Positions 1-64,000 of a stretch of DNA of 64,000 nt are shown here, one piece after another (the stretch's first letter is position 1; every line of letters starts with the position of its first letter). The stretch is from Candidatus Diapherotrites archaeon (GTDB taxonomy: Archaea > Iainarchaeota > Iainarchaeia > Iainarchaeales > 1-14-0-10-31-34). The stretch lies in NCBI GenBank assembly GCA_040755695.1, contig JBFMAK010000002.1, forward strand, positions 186,001 through 250,000, read 5' to 3'. The notes beneath the pieces are model-generated. The model ran no database searches and had not been told where the DNA came from. It was given only the letters and a program-made list of their open reading frames with translations. Position numbers and translations under genes: made by a program.

Positions 1-192
1 GATTTTGCAGTAATGATTGTTTCAATAATACTGGTTGTAGGATCAGTTTTTGCTTCAATGACAATAGGCGTAATCAATACAGGTAAAGAGAAAGGCGGCT
101 TCAAGTACATACTTCCATTCATCCTTATCTCTTTTGCGATATTCTTTGCTGTAAGAATCATGCTTGCAAGCGTCTTCGGGCAATTAGTCTAA
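1..192 (+). CDS. C-terminal end of a membrane protein, possibly TadC/ArlJ-like (partial)
   Basis: The frame is open from the first base and ends at TAA 190-192, so only the last 63 residues are visible. They form two hydrophobic segments separated by a short basic loop (NTGKEKGGFKY), as in the C-terminus of the membrane platform protein of archaeal type IV pili or archaella (TadC/ArlJ, type II secretion F family). The pilin gene just downstream on the other strand fits that reading, but no diagnostic motif is present. Any polytopic membrane protein would also fit. Confidence 0.55.
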   Translation, partial: DFAVMIVSIILVVGSVFASMTIGVINTGKEKGGFKYILPFILISFAIFFAVRIMLASVFGQLV

Positions 193-243
193 TTAAACAA
201 ATAACAAAAATAAAAGAAAAAGAAAAAAGGAAAAGGAGAAAAA

Positions 244-693
244 TTACACTTTTCCTGTGCATGTTGTTGTCTTGCTTCTTGAGAAACCATCTTTGTCAGT
301 GTAAGCTACGCTGAAGTTTAGCCGGTAAGAATCGTTTGCTGTTCCAGTAAGAACAACAGAACATCTTGCTTGCGATGCTGCCGGCAGGTTTGTTGCAGGA
401 GAACAAGTTCCAGCAACACTGGTGTAACTATTGCTTCCGACAGTTCCAGAGTCTAAAGTAAGAGAATAACTGTTCATTGTTCCAGCAGTTCCATTAGAAA
501 ATACTATGTTCATGTCTGTTGTGCCTACCTTGTGGTTGATTACAGGAATATCTGTTCCAAAGTTTCCGCAAGAGTTTGCTGTGGGCGTTCCGACCAAAAT
601 GTAGAGCACTGCTATTACAACCACAATTACCACTAGAGCCCAACCGTAGGTCATCAGGTATTCTAAGGCTGATTGTCCTTTTTTGTTAAACAT
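244..693 (-). CDS. Class III signal peptide pilin-like protein
   Basis: 149 residues. The N-terminus is a short basic leader ending KKG followed by QSALEYLMTYGWA and one long hydrophobic helix, the signature of archaeal type IV pilin-like proteins. A prepilin peptidase of the FlaK/PibD/EppA type should cut after the glycine. The remaining ~110 residues are Thr/Ser/Asn-rich with a few cysteines, consistent with an extracellular beta-rich head. A strong ribosome binding site (GGAGGGAAG, minus strand, 701-709) precedes the ATG at 691-693. Probably a pilus or surface filament subunit; the filament type cannot be told. Confidence 0.8.
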   Translation of the reverse strand: MFNKKGQSALEYLMTYGWALVVIVVVIAVLYILVGTPTANSCGNFGTDIPVINHKVGTTDMNIVFSNGTAGTMNSYSLTLDSGTVGSNSYTSVAGTCSPATNLPAASQARCSVVLTGTANDSYRLNFSVAYTDKDGFSRSKTTTCTGKV

Positions 694-769
694 TCTTTAT
701 CTTCCCTCCATTTCATTTTTTTTTACAATAATTATTTTAATTGAAGTAATGTTAATGATTAAAGACGCA

Positions 770-781
770 TCATATATAAAT
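770..781. promoter_or_regulatory. TATA-box-like element between pilin and KaiC gene
   Basis: CATATATAAATG lies in the 212-base gap between the divergent pilin and KaiC-like genes. TATATAAA reads as a TATA box on the plus strand and TTTATATA on the minus strand, so either gene could be driven from it. Spacing to the pilin start (~80 bases) implies a leader of ~50 bases. Assignment is by sequence only. Confidence 0.4.
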
Positions 782-905
782 GTTTTGCGGTTTAAGAAAA
801 CAAAAACGCCTAAAAAAAGAGTTTTTGGCAAAAAAAGACGAAATCAATTTTAATTAGTTTATGTTTATTTTATTAGTTGCAAAAGAATTTAAAGGAAGGA
901 ACACG

Positions 906-1607
906 ATGGCTGAAAGATCCATGATTAGAACGCGCACTGGCATTCCGGGCTTGGACGAATTAATGGATGGAGGCATCCCGAGAGGAAACCTTGTTGTGCT
1001 GGCTGGCGACCCTGGGTCGGGCAAAACGTGCTTCTGCCTTTCCTATTTATACCATGGGGCATTAGACTATAATGAGCCAGGCATTTACATAAGCTTGGAG
1101 GAATCAGTGGAAGAAATAGCAAGGGACGGAGTGCAGTTCGGGTGGGACATAAAGAAACTAATACAAGAAAGGAAACTCATAGTGGAAACAGTGGAATTGT
1201 ATGATTTTGATAAATTAAAGAACTTGATTGAAGATTCAATCCAAGTAATTCAAGCTAAAAGGCTTGTCATAGACCCTGGGGTAATCTTCAGGCTCTACTT
1301 TGACAGAGAGCTGGATGCAAGGAAAAGAATAATGAGTTTAGGGAAAATGCTGAAAATGATTGACTGCACCACAATAATAACAAACGAAATTAATTTGGAC
1401 AAGACCAGGAGTTTATTCGGATTAGAGGAATACGTTGCAGACGGGGTGATCCTTTTATACCACAGCAAGATAGAGAACAGGTTTGTGAGAAGTATAGGCA
1501 TATTGAAAATGCGTGGGACAAGAATTTCGGAAAAGCTACACCCAATAATTATAAATAGTGAAGGAATAAAAGTATTATCAAAACAGGAATTATTCGAAGA
1601 ATTCTGA
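906..1607 (+). CDS. KaiC-like RecA-superfamily ATPase
   Basis: 233 residues from the ATG at 906, which has AAAGGAAGG eight bases upstream; an in-frame ATG at 861 would add 15 residues without a conserved match. Walker A GDPGSGKT is at residues 34-41, the paired acidic stretch SLEES follows, and the Walker B-like strand is LVIDP. It is a single KaiC domain, as in many archaeal signalling ATPases and in ArlH. Position beside a pilin and a possible TadC/ArlJ end allows an ArlH-like role, but no ArlI-type secretion ATPase is visible, so function is open. The degenerate relative at 1624 follows after 16 bases, probably in the same transcript. Confidence 0.8.
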   Translation: MAERSMIRTRTGIPGLDELMDGGIPRGNLVVLAGDPGSGKTCFCLSYLYHGALDYNEPGIYISLEESVEEIARDGVQFGWDIKKLIQERKLIVETVELYDFDKLKNLIEDSIQVIQAKRLVIDPGVIFRLYFDRELDARKRIMSLGKMLKMIDCTTIITNEINLDKTRSLFGLEEYVADGVILLYHSKIENRFVRSIGILKMRGTRISEKLHPIIINSEGIKVLSKQELFEEF

Positions 1608-1623
1608 TTAAAAGGAATTAAAA

Positions 1624-2478
1624 ATGGGCAAAAAGAAAAAAGCAAAAGTTAAAGCAAAGAAAAGGAAAATAAAAAAGAAAATCAGGCACAAAATCAGGAA
1701 GCCTGTCAAGAAGAAGAGAAGGAAAGCCATAAAAGAAATAAGGTCACTGATTAGAAGGGTCAGAGAGAAAAAAATAGAGGAAGCAGAAGAAGAACTCAAA
1801 AAAGGCAGGCTCAGCAAAAAAATAGAATTCACGGACGTAAAGAAGGAGCTCACGGAAGAAGAAGAACTCGCAGAATTATTGAGCCCGCGCAGGGGCTTGG
1901 ACCTAAAAATACTTCAAATGCTTGAAGACCTCCCAAAAAAGCATTTTACCACCCTTCTTTTGGTTGAGCCCACAACCTTCTCGCGCATAAACATTGAATT
2001 AATAAGATTGTTTTCAGCTGAAACAGACAAGAAAGGAATTTATGTTACATTGAACAGGTCATTCCAGTTCCTGAATGAAGTGCTGAAAGCAGAGAAAATA
2101 GACATAAGCGCAATGCACTTCATTGACGGCATTACAAGGATTACTGGAAGAATAGAATTAGAGGCAAAGAACTGCCAGTACATTGAAAGCCCTAACAATC
2201 TGGTTGAATTAAGCCAGGCAATAGAAAACGCAATAGACAAGATGCACGGCATGCCGGCATTCCTTATATTTGACTCAATTTCAACCCTTCTGATATACAA
2301 CAACATGGAGGCAGTGGAAAGATTCATTCATTCAATAGTAAGCAAGCTCCAGGAATCAAAATTAATGGGCTTATTTTTGATGGTGAAGTCGCCTGAAAAA
2401 GCTGACGTAATAAACACCATAAGCCAGTTCTGCGACAAAACCCTGGAATTGAACCACAGCGTGCCTAAAACACAATAA
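1624..2478 (+). CDS. KaiC/RecA-fold protein without a P-loop, basic N-terminus
   Basis: 284 residues. The first ~60 are extraordinarily lysine/arginine-rich, as expected of a nucleic-acid-binding or very flexible tail. From about residue 95 the pattern follows a KaiC/RecA-like fold: strand (TTLLLVEP), helix, strand, and a Walker B-like strand PAFLIFDSIS. Where the P-loop should be there is only EPTTFSRIN, so ATP hydrolysis is unlikely. It is co-directional with the real KaiC ATPase 16 bases upstream and could be its non-catalytic partner. Fold assignment is by pattern and is tentative. Confidence 0.6.
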   Translation: MGKKKKAKVKAKKRKIKKKIRHKIRKPVKKKRRKAIKEIRSLIRRVREKKIEEAEEELKKGRLSKKIEFTDVKKELTEEEELAELLSPRRGLDLKILQMLEDLPKKHFTTLLLVEPTTFSRINIELIRLFSAETDKKGIYVTLNRSFQFLNEVLKAEKIDISAMHFIDGITRITGRIELEAKNCQYIESPNNLVELSQAIENAIDKMHGMPAFLIFDSISTLLIYNNMEAVERFIHSIVSKLQESKLMGLFLMVKSPEKADVINTISQFCDKTLELNHSVPKTQ

Positions 2479-3049
2479 ACTCTTTTGTCTTGAATCCAAA
2501 AAAATTCTTTGAAGAAGGAAGAATGCTTATCTTTACAGTGCCTTCTTCTTCAATTCCTTTAAGGTGGACGTCAGAAAGCTTCTGTATGAACCCAAAAACC
2601 TTGCTGTCATGAAGGCATGAGTCAATGCAGTGCAATGCAATTGCATTCCTTTTCTTTATCCTGCTGTGCTCAAAGAAAAGGAAATGATACAAGGTATTAG
2701 GGGAATTGAAGGCAAGGAAAGAGGAAAGCGAATTGAATGCCAGAAGATAAGGGCCTTTGAAGGAGTCAATAAAATCGTTCAATTCAGAGGAAAGGCTGTC
2801 ATAAGACCGGGCTTTAGAATAACAGTCAATGAATTTCAGTTTTCCTAAATTAAGCCCAGGGCTTTTAAGCATTTCTTGGGATTGACCAAAAGAAAAATAA
2901 ATTGCCGGAATTCCCGCTGAAAGGATTTCATTCAGAAAAGAGAGAGCGAAATGGTTTCTTGCATTGTTGGACTCGGAATCAAAGAGAATGCTTTTGCCTT
3001 TCAGGGAATCCAAAAGAAGGAATTTGCTGAATAATTTGCTTTCACTCAT
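2465..3049 (-). CDS. Second P-loop-less KaiC-like protein
   Basis: 194 residues from the ATG at 3047-3049, which overlaps the end of the coiled-coil gene by 8 bases (translational coupling). The frame extends upstream, but that part lies inside the coiled-coil gene. Layout resembles the preceding protein: an N-terminal strand (KSILFD) where a Walker A would follow but SESNNARNH is found, then LLAFNSLSSFLAFN, a Walker B-like strand followed by Ser-Leu-Ser. It ends convergently with the gene at 1624, overlapping by 14 bases. Probably a diverged KaiC-like pseudo-ATPase; no function can be named. Confidence 0.55.
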   Translation of the reverse strand: MSESKLFSKFLLLDSLKGKSILFDSESNNARNHFALSFLNEILSAGIPAIYFSFGQSQEMLKSPGLNLGKLKFIDCYSKARSYDSLSSELNDFIDSFKGPYLLAFNSLSSFLAFNSPNTLYHFLFFEHSRIKKRNAIALHCIDSCLHDSKVFGFIQKLSDVHLKGIEEEGTVKISILPSSKNFFGFKTKEFIVF

Positions 3050-4403
3050 TTTCTGCGCCTTTCTTTTGCAGGGAAAAAATAATCTTTTGACCTGAAATGC
3101 TTGATGCACTTGAAGAAATGGAATTTTCAAGCAATTGAACCTCGTCAGTATTGCGCTCTATCCCCTGGGCGAGCTCTGAGAGCTCCTCCTTTTTTTCGTG
3201 CAGGCTCCTTTCAATCCCTTCAATGGTTTTTTCTATTTCAAGTATTTTCGAGGTAATGAAATGCTTTCTTAGGCCTTTCTCCAATTCAGAGAATTTCACT
3301 TCAATTGAATTGAATTCCCAGAAGAACTTGTCAAAAAAATTTAGGGAGAGAAGCCCTTCAATTGACTCAAGCTTTTTGTCCTTCTCCTTTTCCTTCAAGG
3401 AAATGGTTTCTTTTTCAATTAATTCCTTCAAGTAGGAGAGAATTTTTTTAATATGAAGTGCCTTGGGGTCGCGCTTCAATGCAGTGAAAGGGTCAGATGA
3501 AAGCGCAGTCAACACTTGGGTTTCTTCAGGCCCTGCCGGAAACTGCCCTGATTCAATTAACTGGCTCAAACGCTTTAAGGGCTTGTCGATTGGCGCAAAG
3601 AGCTCGAGGAGCTTTTCTTTTAGATCATTCTTTTTTCTCTCCAACTCATCAATTTCCTCGAGGACCCTGTTGCACTCTAAGGCCTCAGGCGAATTCTTGA
3701 GAGAAATAAGCCCACCAGTTGACTCCTTCAGTTTTTTTTCAAGTGAAGCCAGATTCTTTTCCTCTATTTTAACAGCCTTCTGTAATTCCTTGAGCTCAAA
3801 CAATTTTTTCTGTATTTCAGCCAACCGGGATTTGAGCTGGGGCAAGAAAGACAAGCCCTTTTTTTCCTCGAAAAGCTTCCTTAAATCAACAAAAATTGAA
3901 TTCAATTCCTTTATTTTTAAACCCAGCTTTTTCATTGGCTCTTTCAAGATAAAGCTTGTGTAAGCAATGCTTTTACCCAAAGAATTTATTTCAGATTCAA
4001 GCAGGGAAGAAGAATTCAAGCAGTAATTTTTTAGGGCATCATACTCCCTTGAAGAAGGAGGCTCTAATTTTTTTATGAGTGAATTAAGGTGCTGCAAAAG
4101 GGTCTCCTTGCTTGTGGCCACAATCCTCCTGAGCTTGGGGTCTCCCTCCTCTATCTTAATATCAGTTGCCTTTAATTCATCCAAGGAAAGCCTGAGCTCC
4201 TTTACGTAATGCTTCACCTCAGAGAACTTAATTAATGAATTCTTCTCCAATTCCTCTTTTTCTTTTGAAACCCTTGCCTCAATAAAAGAGAGGAGCTCTG
4301 AAGGACTAGAGAATTCAATTTCTTCTTTCCCAGCTTCTTTTGCTTTAGGCTTTGGCGAAAAAATTCTTTTAAAGAAAGAAATTATGCCCTCCAATAAACC
4401 CAT
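3042..4403 (-). CDS. Long coiled-coil protein
   Basis: About 453 residues from the ATG at 4401-4403 (a GTG three codons earlier is possible). The first ~15 residues form a short amphipathic segment (GLLEGIISFFKRIF), followed by a Lys/Pro linker and then almost entirely heptad-like Leu/Glu/Lys helices. No enzymatic motif is visible. It is the first gene of a two-gene unit, coupled by overlap to the P-loop-less KaiC-like gene, which suggests the two proteins act together. The N-terminal helix could be a membrane-surface anchor; that is inference. Confidence 0.6.
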   Translation of the reverse strand: MGLLEGIISFFKRIFSPKPKAKEAGKEEIEFSSPSELLSFIEARVSKEKEELEKNSLIKFSEVKHYVKELRLSLDELKATDIKIEEGDPKLRRIVATSKETLLQHLNSLIKKLEPPSSREYDALKNYCLNSSSLLESEINSLGKSIAYTSFILKEPMKKLGLKIKELNSIFVDLRKLFEEKKGLSFLPQLKSRLAEIQKKLFELKELQKAVKIEEKNLASLEKKLKESTGGLISLKNSPEALECNRVLEEIDELERKKNDLKEKLLELFAPIDKPLKRLSQLIESGQFPAGPEETQVLTALSSDPFTALKRDPKALHIKKILSYLKELIEKETISLKEKEKDKKLESIEGLLSLNFFDKFFWEFNSIEVKFSELEKGLRKHFITSKILEIEKTIEGIERSLHEKKEELSELAQGIERNTDEVQLLENSISSSASSISGQKIIFSLQKKGAENE

Positions 4404-4444
4404 CCGAACCACGCAAAAAATTGAAAGGCAAACAAAATATAAGC

Positions 4445-6430
4445 TTATTTTTTCAAGAGAAAAAACAAAAACAACAGCAAAAGCAAAGGCAAAATTTTAA
4501 GGTCCAATTCAGGGAGCACTGCAACGCTTCTTTCAGGGAGAAGGAGTGAAAAAAAGCGCGAGTACTCATTGTTTGAAACAAGCTTTTCCTCAGGGCAGCT
4601 GCCAATAGAAGAAACCCTAGCTTTAGCCGTAACATAATAATTCTTTCCTTCAATCAAAGGAATTGTATTAGGGGAAAGATTTTGGCCAAAAACCTTCTGT
4701 TCCCCAAAAGCAATTGGAATATTATTGAAATCATAACCGCCCTGAATGAAAGAACCATTCTCATCGTAAAGAAAGAATCCAAAATCAATTTTTGGCTCCT
4801 GAAGGGCACACTTTTCATTTACGTTCTCTACAATTGCACTAAAATAAAAGTTCTGGTCTAAATGGCCTGAAACAGGCTGAATAAAGAAATCAGTGAACTT
4901 GATTACATCTGGGTTGTCAGGCTTTCCGGGCGTCAAATTAAGAATGCTGAAAGGGGCATCAGAATAGTCAAAAGCAATATTTGAGCCGTCATTCAATTCA
5001 ACGTAAAGATAATAGCTGCCATTGAAAATATTGTGCGTGTCCAATGCAAAATAGCAGGTTGGATTTAAAGTGAAATCAGTGCTGCTGCATCCTCCCCAAG
5101 AGCCTGAAGGAGGAGCAAACAAATTCAAGTCCTTCACAATCAAGGTCATCCCATTCCCAGGGTTATTGTCTGCGTCATAGTATAGAGAGGCAGTTAAAGG
5201 CTGAGTGCTTGCTTGAGAGAAGGCATTCCACTGAAGGGTGCTTTCACCTGAAAGGCTTTCTCCGCCATTAGGGAAAACAACTTGCGCGGTCAAAGTAGAC
5301 GGCGGGATGAAAACAGCATATCTCTCAAACCTGAAGCCTCTCACATCTATGTTTGTCCCTCCATCTTGCCATAAAGGATTGTCAGCATTGCCTGTTGTCC
5401 ATACTTGATTGCTGTCTGTTCCCTGCCAGTTTGCTTTGTTAGAATTAGCATCATTATTATTACGTAAGTTCTGCATTACGTATCTGCTGGTACTGTTGGA
5501 GTCTGGTGATTTTACCCACAAAACATAGGTTTTGCCTGCAGTCAAAGTTTTTGAAGGAGAAAAAATTGCGGTCTTCCAGGAATACGCTGTAATGCAATCA
5601 TTTTTGTTATAGATTACAGCATTAAAATCTGTTGTATTATCAGTCAAATTGGATAAAACTATATTTAGGTCGCCATTTGGTTTAGGGCTAGCTAAACTGC
5701 ATCTAACATATATTCCCACGCTGTTGTAATCTAATGTTTCTTTCGCTATAAATTTTTCTCCGTAGGCATTAGTATCATTATTGCTTATGAATTCATCTAA
5801 TGGCCCAAGACTGTATGGCTGCCCTTCACAGTTTCCGTCAGTATAACACACCAGAAAGATGGGGTCTCTTGCTTGGCTGACCCAAGACGAAGCTGTGTTC
5901 TGGCATTGAGTGTCATAATTTAAATCAAGGGTGTTATCAAAAGGAACTATATCAATGTTATCGTTAGCATGCCTAATGCTAATAAAATTTGAGGGGTCCC
6001 AAGGCAGGCCTGAATTATAGTCCACTACCACAGCATACTTTGTTCCAGCAACAAGATTTGCATCAGAACCATTGTAAGCGGAAGGAACATCAATTGAAGT
6101 CCATCCTGCGAGTGTTGCTTGAAAAGTATTTCTTGTAACCCACGCCCCGGAAGGATTGCCTGAAGCGTCAAGTGATTGAATGCCATAATTATAGGAAGGG
6201 GAAATTCCGCTTTCTACCCCAATATTTACGCTTATCCTGTTCACCTGCTTGCTGTTTTTTGCAGTGAAAATTCCAGCCCATTTAGTGAAATTAGAGTTAT
6301 TTAAACTGCATGAAACTGAGGCAGTCATCAAGAATTCATTGCCGTAAAATTGTGGGCTGACAGAAAAAACATTACTAATCAAAAAAATTGAAAAGAACAA
6401 AACCAAGAACAATTTAATGCATTTAATCAT
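4445..6430 (-). CDS. Secreted, membrane-anchored surface protein
   Basis: 661 residues. A signal peptide (hydrophobic residues ~5-22, ending VFS) begins the protein. A C-terminal hydrophobic stretch followed by Lys-Lys would anchor it in the membrane. Residues ~27-370 look like two related beta-rich modules, each containing a LxAGTKY/LTAGKTY-type motif, and there are many N-x-S/T sites for possible glycosylation. A module around residue 380 (FPNGGESLSG) resembles extracellular immunoglobulin-like repeats. Likely a cell-surface or adhesin-like protein; binding partner unknown. Confidence 0.65.
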   Translation of the reverse strand: MIKCIKLFLVLFFSIFLISNVFSVSPQFYGNEFLMTASVSCSLNNSNFTKWAGIFTAKNSKQVNRISVNIGVESGISPSYNYGIQSLDASGNPSGAWVTRNTFQATLAGWTSIDVPSAYNGSDANLVAGTKYAVVVDYNSGLPWDPSNFISIRHANDNIDIVPFDNTLDLNYDTQCQNTASSWVSQARDPIFLVCYTDGNCEGQPYSLGPLDEFISNNDTNAYGEKFIAKETLDYNSVGIYVRCSLASPKPNGDLNIVLSNLTDNTTDFNAVIYNKNDCITAYSWKTAIFSPSKTLTAGKTYVLWVKSPDSNSTSRYVMQNLRNNNDANSNKANWQGTDSNQVWTTGNADNPLWQDGGTNIDVRGFRFERYAVFIPPSTLTAQVVFPNGGESLSGESTLQWNAFSQASTQPLTASLYYDADNNPGNGMTLIVKDLNLFAPPSGSWGGCSSTDFTLNPTCYFALDTHNIFNGSYYLYVELNDGSNIAFDYSDAPFSILNLTPGKPDNPDVIKFTDFFIQPVSGHLDQNFYFSAIVENVNEKCALQEPKIDFGFFLYDENGSFIQGGYDFNNIPIAFGEQKVFGQNLSPNTIPLIEGKNYYVTAKARVSSIGSCPEEKLVSNNEYSRFFSLLLPERSVAVLPELDLKILPLLLLLFLFFLLKK

Positions 6431-6542
6431 AGCTTTAAATAAAAGGGCATTGGAGTATAAAATTTTTGCTGAAGAAAAGGGAAATTAAGGGAAATTACAA
6501 TTAAATTAAAATTAACATTCAACCTAATCCTAAGTGAGAAAA

Positions 6543-8468
6543 ATGAAAGCAATAATAAAAGAAAAAGAACTGGGAAAGCATTACTACATTCTTTCAGGAG
6601 GAAAAGGATTCTTGCAAAGGTATTGCGATTCAGGATTCAAGAGCAAGTGGACGGGGCTGTGGGAAAACGACCTGAAAATAATAGAATACTTTGCATTCAA
6701 GGCAATTGAAGAAGAAAGAGAGGAATGGCTTGGAGAAAAGAACTGCAAGAAAATTGAATACAACGGAGCAAAAGCAGTGCATTACTTTGAATTAGAGAAT
6801 GGAGAAAAAATAAAGCAAAGCCTTCTTATGCCAGAGCACTCAAGCGCTCTCCAGATTGAAATGGAAAGCGAGAGAGAAAGAGAGTACGAATTTGAGGTGG
6901 CTGTAAATATAAGAAAAAGAGAGGAGAACTTCACTGAAAGGAAATACGAGGTAAAAAAGATTGGAAATACTGTGGAAGTAGGAAACGAGTTAGGGAAAGC
7001 CAGAATTGAAACAGCAAACTGCTCAATGGACTTTCTGCCGCAGGAATCCTATAAGACTCACAATCCTGGCGGAGAAAAAGAATCATGCTTTATTCCGGGA
7101 AAAATAAAAATAAACGGAAGCAAATTCTACATAACTATGTTTTGTGGCAGAGAAAATCAAGCAATAGAATCCTTTGAAGAGGAACTGAAAATAAAGGAAG
7201 CATTGTACGAGAAAACAGTTAATGGATTGATTGAATCAGACAATGAGGCTTTGGTTAAAGGATTCAATTGGGGCGTTTTAGGCCTGAAACTGCTTGAAAA
7301 CAATGACTTGTATTATGCCGGCTACCCGTGGTTCCTGCAGTACTGGGGTAGAGACCTTTTATGGAGCATTCCTGCATTCCTTGAATTAGGATACTTCGAG
7401 AAAGCCAAAACAATACTAAGAACTCTTGCAGGGAAAGCAGCAGAAGGAAGAATCCCTAATTTCTTGGCTGCAGGAGAAGAAAGCTTTAATTCAATTGATG
7501 CCTCCCTGCTTTACTTGATTTCATTAGAAAAATATGTTCAGTTTTCTGGAGACAAAAACTTTATTGCAGAAAACTCTGCTACGTTTTTGAGGGCCTTAAA
7601 TTTTGTGAGAAAACAGGACTTCGACAAGGATTTGTTTATAGAACATGATTTCAAGGAGAACGAGACATGGATGGATTCATACAACAGGAAAGACAAGGGA
7701 ATAGAAATTCAAAGCCTTTACATTAAAGCATTAGAGGCATCAGCAAAACTGCTGCACTTCACAGGATCTCATGCACTCCACAAAGAATTAGAGAAAGAAA
7801 CAAAGGAATTAAGGAAATTGTTGGAAGAAAAGTTTTTTGTTCCTGAAAGAAGGTTTTATGCTGACAGGATAATTGCAGGGCAAAGGGATTCAGTGAAAAC
7901 ATCAAATGTACTTGTGCCCTTAATGTTAGGGCAATTAAAGCACAGGGAAATAATAAAAGAATTTGAGTCAGAGAGTTTCTCCTGCAAGAAAGGCATAAGG
8001 ACAAGGGCAAGAGGGGAAATGGATTATGCGCCCAATGCTTACCATAAAGGCCAGGCCTGGAGCCTGACAACAGCCTGGATGAGCATGGCGGAATTCACTC
8101 AAGGCAATGCAGGGAAAGGCTGGAATTACGCAAAAATACTGATTGAAGACTTGGAGGAAGACTGCATTGGGGGAATCGGAGAAAGCTGGAATTCCGAGAG
8201 CTTTAAACTTGAAGGCTGCGGAATGCAGTTATGGGCTCACTCATTATTAACTCAAATAATAGATGAATTCCTTTTGGGAATCAAAGTGGATGCAGCCAAA
8301 AAGATGGTTTTAATTAAACCGCAATTCCCTGAAGGAATGAATTACATAAAAAGATGGAAGAGGATAGGAAGAGAATGGACTGAAATAGAAATAAAGAAGA
8401 CAAGAAAAGAAGACTATTTGGTTAAAGGAAGCAACAAAAAAATAAAGGCAAAATTAATTGAAGGCTGA
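6543..8468 (+). CDS. Glycogen debranching enzyme (amylo-alpha-1,6-glucosidase)
   Basis: 641 residues from the ATG at 6543, with GTGA five bases upstream as ribosome binding site. The C-terminal two-thirds matches the GDE_C (alpha,alpha)6-barrel family: QYWGRDLLWSIPAF, GRIPNFL, DASLLYL, ETWMDS and YHKGQAWSLTTAWM are recognisable blocks. It would cleave alpha-1,6 branches of glycogen or a similar glucan in the cytoplasm. The N-terminal ~220 residues are the usual beta-rich accessory domain. With the GT3 synthase at 11110 and GH57 enzyme at 14144 it indicates a storage polysaccharide. Substrate assignment is by family. Confidence 0.88.
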   Translation: MKAIIKEKELGKHYYILSGGKGFLQRYCDSGFKSKWTGLWENDLKIIEYFAFKAIEEEREEWLGEKNCKKIEYNGAKAVHYFELENGEKIKQSLLMPEHSSALQIEMESEREREYEFEVAVNIRKREENFTERKYEVKKIGNTVEVGNELGKARIETANCSMDFLPQESYKTHNPGGEKESCFIPGKIKINGSKFYITMFCGRENQAIESFEEELKIKEALYEKTVNGLIESDNEALVKGFNWGVLGLKLLENNDLYYAGYPWFLQYWGRDLLWSIPAFLELGYFEKAKTILRTLAGKAAEGRIPNFLAAGEESFNSIDASLLYLISLEKYVQFSGDKNFIAENSATFLRALNFVRKQDFDKDLFIEHDFKENETWMDSYNRKDKGIEIQSLYIKALEASAKLLHFTGSHALHKELEKETKELRKLLEEKFFVPERRFYADRIIAGQRDSVKTSNVLVPLMLGQLKHREIIKEFESESFSCKKGIRTRARGEMDYAPNAYHKGQAWSLTTAWMSMAEFTQGNAGKGWNYAKILIEDLEEDCIGGIGESWNSESFKLEGCGMQLWAHSLLTQIIDEFLLGIKVDAAKKMVLIKPQFPEGMNYIKRWKRIGREWTEIEIKKTRKEDYLVKGSNKKIKAKLIEG

Positions 8469-8470
8469 AA

Positions 8471-9865
8471 TTAAAAATCAAATTCAAATCCCTTTAATTC
8501 CTTCAGCTTCTGCCTGAACAAGTCCTTTATTTCCTCAAGCCTTTCAGGAGTCTTTGCCTCAAACCTTAAAATCAGGGCCGGCTGAGTGTTTGAAGCCCTC
8601 ATTAAACCCCAGCCGTCAGAATACTGAACCCTGATTCCATCAATCTCAATTAATTCTACTCCCTTCTCTTTCCTGAAAGACTTCCTCAATTTTTCCACTG
8701 CCTCAAACTTTTTTTCGTCAGCGCAATTCACCCTTATCTCAGGAGTAGAAAAATATTTGGGGACATCAGCAAGCATTTCACTTAAACTCTTGTCAGAAAA
8801 GGAAAGCAGTTCAAGCAATTTGCAGGCAGCATAAATTGCATCGTCAAAGCCGTAATAATCATAAGCAAAAAAGGTGTGACCAGACATTTCACCCCCCAAA
8901 GGAATCTTTTCCTCCTGCATCTTCTGCTTTATGTAAGAATGACCTGTCCTGTACATTACAGGAATCCCCTTGTGGGCCTTAATGTCTTCAATCAAGGCCA
9001 TAGAGCATTTTACTTCAAACAAAATCTTTGAATTAGGCTTCTTTGCCAAGAGCTGCCTTGCAAGCAACAAAAGCACAATGTCTGCCTCAATCCTCTCGCC
9101 TTTTTCATTTATGACCCCAATCCTGTCAGCATCACCATCAAAAGCAATGCCTACATCAGCATTCTCGCTTATTACAGTGGACTTCAATTCCTCAACATAT
9201 TCTTTCACTACAGGGTCAGGCAGGTGATTAGGAAAAGTGCCGTCAGGCTCACAGTAAAGCTCTACAACCTCAAATCCTAATGAACGAAGAAGCCTTGGGG
9301 CAACAATTCCTGCTGTTCCATTGCCTGCATCAACAACAACCTTCAATTTCCTTTCATAATAAAACTTGTTCCTTAATTCATTCAAGTAAGGCTCAATAAT
9401 GTCCTTCTGCATAATAGAAGAATTTTCTTTCACTTTACGGAACTTCTTTGCTTCAATTAACTTCTTCACTTCCTGAATCTGCTTTCCAAATATGGGCCAT
9501 CTGTCAATACACATCTTAAAGCCGTTGAATTCAGGCGGGTTATGAGAGCCAGTGACTATTATTCCTCCATCAGCCTTGAAGTGTACAATAGCAAAATAAA
9601 AGAGTGGAACAGGAACAACTGAAACATCAATTACCTCAATTCCGGAAGAAAGGAGGCCTGAAATTACTGCTTTAGCATAAGACTCAGAGCTCGGCCTGTT
9701 GTCCCTTGCAACAATGAACTTGGGCTTTCCAAAGGAAAAGCCTTTGTGCTTGAAATAAAAGGCAGCAAAGCCTTTAGCAATCAATTCAGCAATTTCGGGG
9801 GAAAGGTCCCTGTCAACCAAACCCCTTACGTCATACTCCCTGAAAATAGAAGGATTAAGTTTCAT
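8471..9865 (-). CDS. manB: Phosphomannomutase/phosphoglucomutase
   Basis: 464 residues, normal for the alpha-D-phosphohexomutase family. The phosphoserine loop is VTGSHNPPEFNG, the magnesium loop is FDGDADRIG, the sugar-specificity loop is GGEMSGHTFF, and the phosphate-binding loop is RASNTQPALILRFE. It interconverts hexose 1- and 6-phosphates. GEMSG fits mannose/glucose substrates and does not point to glucosamine, so a bifunctional PMM/PGM feeding glycogen and glycan synthesis is likely. It converges with the debranching enzyme, the stop codons being three bases apart. Confidence 0.9.
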   Translation of the reverse strand: MKLNPSIFREYDVRGLVDRDLSPEIAELIAKGFAAFYFKHKGFSFGKPKFIVARDNRPSSESYAKAVISGLLSSGIEVIDVSVVPVPLFYFAIVHFKADGGIIVTGSHNPPEFNGFKMCIDRWPIFGKQIQEVKKLIEAKKFRKVKENSSIMQKDIIEPYLNELRNKFYYERKLKVVVDAGNGTAGIVAPRLLRSLGFEVVELYCEPDGTFPNHLPDPVVKEYVEELKSTVISENADVGIAFDGDADRIGVINEKGERIEADIVLLLLARQLLAKKPNSKILFEVKCSMALIEDIKAHKGIPVMYRTGHSYIKQKMQEEKIPLGGEMSGHTFFAYDYYGFDDAIYAACKLLELLSFSDKSLSEMLADVPKYFSTPEIRVNCADEKKFEAVEKLRKSFRKEKGVELIEIDGIRVQYSDGWGLMRASNTQPALILRFEAKTPERLEEIKDLFRQKLKELKGFEFDF

Positions 9866-9911
9866 AACACAAAACCATTAATCTTATTAAATGCAAAGTA
9901 ATTAAAGAATT

Positions 9912-10928
9912 ATGCAGGCAGGAAATCAAAGCAAAAATGAATTCCGCAAAGACTACTTATTGGACGAATGGGTTATAATTGCAGCCAACAGAGCTAAAAG
10001 GCCATCAGACCTGAAAGAAATAGAGCAAAGGAAAGAAGAAGACAAAAAGAATTATGATCCTCAATGCCCTTTCTGCCCAGGCAACGAAGCAATGACCCCG
10101 CCAGAAACATACAGGGCAGGAGGAGAAAAATGGGGCCTGAGGGTTTTCGGCAACAAGTTTGCAGCAGTAAGCCCAGAAACAAAAGCAGTAAAAGAAAAAA
10201 AAGACTTCTACGAAAACATTACTGCCTTCGGATACCATGAACTTGTAGTGGAAACACCAGACCACGGACAGGAATTCTACGATGAAAGCCCAGAACAGAT
10301 AACAGAGCTCTTCAAGTCATTCCAGAAAAGGACAGAAGCAATGAAGAAAAAAAACGGGGTGAAATACGTTTTATGCATAAAGAATTACGGGAGGGAATGC
10401 GGAGCATCATTAAGCCACACCCACGCGCAAATAATAACCTTTCCAATAATCCCTCACAGAATACAGCACGAACTGGACTCAGCAAAAGAATATTATAAGA
10501 AAAAGAAGAAATGCATTTACTGCGAGATAATAAAAAAAGAAATTCAGACAGAAAGAAGAATTTTTGACAAAAAGCACTTTGCAGTAATTGCACCTTACGC
10601 CTCAAAATGGCCTTATGAGAGCCTTATACTCACCAAAAAACATTATTCCTCGCTGCAGGAATTGAATGAAGAGGAATTAAGGGAGTTGGGTGGCACAGTG
10701 AAGGAGTTGTTCAGCAAATACTCTGAAATAATTAAAAGGCCTCCATTCAATTTCGTTCTCCATCAGAATTTAAGCAAGATTCCGCACTACCACTTTCACA
10801 TTGAAGTATACCCTAACGTGCACAAGGTTTGGGGAGGAGTGGAAAAAGGCGCAAGCATTGTATTGAACGAAGTGCCACCTGAAATGGCAGCAGGCTACCT
10901 GAGCGGCAGAACAAAAGACAATATTTAA
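9912..10928 (+). CDS. galT: Galactose-1-phosphate uridylyltransferase family (HIT superfamily)
   Basis: 338 residues. Early blocks EWVIIAANRAKRPSD and CPFCPGNE are typical of GalT (zinc ligands). The nucleophile histidine lies in the HIT-like motif SLSHTHAQIITFP, where GalT usually has HPHxQ. The second half carries HYHFHIEVYP. It would exchange UMP between UDP-glucose and a hexose 1-phosphate. In archaea this family may also use ADP or other nucleotide sugars, so it could supply the GT3 synthase downstream; that link is inference. Confidence 0.82.
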   Translation: MQAGNQSKNEFRKDYLLDEWVIIAANRAKRPSDLKEIEQRKEEDKKNYDPQCPFCPGNEAMTPPETYRAGGEKWGLRVFGNKFAAVSPETKAVKEKKDFYENITAFGYHELVVETPDHGQEFYDESPEQITELFKSFQKRTEAMKKKNGVKYVLCIKNYGRECGASLSHTHAQIITFPIIPHRIQHELDSAKEYYKKKKKCIYCEIIKKEIQTERRIFDKKHFAVIAPYASKWPYESLILTKKHYSSLQELNEEELRELGGTVKELFSKYSEIIKRPPFNFVLHQNLSKIPHYHFHIEVYPNVHKVWGGVEKGASIVLNEVPPEMAAGYLSGRTKDNI

Positions 10929-10947
10929 TTTAGTAGGTAATTAAATA

Positions 10948-11055
10948 ATGACCAAAGAAAAAGAAATGAAAAACTTTCATAAGTGGGAAATCAGAGGAGA
11001 AGACAGAAAAGCGAAAGAACGTATTAGATACCTCCAACAAAAAGGACTTCTTTAA
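10948..11055 (+). CDS. Small basic protein, 35 residues
   Basis: Short frame from ATG 10948 to TAA 11053-11055, encoding a highly charged peptide ending RIRYLQQKGLL. AGGT about ten bases before the ATG could be a ribosome binding site. It lies between the GalT-like gene and the glycogen synthase, both on this strand. Composition is protein-like, but such a short frame could be chance. No family recognised. Confidence 0.4.
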   Translation: MTKEKEMKNFHKWEIRGEDRKAKERIRYLQQKGLL

Positions 11056-11109
11056 AACAAATTTTACAAAAGTTTAAGAAAGCATTGAGTATAATATATA
11101 GGGCAAAAA

Positions 11110-12918
11110 ATGAACTCCAAAGAAGAATTGGCTGTAATAGAGGTAAGCTATGAGATAGGAAACAAGATTGGAGGAATACACACAGTGCTCAGCAGCAAGG
11201 CCCAGAAGATGAGGGAAAACCTGAAAGAATACCTTGCAATTGGGCCATACTACGAAAAAAAAGCGCAAGTGGAATTCGAAGAAAAAAAGCCTGACGCAAA
11301 ACTGCAGAAGATATTCACTGAAACAGAAAGAGAGTCAGGAGTGAAATGCTATTACGGGCAATGGATTGCAGCAGGCCACACGGAATGCATTCTTGTAGAT
11401 TTCAGCTCTTTGAAAGGACAAGCAAACCAAATAAAAAAAGAATTATGGGACTCATTCAAAATAGACTCCTATGTTTCGGACGACTGGTTCAATGAACCCA
11501 TTGTGTGGGGCAGGGCAACAGGAATACTCATAGAAAAAATCATCAAGCACGACTACTCTAATGAAACAAAAGTAATAGTGCACTTGCATGAATGGCTGAG
11601 CGGAGCAGCACTCCTTTACCTCAAAGAAAAAAAAGTCAAAGCAAAAACAGTATTCACAACCCACGCAACAGTCTTAGGAAGGACAATAGCAGAAACCAAA
11701 AGAGAAGACTTATACGAATTAATAGAAGAAGGCTTCAAGGAAAAAAAGCCTGCAGGAAACGAGCTGGCGTACAATTACGGAGTGCAAGCAAAGCATTTAA
11801 CAGAAAAAGCCTGCGCCTTAAATGCGAACGTCTTCAGTGCAGTGAGCGAGGCAGTGTCAAAAGAAGCAGAATTCATTCTGGGAAAAAAGCCTGATGCAAT
11901 TCTTCCAAACGGACTGGACATGGAGCAGTTCCCGATAATGGAAGACCTCTCCATACTACACAGGCAGTACAGGAACAGGATCAGGGCCTTTGTGGAAGCA
12001 TACTTCAGCCCTTACTATAATATTGAAGTCGAAAACAGCTTATTCTACTTCATTGCAGGCAGATATGAATTCCACAACAAAGGCATTGACTTGTTTATTG
12101 ACGCATTAGGGGAATTGAACAAGAAATTAAAAGAAGAGAAGACAGAGAAAACAATTGTTGCATTCGTATGGATTGCAGCAGACATTAATTCAAGAAACCA
12201 GACAGTAATGGAAAACCTGGCATTATATCAAATGATAGAAGACGCATTAGAACAAGAAACACCAAAAGTGCAAAGGCAGATATTTGAGGCAATAGTGCAA
12301 GGAAAAGACTTGAACAAGAGTGCTTTATTTGAAGAAGAATTTTTGGACAACATAAAGAAAATTGTTTTAAGGTTCAGGAGCCACAGAGGACAAATGCCCC
12401 CAATATGCGCATTCAATGTAGACGAAAGGGATGATATCATTCAGTCAATAAAAAGAAATGAGCTCCTTAACAGAGAGGAAGACAGGGTGAAAGTAATATT
12501 CTATCCAACCTACTTGAGCCCAGCAGACGGCCTGATAGGACTGAATTATTATCCCGCAATAATAGGCTCGCACTTGGGCGTATTCCCCTCATACTACGAG
12601 CCATGGGGTTACACCCCTTTAGAAACAGCTGCCCTCGCTGTGCCTTCAGTCACAACAGACTTAGCGGGGTTCGGTCAATTCATTGAAGAAACACAGAAAA
12701 AGAAAATCAAGGGGGCAATTGAAGTGCTTCACAGGAGAGGAAAGACAAGAAAAGAAGAAACAATGGAATTAGTGCACTTAATGCACTCCATCTTCAAGAT
12801 GAGCAAGCAGGAGAGAATGGACAGAAAGATTGCAGCAAAAGAGCTTGCCTCGCTTGCAGACTGGAGCAAACTCATACACAATTACCTGCACGCATACGAA
12901 TTAGCTTTAAGCAAATAA
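11110..12918 (+). CDS. Glycogen synthase of the eukaryotic type (GT3)
   Basis: 602 residues. The N-terminus has EVSYEIGNKIGGIHTVLSSKA, cut here to its core: a YEIGNKIGGIHTVL stretch, which is the donor-site signature of GT3 glycogen synthases and differs from the bacterial GlgA KxGGLGDV motif. Near the C-terminus, EPWGYTPLETAALAVPS is the GT3 acceptor/donor block with its E-x7-E glutamates, followed by TTDLAGFGQF. It should extend an alpha-1,4-glucan from a nucleotide glucose. A GT3 enzyme in an archaeon is uncommon. The debranching enzyme, mutase and GH57 genes nearby support glycogen metabolism. Confidence 0.85.
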   Translation: MNSKEELAVIEVSYEIGNKIGGIHTVLSSKAQKMRENLKEYLAIGPYYEKKAQVEFEEKKPDAKLQKIFTETERESGVKCYYGQWIAAGHTECILVDFSSLKGQANQIKKELWDSFKIDSYVSDDWFNEPIVWGRATGILIEKIIKHDYSNETKVIVHLHEWLSGAALLYLKEKKVKAKTVFTTHATVLGRTIAETKREDLYELIEEGFKEKKPAGNELAYNYGVQAKHLTEKACALNANVFSAVSEAVSKEAEFILGKKPDAILPNGLDMEQFPIMEDLSILHRQYRNRIRAFVEAYFSPYYNIEVENSLFYFIAGRYEFHNKGIDLFIDALGELNKKLKEEKTEKTIVAFVWIAADINSRNQTVMENLALYQMIEDALEQETPKVQRQIFEAIVQGKDLNKSALFEEEFLDNIKKIVLRFRSHRGQMPPICAFNVDERDDIIQSIKRNELLNREEDRVKVIFYPTYLSPADGLIGLNYYPAIIGSHLGVFPSYYEPWGYTPLETAALAVPSVTTDLAGFGQFIEETQKKKIKGAIEVLHRRGKTRKEETMELVHLMHSIFKMSKQERMDRKIAAKELASLADWSKLIHNYLHAYELALSK

Positions 12919-12965
12919 ATAACCAGAATTAAGAATAAAATATAAAAGAAAGAAAAAGGAAAAAA

Positions 12966-13160
12966 TTATTCTGTCAGGAAGAACCTGTTGCCGTTGATGC
13001 CTATCTTGCCTTCTCTTGCAAGCCAGCCTAAAGCGCCGTAAACGTGCTCTGCCCTCAGCTTTGTTGCCTTTCCTATGTCGTGCACTGTCATTGACTTCTT
13101 GTCTTTCAGGGCGCCCCACACAATTCCTGCCTTAGAGCCGAAAAATTCATTTGAATTCAT
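12966..13160 (-). CDS. Winged-helix protein, DUF2582 family
   Basis: 64 residues from the ATG at 13158-13160, preceded by GAGGTGA at eight bases; a GTG four codons upstream falls within that signal and is less likely. The pattern AGIVWGALKD...MTVHDIGKATKL...YGALGWLAREGKI matches the small DUF2582 winged-helix family found in archaea and bacteria. Probably a DNA- or protein-binding regulator. Targets unknown. Confidence 0.75.
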   Translation of the reverse strand: MNSNEFFGSKAGIVWGALKDKKSMTVHDIGKATKLRAEHVYGALGWLAREGKIGINGNRFFLTE

Positions 13161-13267
13161 TTTGCTTTTCACCTCTTTTCTTTCATTACAACAAAAAAAA
13201 AAAATTCATAATTAATAGGGATAACAGTTTTATAAGCTTTATGTAAAATTAATTAATTTGATGCAAA

Positions 13268-14134
13268 ATGCCAATTGAAAAGCTTTTTTTTATTGATGTT
13301 GATGGGGTCCTAACAAAAGGGAAAGACCCTAAAATCAATGAAAGAGCAGTTCAGGCAGTGGCAAGGCTTGCAAATAAAGGCTACAGGGTCGCATTCATTA
13401 CGGGAAGGAGCGGTCCATGGATTGAAGGAGACATAGGGGGAAGAGAAGAAGCATTAATGCCGGCACTCAAAAAATTTGGCATTGAAAAAAAAGTTCTTGT
13501 TTTCTGCGAGGACGGCTTTTACTTATGGCACAAAAAAAAGCCATTATACGACCCCACAGCCCAACCTCACCTGAACAGCTTTTTTAGGGCAAGAGAAATA
13601 CTTTCAAAAGAAATAGAAAAAGACCTCAAGAAAAACAAGGTAAGAACAAAAGATGCAACCTGTGAATCCCAAGGAAAATTTATTCAGAACAGGTTTGAGT
13701 TTGCAAACGGAGAAAAAAAAGAGGACTTGGTGAACTCAATTAATGGAACAGTCCAAAGGCTCAAAAAAGATGGAGTGCTTGACCAGAAAATAAGCTATAT
13801 TGAAGTCACCAGGAATGGCGTTAATGTTTTCCCTCAAATTCTCTCAAAAGCAAATGCAGCAAGGCAGGCATTAAAATACTGGGGCCTTAAAAGAAATTTT
13901 ACTGGAAGGGCGTACGGCGACAGGATAAGAGACTACAAGATGGCTTTAGGCACAAAAATAAAATTCATTAGAATTGAAGACCCAGAGCAATTCATCAAAG
14001 AATTGAAATTCATTGAACTGAAAATTCAAGCAAGAAAAATAAAAGGCTCTTGGGCAAGAATTAAGAGAACTTTCCCCCAAAAAATCAGGAAAAAAGCCAA
14101 ACAATTCTTAGGGATTAAAAGAATTCCTCATTAA
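13268..14134 (+). CDS. HAD-superfamily (type IIB) sugar-phosphatase-like protein
   Basis: 288 residues. HAD motif I is DVDGVLT (residues ~10-16) with both catalytic aspartates, motif II is FITGRSG, and a late AYGDRIRDYKMA block takes the place of motif IV. The cap insertion is of the Cof/trehalose-phosphatase type. It likely hydrolyses a phosphosugar; its place among glycan genes supports that. The C-terminal ~40 residues are unusually basic. Confidence 0.75.
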   Translation: MPIEKLFFIDVDGVLTKGKDPKINERAVQAVARLANKGYRVAFITGRSGPWIEGDIGGREEALMPALKKFGIEKKVLVFCEDGFYLWHKKKPLYDPTAQPHLNSFFRAREILSKEIEKDLKKNKVRTKDATCESQGKFIQNRFEFANGEKKEDLVNSINGTVQRLKKDGVLDQKISYIEVTRNGVNVFPQILSKANAARQALKYWGLKRNFTGRAYGDRIRDYKMALGTKIKFIRIEDPEQFIKELKFIELKIQARKIKGSWARIKRTFPQKIRKKAKQFLGIKRIPH

Positions 14135-14143
14135 TACTTCAAA

Positions 14144-15364
14144 TCAATTCCTTCCAAGCAATTTAGCCCAAAAGCCCTGGGGCTTCACTTTCTCGTGGGT
14201 CAACTGCTGTTTAAGGTCAGACAAACAGTTCATGTAATTCAGGAAGGCATCATAAGGAGAAGAATAAGGATTAAAGTATTTATGGACGTCACCGTCAGCA
14301 AACCATTTAGTGCACATGTAATAAAAGTGGTCGCTTATGCCCAGCTTCCTCCAGGAATCAATCAAGGAAGAATTCCTTGAATTAACTGCATTTAATTCAA
14401 TGGATTTCAATTCAGCGAAAGCCTGCCTCTGCATTTCATTCTCAAGCCAGGCAGAAAGGTCTCTGTGCACGTCAGCCCAAGAAGCAGTGTAAGGAACATC
14501 GAATTCACCAACAGGCTTATACTTCTCAAGAATCTCTGAAGCAGTGCAGAACTCCAAGTTCTTGTACTTCAATGCCTCTGCTGGCAGGTGGTCAAGAAAA
14601 TCAAATATGCCTGTCTCAGGCCACTGGTGCTCTCCAAAAGTCTCGTAATCCATGAACAAGTTAATGTTTGTCCCGTCACAGGCAGAAAGCCAGGAAGCAT
14701 ACTTGTCTGCAGTCAAAGGCCACTCGCTCCAGTCCCTAGTAGAAAACCGGAAAGCAATGTCGTCTGAAAGCTTGTAATTCCTTAATAAGGTTTTAATCTT
14801 TGAGCCCTTTGCAGTGTAAAGATGATTAGGAGACCTCCAGGCAAGCACATTAGACAAGCCCTCAGAAATAATTGCATTATAGCCTAATTCTCCTGCAATC
14901 CTTGCAATGTCATTGGAGTACATTGCCTCAGTGTTCCTGAATACCTTAGGTTTTACACCGAAAAGCTCTTTGAACTTCTTTGAATGCAATTCTATTTGCG
15001 CCTTGAATTCTTTTTCTGAGATTAAATAAGCAAGAGAATGATAGTATGTTTCATCAAACAATTCCACATTGCCAGTGTCCACTAAAGCCTTAAAGGAATC
15101 AATTATTTTGGGATTGAATTCAGCTAACTGGTCCAAAAGAATGCCTGTAATGCTGAAGCAGAACTTGAACCTTCCATTATGCCTTTCAATCAATTCAAGC
15201 AATTTCCTGTTTGTGGGCTCATAGCATTTCCTTATTATCCTCCCCAAATAGAAATTGTTTGCATTCACATCAAAGTAATCATGGTTCTTTCCTATATCAA
15301 AGAAACTGTACTTCCTCAGCCTGCAAGGCTGATGCACATGAAAATACAAGCAAATTGACGGCAT
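14144..15364 (-). CDS. Glycoside hydrolase family 57 (alpha-amylase/glucanotransferase-like)
   Basis: 406 residues. It begins with the GH57 hallmark YFHVHQPCRLR. The nucleophile glutamate is expected in VFRNTEAMYSND, and the acid/base region is FMDYETFGEHQ. It acts on alpha-glucans, as hydrolase or 4-alpha-glucanotransferase; sequence alone does not separate these. No signal peptide, so it is cytoplasmic. It follows the glycosyltransferase at 15386 on the same strand, 21 bases apart, likely one transcript. Confidence 0.88.
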   Translation of the reverse strand: MPSICLYFHVHQPCRLRKYSFFDIGKNHDYFDVNANNFYLGRIIRKCYEPTNRKLLELIERHNGRFKFCFSITGILLDQLAEFNPKIIDSFKALVDTGNVELFDETYYHSLAYLISEKEFKAQIELHSKKFKELFGVKPKVFRNTEAMYSNDIARIAGELGYNAIISEGLSNVLAWRSPNHLYTAKGSKIKTLLRNYKLSDDIAFRFSTRDWSEWPLTADKYASWLSACDGTNINLFMDYETFGEHQWPETGIFDFLDHLPAEALKYKNLEFCTASEILEKYKPVGEFDVPYTASWADVHRDLSAWLENEMQRQAFAELKSIELNAVNSRNSSLIDSWRKLGISDHFYYMCTKWFADGDVHKYFNPYSSPYDAFLNYMNCLSDLKQQLTHEKVKPQGFWAKLLGRN

Positions 15365-15385
15365 TCATTAACCCCCAAATCATAA

Positions 15386-16597
15386 TTAATTAATTACTTC
15401 CTTGTACACGTTAATGCAGTTTTCTGCTACCTCATCCCACGAGAATTTCTGCACTTCATGGAAGCCGTTCTGGCTCATTGAATTCTTCAAGGCATTGTAG
15501 TGCAGTACCCCCAAAATCTTGTTTGCTAATTCATCTGAATCCCAGAAGTCAGCCTTCATGCAGTTCTGGACGACCTCAGCAACCCCAGCCTGCTTTGAAA
15601 TAATTACTGGGGTATGAGAAGCCATTGCCTCCAAAGCTGTAAGGCCGAAAGGCTCTGCAACAGAAGGCATTACATAAACATCAGCAGAAGAATAATACTT
15701 TTGGACATCCTCCCTGAAGCCTGCAAAAACAATCTTATCAATTATGCGCATTGCAATTGCTTTATTGATTAATTGGGGCAGCATGTCCCCATTCCCCACA
15801 ACAACGAATTTAACATTAGGGTCAATCTTCAGCACCCTGTAAGCAGCCTCCAAAAACCAGTCAGGACCCTTCTGGATTGTAAGCCTGCCCAAAAACAAAA
15901 CAATCTTTTCTTTCACTCCAACCTTAGGTTTGTCTTTCAAAACATAATGCTCTTTATCCAAGCCATTGTACACAACCCTGATTTTTTCTTCCGGTATGTT
16001 GTACCGTTCAATCAACTGGTTCTTCATGTAATTGCTGATAGTAATGACCTTGTCTGCTTCATGAAGGCCTCTCCTCTCAATTTCTTTTATATTGTGATTC
16101 GGGTTTAATGAACCTGTCCTGTCGTATTCTGTTGAATGAATTGTTACAACCAAAGGCTTTCTCTTGATTTTTTTGAGTAGGATGCCTGCGGGATAAGTCA
16201 TCCAGTCATGGCAGTGAATTAGATCGCAGGCCTCGCCCTTGACCTTGTGCACTGAAGCAACAGTGTAATCCCTGACCTTAGAGAAAAAGTCAAGGCCGTA
16301 GGCCTGCTTGCTTGAACCAACTTTTGAACCAGCTGAATGAGAAGTGCTTAATTCAATTGAAGGATTGTAAGGTGTTAAATCAAAACCCTTTATGTCAAAG
16401 AGTTTAACGTGAGAGTAACTGCCGTCAGCCTGAACCACATTAACAAAGCCAGGCTTTATTTCCATTCCAGTGTGAGGCATTACAAAGGTTACTTTCACGT
16501 TCTTATGGAACAATGCCTTGGTGAAGCCATATAAGTAAGTGCCTAAGCCGCCTGACTTGAATGGAGGAAACTCCCATCCAAACATCAGTACCTTCAT
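15386..16597 (-). CDS. GT4/GT5-like glycosyltransferase (glycogen synthase-like)
   Basis: 403 residues from ATG 16595-16597, with AGGTG eight bases upstream. The N-terminal domain opens MKVLMFGWEFPPFKSGGLGTY-like, with the GGLG donor loop; the C-terminal domain has VVVGNGDMLP and the E-x7-E motif in EPFGLTALEAMA. This is the GT-B fold of the GT4/GT5 clan, and the GWEFPP start resembles archaeal glycogen or maltooligosyl synthases. It probably transfers glucose to an alpha-glucan along with the GH57 partner downstream. It is distinct from the GT3 synthase at 11110. Confidence 0.82.
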   Translation of the reverse strand: MKVLMFGWEFPPFKSGGLGTYLYGFTKALFHKNVKVTFVMPHTGMEIKPGFVNVVQADGSYSHVKLFDIKGFDLTPYNPSIELSTSHSAGSKVGSSKQAYGLDFFSKVRDYTVASVHKVKGEACDLIHCHDWMTYPAGILLKKIKRKPLVVTIHSTEYDRTGSLNPNHNIKEIERRGLHEADKVITISNYMKNQLIERYNIPEEKIRVVYNGLDKEHYVLKDKPKVGVKEKIVLFLGRLTIQKGPDWFLEAAYRVLKIDPNVKFVVVGNGDMLPQLINKAIAMRIIDKIVFAGFREDVQKYYSSADVYVMPSVAEPFGLTALEAMASHTPVIISKQAGVAEVVQNCMKADFWDSDELANKILGVLHYNALKNSMSQNGFHEVQKFSWDEVAENCINVYKEVIN

Positions 16598-16777
16598 TGT
16601 TCCCACACCTAGGTAAACCTGTGCTGAGCAATTCATTCTGGCCAGAATTGCTAGTTCAAAAAATATTGGTTCAATTCTATAATAGCATTACCAGAATTTA
16701 AATTTAACCCTGAAAGTTCACGGGAGATGCACTCTTTAGAAACTATTTAAAAAAAGCTTTTAACATTAATTAAAAGC

Positions 16778-17935
16778 ATGGAAGTTAACGCAATTTATGA
16801 AGGAGACAATCTGGAGATCTTGAGCAAGTTTTCAGATAAAAGTGTAGACTTAATTTATGCTGACCCGCCTTTTTTTTCTAATAAACATTATGAAGTTATT
16901 TGGAATAACGGTGCTGAAAAAAGGGCATATAAAGACAGATGGCTTGGCGGAATAGAACATTATATTTCTTGGATGGAACCAAGAATAAGAGAATGCCAGA
17001 GGGTTTTGAAAGACAGGGGAAGCATGTATTTACATTGTGATTGGCACGCAAATGCACACCTACGAATTTTAATGGATAAAATTTTCGGGAAAAACAATTT
17101 TGTAAATGAAATAATCTGGAGATATAGAAGATGGCCTTCAAAGCAAAATGCTTTCCAAAGAATGCATGACACTATTTTATTTTATAGAAAAAATAATAAA
17201 AAAGAATTTCAAATGTGGAAACAACAATATGAAGATTTATTGGAATCCAGCAAAAAGCAATGGAAAGGAAAATTAAGAGTTGACAGAAAAAGTGATAAAG
17301 GAACAAGATTTAGTGAAACTTTGGGTAAAAAATCACCTGGTGTTCCAATGGCTGATGTTTGGGAAATTTCTCAAATAACAGCTCCTTTCTCAGAATATTT
17401 AGGTTACCCGACTCAAAAACCAGAAGCTCTTTTGGAAAGAATTATTAAAGCAAGTTCAAACAATGAAGATATTATTTTGGACCCCTTTTGTGGTTGTGGG
17501 ACAACAATAGTTGTTGCTCAAAAACTTGGCAGAAAATGGATTGGAATTAATGTAAGCCCCACTGCCTGCAAATTAATGAAAAAAAGAATGCAAAAAGAAT
17601 GTTATGTTAATGCTAATTTAATAACCGGAAAAGTGGATTTAAACTATATAAAAAATCTCGAACCCTTCGAGTTTCAAAACTGGGTTGTTACAAGCAAGTT
17701 TCTTGGAAAAGTCAGTGACAGAAAAAGCAGCGATATGGGAATTGACGGTTTCACCCCACAAATTGCAGGGGGTTATCCTATTCAAGTCAAGCAAAGCGAA
17801 AATATTGGAAGGAATATAATAAACAATTTTGAAACAGCAATGAGAAGAATAAAGAAAAACAAAGGATATGTTGTTGCATATTCTTTTGGGAAAGGAGCCT
17901 ACGAAGAAGTAGCACGAGCAAAAAACCAAGAATGA
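16778..17935 (+). CDS. DNA methyltransferase fused to a nuclease-like domain, C-terminus cut by TGA
   Basis: 385 residues. Motif IV DPPF is at residues 29-32 and motif I DPFCGCGT at ~235, the order of beta-class amino-methyltransferases (N6-adenine or N4-cytosine). After the methylase, residues ~290-385 carry GIDG (Asp ~323) and IQVKQ (~336), the spacing of a PD-(D/E)xK/Mrr-like nuclease site with Gln in place of Glu. It may be a one-gene modification-restriction enzyme. TGA at 17933-17935 ends it, but the frame continues 17 sense codons to TAA with family-like sequence (LEIVLRTIKELL). T-rich codon use unlike its neighbours suggests acquisition. Confidence 0.8.
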   Translation: MEVNAIYEGDNLEILSKFSDKSVDLIYADPPFFSNKHYEVIWNNGAEKRAYKDRWLGGIEHYISWMEPRIRECQRVLKDRGSMYLHCDWHANAHLRILMDKIFGKNNFVNEIIWRYRRWPSKQNAFQRMHDTILFYRKNNKKEFQMWKQQYEDLLESSKKQWKGKLRVDRKSDKGTRFSETLGKKSPGVPMADVWEISQITAPFSEYLGYPTQKPEALLERIIKASSNNEDIILDPFCGCGTTIVVAQKLGRKWIGINVSPTACKLMKKRMQKECYVNANLITGKVDLNYIKNLEPFEFQNWVVTSKFLGKVSDRKSSDMGIDGFTPQIAGGYPIQVKQSENIGRNIINNFETAMRRIKKNKGYVVAYSFGKGAYEEVARAKNQE

Positions 17936-17989
17936 CTAGAAATCGTTTTGCGGACAATAAAAGAATTGCTTGAAGGGAAGATTGAATAA
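17936..17989 (+). pseudogene. Detached C-terminal codons of the methyltransferase-nuclease
   Basis: Directly in frame after the TGA at 17933-17935 come CTA to GAA and then TAA at 17987-17989, encoding LEIVLRTIKELLEGKIE. This amphipathic helix reads as the natural end of the preceding protein (EEVARAKNQE-x-LEIVLRT), with the stop in place of what is plausibly GGA (Gly). A single-base nonsense mutation or an assembly error would explain it. The loss of 18 residues may or may not inactivate the enzyme. Confidence 0.6.
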
Positions 17990-18064
17990 AATTACACTAA
18001 TTCTAATTGCAAAACGAAAACAATTAAATAATCCTTCAACCAATTTAATTCAGGAAGGAATTGA

Positions 18065-19033
18065 ATGAACAAAAAATACGATGTGATAACAATAGGCTCT
18101 GCTTCAGAGGATGTATTCATTAAATCTGAATTATTCAAGATTGCCCCGTGCGTTAGAATAGAAGGACAGACAAATATCTGCCTTCCTTATGGAAGAAAAA
18201 TAGACTTGGAGGAACTGCAATTCGGTTTAGGAGGAGGGGCATTCAATACTGTTATAGGCTTTAAAAGGCAGGGCTTAAAGGCAGCGCCATTGCTGAATTT
18301 AGGGAAAGACCTGGCAGCAGAAAAAATAAAGGAGAAATTAAAGAAAGAGGGCACTCCAACACAATTAATAATGCAAGACGAAAAACACCTTTCAGGATTC
18401 TCAATAATAATAAGGAGGGCAAGAGGAGACAGGACAATCTTAGTTTACAGGGGGGCAAACAACCACTTCAAAGCAAGGAAAATAAAATGGAACGAATTAA
18501 AAAAAAGCAGATTCTTCTACATAAGCAGTTTTGGCTCAGAAGACAGAGTGCTTGAGAAATTATTTGCCTTTGCAGGAAAGAATGGAGTGAAAATTGCCTT
18601 CAATCCAGGCTCGGAGCAGAGGAAAAAAGCAGAAAAAATGAGGGAAATTCTTGCTGGAACAGAAATACTTTTTTTGAATGAAGGGGAAGCGCTTTCATTT
18701 GCCTGCGAAAGGACAGTAAAGGAAGCAGCAAAAAAATTGAATGAATTAGGGGCAAGAATTGTTGTAGTAACCCAAGGCCCAGAAGAAGTAATATTATATG
18801 ATGGAAAAAAATTCTATTCAAGAAAGCCTTTCCCGATAAAAGCAAAAGACACGACAGGTGCAGGGGACGCCTTCGGCTCAGGCTTCACGAGCGCCCACAT
18901 AAAAGGCCTCCCAGTAAAAAAGTGCATTGAATTCGGTCTTGCGAGCGCGTGGAGCGTAATAAACGAAATAGGAACAACCCAAGGCCTCCCAACACAAAAA
19001 GAAAGCCAAAAAATAATAAAGAAGAATTCATGA
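18065..19033 (+). CDS. PfkB-family carbohydrate kinase
   Basis: 322 residues. N-terminal GGGAFNTVIGFKRQG corresponds to the substrate-binding GGxxxN region, and the C-terminal DTTGAGDAFGSGF is PfkB signature 2 with the catalytic Asp of GAGD. It phosphorylates a sugar or nucleoside with ATP; the exact substrate is not readable. A glycine-rich start (DVITIGSASEDVFIKS) agrees with ribokinase-like enzymes. AGGAAGG precedes the ATG. Its end overlaps by a few bases the convergent kinase-like gene at 19028. Confidence 0.85.
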   Translation: MNKKYDVITIGSASEDVFIKSELFKIAPCVRIEGQTNICLPYGRKIDLEELQFGLGGGAFNTVIGFKRQGLKAAPLLNLGKDLAAEKIKEKLKKEGTPTQLIMQDEKHLSGFSIIIRRARGDRTILVYRGANNHFKARKIKWNELKKSRFFYISSFGSEDRVLEKLFAFAGKNGVKIAFNPGSEQRKKAEKMREILAGTEILFLNEGEALSFACERTVKEAAKKLNELGARIVVVTQGPEEVILYDGKKFYSRKPFPIKAKDTTGAGDAFGSGFTSAHIKGLPVKKCIEFGLASAWSVINEIGTTQGLPTQKESQKIIKKNS

Positions 19034-19588
19034 AAAATCTTCTTTTCTTCGAATTTGCCCGAAATCCCCAATTATTGCAATTACTTTTTTTGTTTTTTTA
19101 TCGAACACGGGCAAGAACGCATCGTCGCTTATAAAGTAACCTTTTTTACTGCCTATCTCTATTTGCCTTTGCATGTCTTCCTCAAATTCTGTTAACTTTT
19201 TGCTGTTTATTCCTTTGAAGTCTATTACATCAAGTTTTGTCAAAAAGAAGCTTGAAATTTTATCTTTTCTTTTGAGGGGCCTAATGGTCGGAATAATCCT
19301 TAAGCCAAGCTTTTTATCTCTGTTCAGTTTTAATAATTCTTTCATTAAAAGCCATTGCTTTTTTGGGGGCAGCCAATGGCCGTACCATTGCATGCCTTCG
19401 CGAAATTCTTTTTCAGCAAAAACTCTTTTCTTAATTTTTTTAGCTTTTTTAACAGCCACTTCAACTTCAAAAACCTTTCCTTCCACACCAGATCCTAAAT
19501 ATTTTTTTCTTTCAATGCCTTCAATTTTTCTGGGCTTTAAGCCGCCGTGCAATACAATTAATTTCCTTCTTCCACTTTTCCCATTCAT
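19028..19588 (-). CDS. Small protein-kinase-like protein
   Basis: About 186 residues from ATG 19586-19588 (a TTG at 19606 would add six). It shows a glycine-rich loop YLGSGVEGKVFEV followed by VAVKKAKK (the VAIK-type lysine), a mid-region Glu helix, ISDDAFLPVFD where a catalytic loop would be, and IGDFG as the DFG magnesium motif. All parts are compressed to under 200 residues, and no substrate-binding C-lobe is left after DFG. It resembles lipopolysaccharide-kinase/Bud32-like mini-kinases. Activity and substrate are unknown. Confidence 0.6.
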   Translation of the reverse strand: MNGKSGRRKLIVLHGGLKPRKIEGIERKKYLGSGVEGKVFEVEVAVKKAKKIKKRVFAEKEFREGMQWYGHWLPPKKQWLLMKELLKLNRDKKLGLRIIPTIRPLKRKDKISSFFLTKLDVIDFKGINSKKLTEFEEDMQRQIEIGSKKGYFISDDAFLPVFDKKTKKVIAIIGDFGQIRRKEDFS

Positions 19589-19680
19589 TAAATTCAACCA
19601 ATTCAAGTGCCTGCAATTATTATTTCAAACAGCATACTCTTAAAAGAATTTTCTTAGAAGAGTTTTTAGGGCGAAGAGGA

Positions 19681-20079
19681 ATGGTTGACTTCGGGAAGAT
19701 TTGGGCTGCAATCAAGAAAGAGCTTGAATTCTTCACGCCTAATTCTATGAGGTACGAGCTTGAAAGGCACAATGGAGCAGAATGCGCTGCAGTGCTTTTG
19801 GCAGACGTAAAGCACCCGGACCATTACTTTTACCTGCAGGACGGAGTGCCAATAAAAAGTCTGTGCGATTTAGAGCTTATACTGAAAGAGATTCCGGCAG
19901 AAACCTTTGCTTTCCATGTGAAAGAAGGAAAAAACGACTTCAGCGACTGGGTGAAAAACATTATTGGAGACACAACCCTTGCAGGCAAGATGCAGAAATT
20001 AAGCACACAAGAAGAAATGGCCAAAGCTGTAAGCATCAGGGTGGAATACATAAAGAAAAGGGCAGAACAAAGGTTTTGA
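19681..20079 (+). CDS. DUF5752-family protein
   Basis: 132 residues. The pattern FYLQDGVPIKSLCDLELILKE followed by FAFHVKEGKNDFSDWVKN and GDTTLAGKM is, as I recall it, that of the DUF5752 family of small archaeal/bacterial proteins (strand shown here at its key residues DG, KSL, HV, KNDF.W). The function of the family is not established. It stands alone between the kinase-like gene and the toxin-antitoxin pair. Confidence 0.6.
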   Translation: MVDFGKIWAAIKKELEFFTPNSMRYELERHNGAECAAVLLADVKHPDHYFYLQDGVPIKSLCDLELILKEIPAETFAFHVKEGKNDFSDWVKNIIGDTTLAGKMQKLSTQEEMAKAVSIRVEYIKKRAEQRF

Positions 20080-20132
20080 AAACATATTAATTTAAATATA
20101 ACTTATTGTATAATTATATTGGTGATATAATT

Positions 20133-20345
20133 ATGGTTGAGATTGTTGTTACAGTAAGAAGGTGGGGAAACAGCATTGGGCTCACTTTACCAGCTAATGC
20201 AGTTGAAAAAGAAAAAATTCATCCGAACGACAAAGTTGTTTTGGTTGTAAAAAAGGCAGTTCCAATAAAAGCCCTTTTTGGAACACTTAAAACAAAAAAA
20301 GACACTCAAAAAATTAAAGACGAACTCAGGGAAGGGTGGAACTAA
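20133..20345 (+). CDS. AbrB/MazE-type antitoxin
   Basis: 70 residues from ATG 20133 with GGTGAT eight bases upstream. VTVRRWGNSIGLTLPANAV is the swapped-hairpin AbrB DNA-binding fold (RRWGNSxGL.LP). The C-terminal tail is charged, as expected for a toxin-binding region. Its stop codon overlaps the start of the PIN-domain gene (TAATG), the standard arrangement of a VapBC pair. It probably represses its own promoter; TATA-like AT-rich sequence lies just upstream. Confidence 0.85.
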   Translation: MVEIVVTVRRWGNSIGLTLPANAVEKEKIHPNDKVVLVVKKAVPIKALFGTLKTKKDTQKIKDELREGWN

Positions 20346-20713
20346 TGCAGAAATTTTTTGCAGACAGTTATGCAATAATAGACTACCTTAAAGGGAACAA
20401 GAAATTAAAAAAATACTTTGAAGAAAGCGAATTAATTACAACGAAACTAAACCTGATGGAAGTATATTACAGTGCGCTGCTTGAATCAACAGAAGAAATG
20501 GCGGAAAAATACTATGATTCTTTCTTGGATAAATGCGTTGAAATAGAAGACAATACAATAAAAGCGGCAATGAAATTAAGATTCAAAGAAAAAGCAAAAA
20601 AACTATCTTATGTGGATGCTGCTGGCTATCAAATTGCATTGGAAAGAAATATAAAATTTCTCACGGGCGATGAACAATTCAGGGAAATGAGGAATGTCGA
20701 GTTCATAAAATAA
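20345..20713 (+). CDS. vapC: VapC-type PIN-domain toxin ribonuclease
   Basis: 122 residues from the ATG at 20345 that overlaps the antitoxin stop. PIN acidic residues are visible: the first Asp in FFADSYAIIDYL, a Glu in LMEVYYS, the third in LSYVDAAGYQIA and the last in FLTGDEQF. It should be a metal-dependent RNase neutralised by the upstream AbrB-type protein. Length and motif spacing are normal, so it looks intact. Confidence 0.87.
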   Translation: MQKFFADSYAIIDYLKGNKKLKKYFEESELITTKLNLMEVYYSALLESTEEMAEKYYDSFLDKCVEIEDNTIKAAMKLRFKEKAKKLSYVDAAGYQIALERNIKFLTGDEQFREMRNVEFIK

Positions 20714-20725
20714 GAAGAGAATAAA

Positions 20726-21004
20726 ATGGAATTAGAAGAATTAAGCTTAAAAGAAAAAGAAACACTAATTGTATTATTGAAAAAAAACAGCACAATAGAA
20801 GAAATACAAGCGCAGGCAAGGCTTTCATTCACTGAAGCAAGGGATGCAGTAAGGGAATTGCTCAAAAAAAAGCTGGTGAAGAAAACAGAATTTCCCACAA
20901 GATATTCTCTGGGCGCGGGAATCAAAAAAAAAGTTTCGGAATTAAAGGAGAGGCTGGATTGGAGCGAACTCCAAGGAGAAGAAAAGCTGTGCAGGGTAAA
21001 ATAA
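20726..21004 (+). CDS. Small HTH protein
   Basis: 92 residues. An N-terminal helix pair followed by NSTIEEIQAQARLSFTEARDAVRELLKKKLV reads as a winged-helix/HTH unit (positions given by its core EEIQAQARL). The rest, including a YSLG strand, fits the wing and a dimerisation helix. It overlaps the secreted-protein gene by 16 bases, so both are likely co-translated. No specific family recognised. Confidence 0.55.
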   Translation: MELEELSLKEKETLIVLLKKNSTIEEIQAQARLSFTEARDAVRELLKKKLVKKTEFPTRYSLGAGIKKKVSELKERLDWSELQGEEKLCRVK

Positions 21005-21531
21005 AATTTTTTGTTGTGGCTCTGGCTTTAATTGCATTAGTCAACCCACTTGTTTTAGCAGAGGAAAGCCTGCAGGAGAGAATTGAAAATGCATTCAATG
21101 AAAAAGGAAAGCCTACAACAGAAACATTAGAATTAATTGAAAGAGCAAATGAATACAGCGAGAAAGTGCCTGACAGCATTAAGGCTGTTTTCGGGAGCGA
21201 AAGAATAAATGCAGAAATCGAATTGAAGAACGGAGAAAAAGAAAGGATTGGAATAGAATTAAGGAACGCAAAAATCAAGGCACTCCAGAAAGGCTATCTG
21301 AAGAACGCAACAATAGAGGCAAAAACAAACGAAGAAACAGTCCAGAGAATAATTATGGCAGAAGACAAGGCAAAAGAATTAAAGAAAGCACTGGATGATG
21401 GAAGCATAAGCTATAAACCTATTGGAATAATTTCAACAGCAAAAATCACTATAACAAAATTCTTGTACGATGCATTCAGCTTTATTACAGGCAAGGTAAG
21501 CCTAACAGAATTGCATCGCTTATTGCCGTAA
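20989..21531 (+). CDS. Secreted or membrane-anchored small protein
   Basis: 180 residues if started at GTG 20989, about ten bases after GGAG; an upstream TTG at 20959 would put a basic extension before the signal. The start is KIKFFVVALALIALVNPLVLAEE, a signal peptide with a plausible cut after VLA. The body is helical and charged, with a repeated ELKNGEKERIGIELRN-like strand region, and a hydrophobic patch (FLYDAFSFITGKV) lies near the C-terminus. No known domain. Confidence 0.5.
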   Translation: MQGKIKFFVVALALIALVNPLVLAEESLQERIENAFNEKGKPTTETLELIERANEYSEKVPDSIKAVFGSERINAEIELKNGEKERIGIELRNAKIKALQKGYLKNATIEAKTNEETVQRIIMAEDKAKELKKALDDGSISYKPIGIISTAKITITKFLYDAFSFITGKVSLTELHRLLP

Positions 21532-21601
21532 TTGAATTGACGATTAACGTAGTATTTATATTTTGTTGCATTGAAAAAGTGTTAAAATCAAAGGACTAAA
21601 T

Positions 21602-22924
21602 ATGAAGGAAGAAAGAGAAAAGAAAGAGAAAATTGAGAAAAGCTCTGATATGAGCGGGTTCTACAGCAAAAGCCTGGAGGAAAGGCTTGAACTGGTGAAA
21701 GAGTTCTCTGGATTAAGCGAGGAAGAATTAGGGCAATTGAAAGAATTTGGGGCATTAGACTTTGATGCTGCAAACAGGATGACAGAAAACGTGATTGGAA
21801 CAATGCAACTGCCTTTAGGCATTGCCACAAACTTCAAAATTAATGGAAAAGATTATCTCATACCACTGGCAATAGAAGAGCCCTCTGTCATTGCTGCAGC
21901 CTCAAATGCAGCAAAGATTGCAAGGAAAGCCTTTGGATTTAAAGCAGAGGCAACACAGCCAATAATGATAGGCCAAATACAATTAACTGCAAAAGACTTA
22001 AAGAAAGCAAGAAAAGAAATCAACGCAAGAAAAAAGGAATTGCTCGAGAAGGCAAACCAGGCAGACATTGGCCTTGTGAAGGCAGGCGGGGGGGCAAGGG
22101 AATTAATTATAAGGGAACTGAAAGGAAAGAAAGAAAAGTTCCTTGTACTGCACTTGCTCGTGGATGTAAGGGACGCAATGGGAGCAAACGCAGTCAATAC
22201 AATGTGCGAAAAAATTGCCCCAAAAATAGAGGAAATAACTGGAGGCAAAGTAAGGCTTAAAATACTTTCAAATCTGGCTGTTTACAGGACAGCAAAAGCA
22301 AAAGCAGTATTCACGAAAAAAGCCTTGGAGGAAAGCTTCAAGGAATTCCAAGTGAGCGGAAAAGAAATAGTGAAATCAATAATTCAGGCATTCGAATTAG
22401 CAGAAATTGACGCTTTCAGGGCATGCACCCACAACAAGGGAATAATGAACGGAGTGGACGCAGCAACAATTGCAACAGGAAATGATTGGAGGGCAATAGA
22501 AGCAGGAGCACACGCCTTTGCGTGCTGGAAGAATAAATCCTACAAGCCTCTAACAAAATTTTATGAAGACGGAAAAGGGGACTTGGTTGGAGAAATTGAA
22601 CTGCCCCTTGCACTTGGCCTTATAGGAGGCGCAACAAAAAGCAATCCAATTGCAAGGATTGCAGTAAAAATCTTGGGAGTGAAAAGCTCAAAGGAATTGG
22701 CAGGAGTAATTGCGTCTGTGGGCTTAGCAAACAATTTCGCTGCATTGAGAGCTTTAGCAACAGAAGGCATCCAGAAAGGCCACATGAAACTGCACGCAAA
22801 AAACATTGCAGTAATGGCCGGAGCAACAGGAATGCAAATAGAAAGCATTGCAGAGCAAATGATAAAAGAGAAGAACATTTCAATGGAAAGAGCAAAACAA
22901 TTAATACAAAATTCGAATCAATAA
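21602..22924 (+). CDS. hmgA: Hydroxymethylglutaryl-CoA reductase, class II-like
   Basis: 440 residues. Catalytic blocks: EEPSVIAAASNAAK (Glu), VDVRDAMGANAVNT (Asp), NKGIMNGVDAATIATGND with the Lys nearby, and GHMKLHAKNIA (His). EEPSVIAAAS and GHMxLHAxNIA are the class II forms, rather than the class I enzyme most archaea have. It reduces HMG-CoA to mevalonate. It heads the isoprenoid cluster that runs in the same direction through 33399 apart from one reversed gene. An acidic/basic extension of ~15 residues precedes the family start. Confidence 0.93.
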   Translation: MKEEREKKEKIEKSSDMSGFYSKSLEERLELVKEFSGLSEEELGQLKEFGALDFDAANRMTENVIGTMQLPLGIATNFKINGKDYLIPLAIEEPSVIAAASNAAKIARKAFGFKAEATQPIMIGQIQLTAKDLKKARKEINARKKELLEKANQADIGLVKAGGGARELIIRELKGKKEKFLVLHLLVDVRDAMGANAVNTMCEKIAPKIEEITGGKVRLKILSNLAVYRTAKAKAVFTKKALEESFKEFQVSGKEIVKSIIQAFELAEIDAFRACTHNKGIMNGVDAATIATGNDWRAIEAGAHAFACWKNKSYKPLTKFYEDGKGDLVGEIELPLALGLIGGATKSNPIARIAVKILGVKSSKELAGVIASVGLANNFAALRALATEGIQKGHMKLHAKNIAVMAGATGMQIESIAEQMIKEKNISMERAKQLIQNSNQ

Positions 22925-22947
22925 TGTTTATTAAAAAAAGAAAATAA

Positions 22948-24009
22948 ATGATTATTATGCACGAAAAAACAGGAATTATAGGATACGGGGCTTACGTGCC
23001 CAGCCTCCGGATTACAGTGGAAGAAATTGCAAGGACATGGAAGAAAGACGGAAAAAAGATTGCCTCGGGATTAGGAGTAACAGAAAAAGCAGTTGCCTCT
23101 TTTGATGAAGACGCCTGCACAATGGCAGTAGAAGCAGCACGGACAGCAATAAGAACAGGAAAAATTCACCCTCAAAAAATCGGGGCATTATACGTTGGAT
23201 CAGAAAGCCATCCCTATGCAGTAAACCCTACAGCTTCAACTGTCTGCGACGCAATAAATGCAGGCCCAGACTTAATGGCAGCAGACCTGGAATTTGCGTG
23301 CAAGGCAGGGACAGCAGGAATGCAGGCATGCATTGGGTTAGTTAAAAGTGAAATGATTGAGTACGGGATGGCTATAGGAACAGACACAGCACAAGGCAGG
23401 CCTAATGATGCATTAGAATTCACTGCAGGCTCAGGCGCAGCAGCAATAATAATTGGAAGAAAAGAAAAAGAAATAATTGCAGCAATAGAAGATACCTATT
23501 CTTTCACTACTGATACGCCAGACTTCTGGAGGAGACAGCACGCAGAATTCCCAAGGCACGCAGGAAGGTTTACTGGAGAGCCAGCATACTTTCGGCATGT
23601 TATTTCAGCAGCACAAAAAATAATGGAAAAAAATTCAATGAAAGCAGAAGACTTCAAGCACGCAGTATTCCACCAGCCTAACGCCAAATTCCCTTCACAG
23701 GCAGGAAAGATTCTGGGATTCAAGCAAGAACAATTAGAGCAAGGAATGATTGTTCCATTCATTGGAAACACTTATTCTGCTGCCTCAATGATAGGATTAT
23801 GCTCTGTGCTGGACAAGATTCAACCAAAAGAAAAAATTCTTGTTGTAAGCTATGGCTCTGGAGCAGGAAGCGACGCATTCATCCTGAGGGCAACAAAAAA
23901 CATCCAGCACAAGAGAGCAAAAGAAAAAGTGCTGGAATCAATAAAAGAAAAAGAGTATTTGACTTACGCTGAATACGTAAAGCACAGGAAGAAACTGAAG
24001 AGTTTGTGA
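22948..24009 (+). CDS. Hydroxymethylglutaryl-CoA synthase
   Basis: 353 residues, the size of archaeal HMG-CoA synthases. IGYGAYVPSLRI near the start, the nucleophile Cys in EFACKAGT (~118), the His in VFHQPNAKFP and the C-terminal SYGSGAGSDAF are family blocks. It condenses acetoacetyl-CoA with acetyl-CoA. Initiation could be ATG 22948 or 22957. The thiolase and DUF35 genes follow immediately, an order typical of archaeal thiolase/HMGS/DUF35 complexes that channel acetoacetyl-CoA. Confidence 0.94.
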   Translation: MIIMHEKTGIIGYGAYVPSLRITVEEIARTWKKDGKKIASGLGVTEKAVASFDEDACTMAVEAARTAIRTGKIHPQKIGALYVGSESHPYAVNPTASTVCDAINAGPDLMAADLEFACKAGTAGMQACIGLVKSEMIEYGMAIGTDTAQGRPNDALEFTAGSGAAAIIIGRKEKEIIAAIEDTYSFTTDTPDFWRRQHAEFPRHAGRFTGEPAYFRHVISAAQKIMEKNSMKAEDFKHAVFHQPNAKFPSQAGKILGFKQEQLEQGMIVPFIGNTYSAASMIGLCSVLDKIQPKEKILVVSYGSGAGSDAFILRATKNIQHKRAKEKVLESIKEKEYLTYAEYVKHRKKLKSL

Positions 24010-24019
24010 GGAGAAGAAA

Positions 24020-25189
24020 ATGAGAAGCGTTTCAATAATTGGGGCCGGATGCACAAAATTCGGGGAGCACTGGGACAAAAGCTTCAGGGAATTAATAGCT
24101 GAAGCAGGAATGAAGGCAATAGAGGACTCAGGAATTGAAGGAAAAGACATTCAGGCAATTTACGGCGGCACAATGGCCTCAGGAAGGCTTATAGGCCAAG
24201 AGCACATTGGAGCACTTATAGCAGACCAATTAGGCCTGACACCAATTCCTTCCACAAGGGTTGAAGCAGCATGCGCTTCAGGAGGGGTAGCATTAAGGAC
24301 AGCATTCCTTGCAATAAAATCAGGGGAATACGATATGGTTGCAGTTGGGGGAATAGAAAAAATGACTGAAGTCTCAACAGAAGAAGCATCTTTTGCTTTA
24401 GGGGGCGCAGGAGACCAAGAAACAGAATTATTCCACGGCGCAACATTCCCTGCATTATACGCCTTGCTTGCAAGAGCCCACATGCAGGAATTCGGCACAA
24501 CAGAAGAGCAAATGGCTTTGTGTGCAGTTCAAGCTCACAAAAACGGAATGAACAACCCTAATGCGCAATTTCACAGAGAAATTGCAGTTGAAGACGTAAT
24601 GAATTCGGGTTATATTTCTTCTCCTTTGAAATTATTAGATTGCTCTCCAATTACTGATGGAGCAGCTGCACTCATATTGTGCGAAAGCAAAAAAGCAAAA
24701 AATATTTCAGACAAAGCAATAGAAATAATTGCTTCAGCGCAGGCCTCGGATTCACTTGGATTGACTGAAAGGAAATCTTTAACTGAGTTAGCTGCAACAA
24801 GAATTGCTGCAAAAGAAGCCTACAAACAAGCAGGGATTAAACCAAAAGATGTTGATTTTGCTGAAGTGCACGACTGCTTCACAAATGCCTTTATATTAGC
24901 AATAGAAGATTTGGGTTTTTTCAGGAAAGGAGAAGGCGGAAAGGCAGTAGAAAAAGGAAGAACCCAATTAAACGCTGAAATTTCGGTTAATCCTTCGGGC
25001 GGCCTGAAAATGGGGCACCCTGTTGGAGCCACTGGAATAAAGCAGGCAGCAGAAGCATTTGAACAATTGAATGGACGAGCTGAAAAAAGGCAGGTTGAAG
25101 GCGCGAAAACTGGGTTGACACACAATGTGGGTGGAAGCGGAGCGACTGCAGTAGTGCACATATTTAGAAAATTGGAGGGAAAAAAATGA
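24020..25189 (+). CDS. Acetyl-CoA acetyltransferase (thiolase)
   Basis: 389 residues. The acylated Cys is C85 in VEAACASGGVA; late blocks NPSGGLKMGHPVGATG and GLTHNVGGSGA carry the catalytic His and the second Cys position is replaced, as in the archaeal/SCP-x-like thiolase group. It makes acetoacetyl-CoA from two acetyl-CoA. Its end overlaps the DUF35 gene start (ATGA). Confidence 0.92.
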   Translation: MRSVSIIGAGCTKFGEHWDKSFRELIAEAGMKAIEDSGIEGKDIQAIYGGTMASGRLIGQEHIGALIADQLGLTPIPSTRVEAACASGGVALRTAFLAIKSGEYDMVAVGGIEKMTEVSTEEASFALGGAGDQETELFHGATFPALYALLARAHMQEFGTTEEQMALCAVQAHKNGMNNPNAQFHREIAVEDVMNSGYISSPLKLLDCSPITDGAAALILCESKKAKNISDKAIEIIASAQASDSLGLTERKSLTELAATRIAAKEAYKQAGIKPKDVDFAEVHDCFTNAFILAIEDLGFFRKGEGGKAVEKGRTQLNAEISVNPSGGLKMGHPVGATGIKQAAEAFEQLNGRAEKRQVEGAKTGLTHNVGGSGATAVVHIFRKLEGKK

Positions 25190-25590
25190 CTCACGCGTGC
25201 CTGCCATTGCATTGGAGGAGATATCCTGAAAGATACCTGCTTAAAGGCAATTACTGCGAGAACTGCAAGACAGCATTCTTTCCTGCAAGGGTAGTGTGCC
25301 CTAACTGCAGGAGGAAAGCATTGCTCAAAGAAAAAGAAATGCCCAGGACAGGAAGAATTATTTCCTTCACTGAAGTGTTTGTGGGTCCAATGGGCTTCGA
25401 GCACGAAACCCCATACTTTCTTGCACTAATAGAATTGGAGAATAAAGCGAAAATATTAAGCCAGATAGTTGACTCAAAAAAAGAAAGCATCAGAGAAGGC
25501 GCAAAAGTAAAAAAAGTCTTCAGGAAAATCTCAGACACCGACAAAGAAGGAGCAATAGCATACGGGTATAAATTTAAGGTAGTGAAATAA
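25186..25590 (+). CDS. DUF35 OB-fold, zinc-ribbon scaffold protein
   Basis: 134 residues. N-terminal rubredoxin-like zinc ribbon with CENCKTAFFPARVVCPNC, then an OB fold (GRIISFTEVFVGP). In archaea the DUF35 protein bridges thiolase and HMG-CoA synthase, forming a shared CoA site. The ATGA overlap with the thiolase gene supports a stoichiometric complex. It has no catalytic motif of its own. Confidence 0.9.
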   Translation: MTHACLPLHWRRYPERYLLKGNYCENCKTAFFPARVVCPNCRRKALLKEKEMPRTGRIISFTEVFVGPMGFEHETPYFLALIELENKAKILSQIVDSKKESIREGAKVKKVFRKISDTDKEGAIAYGYKFKVVK

Positions 25591-25615
25591 TTATAATATT
25601 AAAATTGTGTTTACT

Positions 25616-26728
25616 ATGAAAAAATTGATTGCTGTTGCAAAAGCACCTCTAAAAGTAATTGTTTCTGGAGAGCACGGTGTAGTTCATGGGACGCCTGGAG
25701 TAACCCTTGCATTACAACCTTTTATGAGAGTTAATTTATATGAAGCTGAAGGTAAACCTTCACTTGAACTTACAAGTGAAAGAGGTAAAGTGGTTTTAAA
25801 CAAAAAAGGCGAAGTTATTGGAGAGATAAATAAAAATTTTGACCCTTTTGTTGCTTTGACTCGCTATATTATTGAAAAGCACGGTTTTTTGCCGAGAAAA
25901 CATCTAATTGCTGAAATTGTTTCTTCTAAAGCCCCAAAAGGAGTTGGGGTTTCAGCTTCAATTTCTGCGGCTCTTGCTTCCAGTTTATTTCATGCAATGG
26001 AAAAAAAACCAAGAAAAAGTTCGTATCCAGAAAGAGATGATTTGTGGATGGCAGTCCAGTCTGCAGAAGAAATAGCTCACGGTGGCAGGCCAAGTGGGAT
26101 TGATGCAATGACGGTATTGTACGGTTCAACAAAATTAATTAGGTTAGTTAAAGACAATAAAATACAATGGAATTTTGAAAAAATGAGGGGGCTAAACATC
26201 CCAAAAAATACAACCATTATTGTTGTAGATACATATATGGGAGGAGAAAGATCAAAAACAGGAGAAATGATCTTAAAGTTAGCAAAAGTTTATGGTTTAA
26301 CAAAAAAAGAAGGAGAAAAAGAAATAAGTAAAATACTAACAGAAATGACCCCTCAGGATAGGGTTCGCCTAGAGCCATTTAGAAGGGTTTTTAATAAAGT
26401 GCTCCAAGAACTTCACCCTAAAGGAAATGCAAAAAAACTTGGTGCTGCATTGAACAAAAATCAAGCTTTATTAAGAAAAGGTGGCGTAACAACAAAAGAT
26501 ATAGAAAAAGTCATAAAAATTTCAAGAAAAGCTGGCGCGTATGGTGCAAAATTGACGGGAGCTGGAGGGCCTGGCGGGGCAGTGATAGTTTTAGCTCATA
26601 CAAAAAAAAGAAATTTGTTGGAATCAAGGATTAAAAAAGCTGGTTTTTCAATATTTCCAGTAAATCCTACTAAAAGGGGAACTCATTTAATAGTAAGAAA
26701 AAAGCCAACAATTAGACATATAAGATAA
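25616..26728 (+). CDS. mvk: Mevalonate kinase
   Basis: 370 residues from ATG 25616 (GTG 25607 also in frame). GHMP-kinase motifs: APLKVIVSGEHGVVHG, APKGVGVSASISAAL as the phosphate loop, GGRPSGIDAM, and KLTGAGGPGGAVI near the end. SGEHGVVHG and the GIDAM block identify mevalonate kinase within the GHMP group. It makes mevalonate 5-phosphate, substrate of the dehydratase at 29981. Codons end in T far more often than in the flanking cluster genes, a trait shared with the methyltransferase next door, which suggests a separate origin for this pair. Confidence 0.9.
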   Translation: MKKLIAVAKAPLKVIVSGEHGVVHGTPGVTLALQPFMRVNLYEAEGKPSLELTSERGKVVLNKKGEVIGEINKNFDPFVALTRYIIEKHGFLPRKHLIAEIVSSKAPKGVGVSASISAALASSLFHAMEKKPRKSSYPERDDLWMAVQSAEEIAHGGRPSGIDAMTVLYGSTKLIRLVKDNKIQWNFEKMRGLNIPKNTTIIVVDTYMGGERSKTGEMILKLAKVYGLTKKEGEKEISKILTEMTPQDRVRLEPFRRVFNKVLQELHPKGNAKKLGAALNKNQALLRKGGVTTKDIEKVIKISRKAGAYGAKLTGAGGPGGAVIVLAHTKKRNLLESRIKKAGFSIFPVNPTKRGTHLIVRKKPTIRHIR

Positions 26729-26729
26729 A

Positions 26730-28028
26730 TCATTTTTTGCCTGCAATCAAATAAGTTAAGTTTCCCCCAGTAATTTTTTCTCTTTCTGCAAAAGGAAAAT
26801 AAATTTCTTCAACATTCATTCTAACAAGATTGAATTCACTTGTAAGGTCTTGCGCCATTCTATAGCCCCTATTCTTTAAGCCTGTCATAGTGTCTTTCCT
26901 TAATCTTTCTTCTTGAATTCTTTCAAGCCATGATAGGTTTTTTTCAACCCATTCAGCAAAATTAAATTTATTTGATTTTTCAATGTCTTGCAGCAATTTT
27001 TCTCTTGCAGTAGGAACGCCCCAAGAATCAAGCCAAAAACTCAGAAAAGATTTAAAATTATCTAGCTCTGAAGGGGCAATACCTTTGGAAACTTTAAATG
27101 AAACTCTTCTAAGGCTTGCTATATCTAATGAAGGTTCTTTAACATCAACCCCCGCCCAATCCCAGACAATAAAATGTCCTCCTTGCTTTAAAATTTTTCT
27201 AATTGCCTTTACGACTGGAAAAGTATCAGAAAAATTATTGAAAGTTGCACCTGAAATAACCAAATCAGCCTTGCCAATTAATTCCCTGAAATTTTTTGCA
27301 TACTGCTTTTGCCCTTTAGCAACTTCAGGTCTTGGAGCCTGCTTAAAAGCTGTAGCCGCTAAATAAAAGCTTACAGGCAAAATTTGAATATTATTGGCAG
27401 GAACGCCCATTTCAGCAAGTTTTCTTTTAACTTGGGGCAAACTTTTTATAACATCATTTAATATAACTCTAAGATATCTTCTTTGCTTAGGAAACAAACT
27501 TTGAACAACCCTAAAAATTGTGTCTCCAGTGCCTGTGCCAATATCAACAACTGTTTTACTACCAATCTTGTTCCCAAAAATAATGCTACTAATTCTTCCA
27601 ACCTCATCGTTCATTTTTTCCGGAAGGCCCTTTGCTCTTTTTGCAATGCCTGCTGTGTGGGTGAGAGGTCTTGCCCTCCAGTCAAGCTCTGTTGCTTTCA
27701 TTCCCCTTTCCCTTATCGCATTTGAGAGCAATCTATCAAAATTTTCTCTTAAATAAGGGTGTTTTGAAATAAGTGAATTTATTTTCTTTATTGAAAGAAG
27801 TTCAGATTTAACCCTTTCCAAATCAACAAATTTTCCAACGTGTTTGATTGGAAGCCTTGAATACTCATAAGTTGCCTTATAAACCAGTGGTCGTGCTCTT
27901 GCTCCAGAATGAAATTTTTCATGAATTTTTGGGAGGGTTGAATCTTTGAGGGGCTTTCCCCCAATTATTCCCATTGCCCCAAAAACTTTTCTCTGCAGTT
28001 GTTTTCTTTTTCTGCCTCGCGCAGTCAT
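26730..28028 (-). CDS. SAM-dependent methyltransferase-like protein
   Basis: 432 residues, the only reversed gene inside the isoprenoid cluster. The SAM-binding loop is VVDIGTGTGDT, followed by an acidic VILNDVIKS strand-end and a later VWDWAGVDV where class I methylases place motif III/IV. A basic ~120-residue region precedes the Rossmann core. The substrate is unknown. T-rich codon use matches mevalonate kinase and not the cluster. A later in-frame ATG (MGIIGGK, residue ~19) could be the real start. Confidence 0.65.
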   Translation of the reverse strand: MTARGRKRKQLQRKVFGAMGIIGGKPLKDSTLPKIHEKFHSGARARPLVYKATYEYSRLPIKHVGKFVDLERVKSELLSIKKINSLISKHPYLRENFDRLLSNAIRERGMKATELDWRARPLTHTAGIAKRAKGLPEKMNDEVGRISSIIFGNKIGSKTVVDIGTGTGDTIFRVVQSLFPKQRRYLRVILNDVIKSLPQVKRKLAEMGVPANNIQILPVSFYLAATAFKQAPRPEVAKGQKQYAKNFRELIGKADLVISGATFNNFSDTFPVVKAIRKILKQGGHFIVWDWAGVDVKEPSLDIASLRRVSFKVSKGIAPSELDNFKSFLSFWLDSWGVPTAREKLLQDIEKSNKFNFAEWVEKNLSWLERIQEERLRKDTMTGLKNRGYRMAQDLTSEFNLVRMNVEEIYFPFAEREKITGGNLTYLIAGKK

Positions 28029-28123
28029 AATGAAGAATTAATGGAAAAGTTATTATAAGGTTTTCTAGAAGCTTTTATTTACAGCAAAAGCTTGTTTAAA
28101 GTGCTAAGCTTTGGTGAAAAAAA

Positions 28124-28675
28124 TTGAAATTAATTGTTGCCATAAGCGGGGCTTCAGGGGTAGAATATGCAGTTGATTTATTGAAGGCACTGAAAGAGGC
28201 AAAAGCTGAAATTCATTTAGTGGTAAGCGAGTGGGCAGAAAAACTGATTGAAGAAGAAACAAATTATAATGTCAAAGAAGTAAAAAAGCTTGCAGGATTT
28301 GTTTATGAAAACAAGGACATGAGCGCAAGCATTTGCAGCAGCAGTTTTCTTGTTGACGGAATGATAGTAATCCCTGCAAGCGTTAAAACTGTATCAGAGA
28401 TTGCAACAGCGCACTGCGGAAACCTTATTTCAAGGGCAGCAGACTCAATGCTCAGGACAAGAAAAAAACTGATTGTGTGCGTGAGAGAAACTCCATTGAG
28501 CGCTCCCACACTGAAAAACCTTTACAGGATTTCCCTGTATGGAGGCATAATTTTCCCTTTGAGCCCTGCCTTCTACCACAAGCCAAAAAACTTGAAGGGC
28601 ATAAGGAATTTTATTACAGGAAAAACATTAGATTTAATAGGAATTCCAAACAAGAAATTTAAAAGGTGGGCATAA
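28124..28675 (+). CDS. ubiX: Flavin prenyltransferase (UbiX family)
   Basis: 183 residues starting at TTG 28124, chosen because GGTGA lies seven bases upstream and no ATG is near. IVAISGASGVEYAV is the flavin-binding start, and TPLSAPTLKNLYRIS plus FPLSPAFYHKP are the C-terminal UbiX blocks. It makes prenylated FMN, the cofactor of UbiD decarboxylases; UbiD follows with a TAATG overlap. In this cluster it would service the decarboxylase of the archaeal mevalonate pathway. Confidence 0.92.
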   Translation: MKLIVAISGASGVEYAVDLLKALKEAKAEIHLVVSEWAEKLIEEETNYNVKEVKKLAGFVYENKDMSASICSSSFLVDGMIVIPASVKTVSEIATAHCGNLISRAADSMLRTRKKLIVCVRETPLSAPTLKNLYRISLYGGIIFPLSPAFYHKPKNLKGIRNFITGKTLDLIGIPNKKFKRWA

Positions 28676-29976
28676 TGGGATTCAGGGAATACATAAAAAA
28701 AATTGAGGGGAAAGGAAAGCTAACCATAATATCAAAGCCTGTTTCAAAAAAACTTGAAGCATCAGCAATACTGAATGAATTGAACGAAAAGTCTGTCCTA
28801 TTTGAAAAAATAAAGGAATCACAGTTTAAGGTTGCAGGAAACCTTTTCGGAACAAAAGACGCAATAGCAGACTATTTTGGAATTAAACCCAATGAATTAA
28901 TACCAAAAATTATTAATGCAATTGAAAACCCCTCCCTGCCAGAAGTTGCGGAAAAAGCTCCATGCCAAGAAGAAGAAATTGAAGTGGACTTGGATAAATT
29001 GCCAATACTATTCCACTGCGAAAAAGACGGAGGCAACTACATAAGCAGTGGGGTCCTAATAACAAAAGACAAAGACGGAATCCAAAACGTTGACTTCCAC
29101 AGGTGCATGCAGATAGCAAAAAACAAGTTTTCTGTTAGGGTTGTAAAGGATAGGCATTTCGACCAATTGCTGAAAAAGAATAAAGAACTGCCTGTTGCCG
29201 TATGCATAGGGAATGCCCCAAATGTATTGATTGCTGCAGCAATAAGCGTTGAATTAGGAAGGAATGAACTGGAAATAGCAAACACTTTGGAGCCATTAAA
29301 AGTAGTGAAAGCAAAAACTTTTAATGGAACAATTCCAGCAGACTGCGAGTTTGTGCTTGAGGGAATTGTAAGGCTTGAAGAGAAAGCAAACGAAGGCCCT
29401 TTTGTAGACCTGACAGAAACATATGACATTGTAAGGCAGGAGCCAGTATTTGAAGTAAAAAAAATAACGCACAGAAAGGATGCAATCTGGCAGGCGCTTC
29501 TTCCAGGAAAACTGGAACACAAAATCTTGATGGGAATGCCCCGCGAGCCAACAATATTCAAGGAAGTAAACGATGCAGAAATAAAATGCTTGGATGTGAA
29601 CGTGAACCCGGGAGGCTGCAGCTGGCTGCACGCAATAGTAAAAATAGACAAACAGAAAGAAGAGGACGGAAAAAAAGCAGTTGAAGCAGCATTCAAAGGA
29701 CATAAGAGCTGCAAGCACATATTCATTGTAGACAAAGACATTGACATTTATAATCCATTAGAGGTAGAGTGGGCAATGGCAACAAGATTCCAGGCAGACA
29801 CAGATTTCATAATGAAGCCAAGAGAAAAAGGAAGCAGCTTAGACCCAAGCGCTGACCCTGAAACGCACTTCACAACAAAATGCGGTTTTGATTTAACAAA
29901 GCCTTTAGTGGTAAAAGGAAAGAATTTTGGGAAAGCAGAATTCCCTAAGGTAGAATTAAAGAAGTTTTTAGAGTGA
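28675..29976 (+). CDS. UbiD-family decarboxylase (anhydromevalonate phosphate decarboxylase)
   Basis: 433 residues from ATG 28675, preceded by AGGTGGG. Family blocks include VDFHRCMQI, EGPFVDLTETYDIV, and GMPREPTIFKEV, and the C-terminal DTDFIMKPREKGSSLDPSAD. UbiD enzymes use prenyl-FMN. In archaea with aconitase X in the same cluster this subfamily decarboxylates trans-anhydromevalonate 5-phosphate to isopentenyl phosphate. That assignment here rests on the cluster, since UbiD sequence motifs do not specify substrate. Confidence 0.88.
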   Translation: MGFREYIKKIEGKGKLTIISKPVSKKLEASAILNELNEKSVLFEKIKESQFKVAGNLFGTKDAIADYFGIKPNELIPKIINAIENPSLPEVAEKAPCQEEEIEVDLDKLPILFHCEKDGGNYISSGVLITKDKDGIQNVDFHRCMQIAKNKFSVRVVKDRHFDQLLKKNKELPVAVCIGNAPNVLIAAAISVELGRNELEIANTLEPLKVVKAKTFNGTIPADCEFVLEGIVRLEEKANEGPFVDLTETYDIVRQEPVFEVKKITHRKDAIWQALLPGKLEHKILMGMPREPTIFKEVNDAEIKCLDVNVNPGGCSWLHAIVKIDKQKEEDGKKAVEAAFKGHKSCKHIFIVDKDIDIYNPLEVEWAMATRFQADTDFIMKPREKGSSLDPSADPETHFTTKCGFDLTKPLVVKGKNFGKAEFPKVELKKFLE

Positions 29977-29980
29977 GAGA

Positions 29981-31153
29981 ATGGAGTTAACAAAAGAAGA
30001 AAAGGAAATGCTTGAAGGAAAGCAGGGCACAGCAATAAAGAAAAGCATGGGAATATTGGTTGCATTAGGGGAAATATACGGCGCAAAAAAATTGATTGAT
30101 GTGAAAAGCGTTCAAATTGCTGGGGTAAGCTATGATAATTTAGGGGACGCGGGACTGGAATTCTTAGATGAAATGGCAAAAGATGGCAGAGTAAAAGTAT
30201 TTACCACCCTAAACCCTGCAGGGATGGACTTGGAGAACTGGAAGGCTTTAGGGATAAGCGAAGAATTTGCTGCAAAACAGAAAAAAGTAATTGAAGCATT
30301 TGCAAAAATGGGGGTTCTTACAACATGCACTTGCACCCCATACTTTGTCGGAAACAAGCCTGGGCTGGGAAAACATATTGCATGGAGTGAAAGCTCTGCA
30401 GTAGCATATGCAAACTCTGTCCTCGGGGCAAGGACAAACAGGGAAGGCGGGCCAAGCGCTCTGGCAGCTGCATTGACTGGAAAAACACCTGAGTACGGAT
30501 TGCACTTGGATGAAAACAGGCAACCAAAAATAAGCATTGAAGTTGAAGCAGAATTAAAAGACGTTATTGACTTTGGAGCTTTAGGATATGTTATTGGAAA
30601 AAAGATTGGAAGCAAAGTGGCTTACATTAAAGGAGTAAAAAAAGCAGATGTAGAGCAACTGAAAAGTTTTAGTGCAAGCATTGCAACATACGGTGGGGCA
30701 GGATTGTTCCACATGCAAGGCATAACCCCTGAAAAAGTAAAAGAACCAGAAGAAAAAATTTCAGTTAGCCAAGAGGGAATTGAAAAGGCAAAAAATGAAA
30801 TGAATGATTTAAGTGAAGTAGATTTTATTGCAATAGGGTGCCCGCACTGCAGTTTAGGGGAATTAGAAAAAATTGCAAAAATGCTTAAAGGAAAGAAAGT
30901 GAGGAAGGAAACATGGATTGCAACGGCAAGGCCAATAAAAAAAGAGGCAGAAAAGAAAGGCTATGTCAAAACAATTGAGGAAGCCGGAGCAAAATTTGCT
31001 GCAGACACCTGCTTTGTTGTAGCACCAATAAAAGGAAGGTTTAAGTGCATGGCAACAAACAGCGCAAAAGGCGTATTCTATGCAAGAGGAAAAAATAACT
31101 TTAAGACAGTTTTTGTTCCACTGGAGAAATTGATTGAAATTGCAACGAGCTGA
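29981..31153 (+). CDS. Phosphomevalonate dehydratase large subunit (aconitase X)
   Basis: 390 residues of the AcnX/DUF521 family. TCTCTPYFVGNKPGLG carries cysteines for the iron-sulfur site and WSESSAVAYANSVLGARTN is the characteristic block; IGCPHCSLGE supplies further cysteines. With the small subunit it dehydrates mevalonate 5-phosphate to trans-anhydromevalonate 5-phosphate. The start is five bases after the UbiD stop. Confidence 0.92.
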   Translation: MELTKEEKEMLEGKQGTAIKKSMGILVALGEIYGAKKLIDVKSVQIAGVSYDNLGDAGLEFLDEMAKDGRVKVFTTLNPAGMDLENWKALGISEEFAAKQKKVIEAFAKMGVLTTCTCTPYFVGNKPGLGKHIAWSESSAVAYANSVLGARTNREGGPSALAAALTGKTPEYGLHLDENRQPKISIEVEAELKDVIDFGALGYVIGKKIGSKVAYIKGVKKADVEQLKSFSASIATYGGAGLFHMQGITPEKVKEPEEKISVSQEGIEKAKNEMNDLSEVDFIAIGCPHCSLGELEKIAKMLKGKKVRKETWIATARPIKKEAEKKGYVKTIEEAGAKFAADTCFVVAPIKGRFKCMATNSAKGVFYARGKNNFKTVFVPLEKLIEIATS

Positions 31154-31157
31154 GATT

Positions 31158-31550
31158 ATGAAATTGAGTGGAAGAAAGATTTGCGGCGGAAAAGCAGAAG
31201 GAATAGCAATGATTTCAAAGGAGGGGGTTTCCTTTTACGGCGGAGTAGACCCTGACACGGGGATTGCAACAGAGAAAGGCCATTCGCTTGAAGGCAAAAG
31301 CATTGCAGGAAAGATATTGGTTTTCCCGCAAGGAAAGGGAAGCACTGTTGGAAGCTATACCCTTTACAGGATGAAGAAAAACGGGAAAGCCCCTGCAGCA
31401 ATAATAAACAAGGAATGCGAAACAATTGTTGCTGTTGGGGCAATAATATCTGAAATCCCGTGCATTGACAAGATTGAAATAGAAAAAATAAGAGACGGAA
31501 TTAAAGTAAAAGTCGACGCAGACAATGGAATCATTGAAGTGAGCGAATGA
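31158..31550 (+). CDS. Phosphomevalonate dehydratase small subunit (DUF126)
   Basis: 130 residues from ATG 31158, just after the large-subunit stop at 31151-31153. SFYGGVDPDTG, KILVFPQGKGSTVGSY and EIPCID are the conserved blocks of the small AcnX subunit; Ser in KGST corresponds to the swivelling-domain active-site serine. Its stop overlaps the next start (ATGA), linking it to isopentenyl phosphate kinase. Confidence 0.92.
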   Translation: MKLSGRKICGGKAEGIAMISKEGVSFYGGVDPDTGIATEKGHSLEGKSIAGKILVFPQGKGSTVGSYTLYRMKKNGKAPAAIINKECETIVAVGAIISEIPCIDKIEIEKIRDGIKVKVDADNGIIEVSE

Positions 31551-32341
31551 AGCTAATTATACTGAAAATTGGGGGTTCAGTCTGCACCTACAAAGAAGAG
31601 AATAAGCTAGAGGCAAAAGAAGAGATAATTAAGAGGATTGCCAAGGAAATAAAAGAAGCAGTGAAAAAAGGAAAATTCAAGCTGATTTTAGTGCATGGGG
31701 CAGGGCCTTTCGGGCACACAAATGTTGCAAATTTTGGCATAAATAACGGCGTGTACAGCAAAAAACAGAAAGAAGGGCTTGAAAAAACAATAAAGGACTG
31801 CAATTTTTTGGGCAGCATTTTTTTGAAAAAATTAAACGAAAAGGGGGTTAGAGCAGTTGGCTTAAACCCAAACAAGATTATAGTGCAGGAAGAAAAGAAA
31901 ATAATTAAATTCAATTTAAGCAAAATTGAGGAAGCCCTTTCAGAAGGAAAAGTGCCAGTGCTCTACGGCCAAATGGTTCCGGATACAAAATTGAATGCCA
32001 GCGTTGCAAGCGGGGATGCAATAACAAGTTTTCTATCAAAAGAATTCAAGCCAGAAAAAGTGCTGCTCGGAACAGATGTTAATGGAATTTTTACTGCAGA
32101 CCCAAAAACAAACCCTAAAGCAAAATTGATTGAAAGGATTGATGAAAAGAATTTTGGTGAAGTGCTGAAGAAGGTTGAAGAAGCAAAAACAGTTGATGTA
32201 ACACAAGGAATGAAAGGAAAGCTTACAAAATTAAGGGAACAATTAAAAGGAACAAGAGCAATAATTTTTAATGCAAACATCAAAGGAAACGTAAAAAAAG
32301 CATTGCTCGGAGAAAGAATAGGGACAGAAATAAAATTCTGA
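31547..32341 (+). CDS. ipk: Isopentenyl phosphate kinase
   Basis: 264 residues of the amino-acid-kinase fold. KIGGSVCTYK opens the phosphate-binding site, LVHGAGPFGHTN includes the IPK-specific histidine, and SGDAITSFL plus GTDVNGIFTADP finish the nucleotide site. It converts isopentenyl phosphate to IPP with ATP, the last step unique to the archaeal route. Confidence 0.93.
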   Translation: MKLIILKIGGSVCTYKEENKLEAKEEIIKRIAKEIKEAVKKGKFKLILVHGAGPFGHTNVANFGINNGVYSKKQKEGLEKTIKDCNFLGSIFLKKLNEKGVRAVGLNPNKIIVQEEKKIIKFNLSKIEEALSEGKVPVLYGQMVPDTKLNASVASGDAITSFLSKEFKPEKVLLGTDVNGIFTADPKTNPKAKLIERIDEKNFGEVLKKVEEAKTVDVTQGMKGKLTKLREQLKGTRAIIFNANIKGNVKKALLGERIGTEIKF

Positions 32342-32352
32342 GGCAAAAAAAA

Positions 32353-33399
32353 ATGGAGACAGAAAAAAGGAAGGCAGAACACATACAGATTGCCCTGACA
32401 AAGAATGTGCAGTTCAAGAAGAAGACAACAGAATTTGAAGACATAGAATTAATTTACAGGGCGCTACCAGAATCCAATTTAGAGGAAATAGACCTCAAAA
32501 CAGAATTCCTGGGAAAAAATTTTAAGGCCCCAATAATGATTGCAGGAATGACCGGAGGCATAAAAGAAGCAGAAAGAATTAATCTGGACATAGCAATAGC
32601 ATGCCAGGAGACAGGAATAGGAATGGGCCTAGGAAGCATGAGGGCCATGATAGAAGAAAAAAGCCTTTCCTACACCTACCAAGTAAGAGAAGTTGCACCA
32701 GACATATTCTTAGCGGGAAATTTAGGGGTAACACAATTAAAGAAGTTTTCAGTAAAAGAAACAGAAAAAGCACTGAAAGAAATAAAAGCAGATGCAATAG
32801 CAATACACCTGAATCCAGCACAGGAAGCAATGCAGTACGAAGGAAACAAGAACTTTTTAGGGTCATTCAAAGCACTAAAAGAATTTGCAGAAAAAACAAA
32901 ATTCCCTGTATACGCAAAAGAGGTTGGGCATGGAATAAGCTACGAGACAGCGAAATTGCTCGACCAGACAGCAATAAAAGCAGTGGATGTGGGGGGAGCA
33001 GGAGGAACAAGCTGGGTTGCAATAGACTCTCTAAGGGGCTATGAAGAATTAGGCAAAACATACTGGGACTGGGGAATTCCAACTGCAGTATCAGTAATAG
33101 AAACAAGGAAAGCCTTAAGCAAAGAGAAAAAAGTAATAGCAACAGGCGGCATAAGAACAGGCCTTGACGCAGTAAAAGCAATAATACTAGGAGCAGACTT
33201 GGTGGGAATAGGCCTGCCTGCACTGAAAGCACAAAACGAGAGAGGAAGCAAAGGAGTAAAAGCGCTTATAGAAAGAATAATAGAAGAAATGAAAATAGGA
33301 ATGTTCCTTGTTGGAGCAAAAGACTTAGATGAATTGAAAGAAAAAAAATTCATTCTGCTTGGAAAAACAAAGGAATGGATTGAACAAAGAAATTTATAA
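32353..33399 (+). CDS. fni: Isopentenyl-diphosphate delta-isomerase, type 2
   Basis: 348 residues, FMN/NADPH-dependent TIM-barrel isomerase. MIAGMTGG, GLGSMRAM, IHLNPAQEAMQ, KEVGHGIS and DVGGAGGTSW are signature blocks. It interconverts IPP and DMAPP. It closes the cluster; a 13-base inverted repeat starts six bases after its stop. Confidence 0.95.
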   Translation: METEKRKAEHIQIALTKNVQFKKKTTEFEDIELIYRALPESNLEEIDLKTEFLGKNFKAPIMIAGMTGGIKEAERINLDIAIACQETGIGMGLGSMRAMIEEKSLSYTYQVREVAPDIFLAGNLGVTQLKKFSVKETEKALKEIKADAIAIHLNPAQEAMQYEGNKNFLGSFKALKEFAEKTKFPVYAKEVGHGISYETAKLLDQTAIKAVDVGGAGGTSWVAIDSLRGYEELGKTYWDWGIPTAVSVIETRKALSKEKKVIATGGIRTGLDAVKAIILGADLVGIGLPALKAQNERGSKGVKALIERIIEEMKIGMFLVGAKDLDELKEKKFILLGKTKEWIEQRNL

Positions 33400-33404
33400 T
33401 TAAG

Positions 33405-33451
33405 AGTTAACCCCACAGAACGATCAATTTATATTTTTTGTGGGGTTAACT
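33405..33451. repeat. 13-base perfect inverted repeat between fni and fic
   Basis: AGTTAACCCCACA at 33405-33417 is the exact reverse complement of 33439-33451, with a 21-base spacer containing TTTATATTTTTT. In RNA it would be a strong hairpin right after fni. In DNA it would flank a TATA-like box 25-30 bases before the Fic ATG at 33458. Terminator and operator are both possible. Confidence 0.75.
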
Positions 33452-33457
33452 ATTCTT

Positions 33458-34396
33458 ATGGTTTATTTTTCTGTTAAAAAGATAAAGGGCACAAAATACC
33501 TTTATGCAGTGCATTCAGTTAGGTTGGGGGGCAATATAGTAAAGCTTAGCAAAAGAGTGAAAACAAAAGCAGTTACCCCAAAACTCAAGGAATATTTTGA
33601 AGAAAAAGAAAAAAAATTAAGGCAAAAGAAGGCGATTGAACAATTTAAAACCGATAGTGTTTTTACCAATGAACAAATTGCAAAAGTTGAAAAAACAAAA
33701 ATTGAGTATAAAAAAATAATTTCAAAGCTAACAAAAAAGCAATTGCAAGACTTGTTCGACAGGTTTACGGCAAATTTTACTTACGAATCAAATGCCCTTG
33801 AAGGAAATTCTTTAACCTTAAAAGACGTTGCAGTTGTTTTATTCGAAAAAAAAATAATAAAAGGAAAAGATCTTAGAGAAATCTATGAAACAAGAAACTC
33901 AAGAAAAGTTGTAGACTTAATACTCAAAAAAAAGTTTGATGTAAATGAAAAAGACATAATAAAAATGCACAAAATACTAGTAAAAGACATGGATACTTCA
34001 ACAGGTTACAAAAAAATTCCAAATTTTTTGGTTGGAAGAAAAATTGAAACAACCACCCCGGAAAAAGTCTCTGAAGAAATGAAAAAGCTTATTAAATGGT
34101 ATAACAATGAAAACAAAATGCATCCACTGAAAAAAGCAGCACATTTTCACGGAAAATTTGAAAGAATTCATCCATTTGAAGACGGAAACGGCAGGGTGGG
34201 CAGATTCATAATCAATGTAATATTGGTGAAAAATGGTTATGCACCATTAATAATAAGAAAAAGCCAAAGAATAGCATACCTAAAATGCTTAGAAGACTAT
34301 GATAATGGTTATACCACAAATTTAGAAAGATTTTTATTGGAAAAATACAAAAAAACATTTGAAAAATTCTTCAAAATTTACATAAAATACATATAA
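33458..34396 (+). CDS. Fic-domain protein (predicted AMP transferase)
   Basis: 312 residues from ATG 33458. The active-site motif HPFEDGNGRVGR begins at residue 238 and is complete. SNALEGN (residues 111-117) matches the inhibitory [ST]xxxE[GN] helix of class II Fic proteins, so activity is probably self-restrained. The N-terminal ~60 residues are basic and carry a short strand pair; no winged helix was recognised at the C-terminus. It would transfer AMP or another group to a protein hydroxyl; the target is unknown. AT-rich codon use differs from the isoprenoid genes before it. Confidence 0.88.
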   Translation: MVYFSVKKIKGTKYLYAVHSVRLGGNIVKLSKRVKTKAVTPKLKEYFEEKEKKLRQKKAIEQFKTDSVFTNEQIAKVEKTKIEYKKIISKLTKKQLQDLFDRFTANFTYESNALEGNSLTLKDVAVVLFEKKIIKGKDLREIYETRNSRKVVDLILKKKFDVNEKDIIKMHKILVKDMDTSTGYKKIPNFLVGRKIETTTPEKVSEEMKKLIKWYNNENKMHPLKKAAHFHGKFERIHPFEDGNGRVGRFIINVILVKNGYAPLIIRKSQRIAYLKCLEDYDNGYTTNLERFLLEKYKKTFEKFFKIYIKYI

Positions 34397-34417
34397 AAAT
34401 ACTGAGTTCTACATAAC

Positions 34418-35239
34418 TTATAATTCTTTTGTTGTCTTGAAAGGAATGCTTTGCTTTTTTAGAATTGAAATAATCTTCTGCTTTTCTTGAGCAAGGCCTT
34501 TTGCGTCCAGAACTATTTCTTGAACTGGCTTAATAGTGGAAGAAATCATTTTATTTAATACTTCAAGAGAAAAATTCTGCAGGAAATACTTTGGGATAAT
34601 GTGAGAGAAAGCGTAATTGGAATTCAACTCCAGTTTAGTGAAGTTTGGGGCATAGTGTGGCCCACCAATTCCAAGGGATACAATAGAATTCTTTGCTGGA
34701 ACAGAAGAAGAAATAATTGTTTCTGCTATTGCTTCAGCTGCTTTCTTGTCCTTCCATTGCTCTGGAGAAGAACCCAATTCAATGAACAAAGTTGGCTTTG
34801 AGAGGAAAGGCCCGTGATGACTGCACTCTAAGCAGACTTCATAATCAGATAATTTCTTCTCTTCTTTTTTCTTGCTTAATTCTAAAAGCAGAGACTTCAT
34901 TACCGAAGCGTTTGCTGGAACTAATTCGAAATCTTTTCCCCCCAATTCAGCTTTTCCAAAATTGCCTATGGGATGGACTGTTAGACAGGGTTTGCCTTGT
35001 TCAGAGCGGTGCTTGGAAGCAAAAATAAATAAGTCTGAAGAAAGAGAATCAACGTAATCAGCGAAAACCTGTTCCCTTTCAATCAAAACCAAATCAAAGT
35101 TTTTATAAGAAAGAACTGGGTTTGAATCAAAAATTCTTGGAGTTTCCTTAAAAGAAAAATTTTCTTTGAGGCAGGAATAAATATTAAGGCCTGCCAAATC
35201 AGTTTTAGAGACAATAATTGAAATCGCCATATTATCCAT
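34418..35239 (-). CDS. dtdA: D-aminoacyl-tRNA deacylase, archaeal type (DtdA/DTD2)
   Basis: 273 residues. CLECSHHGPFLSKPTLFIELGSS and GGPHYAPNFTKL are signature stretches of this family (key residues HHGP, E.GSS, HYAP.FT). It hydrolyses D-amino acids from tRNA and is found in archaea and plants. The start is four bases after the stop of the gene at 35243, so both are probably one operon. Confidence 0.9.
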   Translation of the reverse strand: MDNMAISIIVSKTDLAGLNIYSCLKENFSFKETPRIFDSNPVLSYKNFDLVLIEREQVFADYVDSLSSDLFIFASKHRSEQGKPCLTVHPIGNFGKAELGGKDFELVPANASVMKSLLLELSKKKEEKKLSDYEVCLECSHHGPFLSKPTLFIELGSSPEQWKDKKAAEAIAETIISSSVPAKNSIVSLGIGGPHYAPNFTKLELNSNYAFSHIIPKYFLQNFSLEVLNKMISSTIKPVQEIVLDAKGLAQEKQKIISILKKQSIPFKTTKEL

Positions 35240-35242
35240 TTC

Positions 35243-35722
35243 TTATTTTTTATAAGTTTGAGATAATTGAAGAAAGACATCCTCCAAATCTGATAGGTTC
35301 TTTGAAATAGGCTTGGAGACGTAATGATTGAATGAAGCCTTGAGGTCAGTCCTCTCAGCAGTAGGGCAAGGGTTAAAGGAATACCTCTGCTTTTTCCTGA
35401 GCAAAAGATCCAAGTCCTTAAGCCTGTTCAAATGATACCTGATCAGTTTTTCTGAGACAAGCTTTCCGGTTTTATCCTTAATATGCTTCTGCACATCAAG
35501 GGTTGAAGGTTCAATTTTCTTTGCCAAAGCCAAATAAAACAACGAATCCAAAACATCTAAAACAGTTGTCCTGGACTCTTTCTCTGAGAGCAGACCAAAA
35601 GAGAGGGCAAACCACCTGAGAAGGGAACGCTTAGTGAGCTTGATGTTTGGGGGAAGGTCCATTACCCTCAAAGTAAAAGTCTTCCTCACAAGCTCTGATT
35701 CAGGCAATTCAGTCCGTTTCAT
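35243..35722 (-). CDS. Uncharacterised helix-turn-helix-like protein
   Basis: 159 residues, mostly helical and basic. STLDVQKHIKDKTG-KLVSEKLIRYHLNRLKDLDLL resembles a winged-helix recognition unit, and RYSFNPCP may be the wing. It lies just before dtdA on the same strand. Probably a DNA- or RNA-binding protein; no family recognised. Confidence 0.5.
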   Translation of the reverse strand: MKRTELPESELVRKTFTLRVMDLPPNIKLTKRSLLRWFALSFGLLSEKESRTTVLDVLDSLFYLALAKKIEPSTLDVQKHIKDKTGKLVSEKLIRYHLNRLKDLDLLLRKKQRYSFNPCPTAERTDLKASFNHYVSKPISKNLSDLEDVFLQLSQTYKK

Positions 35723-35830
35723 TCAATAAAACCTTGAAAAAAGAGTTTTTCCTTTTCCAATAAAATTTTCTCCAAAGTTATTATTAAATATTGCTCCTAT
35801 TTAAAAGAATTTTTGTGCAATAAAATAATT

Positions 35831-36196
35831 ATGACAATACTGATTAATTCACACTTCTTTCCTTTCAGGCTGGATTTAAGGGAGAGAAAGCCAGTGCAAT
35901 TGACTGTAGAGCTTGCAAACAAATACAATAAAGCAAAGCTCCTGACAATGGAAATCCTTCTTCCAAGAAGCCTTGCGTTCGATAAAGCAGGATTAAAGGG
36001 AATAGAACAGAGAAAATTTGAGGAAATAGGGGCAAGGAAGACAAAAACATATTACTTTGACATTTACCCCAAAACTTTGACTGATGAAGGCGAACACCAG
36101 ATCAGGATAAAGGTTGCAGAATACATGAATGAGGGGAAAGAACAGAAGTACGTTGCAAAAGAATACAAGAAGGATTTAGAGCTGACAGTGAAATAG
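35831..36196 (+). CDS. Small beta-rich protein
   Basis: 121 residues from ATG 35831. A TTG at 35813 would add six residues without support. The sequence alternates as in an immunoglobulin-like beta sandwich (PVQLTVELANKYNK, TKTYYFDIYPK, HQIRIKVAEY), similar to CARDB-type modules but lacking a signal peptide, so probably cytoplasmic. Ends with TAG. No function can be assigned. Confidence 0.55.
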   Translation: MTILINSHFFPFRLDLRERKPVQLTVELANKYNKAKLLTMEILLPRSLAFDKAGLKGIEQRKFEEIGARKTKTYYFDIYPKTLTDEGEHQIRIKVAEYMNEGKEQKYVAKEYKKDLELTVK

Positions 36197-36209
36197 AATC
36201 AGGGAAAGA

Positions 36210-36401
36210 TTATTCTTGTATTACTAATTTCTCTTTTTTCATTTCCTTGTGGAATTCTTCCAATTCGGATTTGCTTAAGCCTAATTTGGATAAATACTCT
36301 TCGTGCTCTTTTGGGGACAGCTTCTCATACCATTCCTTCCACGTCTTGTCCTCGGGCTTGCTTATGACCTTGCCTTCAACTTGTTTCCTAAGAGAGCGCA
36401 T
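36210..36401 (-). CDS. Small helical hypothetical protein
   Basis: 63 residues, highly charged. KTWKEWYEKLSPKEHEEYLSKLG suggests two short helices with a conserved Trp pair (core WKEWYEKL). No domain known. It converges with the beta-rich gene, 13 bases between stops. Confidence 0.45.
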   Translation of the reverse strand: MRSLRKQVEGKVISKPEDKTWKEWYEKLSPKEHEEYLSKLGLSKSELEEFHKEMKKEKLVIQE

Positions 36402-36555
36402 TTCTTTATCACAATTAAATTAAGAAAAAAAAACTTTTAAAAGGCTTTCTGCAAGGCATCCCTTTAAAAGACAATAAATAACACTAATATTAATGTAGGA
36501 AACGATTTCAGCTAATTTTTTATTGCTAAAAAAAAATTAATGGAGTTGATTTGAG

Positions 36556-36720
36556 ATGGCTGTGGAAGTAACAGAGGAAATGAGGTTAAAGTTACTGCAG
36601 GAAGAGTTTGCAATGAGAAAAAAGCAGCCCACGGCATGGACCAAAACAAAATTCAGGCCATTCGCAAACTTCAACACAAAAAAGAAAAAGAAACCAGAAA
36701 CAGAAATCAAAACCAATTAA
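36556..36720 (+). CDS. Small basic protein, 54 residues
   Basis: ATG 36556 to TAA 36718-36720. The N-terminal half is helical (EEMRLKLLQEEFAMRKK), the second half has QPTAWTKTKFRPF and a poly-lysine tail. TTGAGATG context gives GAG close to the start but no clear ribosome binding site. Composition is like a real small basic protein, possibly nucleic-acid binding. Unknown family. Confidence 0.5.
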   Translation: MAVEVTEEMRLKLLQEEFAMRKKQPTAWTKTKFRPFANFNTKKKKKPETEIKTN

Positions 36721-36817
36721 TTCTTTCATCCAATTCCCTTTCTCTTTTTACTTTTTTTCTCCTGTTTTCCTTTAATTCTCCTTAAGCTTTTCAATTTTTC
36801 TATGCTTACATAAAGAT

Positions 36818-37072
36818 ATGTTCGACTTAAGCCAGGCAGCAATGGGCACAGGAATAATCCTTCTGCTCATAGGAATTGCATTAATATTCATCGGAACAGC
36901 CTTAGGCGCAGTAAGCCAGCAAGGGAAAGTAGAAGGCGCAGGCGTAATAATGCTCGGGCCAATCCCTCTTGTAGGGGCAGCAACAAGCAGAAAAATGGGC
37001 TACGCAATAATAGCACTCATAATAATTGGGGCCATACTCTGGGTAATGCTCAGCTTCTTCATGAAAAAATAG
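36818..37072 (+). CDS. Small two-helix membrane protein, DUF131/TIGR00304-like
   Basis: 84 residues. Two transmembrane segments (residues ~9-32 and ~60-80) flank GAGVIMLGPIPLVGA, the conserved loop of a small archaeal membrane protein family. Function unknown. It ends with TAG. Confidence 0.72.
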   Translation: MFDLSQAAMGTGIILLLIGIALIFIGTALGAVSQQGKVEGAGVIMLGPIPLVGAATSRKMGYAIIALIIIGAILWVMLSFFMKK

Positions 37073-37094
37073 GATAATTCTACATAACTAAGGG

Positions 37095-37529
37095 GTGTTT
37101 GTGAACTACAACAAAGCTTTTTTTGGATTATACGAAAACTTGTTTTTGGTGTTAAAAAAAGAATTCAGGGTTAAGAAGGCACTGAAGATATTTGAAAAGA
37201 TAATAACATTTGGCTTAAAGAAAACTTATGACCAAAGCGGTTTCAGAAAAGGAAACCTAAGTGATTTTGTCAGAGTTGTAAAGGCAAGGGACAATAGTGT
37301 GGGTTTAAAGGTTTCAGTTAAAGTGCATTCTAATAAGATAATTTATCGTTTTTTTACTGATCCTTTCCCGGGCCTAAAAGGAAAAGTTTCTGCTGAAAAG
37401 CTTGACGCAACTTATATGAAGTTTAAAGTAAATTATCTTTTAGGGCCTAAATGGAAATACGAGACAACAAAACATTTATGGGTGAAAGATCATTTTACAG
37501 AGCACAAAATTTATTTAACTTATACATAA
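37095..37529 (+). CDS. Hypothetical protein, ~144 residues
   Basis: Starts at GTG 37095 or GTG 37101 near AGGGGTG. The frame encodes a mixed alpha/beta protein with helical N-terminus (NKAFFGLYENLFLVLKKEF) and strand-rich C-terminus (KYETTKHLWVKDHF). The layout is a little like archaeal small ligand-binding domains, but no motif is decisive. T-rich codons. Function unknown. Confidence 0.5.
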   Translation: MFVNYNKAFFGLYENLFLVLKKEFRVKKALKIFEKIITFGLKKTYDQSGFRKGNLSDFVRVVKARDNSVGLKVSVKVHSNKIIYRFFTDPFPGLKGKVSAEKLDATYMKFKVNYLLGPKWKYETTKHLWVKDHFTEHKIYLTYT

Positions 37530-37760
37530 CTTGCTTTTCTTTTAAGCCATTTTCAGAAAGCCCAAAAATGCCTTTAAAACGCGCAGAAACAGAAAATGCG
37601 TTTTTGGCTGAAATTCCCTAAGGGATTTTGACGTATAATGGTTATTATACGACATCCTGAAGGATTTAAGGATTATTTTGCTGGGAAAAGCCCAAAAATT
37701 AGGAAAATTGAAAGGAATTCGTAGAGAGCTCTTATAGAAATTATTGTTATGTAGAAGTAT
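37530..37760. other. 231-base intergenic region with several hairpins and a dif-like site
   Basis: Between two convergent genes. It contains an imperfect stem pairing AGCCCAAAAATGC (~37558) with GCGTTTTTGGCT (~37600), a short palindrome TCCCTAAGGGA (~37615), the dif-like 28-mer at 37628, and an imperfect ATCCTGAAGGAT (~37654). There is no open frame of note. The density of inverted repeats is higher than in other gaps of the window. Confidence 0.5.
37628..37655. other. dif: Candidate dif recombination site for XerA
   Basis: The 28 bases split as left arm TTGACGTATAA, six-base centre TGGTTA and right arm TTATACGACAT. The arms are near-perfect inverted repeats (CGTATAA/TTATACG plus outer matches). 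The 11-6-11 layout with inner ends ...TATAA and TTATA... is that of bacterial and archaeal dif sites. It lies in an intergenic region 573 bases before xerA. The site is predicted, not proven. Confidence 0.6.
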
Positions 37761-38132
37761 TTATTTGCTTTCAAGAACTTCGGCTTTTATTGTCACAGTC
37801 CCTGAGGCTTTTGCTTGAATTAAGTCCCCGCCAAGCATTTTGTGGCCGTCTCCAGCTAGGGAAACAGTCATCTCCCCCTTATAACCCAAATTGCCTTTCT
37901 CAAAAAAGACTCCATGAATAGAGGTAAGCCTGTATTCTTCATCCAAATGCCTTGGCGTAAAAGCGCCTCCAACAAAGATATTAATATCAAAGGCCTTTAT
38001 CTTTCCCTCAACGGAAATAATCCTGCATTTCTGGACATTGTTCTCTGACAGGGCTTTTTTGAAGCCGCTTAAAATTTCATCGCCGTCATCATACACAATT
38101 GAAAGGATTGTGATCTTCCCTAATTCAACCAT
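37761..38132 (-). CDS. PPC/DUF296-domain protein
   Basis: 123 residues. GDEILSGFKKALSENNVQKC, then the strand-rich core with HGVFFEKG and LAGDGHKMLGGDLIQA, follow the PPC/DUF296 domain of small trimeric DNA-binding-like proteins (the HLxxxGHVIGGHL-type region appears as GDGHKMLGG). A related gene lies at 59470. Role unknown; possibly DNA architecture. Confidence 0.78.
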   Translation of the reverse strand: MVELGKITILSIVYDDGDEILSGFKKALSENNVQKCRIISVEGKIKAFDINIFVGGAFTPRHLDEEYRLTSIHGVFFEKGNLGYKGEMTVSLAGDGHKMLGGDLIQAKASGTVTIKAEVLESK

Positions 38133-38227
38133 TAAATCCCCTTGAAATAATTATAATTAAACCAAAATATATACTTATTGGCTGGAAAAACCAAAAAAAT
38201 ATAAAGAAATAAATTAATTAATATAAC

Positions 38228-39076
38228 ATGGAAGAAATAAAGGGTGCAATAGAGAAGTTCAGGCAGGAGCTAATAGTGGCAGGCTATTCTAAAAGGACAA
38301 TTAAAATGTACTTAAATTATGTAGAAGAATTCCTTTCTTTTTTAAATAAAGCGCCAGAACAGACTGCAAAAGAAGATATAATTTCCTTTATCGCGAAAAA
38401 AAAGGAGAAGGATAATTTAAGCAATGCCTCCATTTCCCTTATTTATTCTTCACTAAAATATTTCTATCACAATTACCTGCACCTCAAGATAATGGATGAA
38501 ATAAAGATGCCAAGGAAAGAGAAGAAGCTTCCCTCAGTTCTTTCTGTTGAAGAAGTAAAAAAATTAATTGGGGCTACTAAGAGGGGCAGGAACCGGCTTG
38601 TGGTGCAGTTCCTTTACAGCACAGGCACAAGAGTGAGTGAATGCGCTAACATTAAATTAAATGATCTTGATTTGGAACAAAAAATTGCCAAGGTTAGGGG
38701 GGGAAAAGGAAACAAGGACAGAACAATAATTCTCTCTGATTACTGGGTCAAGGAGCTTAACAAATACTTAAATAAGAAAAATGTAAAATCAGAATTTGTC
38801 TTCTCAAAAAAGAACGGCAAACCTATTACCACAACTACAATAGAAAGAATTGTGAGAAAGGCAGCTCAAAAGGCAGGAATAACTAAAAGGGTTACTGCTC
38901 ATACAATGCGCCATAGCTTTGCAACGCACCTCCTTGAATCTGGGGAAAATATAAGGAAGATCCAAGAGCTTTTAGGGCATGAAAATTTGTCCACAACACA
39001 AATATACACAACCATTTCTACTGCAGAACTTAAAAAAACAATAAATCCCCTTGATAAATTGAAAAATAGCACATGA
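38228..39076 (+). CDS. xerA: Tyrosine recombinase XerA
   Basis: 282 residues, full length for XerA. N-terminal SAM-like core-binding domain (residues 1-95), then the catalytic domain with all active residues: R135 (STGTRVSE), K160 (GGKGNKD), H225 and R228 (HTMRHS), H251 (LLGHEN) and Y260. It should resolve chromosome dimers at dif; a dif-like site lies upstream at 37628. No integrase-associated genes flank it, so a housekeeping role is more likely than a provirus integrase. Confidence 0.92.
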   Translation: MEEIKGAIEKFRQELIVAGYSKRTIKMYLNYVEEFLSFLNKAPEQTAKEDIISFIAKKKEKDNLSNASISLIYSSLKYFYHNYLHLKIMDEIKMPRKEKKLPSVLSVEEVKKLIGATKRGRNRLVVQFLYSTGTRVSECANIKLNDLDLEQKIAKVRGGKGNKDRTIILSDYWVKELNKYLNKKNVKSEFVFSKKNGKPITTTTIERIVRKAAQKAGITKRVTAHTMRHSFATHLLESGENIRKIQELLGHENLSTTQIYTTISTAELKKTINPLDKLKNST

Positions 39077-39246
39077 AAGGGAGCAAAGCACACCCCACAC
39101 TTCCACTATTCCTTGTTATTGTAAGAAAAAAATGTTATGTAGAAGATATATATTTCTGATAAAATAATGGGCTAAATTGTCACCAAGTTCTCTCCAAAGG
39201 ATTATGCGTTATGTATTTTACTCGTTTTTGGGCTTTTTTAGCAATA

Positions 39247-39260
39247 AATTTATATACTTA
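39247..39260 (+). promoter_or_regulatory. TATA box of the PRC-barrel gene
   Basis: AATTTATATACTTA lies ~55 bases before the ATG at 39306. A start of transcription ~25 bases downstream would leave a short leader that includes GAGGTG at 39294-39299, a strong ribosome binding site. Confidence 0.55.
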
Positions 39261-39305
39261 AACGTTTTATCTATTAATTGTATTTTATTTTTTTGAGGTG
39301 AAAGA

Positions 39306-39623
39306 ATGACTGTCAGACTATCCAAACTATTTGGGATGGACATCTACACTGATACAGCAGAGTACAAGGGCAAGGTATTTGACTTAATAATCAACCTAGA
39401 GAAAGGCAGAATTGAGACAATTACCACAGAGCCACTAAAGGTAAAATCAAAGCAGGAAGCAAAGAAAATAATAAGCGAAAAAAGCATTCCCTACAGAAAC
39501 GTCAAGTCAACAAAAGACATAATCCTAGTTACTACAGCAAAGATTCCAATGGAAGAAGAGAAAGAAGAAGTAGCCCAAACAGTAATGCCAAGGCATTCCC
39601 AATATATAAGACACAGGAGATAA
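39306..39623 (+). CDS. PRC-barrel domain protein
   Basis: 105 residues. LFGMDIYTDTAEYKGKVFDLIIN is a PRC-barrel start (core KGKVFDLIINLEKG), followed by IPYRNVKSTKDIILV. The C-terminus is charged and ends in basic residues (HIRHRR-type). Archaeal PRC-barrel proteins are linked with cell division (CdpB) and RNA processing; which applies here is not readable. GAGGTGAAAG precedes the ATG. Confidence 0.82.
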   Translation: MTVRLSKLFGMDIYTDTAEYKGKVFDLIINLEKGRIETITTEPLKVKSKQEAKKIISEKSIPYRNVKSTKDIILVTTAKIPMEEEKEEVAQTVMPRHSQYIRHRR

Positions 39624-39680
39624 TGTGTCTTACCATTTGTTTTTAGTTTTTAATCAGTTTTATCTAATTAAACAATAATA

Positions 39681-39693
39681 TTTTATATACATA
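39681..39693 (+). promoter_or_regulatory. TATA box upstream of the 39720 gene
   Basis: TTTTATATACATA lies ~30 bases before the GTG at 39720, so the transcript may begin within a few bases of the start codon (leaderless or nearly so). Confidence 0.5.
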
Positions 39694-39719
39694 AGCCCAA
39701 TAATTTATTATTACTGGAA

Positions 39720-40322
39720 GTGAAGAGGGTGTCTGTAAAAGGATATTTCATTCAATATAAGTTCATTATCCCTTCTAACATAAAACATTCTTCTTACAAT
39801 TACCAAAAACTATTCCGCGCTTTATATGGCTATTCCCAGACAGTAACCAAATCAAACGGAAAAACCTACAATTATATGAGGCACGGCGTTCTTTCAAAAA
39901 GCCCTTACATAAAGCAGGGAAAAAACTGTGTAATAATACAGCCAAATCAATTCCAGGAGCTAATTAATTTTTTCAAGACAGGGAGGAATCCGGCCCATGC
40001 TTGGATCACCAAAGGAGACTGGAAGGCAGTATACTATTTGAATGAAAAAGACCTAGAGGAAGAGCATGTTGTCAAGGCTTTGGAGGACTGGGTTGACAGA
40101 ACTTATATTACAACTCCGTCGAATGAATTCTCCCAACTGCACTCAGAGCTAGAAAAAATGAAGAACTCTGTCATAGCAGGAGAAAAACTGAACCAAACCC
40201 ACCAAAAAAATGTTATTGAAGCAGCACAAAAAATAATAAACTCTTACTGGTTCAAACAAGTTTACAACAAATCGCCAAAGCTAAAACAATTTTATTCTAT
40301 TTATAGTTCTTTAAAGGAATAA
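39720..40322 (+). CDS. Hypothetical protein, 200 residues
   Basis: Starts with GTG at 39720 (a second GTG at 39729 is possible). The protein is Lys/Tyr/Gln-rich with N-terminal strands (VKGYFIQYKFIIP), a middle HAWITKGDWKAVYYLNEKD and helical C-terminus. No known motif. It has a good TATA box close upstream and overlaps the convergent gene at 40297 by 26 bases. Not recognised. Confidence 0.55.
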   Translation: MKRVSVKGYFIQYKFIIPSNIKHSSYNYQKLFRALYGYSQTVTKSNGKTYNYMRHGVLSKSPYIKQGKNCVIIQPNQFQELINFFKTGRNPAHAWITKGDWKAVYYLNEKDLEEEHVVKALEDWVDRTYITTPSNEFSQLHSELEKMKNSVIAGEKLNQTHQKNVIEAAQKIINSYWFKQVYNKSPKLKQFYSIYSSLKE

Positions 40323-40722
40323 CTTCTTTTTCTTTTTTCCCTTCGCTTTCTAACTCAATCTTTACTATTAAATCCTTCTTCCTCCACCGTCTTTTTCCCC
40401 CGGCACTTATTGCCTCGAGGAACCCCATATCGACAAGTGTTTTTATGTAAGGGTAAAGGCTCCTGTCATTCTTGTAGTTTACTTTGAATACTTCCTCAAC
40501 CCGCCTCTTTATTTCATCCATTGAAACCCATTCATTAAAACCCAAAACACTTAGAATATGGAATGCTTGGGTATTTTCAATTATTTTGAGGTAATCCCAC
40601 AAAGAGATTATATGCTCTTTTTTGGTTTTCTTTTCTTCTACTTCGTATATCTTCTCTGCTGTATAAGAAACCTTCTTCTCCTTTCGGCCGAACAGCCTTG
40701 AAAAAAAATCAAAAATTCCCAT
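40297..40722 (-). CDS. Winged-helix-like hypothetical protein
   Basis: 141 residues. N-terminus MGIFDFFSRLFGRKEKK is an amphipathic basic segment like those of peripheral membrane proteins. Residues ~45-115 (FHILSVLGFNEWVSMDEIKRRV, YPYIKTLVDMGFLEAI, RRWRKKDLIVKI) fit a winged helix. Probably a regulator or membrane-associated adaptor. Unknown family. Confidence 0.55.
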   Translation of the reverse strand: MGIFDFFSRLFGRKEKKVSYTAEKIYEVEEKKTKKEHIISLWDYLKIIENTQAFHILSVLGFNEWVSMDEIKRRVEEVFKVNYKNDRSLYPYIKTLVDMGFLEAISAGGKRRWRKKDLIVKIELESEGKKEKEVIPLKNYK

Positions 40723-41234
40723 ACAAGAATAATAATATCATTACTTCTATTTAAATTTATCTCAAAAAAAGATGAAAGCAAAACTAATGATAAATTATAT
40801 TATTTATAGTAATTACCTAAATATTTTACATTAATGATTATTCATTATAATATTTACATAGCTATTTTGTACTGTTTTTAGGTACTATTTTTATACAGTT
40901 TTCATTAAGTTCTAGAAGCATATTATTAGCGGAACTAAAGAGTTAGCATGAGGCTCATAAATATTGCGCCAAAAGTAAGTGTTTTAAATAAGGGTTTGAA
41001 ACTTCACCATGACAGTTTTTTTGACGCGGATTTTTACGGCAACACGCTATTACTAAAAGTTAGCCTTTGTAGTTTCTGATGTGCGTCATAGACCGACATT
41101 TTTTTTGCAGACTTAAAAAAATAGATTGTTATATATATTTACTTTATTTTATGTTTTGCTTTGCCCGCTTTTATGTTTAAGTGCCTATTTCGGGCTTTTT
41201 TTAAAGCTGAGGAATCCTTTTGAAAAGGCAGATA
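40723..41234. other. 512-base region without a clear gene; possible ncRNA and small terminator
   Basis: 40723-40920 is extremely AT-rich with TTTATA-like words. 40921-41106 is richer in G and C and ends in T8 (41099-41106), which suits a structured RNA with an archaeal T-tract terminator; the same stretch has a 43-codon frame (ATG 40948 to TGA 41077-41079). At 41128-41140 TTATATATATTTA precedes a GCCCG...CGGGC stem followed by T7 (ending ~41206), a possible short transcript. No RNA family recognised. Confidence 0.4.
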
Positions 41235-41329
41235 TAGCGGGGAAAGGATTTGAACCTTTGACCTTCGGGTTGCTCAATAATAAATTTTTTTATGAGCCCG
41301 ACGGGCACTCCTGGCTGCCCCACCCCGCT
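41235..41329 (-). tRNA. Initiator tRNA-Met (CAT) with 20-base intron
   Basis: Minus-strand AGCGGGGTGGGGCAGCCAGG start with an A1-T72 pair and GGG-CCC anticodon stem (TCGGG/CCCGA), both initiator features. The loop reads CTCATA, then an intron of about 20 bases (41271-41290; ends ambiguous by one base because of repeated T), then A38. The intron sits at 37/38, the canonical archaeal site. T-arm AAAGG TTCAAAT CCTTT; discriminator A, CCA not encoded. Confidence 0.92.
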
Positions 41330-41489
41330 TTTAAAGCAGTTTTAACCTCCTTTTTTTGTTTTATTCATACTTTATTTTTTTTATTGATTTCTTGAATTGT
41401 TTTAATATTATTTCAGTATATTTTCTTTATTTCTTCTTTAGTTTTCTTGTTCTTTTGGCACAAAACCTTGTCCAACATGATGTGTTTTT

Positions 41490-42023
41490 TCAGATGTTTT
41501 TCTGCAGCTGCTTTAATTCTTTTGTTATTAATTCTATTTGGTTCTTCATTTCCTTTAATCTTTTCTTGTTGTCGATTGAATTCAGTTTTTTCCCGCATCT
41601 TGGGCATTTGAATTGGTATTGCACTGCAACCTCGAATGGAACATTATCGCATTTCTCTTTGCATGAAAAGAACACATAGTCTTTTTCAAAATCCACTTTT
41701 TTCTCTAATTTGTCTATCTCTTCTGTCTGTGATTCAAGTATTAGCTCTGCTATCCTTTTGGGTTTTATCTCCCAGGTGTAAGAGTACCAGCCGGTCTGTT
41801 CGTTTTTTGTTTTCTGGTAGCAGGCAACCCCTCTGTAATGGAGCCTGTTGAGTATTGCCCTTACCTCTGTTATTTTTACATTGAGTTTTTTTGCAACCTC
41901 CTCGTCTGTGAAGCCTTTGTTTTTGTTTTTGCAAAATCCTACGAGCTTTATTGCTTCTTTTCCAGCAATATTCTCAAGAAATTCCTTTGTGAGGCTTAGC
42001 TCGAGCATTTTGCTTTTTTTCAT
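41490..42023 (-). CDS. tfe: Transcription factor E, alpha subunit (TFE)
   Basis: 177 residues. N-terminal extended winged helix (residues ~10-95: GFTDEEVAKKLNVKITEVRAIL) followed by WYSYTWEIKP, the TFE hallmark. A zinc ribbon with SCKEKC and CPRCGKK follows (~120-145), then a C-terminal helix. It assists promoter opening by RNA polymerase with TBP and TFB. Confidence 0.9.
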   Translation of the reverse strand: MKKSKMLELSLTKEFLENIAGKEAIKLVGFCKNKNKGFTDEEVAKKLNVKITEVRAILNRLHYRGVACYQKTKNEQTGWYSYTWEIKPKRIAELILESQTEEIDKLEKKVDFEKDYVFFSCKEKCDNVPFEVAVQYQFKCPRCGKKLNSIDNKKRLKEMKNQIELITKELKQLQKNI

Positions 42024-42076
42024 AATTATCTTCTATCTAATTAATTATATAAATAGTATTCTTTTGTTTTTATTCC

Positions 42077-42613
42077 CTATTTTTTGTATTTTATGAATTC
42101 TTTGCCTTTTATGCTTGGCTTTATTGAAATCTTTGGCTTTGAAAATTTTTTCTCCAGTTCCTTTCCTTTGAACAATTCATGCAGGAAAACCGCAAGGGCG
42201 GCTATCTCTGAGTGGGGCTGGCTTGAGACTGAGACATTGTAGTCGCTTAATTTGTAGAATTGCTTTGGCACCTTTTCTGCCCCAACAATTACCATAATTT
42301 TTTGGTGTTTTCTTATTTTTTTGATTTCTTTCTGGATTGCAAGCCCGTACATTGTCAAATGAACTATTTTGAATTTCTTCTTTTTGTATTCTTCTGCTTC
42401 CTTTTCATGCCTTCTTGAATAGGAAACCTTGAATTTGCCGCCCCACCTATTTACAACATCTTTTATGCTTTCAATTAATTTCTTGTCTTCTTCGCCTGAA
42501 AAAATTATTTCTCTTGCCCCTAAAGCCCTTGCAACAAGGGCGCAGTGGCTTGAAACCCTTTTGTCTCTCTCAATCCTGTGCCCAAGTCTTAAAACTGCAA
42601 CTTCTTTTACCAT
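42077..42613 (-). CDS. tRNA (cytidine(56)-2'-O)-methyltransferase Trm56
   Basis: 178 residues of the SPOUT class. VLRLGHRIERDKRVSSH at the start, IVGAEKVPKQFY as the knot strand/loop, and SSQPHSEIAALAVFLHEL are diagnostic. Trm56 methylates C56 in the T-loop of archaeal tRNAs. Located 53 bases upstream of TFE on the same strand. Confidence 0.92.
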   Translation of the reverse strand: MVKEVAVLRLGHRIERDKRVSSHCALVARALGAREIIFSGEEDKKLIESIKDVVNRWGGKFKVSYSRRHEKEAEEYKKKKFKIVHLTMYGLAIQKEIKKIRKHQKIMVIVGAEKVPKQFYKLSDYNVSVSSQPHSEIAALAVFLHELFKGKELEKKFSKPKISIKPSIKGKEFIKYKK

Positions 42614-42662
42614 ATAATTTTATTGTTTGCTTTTCAATTTTTATTAATAACGAGTGAATCTA

Positions 42663-43997
42663 ATGCTTGACATAAGATTGGTTAGGGAAAATCCCGAATT
42701 CGTAAAAAAGAATTTAGGGAAAAGGCAGAATCCAGAATACCTCAAAATGCTTGACGAATTAGTTGAATCAGACATGAAGTGGCGCTCTATACTTCAAGAC
42801 GTGGAAGAGCTCAGAAGGCAGAGGAATGAGATTTCAAGGAAGATAACTGAAGCAATACAGCAGAAAAAGGATATTAGTGCATTAAAGCAGGAGGCAAAAG
42901 AGCTCCCTGAAAAAATCAAGAAAGCAGAAGCAGAATTAAATGAATTGGAGGAAAAGAATCATTCTGCCTTGATGAAATTGCCTAACCTGCTTGAGGAAGA
43001 TGTTCCTTTTGGGAAAGATGAAAACGACAACAAGGAGATAAAGAGCTTTGGTTCAATAAAGAAGTTCTCTTTTGAATTAAAGCACCACGGCTTGCTTACA
43101 GCAGAAAAAAATCTTGCTGATTATGAGAGGGCAGTAAAGATTTCTGGAACTGGCTTTTACATCCTGAAAAACGAATTGGCCTTAATGGAATTGGCTTTGC
43201 AGCGATATGCAATAGATTTTTTGGTGAAGAAGGGTTATTCCTTGATTCTGCCGCCATTCTTAATAAAAAGAAAGCCTTATGAAGGGGTTACTTCTTTGGA
43301 TGACTTTGAGAACGTAATGTACAAAATTGAGAATGAAGACAAGTATTTGATTGCAACTGCAGAGCACCCAATTATTTCAATGCACATGAATGAAATCCTC
43401 CCAGAAGAAGAATTGCCCTTGAAGTATGTTGGCTTGAGCGCCTGCTTCAGGAAGGAGGTTGGAAAGCACGGCCTGGATGAGAGAGGCCTTTTCAGGGTGC
43501 ATCAGTTCAACAAGGTTGAACAGGTAGTATTCTGCAGGCCTGAGGAAAGCCGGAAATATTTTAATGAATTGATTTCAAATGCCGAATCCTTGTTTCAAAA
43601 ACTCAGATTGCCTTGCAGGGTTGTTGCTGTCTGCACTGGGGATATTGGGATTGTTGCAGCAAAAAAATATGATATTGAGGCCTGGAGCCCAAGAGAGAAG
43701 AAATATTTTGAGGTTCATTCAGGAAGCAATTGCACTTCCTATCAGGCAGTCAGGCTGAATGTAAAGTATAGGAAAAAGAATTCAATGGACAAGGAGTATG
43801 TGCACACATTAAATTCCACTGCAATAGCCACAGGGAGGGCTCTCAGGGCAATAATTGAAAACTTCCAGACAGAGAAAGGCACAATAAAAGTGCCTAAAGT
43901 CCTGCAGCCTTACATGAACGGAATCAAGGAAATCCCCTCAGAGAAAAAAGCAAAGCCCATGAAAGGAAAAGCTAAAAAGAAAGCAAGGAAAAAATGA
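42663..43997 (+). CDS. serS: Seryl-tRNA synthetase
   Basis: 444 residues from ATG 42663 (GTG 42654 in frame, but GAGTGA there is a better ribosome binding site). N-terminal coiled-coil arm, then class II motif 2 SACFRKEVG...GLFRVHQFNKVEQ and motif 3 near the end (NSTAIATGRALRAIIENFQ). This is the common (bacterial/eukaryal-like) SerRS, not the rare methanogen type. The C-terminal ~20 residues are Lys-rich. Confidence 0.95.
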   Translation: MLDIRLVRENPEFVKKNLGKRQNPEYLKMLDELVESDMKWRSILQDVEELRRQRNEISRKITEAIQQKKDISALKQEAKELPEKIKKAEAELNELEEKNHSALMKLPNLLEEDVPFGKDENDNKEIKSFGSIKKFSFELKHHGLLTAEKNLADYERAVKISGTGFYILKNELALMELALQRYAIDFLVKKGYSLILPPFLIKRKPYEGVTSLDDFENVMYKIENEDKYLIATAEHPIISMHMNEILPEEELPLKYVGLSACFRKEVGKHGLDERGLFRVHQFNKVEQVVFCRPEESRKYFNELISNAESLFQKLRLPCRVVAVCTGDIGIVAAKKYDIEAWSPREKKYFEVHSGSNCTSYQAVRLNVKYRKKNSMDKEYVHTLNSTAIATGRALRAIIENFQTEKGTIKVPKVLQPYMNGIKEIPSEKKAKPMKGKAKKKARKK

Positions 43998-44056
43998 TTT
44001 CACAGGCATTCTACTTCAGTTCTTGTTTTTAAACAGAAAAAATCTATTTTTATTAT

Positions 44057-44944
44057 ATGCTTTTATCTGAAAACAGAATTGGTGAAATAGTTAAATTAAG
44101 AAGAGAGGGCCTTGCGTACAAAAAGATTGCAAGGTATTTGAACCTTAGCAGTGCCACTGTTTATAAGTACGCCAGGAAAATCAAACTTCCCACAGAAAAA
44201 TTGGTCAAATTAATAGAAAATGAAGAATTAAACAAAAAAAGATTTTCAGAAAAATATGCTGTTGAAAAGGAAATAAAGAAACCAGAATTAAATGAAGAGT
44301 TAGCAACTATTTTAGGGCACTTATTTTTTGATGGAAGCGTCCAGAAACCAGTTAACTCAAAGTACAGGATTGATTACACCAACTATTCATTTGGATTAAT
44401 AAGAAATTTCAAGAGATTGATGTTCAAATTGTTTGGATTAAATCCAGCAAAGATAAGAGTTTTTTACAGGAAAACAAAATATTTTGGTGTACAATTTTAC
44501 TCGAAAAAAACTTGGAGCTTCCTTAAACAATATTCTAACTCGTTCAGCACTAAAGAAAATATTGGTGTTCCATTCCAAATTATGAATGCAAACAAAAAAA
44601 TAAAAGCTGCTTTTCTAAAAGCTTTTTGGGATGACGAAGGGGCTATTTGTTATGACGGAGAATTGAGCGCGAGCTCTAAGAGTGAAAAGATGATTAATGA
44701 TTTGATTGAATTGCACAATTCTTTTGAAGTAAGCTGCCGTAAAACAAAATCACACGAAGTTTACTATTTAAGTATACGCAGGAATAAAAACAATTACATT
44801 AACTTTTCTTCTAGAATAGGTTTTACTTTAGGTAAAGTTTCCAGGGGATACAATAAAGGTAAATTTAAAAATAACATATTGACCCAATTTATTAAATCCC
44901 ATAATTGGGCCCGTAGCTCAGTTGGCAGAGCATTGGCCTTTTAG
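44057..44944 (+). CDS. LAGLIDADG endonuclease with N-terminal HTH, running into tRNA-Lys
   Basis: 295 residues. N-terminal HTH (YKKIARYLNLSSATVYKYARK, core residues ARYLNLSSATV). The two LAGLIDADG motifs are ATILGHLFFDGSV and KAAFLKAFWDDEGAI, both with the catalytic-type acidic residue. The last 13 residues (NWARSSVGRALAF) are simply the translated 5' half of tRNA-Lys; the TAG stop spans anticodon base 36, base 37 and the first intron base. It is likely a homing endonuclease, or derivative, linked to tRNA introns. Confidence 0.8.
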   Translation: MLLSENRIGEIVKLRREGLAYKKIARYLNLSSATVYKYARKIKLPTEKLVKLIENEELNKKRFSEKYAVEKEIKKPELNEELATILGHLFFDGSVQKPVNSKYRIDYTNYSFGLIRNFKRLMFKLFGLNPAKIRVFYRKTKYFGVQFYSKKTWSFLKQYSNSFSTKENIGVPFQIMNANKKIKAAFLKAFWDDEGAICYDGELSASSKSEKMINDLIELHNSFEVSCRKTKSHEVYYLSIRRNKNNYINFSSRIGFTLGKVSRGYNKGKFKNNILTQFIKSHNWARSSVGRALAF

Positions 44945-45017
44945 GAAAGGCAAGCATTATTTTTGTTTTCTTTCACATGTAAGCCAAGGGTCCCGGGTTC
45001 GAATCCCGGCGGGCTCG
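44907..45017 (+). tRNA. tRNA-Lys (TTT) with 38-base intron
   Basis: Acceptor GGGCCCG (44907-44913) pairs with CGGGCTC (45010-45016), discriminator G. D-arm GCTC/GAGC, anticodon stem TTGGC/GCCAA, mature loop CTTTTAA with anticodon TTT, T-arm CCGGG TTCGAAT CCCGG. The intron is 44944-44981 at position 37/38 (one-base ambiguity). CCA is not encoded. The endonuclease gene overlaps its first 38 bases. Confidence 0.93.
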
Positions 45018-45027
45018 ATAAATTATA

Positions 45028-45486
45028 ATGAGTGGAAAAATGGAGCAGCAGAAAGGTGTTAGGGTAGGCATTGGCGTAATGATTCTGAAAAACAATAAAG
45101 TGCTTTTGGGTAAAAGGCATCTTGACCCAGAAAAGGCTGACAGCCTGCTGCACGGAGAAGGCACTTGGACAATGCCCGGGGGAAAGCTTGATTTCGGGGA
45201 AAGCTTTGAGGAAGGTGCATATAGGGAAGTCTTGGAAGAAACAGGAATTAAATTGAACAAGAAAAAATTAAGGATTGTAAGCATTACAAACGACAGGGTA
45301 ACAGATGCGCACTTCATAACCATTGGATTGCTTTGTGAAGACTTTTAGGGTGAACCCAAAGTAATGGAGCCAGATGAAATAACTGAATGGAAATGGTTTC
45401 CTTTAAACAATATCCCCAAGCCAATTTTTTTTCCAACTGAAAAGATTTTAAAGAACTATACTGCCAAACAGGTCTACAAGCATTAA
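45028..45486 (+). pseudogene. NUDIX hydrolase interrupted by in-frame TAG
   Basis: The Nudix box is complete (GGKLDFGESFEEGAYREVLEETGI, key residues G-x5-E-x7-REVxEExGI). The frame meets TAG at 45346-45348 after CEDF and then continues 45 codons to TAA 45484-45486 with the expected C-terminus (GEPKVMEPDEITEWKWFPL). One substitution, for example TCG to TAG, would explain it. The upstream part alone (106 residues) keeps the catalytic box. Starts ten bases after tRNA-Lys. Confidence 0.8.
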
Positions 45487-45551
45487 TAAAAAAATTCAAG
45501 GGAAATGTGCTTGCGGCTTCTTTTAAAAAGAGAAAAAATGTTAATTATATA

Positions 45552-46184
45552 ATGAATGAAGAAATTAATGCTTCTGAATGTGAACTTATAGGTGCTATAA
45601 TCGGTGATGGTCACATCCACAAAAAAGGCCCTAAATATTATGTTGGGGTTACGGGCAATATTCAAACAGATAAAAAATATTTTGGTTATCTCTCTAATCT
45701 TATCAAAAAAACATGGAATAAATCTCCACAAATAAGAAAGAGGGCTGGCGGGCTAAGATTAAGATTTTACTCTAAAGAGGTCGTAGAGAGACTTATTAAA
45801 AAATTTAGTTTGCCTTTCAATTTAGGCAAATGTTACAAAGTTAAAATACCTGACGTAATTGCTTCTGATTGGGGGTTGTTGAGGCACACTATTAGGGGAA
45901 TTGCTGATACTGATGGTTCAGTTTTCACTGCAAATAAACCCGGTTCACCAAATTATCCTTCTATTGAAATAACTACAACAAGCAGATTTTTAGCCAGTCA
46001 ATTAAGGAATATTTTGAACAAACAAGGATTTAAAGTGGCAAAAATATGGGGCTACAAATCAAAGGTGTCGCGTTATCCTGCTTATAAAATTCCTTTAAAT
46101 GGCAGGAAAAACCTTGAAAAATGGCTTAAAGAAATAGGTTTTTCAAATCCATATAAACTAAATAAAGCCTTGAATGCCCTTTGA
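45552..46184 (+). CDS. LAGLIDADG homing endonuclease-like protein
   Basis: 210 residues from ATG 45552 (an upstream GTG at 45507 adds 15 less likely residues). Motifs CELIGAIIGDGHI and LRHTIRGIADTDGSV each end in the acidic DG pair, typical of two-motif monomeric LAGLIDADG enzymes, here without an HTH. Downstream regions PAYKIPLNGRKNLEKWLKEIGF close the fold. The stop lies 45 bases before tRNA-Phe, which carries introns. Probably cuts an intron-less tRNA allele; it may instead have become a maturase-like factor. Confidence 0.85.
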   Translation: MNEEINASECELIGAIIGDGHIHKKGPKYYVGVTGNIQTDKKYFGYLSNLIKKTWNKSPQIRKRAGGLRLRFYSKEVVERLIKKFSLPFNLGKCYKVKIPDVIASDWGLLRHTIRGIADTDGSVFTANKPGSPNYPSIEITTTSRFLASQLRNILNKQGFKVAKIWGYKSKVSRYPAYKIPLNGRKNLEKWLKEIGFSNPYKLNKALNAL

Positions 46185-46229
46185 ATAATAAACTTTATAT
46201 TGATTTCACAGCCAATATTTTTATTATAC

Positions 46230-46361
46230 GGGAAGGTAGCTCAGTTCGGGAGAGCACACGATAGACTCAAGTCATTATTTTGGTTTGGTTTATGTGAAGC
46301 TGAAGCTCAGGATTGGGCAGAGACCGTGGTGTCGCGGGTTCAAATCCCGCTCTTCCCACCA
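46230..46361 (+). tRNA. tRNA-Phe (GAA) with two introns
   Basis: Acceptor GGGAAGG (46230-46236) pairs with TCTTCCC (46351-46357), discriminator A, and CCA is encoded (46359-46361). D-arm GCTC/GAGC; T-arm GCGGG TTCAAAT CCCGC; variable loop GTGTC. A single intron gives no loop with T33. Removing 46261-46298 (38 bases, position 30/31) and 46306-46322 (17 bases, position 37/38) leaves CACGG CTGAAGA CCGTG, a perfect stem with anticodon GAA. Confidence 0.85.
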
Positions 46362-46363
46362 TT

Positions 46364-46837
46364 TTATTTTATTTTAATCCAGCCTTCTCTTTCATCAACA
46401 ATTTTTATTCCTAATTCCTTTTCTTTTAATTTTAGATTTTGAATTATTTCTTTTATTGCTTCGTGTTTTACTGCTCTTATCTTAACCCAATTTATGTTTT
46501 TAACGGACTTTGCTTTCTGAATAAAATTTTCTATTATTTTTAGGGCATAGCCTCTACCACGATATTTTTCTGATACATAAACAGAAAAAACATGCAAAGA
46601 ATTGCCGTGCCTTTGAAATGCCGTATGCCCAATTATTTTCCCTTTTATTTCAGCTAAGAGAACATCGTAATTTATGGCTTTCAATTTTTTTATTAAGGTT
46701 GTTTTTGGAAGCTTCATCAAATGCCTTGTTCTTCTTCCAAATTCAGATCTTTTATCAGCGCCTTTTGCAACTTTATAAATATAATTAGAAGTTTTATTTT
46801 TAGGCCTTTTTAAATTTGAGAATAAATAGTACCTCAT
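46364..46837 (-). CDS. GNAT-family N-acetyltransferase
   Basis: 157 residues. The acetyl-CoA loop is VYVSEKYRGRGYALKIIENF (core RGRGYA, Q/R-x-x-G-x-G/A pattern), preceded by the strand LLAEIKGKIIGHTAF. Substrate unknown. It ends two bases beyond the CCA of tRNA-Phe on the opposite strand. AT-rich codons. Confidence 0.8.
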   Translation of the reverse strand: MRYYLFSNLKRPKNKTSNYIYKVAKGADKRSEFGRRTRHLMKLPKTTLIKKLKAINYDVLLAEIKGKIIGHTAFQRHGNSLHVFSVYVSEKYRGRGYALKIIENFIQKAKSVKNINWVKIRAVKHEAIKEIIQNLKLKEKELGIKIVDEREGWIKIK

Positions 46838-46896
46838 ATTTTAAAAAGGCAGATCAGCTTTAAAAATTTTTCTCAACTTATTATGGAAGGGTTAGT

Positions 46897-48180
46897 ATTC
46901 CGAGCACTCTTGTTGTTGGGTCGCAGTGGGGCGACGAAGGAAAAGGGAAGATAATTGACTTTCTTGCAGGGGAAGCTGATTTTGTTGTAAGGTATCAGGG
47001 AGGCAATAATGCTGGTCATACAGTAGTTGTGGAAAGCAAGACATTCAAATTGCACTTGCTTCCTTCAGGTGTAATAAGGAACAAGAGGTCCCTGATTGGG
47101 GCAGGCGTTGTACTGGACCCGAAGGTGATAGTGAAAGAGATTGAGGCCTTAAGGGAACAGGGATTTGAGCCGAACCTGTGCATTGATTTCAGGACGCAAA
47201 TTATAATGCCCTATCATTGCATGATGGATTCAGCAAAGGACTCTTCACTGAAAGAAAAAAAGATTGGTACTACAGGCAGGGGCATTGGGCCGTGCTATGC
47301 AGATAAGGCTTTCAGGTCAGGCATAAGGTTTTCTGACTTGATTGAAGAAAAGAAGCTGAAGGAAACAATTGCAGCAAACTATTTTTTCTACTCTGAGTTT
47401 TTTGGTAAAGTTTTTGGTCAAGAGCTTCCCTTCACTGAAAGCGAGTTGTTTGAAGAATTCAATTCTTTGGGCCAGCAATTAAAGAAATATGCAGGGGATG
47501 TGTCAATTGAAGTTAATAAGGCGCTGAGAGAAAATAAGAATGTTCTGATTGAGGGCGCGCAGGGAACAATGCTTGACAATTCTTTTGGAACTTACCCTTA
47601 TGTTACTGCCTCTCACCCAATAGCAGGAGGAGCCTGCACTGGAATTGGCTTGAGTCCCAAAAAAATTAATAGAATTATTGGGGTTGTGAAAGCTTATACT
47701 ACAAGGGTGGGCGAAGGGCCTTTTCCCACAGAATTATTCGGGGAAAAAGCAGAGCACTTGATAGAGAAAGGGCTTGAGTATGGGACAACGACAGGGAGAC
47801 AGAGAAGGGTTGGATGGATTGATTTGCCCTTGTTGCGTTACAGCTCGAGGCTGAGCGGCTTTGATGAAATAGCAATAACAAAGCTTGATGTATTGAATGG
47901 AATGGAAAAATTAATGGTTGCAGAGTCCTATTCATTTAATGCCGGCAAAATAGAGGAGTTTCCCCCCTATACTGCGATGCTTGAAAAAACAAAACCTAAT
48001 TATGTAGAATTTGAAGGTTTTGTTTTGGGTGAAAAGGAAAAGCTTTCTGCAAGAAAAAAAGGTTTTGTTGGACTGCCTGAGGAAGCAAAAAATTATCTGA
48101 ATTTCATTGAAGAAAAATTGAGTGTTCCAATCAAAATTATTTCTTATGGCTCTGAGAGAAATGATACAATTGTCAGATAA
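46897..48180 (+). CDS. purA: Adenylosuccinate synthetase, apparent ATT start
   Basis: 428 residues if begun at ATT 46897. The family N-terminus follows without gap: (M)PSTLVVGSQWGDEGKGK, with the P-loop GDEGKGK, then VRYQGGNNAGHTVV. Between the stop at 46861-46863 and that point there is no in-frame ATG, GTG, TTG or CTG; the first GTG (47029) would delete the catalytic P-loop. GGAAGGG ends four bases before ATT. Later blocks TTGRQRRVGW and TKLDVLNG are intact. It makes adenylosuccinate from IMP and aspartate with GTP. Confidence 0.9.
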   Translation: MPSTLVVGSQWGDEGKGKIIDFLAGEADFVVRYQGGNNAGHTVVVESKTFKLHLLPSGVIRNKRSLIGAGVVLDPKVIVKEIEALREQGFEPNLCIDFRTQIIMPYHCMMDSAKDSSLKEKKIGTTGRGIGPCYADKAFRSGIRFSDLIEEKKLKETIAANYFFYSEFFGKVFGQELPFTESELFEEFNSLGQQLKKYAGDVSIEVNKALRENKNVLIEGAQGTMLDNSFGTYPYVTASHPIAGGACTGIGLSPKKINRIIGVVKAYTTRVGEGPFPTELFGEKAEHLIEKGLEYGTTTGRQRRVGWIDLPLLRYSSRLSGFDEIAITKLDVLNGMEKLMVAESYSFNAGKIEEFPPYTAMLEKTKPNYVEFEGFVLGEKEKLSARKKGFVGLPEEAKNYLNFIEEKLSVPIKIISYGSERNDTIVR

Positions 48181-48229
48181 AAGGTATTAAAACTCTTTTC
48201 CACATATTTTCTTTATCTTTGGTGGGTTT

Positions 48230-49669
48230 ATGTGTGGCATTATAGGCATTATTTCTGAAAAGGATGTATTGCCTGAACTTTATTTTGGCTTGGTTGGATT
48301 ACAGCACAGGGGCCAGGACAGTGCTGGAATCCTCTCCTACAATGGAACCCTTAAGGTAAAAAAAGAGAAGGGGCTGGTAGAGCAAATTTTTTCTGAAGAT
48401 GACTTAAAAAATTTGAGTGCTAACATTGCAATAGGTCATACAAGGTACCCTACAATTGGCTCTGACTTCAGGACTGACGCGCAGCCTTTCTATTTTTCTT
48501 TCCCCCACAGGATTGGGATTGTTCACAACGGGAACATAACCAATTATTTTGAGTTAAGGAAAGAATTTGATTTAAAGAAGAAGTGCCTGCATTCAACATG
48601 TGATGTTGAGGCAATACTCAACGTGTTTGCAGAAGCCTTGATGTTTATCCCTGACCCTTCAGTTGAAGACATTTTTTCTGCTGTCTCGAAAGTCTTCTCC
48701 AAGGTTAAAGGAGCTTATTCTGTTGTTGCATTGATTGGAGGGAAAGGTCTTTTAGCTTTCAGGGACCCGCACGCAATAAAACCTTTAGTGCTTCTCAAGA
48801 AAAAAAACAAAGAAAATGGTTTTGCTTTTGCTTCGGAGAGCATTGCTTTAACGCCGTGCGGTTTTGAGGTTGAAAGAAATCTCAAGCCAGGCGAGGCAGT
48901 ATTCATTGACAATTTCCTTAAGGTCCATTCAAAGACTCTTTCAAATGAAGAGCCCTCTCACTGCATGTTCGAATGGGTTTATTTTGCAAGGCCTGAATCA
49001 AAACTAGAGAAAAAGGATGTCTATGAGGCAAGAAAGGAATTGGGAAGGGAATTGGCCTCGCTTTGGAAGCTGACAGGAATTGAAGCTGATTTGGTTGTTC
49101 CTGTCCCTGACACTGCAAGGAGTGCTGCGACAATTCTGGCAGAAGAATTAAGGCTTCCCTGCAGGGAAGGCCTGATAAAGAACAGGTATATAGGCAGGAC
49201 ATTCATTATGGGTTCACAGTCAAAAAGGGAGGACAGCGTCAAACTGAAATTAAATCCCATTATTTCAGAAATAAAAGGCAAAAAAATAATCCTTGTTGAT
49301 GACAGCATTGTTCGAGGTACAACCTCAAAAAAAATTGTGGGGCTCCTGAAAGATGCAGGAGCAGAAAGGGTATATTTTCTTTCAACCTGCCCTCCGATAA
49401 AGTGCCCTTGCTTTTACGGAATAGACATGCCTTTAAAATCAGAGCTCATTGCCTCAAACAAGAGTGTTGAAGAAATAAGGAAGTTCATTGAAGCAGATTA
49501 CCTGCTTTACAATACAATCGAAGGCCTTAAGAAGGCAATTGGAACAAAAGAATTATGCTGCGCTTGCCTTAACGGCAATTACCCTGTAAAGGTTTCCCAG
49601 GAAACAATAAAAGAGATAGAGCAGTCAAGAACAAAAGAAAGAGAAAAAATAAAGGAGGCCTCAAAATGA
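48230..49669 (+). CDS. purF: Amidophosphoribosyltransferase
   Basis: 479 residues. It begins MCGIIGI, so Cys2 is the glutaminase nucleophile with no propeptide. GLQHRGQDSAG and HNGNITN are glutaminase blocks; the PRPP site is IILVDDSIVRGTTS. Cysteines in SHCMFEWVYF, TCPPIKCPCFYG and CCACLNG fit an iron-sulfur-cluster type PurF. First step of purine synthesis. The end overlaps purD (ATGA). Confidence 0.95.
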   Translation: MCGIIGIISEKDVLPELYFGLVGLQHRGQDSAGILSYNGTLKVKKEKGLVEQIFSEDDLKNLSANIAIGHTRYPTIGSDFRTDAQPFYFSFPHRIGIVHNGNITNYFELRKEFDLKKKCLHSTCDVEAILNVFAEALMFIPDPSVEDIFSAVSKVFSKVKGAYSVVALIGGKGLLAFRDPHAIKPLVLLKKKNKENGFAFASESIALTPCGFEVERNLKPGEAVFIDNFLKVHSKTLSNEEPSHCMFEWVYFARPESKLEKKDVYEARKELGRELASLWKLTGIEADLVVPVPDTARSAATILAEELRLPCREGLIKNRYIGRTFIMGSQSKREDSVKLKLNPIISEIKGKKIILVDDSIVRGTTSKKIVGLLKDAGAERVYFLSTCPPIKCPCFYGIDMPLKSELIASNKSVEEIRKFIEADYLLYNTIEGLKKAIGTKELCCACLNGNYPVKVSQETIKEIEQSRTKEREKIKEASK

Positions 49670-50937
49670 AGATTATTTTAATTGGATCAGGCGGAAGAGA
49701 ACATGCCCTTGCATGGAAGCTTTCCCAAAGTAGCTCAGCGGAAAGAATTTATTGTTGCCCAGGGAATGGCGGAACAGCAATAGAACAAAAATGCGAAAAT
49801 GTTCAATTAAAAAATTTTAATGAATTGATTTCCTTCTGCAAAGAAAAAAGTGTTGACCTTACTGTTGTGGGCCCTGAACAGCCTTTATCTGAAGGCGTTG
49901 TGAACGAATTCGAAAAAGAAGGCTTGAAGATCTTTGGACCAACAAAAGAGGCAACGCAGATTGAGTCAAGCAAGTCTTTTGCTAAAAGGCTCATGTCAAA
50001 CAAAAGGATTCCCACAGCAGCATTTGATGTCTTTCGCGACTCGGATGAGGCAATAGACTTCATTAACGAGTATCCTTACAAGAGCCTTGTAATAAAGGCA
50101 GACGGCCTTGCAGCAGGAAAAGGCGTAATAGTGTGCAGCTCAAAAAAAGAGGCAATAAAAGCAGTGAAAGACATAATGGAGAAAAAAATTTTCGGCGAAG
50201 CAGGAGAAAAGATTGTAATAGAAGAAGAATTGACAGGAGAGGAAGCTTCAGTGCTTGCCTTCACTGACGGAAAAGACATAAAATTAATGCTTTCGAGCCA
50301 AGACCATAAAAAAATTTTTGACAACGATAAAGGCCCAAACACTGGCGGCATGGGCGCTCATGCTCCTGCGCCAATTGTAGCAGAAAAAATGAAAGAAAAA
50401 TTAATCCGCCAAATTTTCAGGCCAGCAATAGAAGGCCTTAAAGAGGAAGGCATAAAATATAAGGGTGTTCTCTATGCTGGGATCATGATAAGGGAGGGGG
50501 AGTCAATGCTGCTGGAATTCAATGTAAGGTTTGGGGATCCAGAAACCCAGGCGATCCTTCCGTTGCTTGAAACAGACTTGGCTGAAATAATGAATGCGGT
50601 TGTAGAAGAAAGGCTGAATGAAGTAGAATTGAATTGGAGCAATAATTCAGCCTGTTGTGTTGTTCTTTCCTCCAAAGGCTATCCTGAAAGCTATGAGAAA
50701 GGAAAAAAGATTTTAGGTCTTGATTCAGTGCACACAGTTTCTGGAGTGAATGTATTCCATGCAGGCACAAAAATTGAAGAAAAAGAATTCCTCACAAACG
50801 GAGGCAGGGTATTGGGGGTGACAGGGATTGGCTCAGACCTAAAAGAGGCAAGGGAAAAGGCATACCAAGCAATAAAATTGATTGATTTTGATGGAATGCA
50901 TTACAGGACAGACATTGGAGTAAAAGGATTGAGATGA
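49666..50937 (+). CDS. purD: Phosphoribosylamine-glycine ligase
   Basis: 423 residues, ATP-grasp. GSGGREHALAWKL at the N-terminus, VIKADGLAAGKGVIV in the ATP-grasp, GPNTGGMGAHAP and FNVRFGDPETQAILP are diagnostic. Second step of purine synthesis. Overlaps purF by four bases. Confidence 0.95.
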   Translation: MKIILIGSGGREHALAWKLSQSSSAERIYCCPGNGGTAIEQKCENVQLKNFNELISFCKEKSVDLTVVGPEQPLSEGVVNEFEKEGLKIFGPTKEATQIESSKSFAKRLMSNKRIPTAAFDVFRDSDEAIDFINEYPYKSLVIKADGLAAGKGVIVCSSKKEAIKAVKDIMEKKIFGEAGEKIVIEEELTGEEASVLAFTDGKDIKLMLSSQDHKKIFDNDKGPNTGGMGAHAPAPIVAEKMKEKLIRQIFRPAIEGLKEEGIKYKGVLYAGIMIREGESMLLEFNVRFGDPETQAILPLLETDLAEIMNAVVEERLNEVELNWSNNSACCVVLSSKGYPESYEKGKKILGLDSVHTVSGVNVFHAGTKIEEKEFLTNGGRVLGVTGIGSDLKEAREKAYQAIKLIDFDGMHYRTDIGVKGLR

Positions 50938-50944
50938 CAAAAAA

Positions 50945-51394
50945 ATGAAGAAAGAAAAATTGATTGTTTCCTGGGACGAAATTATTCCCTTATGCAAGCA
51001 ATTATCAAAAAAAATCAGGGAGTCAGAATTCAAGCCTGACGTGCTTGTGGGAATGATCAGGGGAGGCCTAATTCCGGTAAGGATTCTTTCAACTGAACTG
51101 AAATGCAATGATGTCTACTGCCTCAGGGCAAAATATTGCCGCAAGGGAAACAAGAGGACAAGGGAGGTAAGAATAATTTTGGGCTTGAACGTAGACCTCA
51201 CAGGAAAAAAAATTTTGTTGGTGGATGAAATAGCAGATTCAGGCGAAACCCTGAAACTAATAAAAGACTACCTGGCTTTTTTTAATCCAAAGGAAATAAA
51301 GACAGCAGTAATCCACTTCAAGCATTCCTCAATAATTGTTCCGGATTATTTTGTTGAAAAAGCAGAGAAATGGGTTCAATATCCCTGGGAGTGA
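50945..51394 (+). CDS. Purine phosphoribosyltransferase-like protein
   Basis: 149 residues. PRPP-binding motif ILLVDEIADSGETLKL, and GMIRGGLIPVRIL as substrate-side loop. The family includes xanthine/guanine/hypoxanthine salvage enzymes (COG2236 type). Between purD and guaA, so purine salvage is likely; the base is not readable. Confidence 0.85.
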   Translation: MKKEKLIVSWDEIIPLCKQLSKKIRESEFKPDVLVGMIRGGLIPVRILSTELKCNDVYCLRAKYCRKGNKRTREVRIILGLNVDLTGKKILLVDEIADSGETLKLIKDYLAFFNPKEIKTAVIHFKHSSIIVPDYFVEKAEKWVQYPWE

Positions 51395-51405
51395 ATTGGT
51401 TATAT

Positions 51406-52941
51406 ATGATTGTAGTGTTAGACTTTGGCTCTCAATACACCCACCTTATTGCAAGAAAAATAAGGGAGTTGGGCGTGAGAGCAGAAATAATGCCTTTCAG
51501 TTCCCCCATAAGAAGAATCCAACAAGCAAGCCCTGCTGGAATAATTCTCTCAGGCGGCCCGAAAAGCGTCAATGAAGCAAAATATTTGTACTGCAACAAA
51601 AAAATCTTCTATTTTGGGATTCCAATTCTAGGCATCTGCTACGGCCACCAGTTAATTGCAAAAGAATTCAAGGGCAAGGTCAGGAAAGGAAAAGCAAAAG
51701 AGTACGGCAGGGAAATAATTGAATTAAAAGAGGGAAAAATATTCAAAGGCCTTGCAAAAAAGCAGGTTGTATGGCTCTCACATGGAGATACAGTAATCAA
51801 AGTGCCAGAGGGCTTCAGTGCAATTGCCTCAACAGCAAACTGCCCTGTAAGCGCAATGTGCAATGAAAGCAAAAACATTTACAGCCTTCAATTCCACCCT
51901 GAAGTGCATCATACGCCCAACGGGAAAATCATCCTTAAAAATTTCGCTTTCAGGATATGCAAGGCAGGGAAAGACTGGAACCTTACAGGGATTGCAAAAA
52001 ATTTAATTGAAAAAACAAGAAAAGAGATTGGAAACAGGAAAGCATTGATTGCCGTCTCTGGAGGCGTTGACTCCCTTGTGGCAGCAACAATTGCAAACAA
52101 CGCAATAAAAGACAATTTGTTCTGCTTTTCTGTAGACAATGGTCTTCTAAGAAAAAACGAGGTTGAATACGTAAAAAACTTGTATGAAAAGAAGCTGAAA
52201 TTCAAGCACTTCTTTTTGGTTGACGCAGAAAAAGAATTCCTTGAAGCATTAAAAGGCGTTGAGGACCCTGAAGAGAAGAGAAAAATCATTGGAAGGAAAT
52301 TCATTGAAGTCTTTGAGAGAAAGGCGTTAGAATTAGAGAAAAGATTTGGGAAAATAGACTTCCTCATTCAAGGAACAATTTACCCTGACAGGATTGAGTC
52401 AGCTGTTGCCTCAAGGATTGCAGCAAAAATCAAAAGCCATCACAACCTGATGCTCCCAGAAAAAATGAAACTTACAGTATTTGAGCCGCTCAAAGAACTA
52501 TACAAGGACGAAGTAAGGGAAATAGGCTTGCAATTAAAAATCCCAAGAGAATTCCTGTTCAGGCACCCCTTTCCAGGCCCCGGCTTAGGAGTAAGAGTTT
52601 TAGGAGAAATAACAAAAGAGAAACTGGATTTGCTCAGGGAAGTTGACCACATATTCATTGAAGAATTAAAAAAGCAGAATTTGTATGACAAGATATGGCA
52701 GGCTTTTGCTGTCCTATTGCCAGCAAAAAGCGTTGGAGTAATGGGGGATGAAAGAACATACAATTACATTGTTTCCTTGAGGGCAGTGAATTCTGTTGAC
52801 GGCATGACAGCAGACTGGAGCAAAATCCCTTTAGATGCACTGGAAAAGATTTCCAGCAGGATAGTGAACGAAGTCAAAGGCGTGAACAGAGTTCTTTACG
52901 ATGTAACCCAAAAGCCTCCTGCAACAATAGAATACGAATAA
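51406..52941 (+). CDS. guaA: GMP synthase (glutamine-hydrolysing), fused form
   Basis: 511 residues from ATG 51406, 11 bases after the previous stop. Class I glutaminase domain: ILGICYGHQLIA with nucleophile Cys, and SLQFHPEVHHT. Then the PP-loop AVSGGVDSLVAA and the dimerisation domain (FPGPGLGVRVLGE, KPPATIEYE end). Many archaea have the two domains as separate genes; here they are one chain, the bacterial arrangement. Confidence 0.95.
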   Translation: MIVVLDFGSQYTHLIARKIRELGVRAEIMPFSSPIRRIQQASPAGIILSGGPKSVNEAKYLYCNKKIFYFGIPILGICYGHQLIAKEFKGKVRKGKAKEYGREIIELKEGKIFKGLAKKQVVWLSHGDTVIKVPEGFSAIASTANCPVSAMCNESKNIYSLQFHPEVHHTPNGKIILKNFAFRICKAGKDWNLTGIAKNLIEKTRKEIGNRKALIAVSGGVDSLVAATIANNAIKDNLFCFSVDNGLLRKNEVEYVKNLYEKKLKFKHFFLVDAEKEFLEALKGVEDPEEKRKIIGRKFIEVFERKALELEKRFGKIDFLIQGTIYPDRIESAVASRIAAKIKSHHNLMLPEKMKLTVFEPLKELYKDEVREIGLQLKIPREFLFRHPFPGPGLGVRVLGEITKEKLDLLREVDHIFIEELKKQNLYDKIWQAFAVLLPAKSVGVMGDERTYNYIVSLRAVNSVDGMTADWSKIPLDALEKISSRIVNEVKGVNRVLYDVTQKPPATIEYE

Positions 52942-52985
52942 ATTTATTAATAACCTAATCCCCTAATAATTTGAGGTGATTTCAA

Positions 52986-53273
52986 GTGCCAATAAAGAAG
53001 AGATTAAGCTTGAAAACGATGGGAAAAGCAATAGCTGGGATACATGACAAAATCACTTGGAATTCAAAAACAGGAGAATTTACTAAAACAGGAAAAGGCT
53101 TTCCTTTTTTGCGTGGTAATATTACTAAAACAAAAGTTTGGGATAAAGAGGGAGTAAGAAAATTATTTGGAATAGAGAAGAAAGGAAATGTGCGAACTAA
53201 TATTAAAAAAACAAAAGAATACGATAAATTTGGGAAATTGAAAAGAAAAACAAAAATAAAAGAGTATGATTAA
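52986..53273 (+). CDS. Small basic hypothetical protein
   Basis: 95 residues from GTG 52986, with GAGGTGAT at 52972-52979 as ribosome binding site. Lys/Gly/Thr-rich with short strand-like repeats (TWNSKTGEFTKTGKG, KTKEYDKFGKLKRKTKIKEYD). No family known. It stops one base before the LysRS stop on the other strand. Confidence 0.55.
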   Translation: MPIKKRLSLKTMGKAIAGIHDKITWNSKTGEFTKTGKGFPFLRGNITKTKVWDKEGVRKLFGIEKKGNVRTNIKKTKEYDKFGKLKRKTKIKEYD

Positions 53274-53274
53274 T

Positions 53275-54756
53275 TTATTTCTCTGGCCTCATGAAGGGGA
53301 ATAAGATTACGTCCCTTATTGAGGCAGAATTTGTTAAGAGCATTGTTAAACGATCAATTCCAAGCCCTAAGCCTGAGACTGGGGGCATGCCGTACTCTAG
53401 TGCGCGCAGGAAATCCAAATCCATTCTCTCAGCCTCAAAGTCTCCTCCTTTAAAGAAGTCTTCTGCTTTCCTCCAGTACTCTTTCAGCTTTTCAGGATTG
53501 TTTTCTTCAGAATAAGAAAGACCTAATTCTATGCCGTCAACTATTGGCTCAAAGGCTTCAGCGAGCCTTTCATTGCCCCTCTTTGTTTTTGCAAGGCCAA
53601 AAACCTCTTTAGGATAATCATAAATAATTGTCGGCTGAACCAACTGAGGCTGGACTTTTTCCTCGAAGATTTTCATTGCAGTTTCTCCGATGCCCTCAAA
53701 TTTTGCTGTTTCAATCCCGAGCGCTGAAGCTTTTTCTTTTGCTTCTTCCAGTGAATTGATTTTCTCCCAGTCAATTCCAGCATATTTTTTGACTGCTTCA
53801 GTGAAGGTAATTTTATTCCATGGGGCCTTCAATTCAATGCTTTTCCCTTCGTGCTCAATCCTCGTTTTGCCTAAAAGCTTTTTTGCAGTGAAAGAAATCA
53901 TTTCCTCGCATACCCTCATGTTTTCGGTATAATCAGCGAAAGCCCACATTGTTTCCATTTGCAGGAATTCAGGGTTGTGGGTTCTGTCAATTCCTTCGTT
54001 CCTGAAGTCTTTAGAGAACTCAAATATTTTTTCATAGCCTCCAACAATAAGCCTTTTTAGGTAGAGTTCATTTGAAATCCTCATGTAAACCTTAATCTTT
54101 AATTCGTTCAGCAGTGACTCAAAAGGCCTTGCCCTTGCGCCGCCGTAGATTGGCTGGAGTATTGGGGTTTCAACTTCAGTGTATCCTTCCTTATTCAGAA
54201 ATTCTCTTATTGATTGAACAATAAGGTTTCTTTTAATGAAGGTTTCTTTCACTTCCCTGTTCACGATAAGGTCGACATATCTCTGTCTGTACCTTAGCTC
54301 CTTGTCTTGGAGGCCATGCCATTTCTCTGGCAGAACCTCAATCGATTTTGTGAGCAGATTCAGTTTTTTTGCGAGTATTGTCAGCTCGCCTTTCTTTGTC
54401 TTGAATACTGTGCCTTCAATCCCAATTATGTCTCCTATATCCAGGTGCTTGAACAATTTCATTTCTTTTTCTGCTAGCACTCCTTCTCGAGCGCAGAACT
54501 GTATTTTTCCTTTTTCGTCTATAAGGTCTCCAAAAGCAAGTTTCCCAAAGCTTCTTAATGAAATAATTCTGCCTGCAATTTTGTAAGAGGGCTTCTTTAA
54601 TTCTTTTCCCGCCTTTATTGAGCCGTGCTTTTCATGCACTTCCGAGGTAAAAGAGTTTTTCTCGTATTCATACTCATAGGGATTGAAGCCTAATTCAATT
54701 ACTGCCTGAAGGTTTCTTTCCTTGCTTTTCCTTAAGTCGCTTATATTTTCCTGCAT
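53275..54756 (-). CDS. lysS: Lysyl-tRNA synthetase, class II
   Basis: 493 residues from ATG 54754-54756. N-terminal OB-fold (IAGRIISLRSFGKLAFGDL core), class II motif 2 FRNEGIDRTHNPEF and motif 3 GLGLGIDRLTMLL. It charges tRNA-Lys, whose gene lies at 44907. The class II enzyme occurs in bacteria, eukaryotes and part of the archaea; many euryarchaea use class I. Confidence 0.95.
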   Translation of the reverse strand: MQENISDLRKSKERNLQAVIELGFNPYEYEYEKNSFTSEVHEKHGSIKAGKELKKPSYKIAGRIISLRSFGKLAFGDLIDEKGKIQFCAREGVLAEKEMKLFKHLDIGDIIGIEGTVFKTKKGELTILAKKLNLLTKSIEVLPEKWHGLQDKELRYRQRYVDLIVNREVKETFIKRNLIVQSIREFLNKEGYTEVETPILQPIYGGARARPFESLLNELKIKVYMRISNELYLKRLIVGGYEKIFEFSKDFRNEGIDRTHNPEFLQMETMWAFADYTENMRVCEEMISFTAKKLLGKTRIEHEGKSIELKAPWNKITFTEAVKKYAGIDWEKINSLEEAKEKASALGIETAKFEGIGETAMKIFEEKVQPQLVQPTIIYDYPKEVFGLAKTKRGNERLAEAFEPIVDGIELGLSYSEENNPEKLKEYWRKAEDFFKGGDFEAERMDLDFLRALEYGMPPVSGLGLGIDRLTMLLTNSASIRDVILFPFMRPEK

Positions 54757-54788
54757 AAACAATATTATGGAAAAAAGAAATAAAAAGC

Positions 54789-55532
54789 TCAGCCTTCCTT
54801 GTACACTTCTTCCAATGGGTGGACCTTAATTCCTTTGGCTGTAATGGTTAAAGGATGCAAGTCCTCTGAATGCTTTGTGGCCCTAAGTTTTCTTATGTGC
54901 AATGTCCTGTTTGTGCCGCCCCCGCCAATTCCAGAATAATGCAATACTATTACTCCGTCCACAACGTATTCTTCTACCTCGTACCTGCCAAAGCGGTTTG
55001 CTCCTTCCTGCACTTCTGAAGTGAGCAGTGAGGTTACACCTATTCTCATCAGCATGTAACTTAATTTGAGTATTGCTTTTCTTACTTCGTTCTCGTCATT
55101 GAAATTGAATCCCAAAGCAGGAATGGAGTCTATTACAACCCTTTTTGCTCCAATCCTTTTTGTCACCCTCATTATCTCCAAAAGCAGTTTGTCCAAGTCA
55201 AAGCCTGTCATTGGAAGGCTGAATTCCTCTTCTGAGGGCATGCCTATCCTTGCAACGCTGCCGTCAATTATGTGAACTAAATTTTTTTCTTCTAACTTCC
55301 TTAAGTCCCAGCCGAACTGCATTACATCTTCCCTGATCAAATTAGGCCTTTCATCCATAGTAACGTAAATTCCAGGCTCATTATATTTTGCTGCGCCCTC
55401 GTGAATGAACTGCATGCAGAAAATTGTTTTTCCTGTGCCGCAGGCTCCAGTGACAAGAATTGTCCTCCCTTCAGGGAAGCCTCCGCCAATCAATTCATCT
55501 AGTCCTATTACCCCAGATTTGATCCTGTTCAT
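54789..55532 (-). CDS. KaiC-like RecA-superfamily ATPase
   Basis: 247 residues from ATG 55530-55532 (the upstream GTG is part of the GTGA ribosome binding site). Walker A GACGTGKT at residues 29-36, EPGIYVTMDERP after it, Walker B VVIDSIPAL and the C-terminal LHIRKLRATKHSEDLHP. It is more canonical than the KaiC at 906, to which it is clearly related (both share EPGIYxxxxE and DVMQFGWDLRKL/GVQFGWDIKKL). Signalling ATPase, partner unknown. Located just downstream of the RelA/SpoT gene on the same strand. Confidence 0.85.
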   Translation of the reverse strand: MNRIKSGVIGLDELIGGGFPEGRTILVTGACGTGKTIFCMQFIHEGAAKYNEPGIYVTMDERPNLIREDVMQFGWDLRKLEEKNLVHIIDGSVARIGMPSEEEFSLPMTGFDLDKLLLEIMRVTKRIGAKRVVIDSIPALGFNFNDENEVRKAILKLSYMLMRIGVTSLLTSEVQEGANRFGRYEVEEYVVDGVIVLHYSGIGGGGTNRTLHIRKLRATKHSEDLHPLTITAKGIKVHPLEEVYKEG

Positions 55533-55603
55533 TTTTTTCACTCTCTTGTTTTAATTTCAATGATAATATTATGCTCTTACATAATATAAATTTTGCTCTT
55601 TTT

Positions 55604-57496
55604 TCAGCTCCTTTTTATTTTTTTTACCCCTTTTATAGAGTAAATTTTTTGAATTAATTTCTCTGCATCTTTTGAATTCCTGAATATTATTTGAAAAGAG
55701 CATTCGATTTCATTGTTTGGCTCAGTGCTTGTGCTTGTTGAAATAATCTTTAACCCAAATTTTTTTATTGCATTCAATAAGTCAATCAAGAGGTCTGGCC
55801 TGTCAACTGCCCTTATCTTTATTTCTGACTGGCATTCCTTTTCTGGAACATAATTCCAGTCAATTTTTATTTCATTCATTTTTTTTCTTAATCCGGCAAC
55901 GTTAATGCAGTCTTTCTTATGCACGCTGATCTTTCTCTTTGTTGTCTGAAATGCGATTATCTCATTCCCAGGCAATGGATTACAGCACTTGCTTATCCTT
56001 ATTGCCTCAACCATTTTTTTGGGCAATTTTAATTCCTTTTTCTTTCTTTCAGCCAAAGGCTCAAGCTTGAGCAACTGCATTATCTTGCTTTTGGCTTTTT
56101 GTGTAACGCTGTAATTAAGCCAGTTCCTTTTTGCAGTAGGCTTCTTTGAGGCAATCACTTCCACAGTGTCCCCGTCCTGCAGCGTGTAATTCAATGGAAC
56201 AATTTTTTGGTTTACTTTTGCCCTCACAATCCTTTCCCCTAAACCTGAATGTATGGCGAAAGCAAAATCTATTGGGGTTGAATTCTTCGGGAGCTCCACA
56301 ACCTCTGATTTTGGGGTTAAAACAAAAACCTTGTCTGCCTCAAAGCCTAGCCTCATTGAATCCATTAATTCTTTTGCCCTGCCGCTAGAGTGCAGCCATT
56401 CCATCAACTGTCTTCCCCATACAAGCTTTCTATCGAAGTCCTTGTCTTTTGCTTCTTCCTTGTAAATCCAGTGGGATGGAGTGCCTTGTTCTGCCATTGA
56501 ATGCATTTCCCTTGTCCTTATCTGAACCTCAAAGACTTGCCCTCCATTATTTTTTACTATTGAATGGATTGACTGGTAGCCATTAGGCTTTGGCTTTGCA
56601 ATATAGTCATCAAAACTGTCAGGCAAAGGCTCAAAGGTTGAGTGAATTAATCCTAAGACGATATAGCAGTCTTTTATTGAATTGCAGATGATTCTTACTG
56701 CAAGCAGGTCATAGATTTCATCAAAGCTTTTTCCTTTTTTTGACATTTTCTGGTAGATGCTGTAAAAGCTTTTCACTCTGCCAATAATTGAAGCCCTAAT
56801 CCTTTGTTTTCTTAATTGTTCCTCTATTTCTTTTATTATGTTTTTCAGTTTCCTTTCTCTTGCAGGCCTTTTTTCCTTCACTAATTCTTTTATTTTATTG
56901 TAATTTTTTTTGTCCAATCCCTTAAAGCTTAAGTCTTCCAACTCCCATTTAATGTCAGTGAGCCCTAACTTATGGCAGATTGGAACATAAATGTTCTGGG
57001 TTTCTTTTGCTGCGTCTTCTCTTTCTTTTTCTTCCAGGTATTCAATTGAGCGCAGGCTATCAAGCCTGTCAGCAATCTTTATTATAAGCACCCTGATGTC
57101 TTTTGCTGTTGCAAGCACTAACTTGCTTAAGGTATTGTAATCAATTTTGTTTTTGTTTTTGTCAATAAGGGAATTGATTTTTGTGAATCCCTCAATAAGC
57201 TCTTCCAGCCCTGAACCGAATTCTCTTTGGAGTTCAGTTTGGTTCATTTTTCCTTTATAGATTACATTATGAAGGAGGGCAGCAGCAACTGATTCTTCGT
57301 ATAATCCTAATTCAGAGACAATAAAAGCAGTGTTAAGCAAATGCTGCGAGAAATCCTGCCCTGCAAGATTCTTTTCTCCAGCATAAAGCCTTTCAGCAAA
57401 ACCGTGGGCCTTCCTTATTATGGAGGCATCTGCCTTTGGCTTTAATTCAATTGTCTTGGAAATAATGTCATCAATAGAATACTGTTTGACTTCCAC
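55604..57496 (-). CDS. Long RelA/SpoT-type (p)ppGpp synthetase with decayed hydrolase domain
   Basis: 630 residues with the full bacterial layout: pseudo-HD domain (1-170), synthetase (~225-350: GRVKSFYSIYQKM, DLLAVRII, YIAKPKPNGYQS, EVQIRTREMHSMAEQG), TGS (~385-450), helical/cysteine region (RISKCCNPLPG), ACT (~560-630). The HD pair reads H76-N77 instead of HD, the ED pair is Y80-K81, and ADRLHN became ADRLDS (143-147). So hydrolysis is unlikely while synthesis looks intact. Such proteins are rare in archaea. Confidence 0.92.
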   Translation of the reverse strand: MEVKQYSIDDIISKTIELKPKADASIIRKAHGFAERLYAGEKNLAGQDFSQHLLNTAFIVSELGLYEESVAAALLHNVIYKGKMNQTELQREFGSGLEELIEGFTKINSLIDKNKNKIDYNTLSKLVLATAKDIRVLIIKIADRLDSLRSIEYLEEKEREDAAKETQNIYVPICHKLGLTDIKWELEDLSFKGLDKKNYNKIKELVKEKRPARERKLKNIIKEIEEQLRKQRIRASIIGRVKSFYSIYQKMSKKGKSFDEIYDLLAVRIICNSIKDCYIVLGLIHSTFEPLPDSFDDYIAKPKPNGYQSIHSIVKNNGGQVFEVQIRTREMHSMAEQGTPSHWIYKEEAKDKDFDRKLVWGRQLMEWLHSSGRAKELMDSMRLGFEADKVFVLTPKSEVVELPKNSTPIDFAFAIHSGLGERIVRAKVNQKIVPLNYTLQDGDTVEVIASKKPTAKRNWLNYSVTQKAKSKIMQLLKLEPLAERKKKELKLPKKMVEAIRISKCCNPLPGNEIIAFQTTKRKISVHKKDCINVAGLRKKMNEIKIDWNYVPEKECQSEIKIRAVDRPDLLIDLLNAIKKFGLKIISTSTSTEPNNEIECSFQIIFRNSKDAEKLIQKIYSIKGVKKIKRS

Positions 57497-57561
57497 TTAA
57501 CCCCTAATAAACTATTAATTGCAAATGATTTTAAGGCTTTTTACATTTAAAATTAAATCAA

Positions 57562-58230
57562 ATGAAACAACCAATTCTTTTCATAAACTTCAAAACCTAC
57601 CGAGAGGGCACTGGAAGCAAGGCATTAAAGCTTGCGGGGATTGCAGAAACCCAATCAAAAAAATTCAATAAAACAATTGTACTTGTCGCACAGACAGCAG
57701 ACATAAGGATGATTGCCTCAAAAGTCTCCCTGCCAGCATTTTCACAGCACACTGACCTAATCTCTTTTGGCGCCAGCACAGGATTCATTCTCCCCGAAGC
57801 AGTAAGAGAGGCAGGAGCAATTGGAACAGTATTGAATCACGCAGAACACAAGCTTTCGGACAAAGAGCTCAAGAAATGCATTGATAGAGCAAAAGAATCA
57901 GGGTTAATTGTAATGGCTTGCGCTGAAAGCATTTCAAGAGCAGAAAAGATTGCTTCAATGAATCCGGATTTAATTGCAATCGAGCCCCCCAAACTCATTG
58001 GGGGGAAGGTCTCTGTCTCCACAGCAAAGCCTTCTCTGATCACCAATTCAATTAAAGCTATTCATAAAATAAAAAAGATTCCAGTGATTGCAGGCGCAGG
58101 CATAAAGAAAAAAGAAGATGTAGAAAAAGCAATAGAATTGGGCTGCAAGGGCGTTTTTGTCTCTTCAGGCATAGTGAAAGCACCAAACCAGAAGACTGCA
58201 ATAAAAGAAATGCTTGAAGGAATGCAGTAA
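57562..58230 (+). CDS. tpiA: Triosephosphate isomerase, archaeal type
   Basis: 222 residues, the short archaeal form. Catalytic Lys in INFKTY (K11), His in LNHAEHKL, Glu in IAIEPPKLIGG, and phosphate loop GAGIKKKEDV. It interconverts DHAP and glyceraldehyde 3-phosphate. Confidence 0.95.
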   Translation: MKQPILFINFKTYREGTGSKALKLAGIAETQSKKFNKTIVLVAQTADIRMIASKVSLPAFSQHTDLISFGASTGFILPEAVREAGAIGTVLNHAEHKLSDKELKKCIDRAKESGLIVMACAESISRAEKIASMNPDLIAIEPPKLIGGKVSVSTAKPSLITNSIKAIHKIKKIPVIAGAGIKKKEDVEKAIELGCKGVFVSSGIVKAPNQKTAIKEMLEGMQ

Positions 58231-58256
58231 AACACAAATTTTTAAGGTTTTTTTAA

Positions 58257-59453
58257 ATGTACCAATTCAATTCAATTAAAGAAATTATTGGAGACTTGAA
58301 AAAAGGCAAAATGATAATACTTGTTGACGATAAAGACAGAGAAAATGAAGGAGACCTAATTTTTGCGTCCCAGCACAGTAACCCAGAAAAAATAAATTTC
58401 CTTGCAAGGCACTGCAGAGGCTTAATCTGCACCCCAATTACAAAAGAGAAGGCTGAAAAACTCAAACTAAAAAAAATGACCAAAGAAAGTACAAACAGGT
58501 TTGGAAGCAATTTCACTGTATCTGTTGATGCAAGAAAAGGCATTACCACAGGCATAAGTGCCTTTGACAGGAATAAGACAATAAAAGTTTTATGCAATTC
58601 AAGCAACCCAAAAGAATTGGTTGAACCCGGCCACATTTTCCCCTTGATTGCAGTTGAAGGGGGCACCCTCCAGAGGGCAGGCCATACAGAAGCAGCAATT
58701 GATTTAATGAGAGCAGCCGGCCTAAAGCCCTGTGCTGTAATCTGCGAGATAATGAAAGAAAACGGAGAGATGGCCAGAGTTCCAGAACTAATGGAATTCA
58801 AGGAAAAATTCGGCTTAAAAATAGGCACAATAAAAGACTTGATTGAATACAGAATGAGTTTCGAGAGCCTTGTAGAAAAAATAACTGAAGCCTTACTTCC
58901 AACAAAATTTGGTGAATTCAAGATAATTGCCTTCAAAGACAAAATTTATGGCGAGGAATATATTGCATTAATCAAAGGCAAAGTAAAGGGGAAAAAGAAT
59001 GTTTTGGTGAGAGCCCACAGCGGCTGCATTACTGGTGAAACATTCCATTCACTCAGATGCGACTGCGGCTTCCAATTAGACAATGCAATGAAAATGATTC
59101 AAAGAGAAGGTCTTGGTGTAATACTTTACATAGAGCACCACGAAGGCAGGGGAATTGGATTGCTCAACAAACTGAATGCTTACGCCCTGCAAGACAAAGG
59201 CCTTGACACAGTGGAAGCAAACAAAAAACTAGGATTCAAAGCAGACTTAAGAGAATACGGCTTTGGAGCTCAAGTGCTCTCAAAATTAGGTTTAAGTTCA
59301 ATAAGGCTTATCACCAACAACCCCCAAAAAATAATTGGCTTGGAAGGATACGGCCTTAAAGTAACACAAATAATTCCCTTGCGATCAAAACCAACAAAAT
59401 ACAACAGGAAATACCTTAAAACAAAAAAAGAAAAACTAGGCCACAAACTATAA
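58257..59453 (+). CDS. ribBA: RibBA: DHBP synthase / GTP cyclohydrolase II
   Basis: 398 residues in two domains. Rib[17 protein letters not shown] and [13 protein letters not shown]. Rib[22 protein letters not shown] (zinc Cys core C-x-C) and [16 protein letters not shown]. The two activities start both branches of riboflavin synthesis. Archaea generally use GTP cyclohydrolase III (ArfA), so a bacterial-type fusion here suggests gene transfer. FMN is needed by the UbiX and type 2 IPP isomerase in this window. Confidence 0.93.
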
Positions 59454-59469
59454 ACATTTTTTATGAAAT

Positions 59470-59862
59470 TCACTCGAATTTAATGAATTCAACTTTCAGG
59501 GAGAAGTTTTCTTTTGCTGTTCCCTCTACCAGAGTGCCCTGCCATAACTGGTTTCCTATCAAAACAGAAACATGAAGGTCTCCAATGCATACCTCTGGAC
59601 CCAAAGAGAATTTGCCTGAAGCCTTGCTTACAGGAATGCCCTTAAGATTTTTTGCTTTATATGAATTCTTCCAGAAACAGTTCATGAAACCCTCCTTTAT
59701 TATTCCATTGCACTCAATTACCTTGCACTGGTGAATCTTGTTTTCAAGGAGAGCCTGCTTTAAGGAAGAAAGAATGTCTTCTCCCTCGCTCAAGACAATA
59801 GTAAGGTGCTGTATTGAGCTCTTTTCTCTGAAGAATTGCGATTGAAGCTGTTCCCCCATCAT
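59470..59862 (-). CDS. PPC/DUF296-domain protein (second copy)
   Basis: 130 residues. GEDILSSLKQALLENKIHQCKVIEC matches the first half of the protein at 37761 (GDEILSGFKKALSENNVQKC; compare the shared core DxILxxxKxAL), and the rest follows the same strand order with IGDLHVSVLIGNQLWQGTLVEG. Diverged paralogue. Role unknown. Confidence 0.75.
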   Translation of the reverse strand: MMGEQLQSQFFREKSSIQHLTIVLSEGEDILSSLKQALLENKIHQCKVIECNGIIKEGFMNCFWKNSYKAKNLKGIPVSKASGKFSLGPEVCIGDLHVSVLIGNQLWQGTLVEGTAKENFSLKVEFIKFE

Positions 59863-59963
59863 AAAGGAAGCCTTAGTGCAATTAATATAACAAAAAATAA
59901 TTTAAAATGATGTCAGAAAAATAAAAAAAAGAAATAGAAAAATAAAAAATTAAATTAAAATTA

Positions 59964-60006
59964 TTTCAAAGTAAGCTTTGAAAAATTTCAAGCAAAGCTT
60001 GAAATT
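59964..60006 (-). terminator. Two tandem hairpins at the end of the 60005 gene
   Basis: TTTCAAAG(TAAG)CTTTGAAA at 59964-59983 and AATTTCAAGC(AAA)GCTTGAAATT at 59984-60006 are perfect stems of 8 and 10 base pairs, the second overlapping the stop codon of the gene. On the minus strand a T-rich tract follows (59910-59960). Terminator or RNA 3'-end stabiliser. Confidence 0.65.
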
Positions 60007-60358
60007 ACTTCACTGAAGCAATTTTCTTTATTGCAAGCAATGAAACAATTACTGCTGCTGGAGCCACGAAAACGCCGATGTATGAAAGTATCTGTGCTAT
60101 TATTATGCCAATCTTAGGGATGTACTGCCAGCCGATAGCGCTTGTAGCCATCAAAGCAATTGTTGCCACAAGGAATGTGACTGTCTCTTTCTCTGTAATG
60201 TTAAGCAGGCCAACTATTATTCCCAGAATGACAAGCACTATGACAATCCAGTAGCCTATATCTGCGCCGAACGGAAAAAAGTAGCCACCTATCCCTGCCA
60301 GAACTGCAATTATTACTCCTAAAATGAATGCATAGCTTCCTATCTCTTGCAAATCCAT
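60005..60358 (-). CDS. Small four-helix membrane protein
   Basis: 117 residues with four hydrophobic segments (AFILGVIIAVLAGIGGYF, WIVIVLVILGIIVGLL, FLVATIALMATSAIG, LSYIGVFVAPAAVIVSLLAI), an archaeal-type conserved hypothetical with NITEKE in a loop. The order suggests a compact membrane bundle. Function unknown. Confidence 0.68.
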   Translation of the reverse strand: MDLQEIGSYAFILGVIIAVLAGIGGYFFPFGADIGYWIVIVLVILGIIVGLLNITEKETVTFLVATIALMATSAIGWQYIPKIGIIIAQILSYIGVFVAPAAVIVSLLAIKKIASVK

Positions 60359-60492
60359 TAGCTTTTCCCCCCTTTAATTTTAATCTAAAAATAACAAAAA
60401 ACATTAAGTAGTAAGAGCAAACTGAATTTAATGTTTTGCCTTTTCCTTTCACCAATCAACGAACTTTCCTGTTTAATTCAGGCTTAAAAAAA

Positions 60493-60767
60493 GTGTGGGC
60501 TGCCTGGAATCGAATCGGCTGATAGCTTTAAAGCTTTCTTGCTTTTTTCTTGCTTCCGTTAACCCAAAAGCATTAAATTATAAAGCCACCGTTGCTTTCT
60601 TCCAAACCTGGCGGGTTCACTCCATACTTTAATCTCATGGGGCAGAAGGTCATGGATTAAAACAAGGGCTTAAAGCTTGAGCGCAATCCTCAGCCAAGCT
60701 TTTAGATCCCTGCATGAAGCGGATTTCAGGCTACAGAGGACCGCTGACCCTCCAATCTAGCCCACAA
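60493..60767 (-). ncRNA. Signal recognition particle 7S RNA
   Basis: About 275 bases on the minus strand. The 5' end TTGTGGGCTAG pairs with the 3' GCCCACAC. The 5' domain has the archaeal pattern with GTCCTCTGTAGCCTGAAATCCGC (cf. CCCCTGTAACCGGAAACCGCC), and a central GAACC...CCAGG...GGAAG...AGCA series is the SRP54-binding helix 8. No protein frame. Ends are set by the pairing and uncertain by a few bases. Confidence 0.9.
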
Positions 60768-60790
60768 AAAATTATTGAATGAAAGGCTTT

Positions 60791-61300
60791 TTATTTATTA
60801 GCTGAAAGTGCTCCAGGGCACGCCCCTACATTGCAGTCGCAGTTGCCGTCACAGGCAGCAAAATTATTGTCTTCACTGCATCCAATTTCTTGTTCACTGC
60901 AATAGCAACTGTTTATGTCACAATGAATGCTCCCGCATTTTGGTTGGTCTGCAAAAATGCAGTTCTCAGGGTTTTTGGGGTCGCAAGTGCCAAGGACAGC
61001 AAGGTTATACAACCCGTACAAAGAATAAGCAAGGCTTGCAAACATTATTATAACAAAAATCCAGGAAATTACAGAGAAGTTCTTGTACACAAATCTTCCC
61101 AAGGCTTTATTCCTTTTTGCAAGGCCGCCTGAAATCTTCATCTGCATTTTTTTGTCGAAAGAGGTGTTGCATTTCCTTAAGGTTGCCATGCGGAAAACGC
61201 AATTGAATGATTCTTTTGCGTAGCCTCTGTATTTTGCCAAAAATAACCCTAAGAATCCAAATATGACCATGGCAATAATGCAGAATACCATAAAAATCAT
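60791..61300 (-). CDS. Membrane protein with Cys-rich C-terminal tail
   Basis: 169 residues. Two transmembrane helices (~2-22 and ~75-100) with a basic loop between, and a C-terminal ~60 residues holding twelve or more cysteines in pairs (CGSIHCDINSCYC, CDGNCDCNVGAC), probably outside the cell. The start overlaps the stop of the three-repeat thiol protein (ATGA), so both are co-translated. It may be a partner in disulfide chemistry. No known family. Confidence 0.6.
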   Translation of the reverse strand: MIFMVFCIIAMVIFGFLGLFLAKYRGYAKESFNCVFRMATLRKCNTSFDKKMQMKISGGLAKRNKALGRFVYKNFSVISWIFVIIMFASLAYSLYGLYNLAVLGTCDPKNPENCIFADQPKCGSIHCDINSCYCSEQEIGCSEDNNFAACDGNCDCNVGACPGALSANK

Positions 61301-62508
61301 TTAAGACTAACAAATTTAACGCTTAATGAGTTCACATCCCTAAAAACATAAAATCCGTCTGCCTCAATTGAGCCCACAGTATCCCACACGCCATTCAATG
61401 AATCATAATACTTCGCTTCAGGCGACAGAATCATTGTTGGAATTTCCTTGATTTTATATTTTGCAATCAATTCCTTTCCCTGCGTTGAATTCACGTCAAT
61501 AAATGTCTCTTTGGAAACCTTGACCAGAAGCCTTTCCAGTATTGGCCCGTGAACTTCTTTAGGGCTGTAGCAATCAGTGCATTTTTCGTCGACAAGGTAA
61601 GTCACCTCAACAAGGCCTTCCACTGAATTGGAATTCAGGTCATAGTAAGGCGGGAAAATCTTGTCCAAAACATAGAAACCATTTCCGTCAACAAAGCCCA
61701 CATTGCTCCAGTTCTGGATTAAAGAGGAATATTCCTTGAGTTCAGGCGAGAGAATCATTACAGGCAGGGTCTTAAAAGAATAATTTGATGTGAGAGAGAG
61801 GCCTTCACTTGAATTAGAATCAACAAAGTTAACATTCCTGAAATACACCCCACTGCTTTTCAATAATTCTATGAATGTTGCATTCATGTCAAAGCATTCA
61901 GTGCAGGATTCCTTTCTCAATATTGTTGCGTCGACAATTCCTTTCACTTTTAAGTCCTTTAAGTCAAAGTATGGGATGCCCGCATTCCTTACAACAAAGC
62001 TTCCATTAACTTTTTCTCCGTAATCCTGAAGCAGTGAAACAATGTTTGCGTCATCTATGCCGCCTGAAATTATTACCGTTGGAACTCTCGTTATATTGAA
62101 GTCTTTCACCAATTGCTCTCCTTTAGTGGAATCGAATTCAAACAAGGTATCTTTTGTAACATTAACATCCAGCTGCTTTAAAGCATTCACAAAAGAGTCA
62201 AGCTTCGGGCATTCAGCGCAAGAGGAAGCAGCCAGCTGTATTACCTCAATTTCAGGCTTTTCTTGTATTACATTATTCTGGTTGCCCGGCTCAAGCACAG
62301 GAGGATTGTTAGGAATACTTCCAATAGAATTAATTGCATTATTCACTTGTATAAGCATGTAAGCCCCAACAATAAGGAGGACAGCAGAAAAAATTATTGC
62401 AGCAATAAGAATGCCTTTGGTTTGAGCACCTTCCTTTTCCTCTTTTTTGCCTGCTTCCTCTTTAGGCTTTTCCTGCTCAAATCCCCTTTTATGCCTTTTT
62501 TTAGACAT
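61297..62508 (-). CDS. Membrane-anchored protein with three thioredoxin-like CxxC repeats
   Basis: 403 residues from ATG 62506-62508. Basic N-terminus, a transmembrane helix (~33-55), then three similar ~110-residue units with SSCAECPKL, ESCTECFDM and EKCTDCYSP. Each is followed by a D-x-N-S/T-x-x-G motif and a strand-Pro strand such as RVPTVIIS, TLPVMILS or EIPTMILS, the cis-Pro site of thioredoxin folds. Likely an extracytoplasmic thiol-disulfide protein. Divergent from the DsbA-like gene at 62647. Confidence 0.7.
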   Translation of the reverse strand: MSKKRHKRGFEQEKPKEEAGKKEEKEGAQTKGILIAAIIFSAVLLIVGAYMLIQVNNAINSIGSIPNNPPVLEPGNQNNVIQEKPEIEVIQLAASSCAECPKLDSFVNALKQLDVNVTKDTLFEFDSTKGEQLVKDFNITRVPTVIISGGIDDANIVSLLQDYGEKVNGSFVVRNAGIPYFDLKDLKVKGIVDATILRKESCTECFDMNATFIELLKSSGVYFRNVNFVDSNSSEGLSLTSNYSFKTLPVMILSPELKEYSSLIQNWSNVGFVDGNGFYVLDKIFPPYYDLNSNSVEGLVEVTYLVDEKCTDCYSPKEVHGPILERLLVKVSKETFIDVNSTQGKELIAKYKIKEIPTMILSPEAKYYDSLNGVWDTVGSIEADGFYVFRDVNSLSVKFVSLK

Positions 62509-62646
62509 CAAAAAAACCTTTTCAAGGAATACAAAAAGACTCCAATTACCTATATTTCCCACTGAAAAAATATATAAAGGGAAAGGTAAAACCAAGGCAT
62601 AAAGATAGGGAAAGAATAAAAATCTTCCTGGGAAAAAAATAGTTAA

Positions 62647-63291
62647 ATGACTAAATTAAAAGAAAAGAAAAAGGAAATAAAAAGGGAGAAAGGACAAACA
62701 AAAATTCCCTGGAGCATAATTGGCGGGATAATTATAGTAATAATAATTGCGCTGGTTGCCTACCTTGCCTTTTTCAATAAGCCTGCCTACGAAGACAAGC
62801 ATCCTGCAAGGCCTTATTACGGCAACCCCAATGCAAAGGTTTTAGTTGAAGAATTCTCTGACTTTCAGTGCCCTGCCTGCGGTCAAGCATTCATTCTAAA
62901 CAGCCCGGTAATAGAGGAATTCAAGGACAAAATAAAATTCGAGTACAAGCACTTTCCATTGAATTCACTGCACCCTAATGCATTCCCCGCAGCAGTAGCC
63001 TCAGAGTGCGCCTTAGACCAAAACAAGTTCTGGGAAATGTACGAACTCTTATTCAAAAACCAGCAGAACCTAAGCAAGGAAAATCTGCTGAACTTTGCAA
63101 GCCAACTGAAATTAAACGAGGAATCGTTCAAGGCATGCATTGAAAGCGGGGTAAAAGACAAATATGTTAATGCAGATAAAGCTGAAGGCGAAAAGAGGAG
63201 CGTGCAAGGCACACCAACATATTTCGTGAACGGAAAGAAGCTTGACAACTGGACTCAATTGAAAAGCGAAATAGAAAATGTATTGCAATAA
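62647..63291 (+). CDS. DsbA-like membrane-anchored thiol oxidoreductase
   Basis: 214 residues. Basic N-terminus, transmembrane helix (~23-43), then a DsbA/Thioredoxin_4 domain with EFSDFQCPACGQAF (CxxC) and the cis-Pro strand VQGTPTYFVNGKKL. It probably oxidises or isomerises exported proteins. Shares a 138-base divergent promoter region with the three-repeat CxxC gene. Confidence 0.9.
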   Translation: MTKLKEKKKEIKREKGQTKIPWSIIGGIIIVIIIALVAYLAFFNKPAYEDKHPARPYYGNPNAKVLVEEFSDFQCPACGQAFILNSPVIEEFKDKIKFEYKHFPLNSLHPNAFPAAVASECALDQNKFWEMYELLFKNQQNLSKENLLNFASQLKLNEESFKACIESGVKDKYVNADKAEGEKRSVQGTPTYFVNGKKLDNWTQLKSEIENVLQ

Positions 63292-63297
63292 ATTTTT

Positions 63298-64000
63298 ATG
63301 CTTAAAATTATTTTTGAGGACCCTAAAACCAAAGCCCGTTATTCCGAACTAAAAACTGCCCACGGAAAAATTGAACTGCCTTCCTTCATGCCTGTTGAAA
63401 CCAAAGGCACAGCAAAGTACGTAAGCCAAAAAGAACTCCTTGAATTTGGGGCAAACGCAATAATATGCAATTCCTTCCTTTTATACCTCAAACCCGGATT
63501 AAGCACAATAAAAAAATTTGGTGGGCTCCACGAATTCATTAAATGGCCTAAAAGCATTTTCACTGATTCCGGAGGCTTCCAGATAATAGAAAAAGAGTTC
63601 CAGCCAAAGCCAAAAGAGAAAGGAGTAGAATTCAAAAGCCCTTTTGACGGAAGCAGGCGCTTCATCACTCCAGAAAAAGCAATCCAAATACAAGAAGAAT
63701 TGAATTCAGATGCAGCAATGTGCCTTGATGACGTGCCATTGCACGATGCCCCTCTCGCAAGGCTCAAGGAATCAGCTGAAAGGACAACAGAATGGGCAAA
63801 GAGATGCAAGGCAGAACACAAAAACAAAAAGCAATTACTGTTAGGCATAAGCCAGGGCGGCAGGAACAAAAAACTCAGGCAGAAAAGCCTGCAGGAAATA
63901 ATTGAATTAGATTTTGACGGCATAGCTTTGGGGGGGTTATGCATTGGAGAGCCAAAAAATGAAATGCTTGAAACAATAAAGTTCTCTATCCCCTTAATTC
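63298..64000 (+). CDS. tRNA-guanine transglycosylase family (partial, runs off the window)
   Basis: ATG 63298, open to the last base (234 codons). SIFTDSGGFQI carries the catalytic Asp; LLGISQGG and GIALGGLCIGEP are further TGT blocks, and SPFDGSRRFITPEKAIQIQ is a family stretch. It inserts a deazaguanine base in tRNA (archaeosine precursor in archaea, queuine in bacteria). Which one is not certain without the C-terminus and PUA domains. Confidence 0.88.
   Translation, partial: MLKIIFEDPKTKARYSELKTAHGKIELPSFMPVETKGTAKYVSQKELLEFGANAIICNSFLLYLKPGLSTIKKFGGLHEFIKWPKSIFTDSGGFQIIEKEFQPKPKEKGVEFKSPFDGSRRFITPEKAIQIQEELNSDAAMCLDDVPLHDAPLARLKESAERTTEWAKRCKAEHKNKKQLLLGISQGGRNKKLRQKSLQEIIELDFDGIALGGLCIGEPKNEMLETIKFSIPLI

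Follow-up and report, generated by a model that had tools for sequence, protein, structure and literature searches.

Introduction

Free-standing homing endonucleases are known already, as is integration at tRNA genes. SegB of phage T4 is described as a GIY-YIG enzyme encoded by a free-standing gene between tRNA genes, which cuts a tRNA region in related phage DNA and promotes the inheritance of the region that encodes it (PMC2988022; Brok-Volchanskaya 2008). In the collaborative homing pairs of phages (PMC10448857), the endonuclease gene lies outside but adjoining a phage intron, and its product cuts the intron site. Among archaeal enzymes, I-Tsp061I (2dch) and I-DmoI share a two-motif monomeric LAGLIDADG fold and are encoded inside rRNA introns. 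Archaeal integrative elements also target tRNA genes, with 3' tRNA repeats and the tRNA intron as a possible shield (PMC3293823). The idea that tRNA introns shield against integration is that of Randau and Soll, as cited in PMC4390854 and PMC4090602.

The locus described here carries two homing-endonuclease-like genes (HEGs), HEG1 and HEG2, and resembles each of these systems in part. Like SegB, its HEGs are free-standing and lie among tRNA genes. SegB, however, is a single phage case, whereas the present genes encode LAGLIDADG proteins, reside on archaeal chromosomes and belong to many clades, each tied to one isoacceptor. I-Tsp061I and I-DmoI are among the best structural matches of HEG2 but, unlike them, HEG1 and HEG2 are encoded outside any intron. 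As in the phage pairs, a HEG can adjoin an intron, although the introns here are bulge-helix-bulge type tRNA introns and are present in some cases only. The tRNA target, the 3' tRNA repeats and the possible intron shield recall the integrative elements; the actor here, in contrast, is a putative DNA-cutting homing enzyme, and no integrase was seen in the inserts at aligned empty sites. The literature that we searched, which included few subscription papers, yielded no account of archaeal HEG clades specific to particular tRNAs, nor of protein clades that map onto isoacceptors.

Organisation of the locus

The window, by which we mean the whole 64,000-nt stretch of DNA analysed, comes from a 1.30 Mb genome in 42 contigs that is 99.85% complete. 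A first-pass annotation had read the locus as an HTH-LAGLIDADG gene leading into an intron-bearing tRNA-Lys and a LAGLIDADG gene leading into a two-intron tRNA-Phe, with a broken NUDIX gene between, and ORF analysis, Pfam and tRNA models confirm this layout (Table 1). It placed both endonuclease genes directly upstream of their tRNAs; HEG2 stops 45 nt before tRNA-Phe, and HEG1 moreover overlaps tRNA-Lys by 38 nt, so that its last 12 codons lie inside the tRNA gene. The HEG1 stop codon, TAG at 44942-44944, spans the exon/intron junction (tRNA nucleotides 36-38), with exon 1 supplying its T and A and the intron its G. The annotation was also right to put both genes outside the introns: the ORFs lie beyond these 17-38 nt segments and are free-standing.

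Table 1. Coordinates of the features discussed (positions in the window or, where a locus is named, in that locus).
Feature	Position	Strand	Details and basis
HEG1, HTH-LAGLIDADG free-standing gene, 295 aa	44057-44944	+	ORF and Pfam
tRNA-Lys(TTT)	44907-45017	+	exon 1 44907-44943; exon 2 44982-45017
tRNA-Lys(TTT) intron	44944-44981	+	38 nt, position 37/38
NUDIX hydrolase gene	45028-45487	+	one in-frame TAG at 45346-45348; Pfam and frame reading
HEG2, two-motif LAGLIDADG gene, 210 aa	45552-46184	+	LAGLIDADG_3, E 8e-11
tRNA-Phe promoter spacer	46185-46229	+	TATA-like CTTTATATTG directly 3' of the HEG2 stop; sequence, and HEG-bearing versus HEG-free genomes
tRNA-Phe(GAA)	46230-46358	+	exons 46230-46260, 46299-46305 and 46323-46358; CCA encoded, to 46361
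tRNA-Phe(GAA) intron 1	46261-46298	+	38 nt, position 30/31, anticodon stem
tRNA-Phe(GAA) intron 2	46306-46322	+	17 nt, position 37/38
Second 3' tRNA piece	L138 1695-1742		far side of HEG
Second 3' tRNA piece	L068 about 2141-2183		far side of HEG
Second 3' tRNA piece	L133 about 28-66		far side of HEG
Second 3' tRNA piece	L066 1022-1046		far side of HEG

HEG1 matches the Pfam families HTH_7 (E 1.5e-6) and LAGLIDADG_3 (E 2.8e-7), and both proteins score above the gathering cut-off for PF14528. An alternative HEG2 start, the upstream GTG at 45507, would give a protein of 225 aa. The NUDIX ORF (45028-45348) is stopped by the single TAG, past which the frame runs on into a NUDIX-like C-terminus; judged from the sequence, a recent pseudogene, an assembly error and readthrough are all candidate explanations for one in-frame TAG in an otherwise normal frame.

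Both tRNA genes are detected by Rfam and by a phylum-specific tRNA model. ARAGORN alone miscalls the tRNA-Lys and missed or miscalled intron-bearing tRNAs. The precursors of tRNA-Lys and tRNA-Phe fold far better than shuffled sequences (z -3.3 and -3.9, respectively). The inferred spliced tRNA-Phe is predicted to form a perfect cloverleaf and the spliced tRNA-Lys a near-cloverleaf, whose predicted minimum has a displaced anticodon stem. A third intron-bearing tRNA of the window, tRNA-Met(CAT) at 41235-41329 on the minus strand with a 20-nt intron at 37/38, was likewise missed by ARAGORN. The source genome is rich in LAGLIDADG domains within very long frames, probably inteins, on contig 1 and others (L001-L017).

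Association of free-standing LAGLIDADG genes with tRNA genes

HEG1 and HEG2 were used as protein queries against 87 genomes of the phylum, blind to tRNAs, and matches inside long frames (inteins) were left out. The tRNAs around the remaining relatives were located with Rfam and with a covariance model built from the phylum. The tree set comprises 91 proteins, none shorter than 110 aa, the best part of the search matches. Among the matches listed, 79 of the 91 free-standing relatives have a tRNA gene no more than 160 nt from an end of the ORF, where about 1% would be expected by chance from some 34 tRNAs per 1.3 Mb. The other 12 have no tRNA at this distance, and at least five of them are cut by a contig end (L057, L067, L075, L083 and L127). 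Many of the relatives' ORFs terminate within the tRNA gene, often using the tRNA's own TAG (nucleotides 13-15) as the stop codon. The window locus thus exemplifies a pattern found across the phylum. The earlier description of HEG1 and HEG2 as genes of homing-endonuclease type, free-standing and linked to tRNA loci, is supported, and this linkage is conserved well outside the source genome.

Protein clades and tRNA isoacceptors

When isoacceptor labels are placed on the maximum-likelihood protein tree of the matches listed, 34 changes are needed, against 70.4 for shuffled labels, and none of 200 shuffles was as low. Clades track Phe, Thr(GGT), Thr(CGT), Ile, His, Arg, Gln, Glu, Val and Gly, and also the side of insertion and the orientation relative to the tRNA. 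Members of the HEG2 clade lie upstream of tRNA-Phe on the same strand, the arrangement also seen for the Arg(TCG), Arg(GCG), His, Gln, Glu, Leu(CAA) and Gly(TCC) enzymes and for most Val enzymes. A tail-to-tail arrangement with the tRNA is found in the Thr(GGT), Ile(GAT) and Gly(GCC) clades, and the Thr(CGT) clade is downstream of its tRNA on the same strand. By sequence, then, each clade of the family appears to be devoted to a single isoacceptor, on a single side: tRNA-Phe for HEG2, and tRNA-Lys with the neighbouring tRNA-Phe for HEG1.

Members of the Ile, Glu and Gly(GCC) clades have no flanking gene in common on either side, in counts of shared neighbours that may include tRNA-overlapping ORFs, which leaves the tRNA gene as the DNA shared by their sites. 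This argument is weaker for Thr(GGT), Phe and His, since the tRNA side of these loci is partly syntenic. Three observations count against reading the tRNA as a homing address. The HEG1 clade, located at a Lys-Lys-Phe tRNA cluster, is mixed, with Lys as the partner in most members, Phe in three and Met in one; the Thr(GGT) and Gln(CTG) enzymes each occupy two positions in the tree; and the source genome's third free-standing LAGLIDADG gene (L255, 961-2172, minus strand; 403 aa, with an HTH-like N-terminus) has no tRNA nearby.

History of HEG2

At least five further genomes of the phylum carry HEG2 at the orthologous SerRS-Lys-Phe locus; SerRS adjoins the Lys-Phe cluster in the window and in G028, G035, G037, G058 and G065. 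Identity between genomes is 53-59% for HEG2 versus 53-60% for SerRS. Taken together with the orthologous location, this indicates that much of the history of HEG2 at the locus may be vertical, which likewise counts against the homing reading.

A pattern search of a collection of 85,000 species returned a single relative of HEG2, in archaeon GW2011_AR5 (AR5). This copy is frameshifted and lies tail-to-tail against an intron-bearing tRNA-Phe (the tRNA was read by eye). SerRS is about 129 kb away from this Phe-type enzyme in AR5, implying a separate placement at the same tRNA-Phe. Identity between the AR5 and window HEG2 is 46-59% by segment, close to the 53% of SerRS, and so gives no sign of recent horizontal transfer between AR5 and the phylum. 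A second AR5 gene ends inside tRNA-Gln(CTG), and its best match is one of the phylum's Gln(CTG) enzymes (40% over 294 aa, E 2e-69). A third such gene is found just downstream of a tRNA-Met-like gene. AR5 also has a LAGLIDADG gene within its 16S rRNA gene (L251), the usual arrangement of archaeal rRNA introns. A search of IMG/VR for a viral carrier gave, for HEG2, a single weak and partial relative (30% over 66 residues) and, for HEG1, none, so no viral carrier was found there.

Proposed homing at tRNA genes

Association with tRNA genes and clade specificity are observed directly, as are the insertion junctions, conserved active-site acids and decaying copies described below. From these we infer cleavage, its exact target and homing, and consider it probable that HEG1 and HEG2 are free-standing LAGLIDADG homing endonucleases, each addressed to a tRNA gene. 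Where an allele lacks the HEG, the enzyme would recognise a sequence within its tRNA gene or at the gene's end, and would make a double-strand break there. Repair from the donor would then place a copy of the HEG next to the tRNA. After the insertion the tRNA would remain functional, as would its promoter or one located inside the 3' end of the HEG. A point against this reading is that some HEGs lie 30-50 nt outside an intronless linked tRNA, which would seem to leave that tRNA exposed to its own enzyme. A broader proposal, towards which we are more doubtful than inclined, is that the radiation of these genes covers much of the tRNA repertoire, with one isoacceptor gene per clade, and that the plentiful, unusually sited tRNA introns of these genomes are in part escape alleles.

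Introns and endonucleases

The first-pass annotation had suggested that the endonucleases spread the neighbouring introns. In such collaborative homing, an arrangement known in phages (PMC10448857, PMC2988022), the enzyme would cut an intron-less tRNA gene at the intron site, the HEG and the intron would be inherited together, and the intron would protect the donor. As a general rule the suggestion is not supported. Introns occur in 21 of the 68 linked tRNAs other than tRNA-Phe (31%), against 44 of 171 (26%) for all tRNAs of five near-complete genomes (p=0.42; introns were counted by tRNA length, a few being corrected by hand from exon sequences). All seven Thr(CGT)-linked tRNAs are intronless, as are nine of the 12 linked to Thr(GGT) enzymes. 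The Thr(GGT) survey used a model that favours intronless genes, and its intron rate is biased accordingly. On these counts, endonuclease presence in related genomes is independent of introns for most isoacceptors, but not for tRNA-Phe.

For tRNA-Phe the suggestion may hold in part, as introns are found in 10 of 11 endonuclease-linked genes and in nine of 31 unlinked ones (p=8e-4, kinship ignored). Comparisons within genera point the same way in two cases: G054 of genus g27 has both HEG and intron where G055 and G056 have neither, and G037 of genus g21 has both where G038 has neither. Yet G052, also of g27, combines an intact endonuclease gene with an intronless tRNA-Phe. The HEG-linked Phe introns, moreover, sit at varied positions (30/31, 37/38, D arm and D loop), and heavily intron-bearing tRNA-Phe genes occur with no adjoining HEG in G018, G023 and G040, those of G018 and G023 having four introns and no endonuclease nearby. 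The linked and unlinked counts, together with G052, G018 and G023, show that an intron is neither needed for a HEG nor the sign of one, and we regard collaborative homing as unlikely. On the reading that HEG1 and HEG2 home to tRNA genes, judged from sequence comparison, introns could be at most one way to spoil the target, most plausibly for tRNA-Phe, rather than the cargo of the system. Three or four introns are present in the tRNA-Phe genes L208 (G018), L159 (G023) and L161 (G026), at sites that include the D loop or 8/9, 30/31, 37/38 and a position near the T arm.

Fold, active site and decay

The AlphaFold2 model of HEG2 has a pLDDT of 93.3, and its top Foldseek match is the archaeal I-Tsp061I (2dch, E 9.7e-11). 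Foldseek probability is 1.00 to I-Tsp061I, PI-PfuI and I-DmoI, and inteins are matched too. Both proteins have two LAGLIDADG helices that each close on a catalytic acid (GHLFFDG and FWDDEG in HEG1, GAIIGDG and RGIADTDG in HEG2), and the motifs ILGHLFFDG and FWDDEG are kept within the HEG1 clade. Domesticated LAGLIDADG relatives usually lose the catalytic acids. Here both acids are kept in 87 of the 91 relatives among the matches listed; three of the four exceptions show truncation or divergence at the first motif, while the fourth, L056 of G054, has neither acid. Frameshifted or stop-bearing copies are found at L018, L069 and L080 and in the HEG1 of G065.

The proteins might instead be domesticated host factors, retained to act as maturases or as regulators of the neighbouring tRNA. 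Maturases of the LAGLIDADG type are known, as is the WhiA regulator, and both are among the fold matches of HEG2; most clades have been faithful to one isoacceptor over long times, and HEG2 diverges about as slowly as SerRS. Such domestication is nevertheless rather improbable, given the retained acids, the broken copies, the absence of the HEG from sister species within one genus and the many target tRNAs that have no intron to splice. Retained acids alongside broken copies point to a homing gene's life cycle, not to that of a maturase or regulator.

Empty sites and insertion junctions

HEG-free alleles of the same site were seen in genus g27, in genus g7 and in the pair G037/G038. In g27, the HEG lies between tRNA-Lys(CTT) and tRNA-Phe in G054 and G052 and is absent in G055 and G056; its stop codon sits in the TATA-like promoter region of tRNA-Phe. 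The HEG-bearing G037 and the HEG-free G038 both have CACTTTTTTAAA, the TAA of which is the stop codon of the G037 HEG. Both comparisons put the HEG immediately 5' of the TATA box of tRNA-Phe. In four genomes of g7, the tRNA-Thr and the gene before it are near-identical and divergence begins a few nucleotides past the 3' end of the tRNA, a site that holds HEG remnants in G010 and G012 and none in G011 and G014.

At four loci a second 3' piece of the adjacent tRNA lies beyond the HEG, measuring 47, 42, about 38 and 24 nt (L138, L068, L133 and L066, respectively), suggesting insertion by way of the tRNA gene itself. These pieces resemble integrase attachment repeats; no integrase was seen at these loci. 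L120 has an apparent upstream 5' piece of tRNA-Gln that is too short to count. That tRNA genes are merely common integration sites and the HEGs passengers of integrase-type elements, as the direct repeats flanking these four HEGs could imply by analogy with att sites, is very improbable, because the inserts at the aligned empty sites of g27 and g7 consist of a HEG or HEG remnant only, most clades are on the 5' side of the tRNA, and specificity tracks the HEG protein tree.

Implications

If HEG1, HEG2 and their relatives are homing endonucleases addressed to tRNA genes, they would make up a naturally occurring collection of endonucleases directed at defined tRNA genes, and would account for the short ORFs that end inside tRNA genes of these genomes. 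The proposal of Randau and Soll that tRNA introns act as a shield would also become testable. Should the escape-allele reading be true as well, the protective-intron hypothesis would gain a concrete attacker.

Follow-up and report, generated by a model that had tools for sequence, protein, structure and literature searches.

Collaborative homing is an established mechanism for the endonuclease F-CphI and the psbA intron (PMC6083498). In cyanophage S-PM2, the free-standing endonuclease gene adjoins the intron-bearing target gene psbA, and the group I intron blocks cutting of the carrier's allele (PMC6083498). The locus described here lies in a 64,000-nt stretch of the genome of an uncultured Candidatus Diapherotrites archaeon, which we call the window. 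It has the same layout, and its introns may protect in the same way, but it differs from the phage system in three ways: the presumed target is a tRNA gene of a cell, in an archaeon; the introns, two in this one gene, are short and of the protein-spliced bulge-helix-bulge (BHB) type; and the endonuclease is a LAGLIDADG protein with predicted cutting activity rather than one of the Endo VII type.

Other described systems share parts of this arrangement. SegF and SegG of T4-like phages, which act in intronless homing, are likewise encoded between two conserved genes and target the neighbor, but no intron takes part in that case. The LAGLIDADG enzymes of archaeal rRNA introns, I-Tsp061I (2dch) and I-DmoI, have the same fold as the protein encoded here and are likewise linked to introns of structural RNAs, but they are intron-encoded, whereas the gene in the window lies outside the introns, upstream of the tRNA. 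Compared with the multi-intron tRNA genes of Thermoproteales and Caldiarchaeum, the gene described here belongs to a small-genome archaeon with an apparently alpha4-type splicing endonuclease and is linked to a neighboring endonuclease gene. The mechanism of archaeal tRNA intron transposition is unknown, according to a review (PMC4090602). We found no report in the open-access literature tying homing endonucleases to archaeal tRNA introns, although this does not prove novelty.

We propose, with a probability of roughly 0.6, that the introns of a functional two-intron tRNA-Phe gene, in which splicing is probably ordered, and the LAGLIDADG gene upstream of it make up a mobile unit that spreads by collaborative homing. 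The adjoining LAGLIDADG gene is the most informative part of the locus, which has the following features.

45507 to 46184, + strand: free-standing LAGLIDADG_3 homing endonuclease gene (predicted), clade A, likely start ATG at 45552 (PF14528, 1e-10; Foldseek matches 7qsu, I-Tsp061I, and I-DmoI)
46230 to 46361, + strand: tRNA-Phe(GAA) gene with encoded CCA; exons match intronless orthologues
46230 to 46260, + strand: exon 1, positions 1 to 30, from alignment with intronless orthologues
46255 to 46258, + strand: 5' strand of the 30/31 BHB central helix, C25 to A28, covarying with 46293 to 46296 in eight genes
46261 to 46298, + strand: intron 1, 38 nt, site 30/31, missing in intronless orthologues; BHB with 4/4 central pairs and a 5-bp intron helix
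46293 to 46296, + strand: 3' strand of the same central helix, TGTG, covarying with 46255 to 46258
46299 to 46305, + strand: exon 2, GCTGAAG, positions 31 to 37, with anticodon GAA; invariant in relatives
46306 to 46322, + strand: intron 2, 17 nt, site 37/38 (junction ambiguous by 2 nt); relaxed BHB with 3/4 central pairs
46323 to 46358, + strand: exon 3, positions 38 to 73, with T arm and acceptor strand, within the RF00005 match
46358 and 46359 to 46361, + strand: discriminator A73 and encoded CCA, respectively

We read 46230 to 46361 as a functional tRNA-Phe gene with two archaeal BHB introns and predicted splicing. The RF00005 match covers 46230 to 46358 on the + strand at 44.3 bits, against a gathering score of 29. 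With both introns removed, the cloverleaf is intact, its anticodon matches, and the anticodon arm reads CACGG-CTGAAGA-CCGTG; intronless tRNA-Phe orthologues from other families of the same order carry this arm uninterrupted as CACGG[C/T]TGAAGACCGTG. Six further genomes (G001, G015, G020, G028, G050, and G058) have both introns, each at the site that it occupies here. The intron 2 junction in the window is ambiguous by two bases at an AG repeat; since the junctions in G050 and G058 are unambiguous, it can be fixed at 37/38.

An earlier note on this DNA, made from the sequence alone, had proposed a tRNA-Phe(GAA) with a 38-nt intron at 30/31, a 17-nt intron at 37/38, a 7-nt middle exon, and a restored stem and loop. 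The RF00005 match, the intronless orthologues, the unambiguous relatives, and the six other double-intron genomes bear out each of these points. It was also right that no single intron gives a normal anticodon arm: no one deletion yields U33 together with a matching stem, and the relatives confirm this. A second complete tRNA-Phe gene, with this copy unexpressed, would have spoken against the note's reading, and no second Phe(GAA) gene was present among the 33 tRNA hits (an incomplete tRNA set) of the 1.30-Mb, 99.85% complete assembly. Two other calls for this region were rejected. A Val(GAC) built from CACGA-TA-GAC lacks U33, and a tRNA-Leu is a miscall made by ARAGORN when introns are allowed; default ARAGORN overlooks the gene.

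BHB introns are excised by the tRNA splicing endonuclease. In the host, this enzyme appears to be the product of one 176-aa gene that matches both PF02778 and PF01974; it is about as large as the solved 171-residue chain 1a79 and looks like an alpha4-type enzyme. That type is associated with few introns in a review (PMC4090602); the window's genome, with an alpha4-like splicing endonuclease as the only one found, has multiple introns at noncanonical sites.

The BHB at 30/31 is made up of A23-G24/C32-U33, then C25-A28/UGUG, then the five-pair intron helix, with CGA and AAG as its 3-nt bulges. The eight genes compared comprise the tRNA-Met(CAU) of the window's genome, whose intron is likewise at 30/31, and seven tRNA-Phe genes. 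In them, 98.9% of cells hold standard pairs and both sides have changed in 7 of 11 pairs; none of 500 shuffles reached the covariation score. A script run over 31 introns found 4/4 central pairs at all 30/31 sites, all 18/19 sites, and three of four 4/5 sites, while several 37/38 sites, the one in the window's tRNA-Phe among them, had only 3/4. Measured against the motif of two 3-nt bulges around a 4-bp helix, the 30/31 site is thus complete and the 37/38 site relaxed. The earlier note had expected two BHB sites, one of them noncanonical; the two sites stand, with the nuance that the noncanonical one at 30/31 is well formed and the canonical one at 37/38 is the relaxed one.

Folding of the precursor for BHB motifs, which the note had suggested as a check, returned a BHB-like motif at 30/31 in the full precursor, with a folding energy z of -3.9 (0 of 200 shuffles were equally low). 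With intron 1 removed, the anticodon stem with the intron 2 hairpin folds. The 30/31 BHB uses bases 25 to 28 and 32 to 33, and the 37/38 BHB uses 27 to 31 and 32 to 35 with other partners; because bases 27, 28, 32, and 33 are common to both with different partners, the two motifs are mutually exclusive. From this competition, and because the anticodon-stem helix that intron 2 uses is absent as long as intron 1 is in place, we infer ordered splicing, in which the splicing endonuclease would remove the 30/31 intron and afterwards the 37/38 intron. The order of removal that the note had claimed thereby gains indirect support.

The product of the upstream gene is a predicted LAGLIDADG homing endonuclease, as judged by comparison of its fold and catalytic residues. 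Its AlphaFold model (pLDDT 88.8, pTM 0.85) is that of a two-repeat enzyme, with two LAGLIDADG motifs, the alpha-beta-beta fold twice, and predicted catalytic residues Asp34 (45606 to 45608) and Asp136 (45912 to 45914). Among the best Foldseek matches were I-DmoI, I-Tsp061I, and the TliVMA intein endonuclease, and I-Tsp061I was the sole PDB match of the profile. The gene ends 45 bp upstream of the tRNA; a free-standing endonuclease gene adjoins the intron-bearing tRNA-Phe in five other double-intron genomes too, and in most retrieved loci the 3' end of its relatives lies near a tRNA. A single weak match to a viral contig was also seen.

In a 45-row endonuclease tree, clades correspond to intron sites: clade A to 30/31 plus 37/38, clade B (G002 and G012) to 18/19, and clade C (G001, G003, and G055) to 4/5. 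Eight of the nine clade A genes lie directly upstream of tRNA-Phe, and the ninth is at a contig end; the six that accompany both introns have both catalytic Asp residues intact. In G070, both Asp residues have become Gly, and the tRNA-Phe carries another intron, at 22/23, where hand placement gives a TGGG/CCCA helix; placement at 23/24 scored poorly as a BHB. In G068, an intact-looking clade A gene stands beside an intronless tRNA-Phe whose anticodon stem differs (ATACG/CGTAT). We had considered this gene broken by a TAA inside the match, but the stop sits upstream of a plausible start. Clade C shows decay, with a stop in the G003 gene and an apparent frameshift in that of G001; decayed endonuclease genes are an expected stage of the homing life cycle. 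A tRNA-Lys-type endonuclease clade goes with 18/19 in G026 but with 37/38 in G063. The tRNA-Phe of G001 (L183, G001:C144) has four predicted introns, at 4/5 in the acceptor stem and at 18/19, 30/31, and 37/38, and every border fits the BHB motif; the published maximum is three introns per tRNA gene (review PMC4033280).

The clade A tree joins G020 and G050 with support, in conflict with the tree of the host marker SerRS, which places G050 with G051, G015, G058, and G029. An endonuclease tree constrained to keep G050, G015, and G058 as one group was rejected at p-AU = 0.00075, a value that is indicative because the group was chosen after the trees had been seen. By this conflict between trees, the endonuclease gene moves horizontally between lineages. 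In a separate observation, LAGLIDADG genes of one clade in G042 and G003 (L095 and L097) lie directly upstream of a tRNA that we read as Arg(GCG) and that is interrupted in its D arm, possibly another endonuclease-intron pair.

We compared 51 genomes, leaving out those in which tRNA-Phe was unfound or at a contig end. A LAGLIDADG gene just upstream and tRNA-Phe introns were both present in 14, the gene alone in 1 (G068), introns alone in 5 (G006, G051, G056, G061, and G064), and neither in 31; agreement in 45 genomes gives a Fisher p of 1.2e-7, with introns classed by eye, so that small errors are possible. Permutation within families gave p = 221/20000 = 0.011. Independent pairs supported by the SerRS tree ran 4 or 5 to 0 in the expected direction, too few to reach 0.05, and the sister genomes G058/G029, G026/G044, and G055/G053 differ jointly in endonuclease and introns. 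Where present, the LAGLIDADG gene fills the gap between tRNA-Lys and tRNA-Phe. Most endonuclease-less genomes with the tRNA-Lys cluster have a short gap there (about 5 to 215 bp from the nearest tRNA-Lys), and the endonuclease-less G044, G065, and G066 have a longer one (401 to 684 bp). This joint presence and absence across related genomes suggests that such selfish genes may spread tRNA introns.

Under collaborative homing, the endonuclease would cut uninterrupted tRNA-Phe genes within the anticodon arm, at the near-palindrome CACGGCTGAAGACCGTG. The two introns would destroy this cut site in the allele that carries the endonuclease gene and so protect it, and repair of the cut would copy the gene and the introns together by co-conversion. 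Near-palindromes are sites of a type that two-repeat LAGLIDADG proteins are able to recognize. In tRNA-Phe, both the anticodon arm and the D arm are near-palindromes and may serve as endonuclease sites, and an intron at 18/19 interrupts the D arm close to its center. If collaborative homing operates here, its known range would grow beyond the group I intron of a phage to include protein-spliced introns of cellular tRNA genes. A linked, phylogenetically mobile endonuclease with clades that match intron sites makes the question of intron transposition testable.

The alternative that survives best, although we consider it unlikely, is that the introns have nothing to do with the LAGLIDADG gene: mobile genes would simply land in the tRNA-Lys/tRNA-Phe cluster, and introns would be gained and lost by drift as elsewhere in archaea. 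The five genomes with introns and no adjacent gene would fit this, as would the small number of phylogeny-controlled contrasts and the LAGLIDADG genes that adjoin intronless tRNA-Thr and tRNA-Lys. Against it are the strength of the co-occurrence, which holds within families too, the match of different endonuclease clades to different intron sites, and the three sister pairs that differ in both at once.

Against homing itself stand G068, the five genomes with introns alone, the tRNA-Lys-type clade that goes with two different sites, the small number of independent contrasts, and the endonuclease genes next to other intronless tRNAs. LAGLIDADG genes in many families are convergent at the 3' end of a tRNA-Thr, nearly always GGU (L082-L089, L091, L093, L094, L096, and L099); some of their frames cross the tRNA in antisense, and the GGU tRNAs are mostly intronless. 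Several tRNA-Lys-associated genes likewise adjoin an intronless tRNA-Lys, including tRNA-Lys(CUU). In these cases the gene abuts or overlaps the tRNA, and its insertion could itself destroy the site. In the window's genome, most intron-bearing tRNAs lack a LAGLIDADG_3 match in their vicinity, so homing need not account for every intron. A gene that overlaps its tRNA is found in the window itself, upstream of the tRNA-Phe unit.

44057 to 44944, + strand: second free-standing LAGLIDADG_3 gene, with an N-terminal helix-turn-helix (PF14528, 2.8e-7; HTH_7, 1.5e-6)
44907 to 45017, + strand: tRNA-Lys(UUU) with a 38-nt intron at 37/38 (44944 to 44981), read from the sequence (RF00005, 59.4 bits)

The 3' end of this second gene overlaps the 5' part of the tRNA-Lys, so placed that the TAG stop codon lies across the 37/38 splice site; the gene's relatives adjoin tRNA-Lys and tRNA-Phe. 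We tentatively extend collaborative homing to a wider picture, which we think slightly less likely than not, in which this archaeal order harbors a free-standing LAGLIDADG family specialized for tRNA genes, with a clade for each tRNA and site, and the introns are both immunity marks and footprints of successive invasions. If this is true, the four-intron tRNA-Phe of G001 would record several rounds of invasion, and the clade-specialized endonucleases would provide a DNA-level mechanism of archaeal tRNA intron gain.

A second alternative, which we judge improbable, is that the introns serve host defense only: loss of the target site of endonucleases or integrating viruses (the idea of Randau and Soll) would have favored them, and the endonuclease would not have brought them in. 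Such protection has been proposed for integrating elements (PMC4090602, PMC3293823), and several genomes do have introns and no endonuclease, but the same intron pair accompanies a horizontally moving endonuclease across distant families, which joint transfer explains more easily. We give very little weight to the LAGLIDADG protein being a maturase that aids folding or splicing and travels with the introns for RNA reasons: some LAGLIDADG proteins are splicing factors, the fold matches include the bI3 maturase (2ab5) and I-AniI (1p8k), and the G070 frame is open despite its lost catalytic residues with an intron still there, but the tRNA-Met of the same genome has a 30/31 intron with no LAGLIDADG_3 match nearby, the same kinds of intron occur in several genomes that lack the gene, and excision of BHB introns falls to the splicing endonuclease, for which this genome has a gene.

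Other tRNA introns were seen in the same genome. The tRNA-Met(CAU) at G000:C2:9112-9217 (in L005) has a 31-nt intron at 30/31, and the BHB helix there, CACC/GGTG, is compensated. The introns of four different tRNA genes (G000:C4:26214-26358, C1:271354-271472, C4:44177-44333, and C1:394243-394402) have a similar CCTTTTTCTTTTT...AAAAAGAAAAAG hairpin in common, as though a single intron family had moved from one tRNA gene to another. In the window, an initiator-like tRNA-Met(CAU), interrupted by an intron near 37/38, lies at 41235 to 41329 on the - strand, and an archaeal SRP RNA (RF01857, 126.1 bits) lies at 60493 to 60767, also on the - strand.
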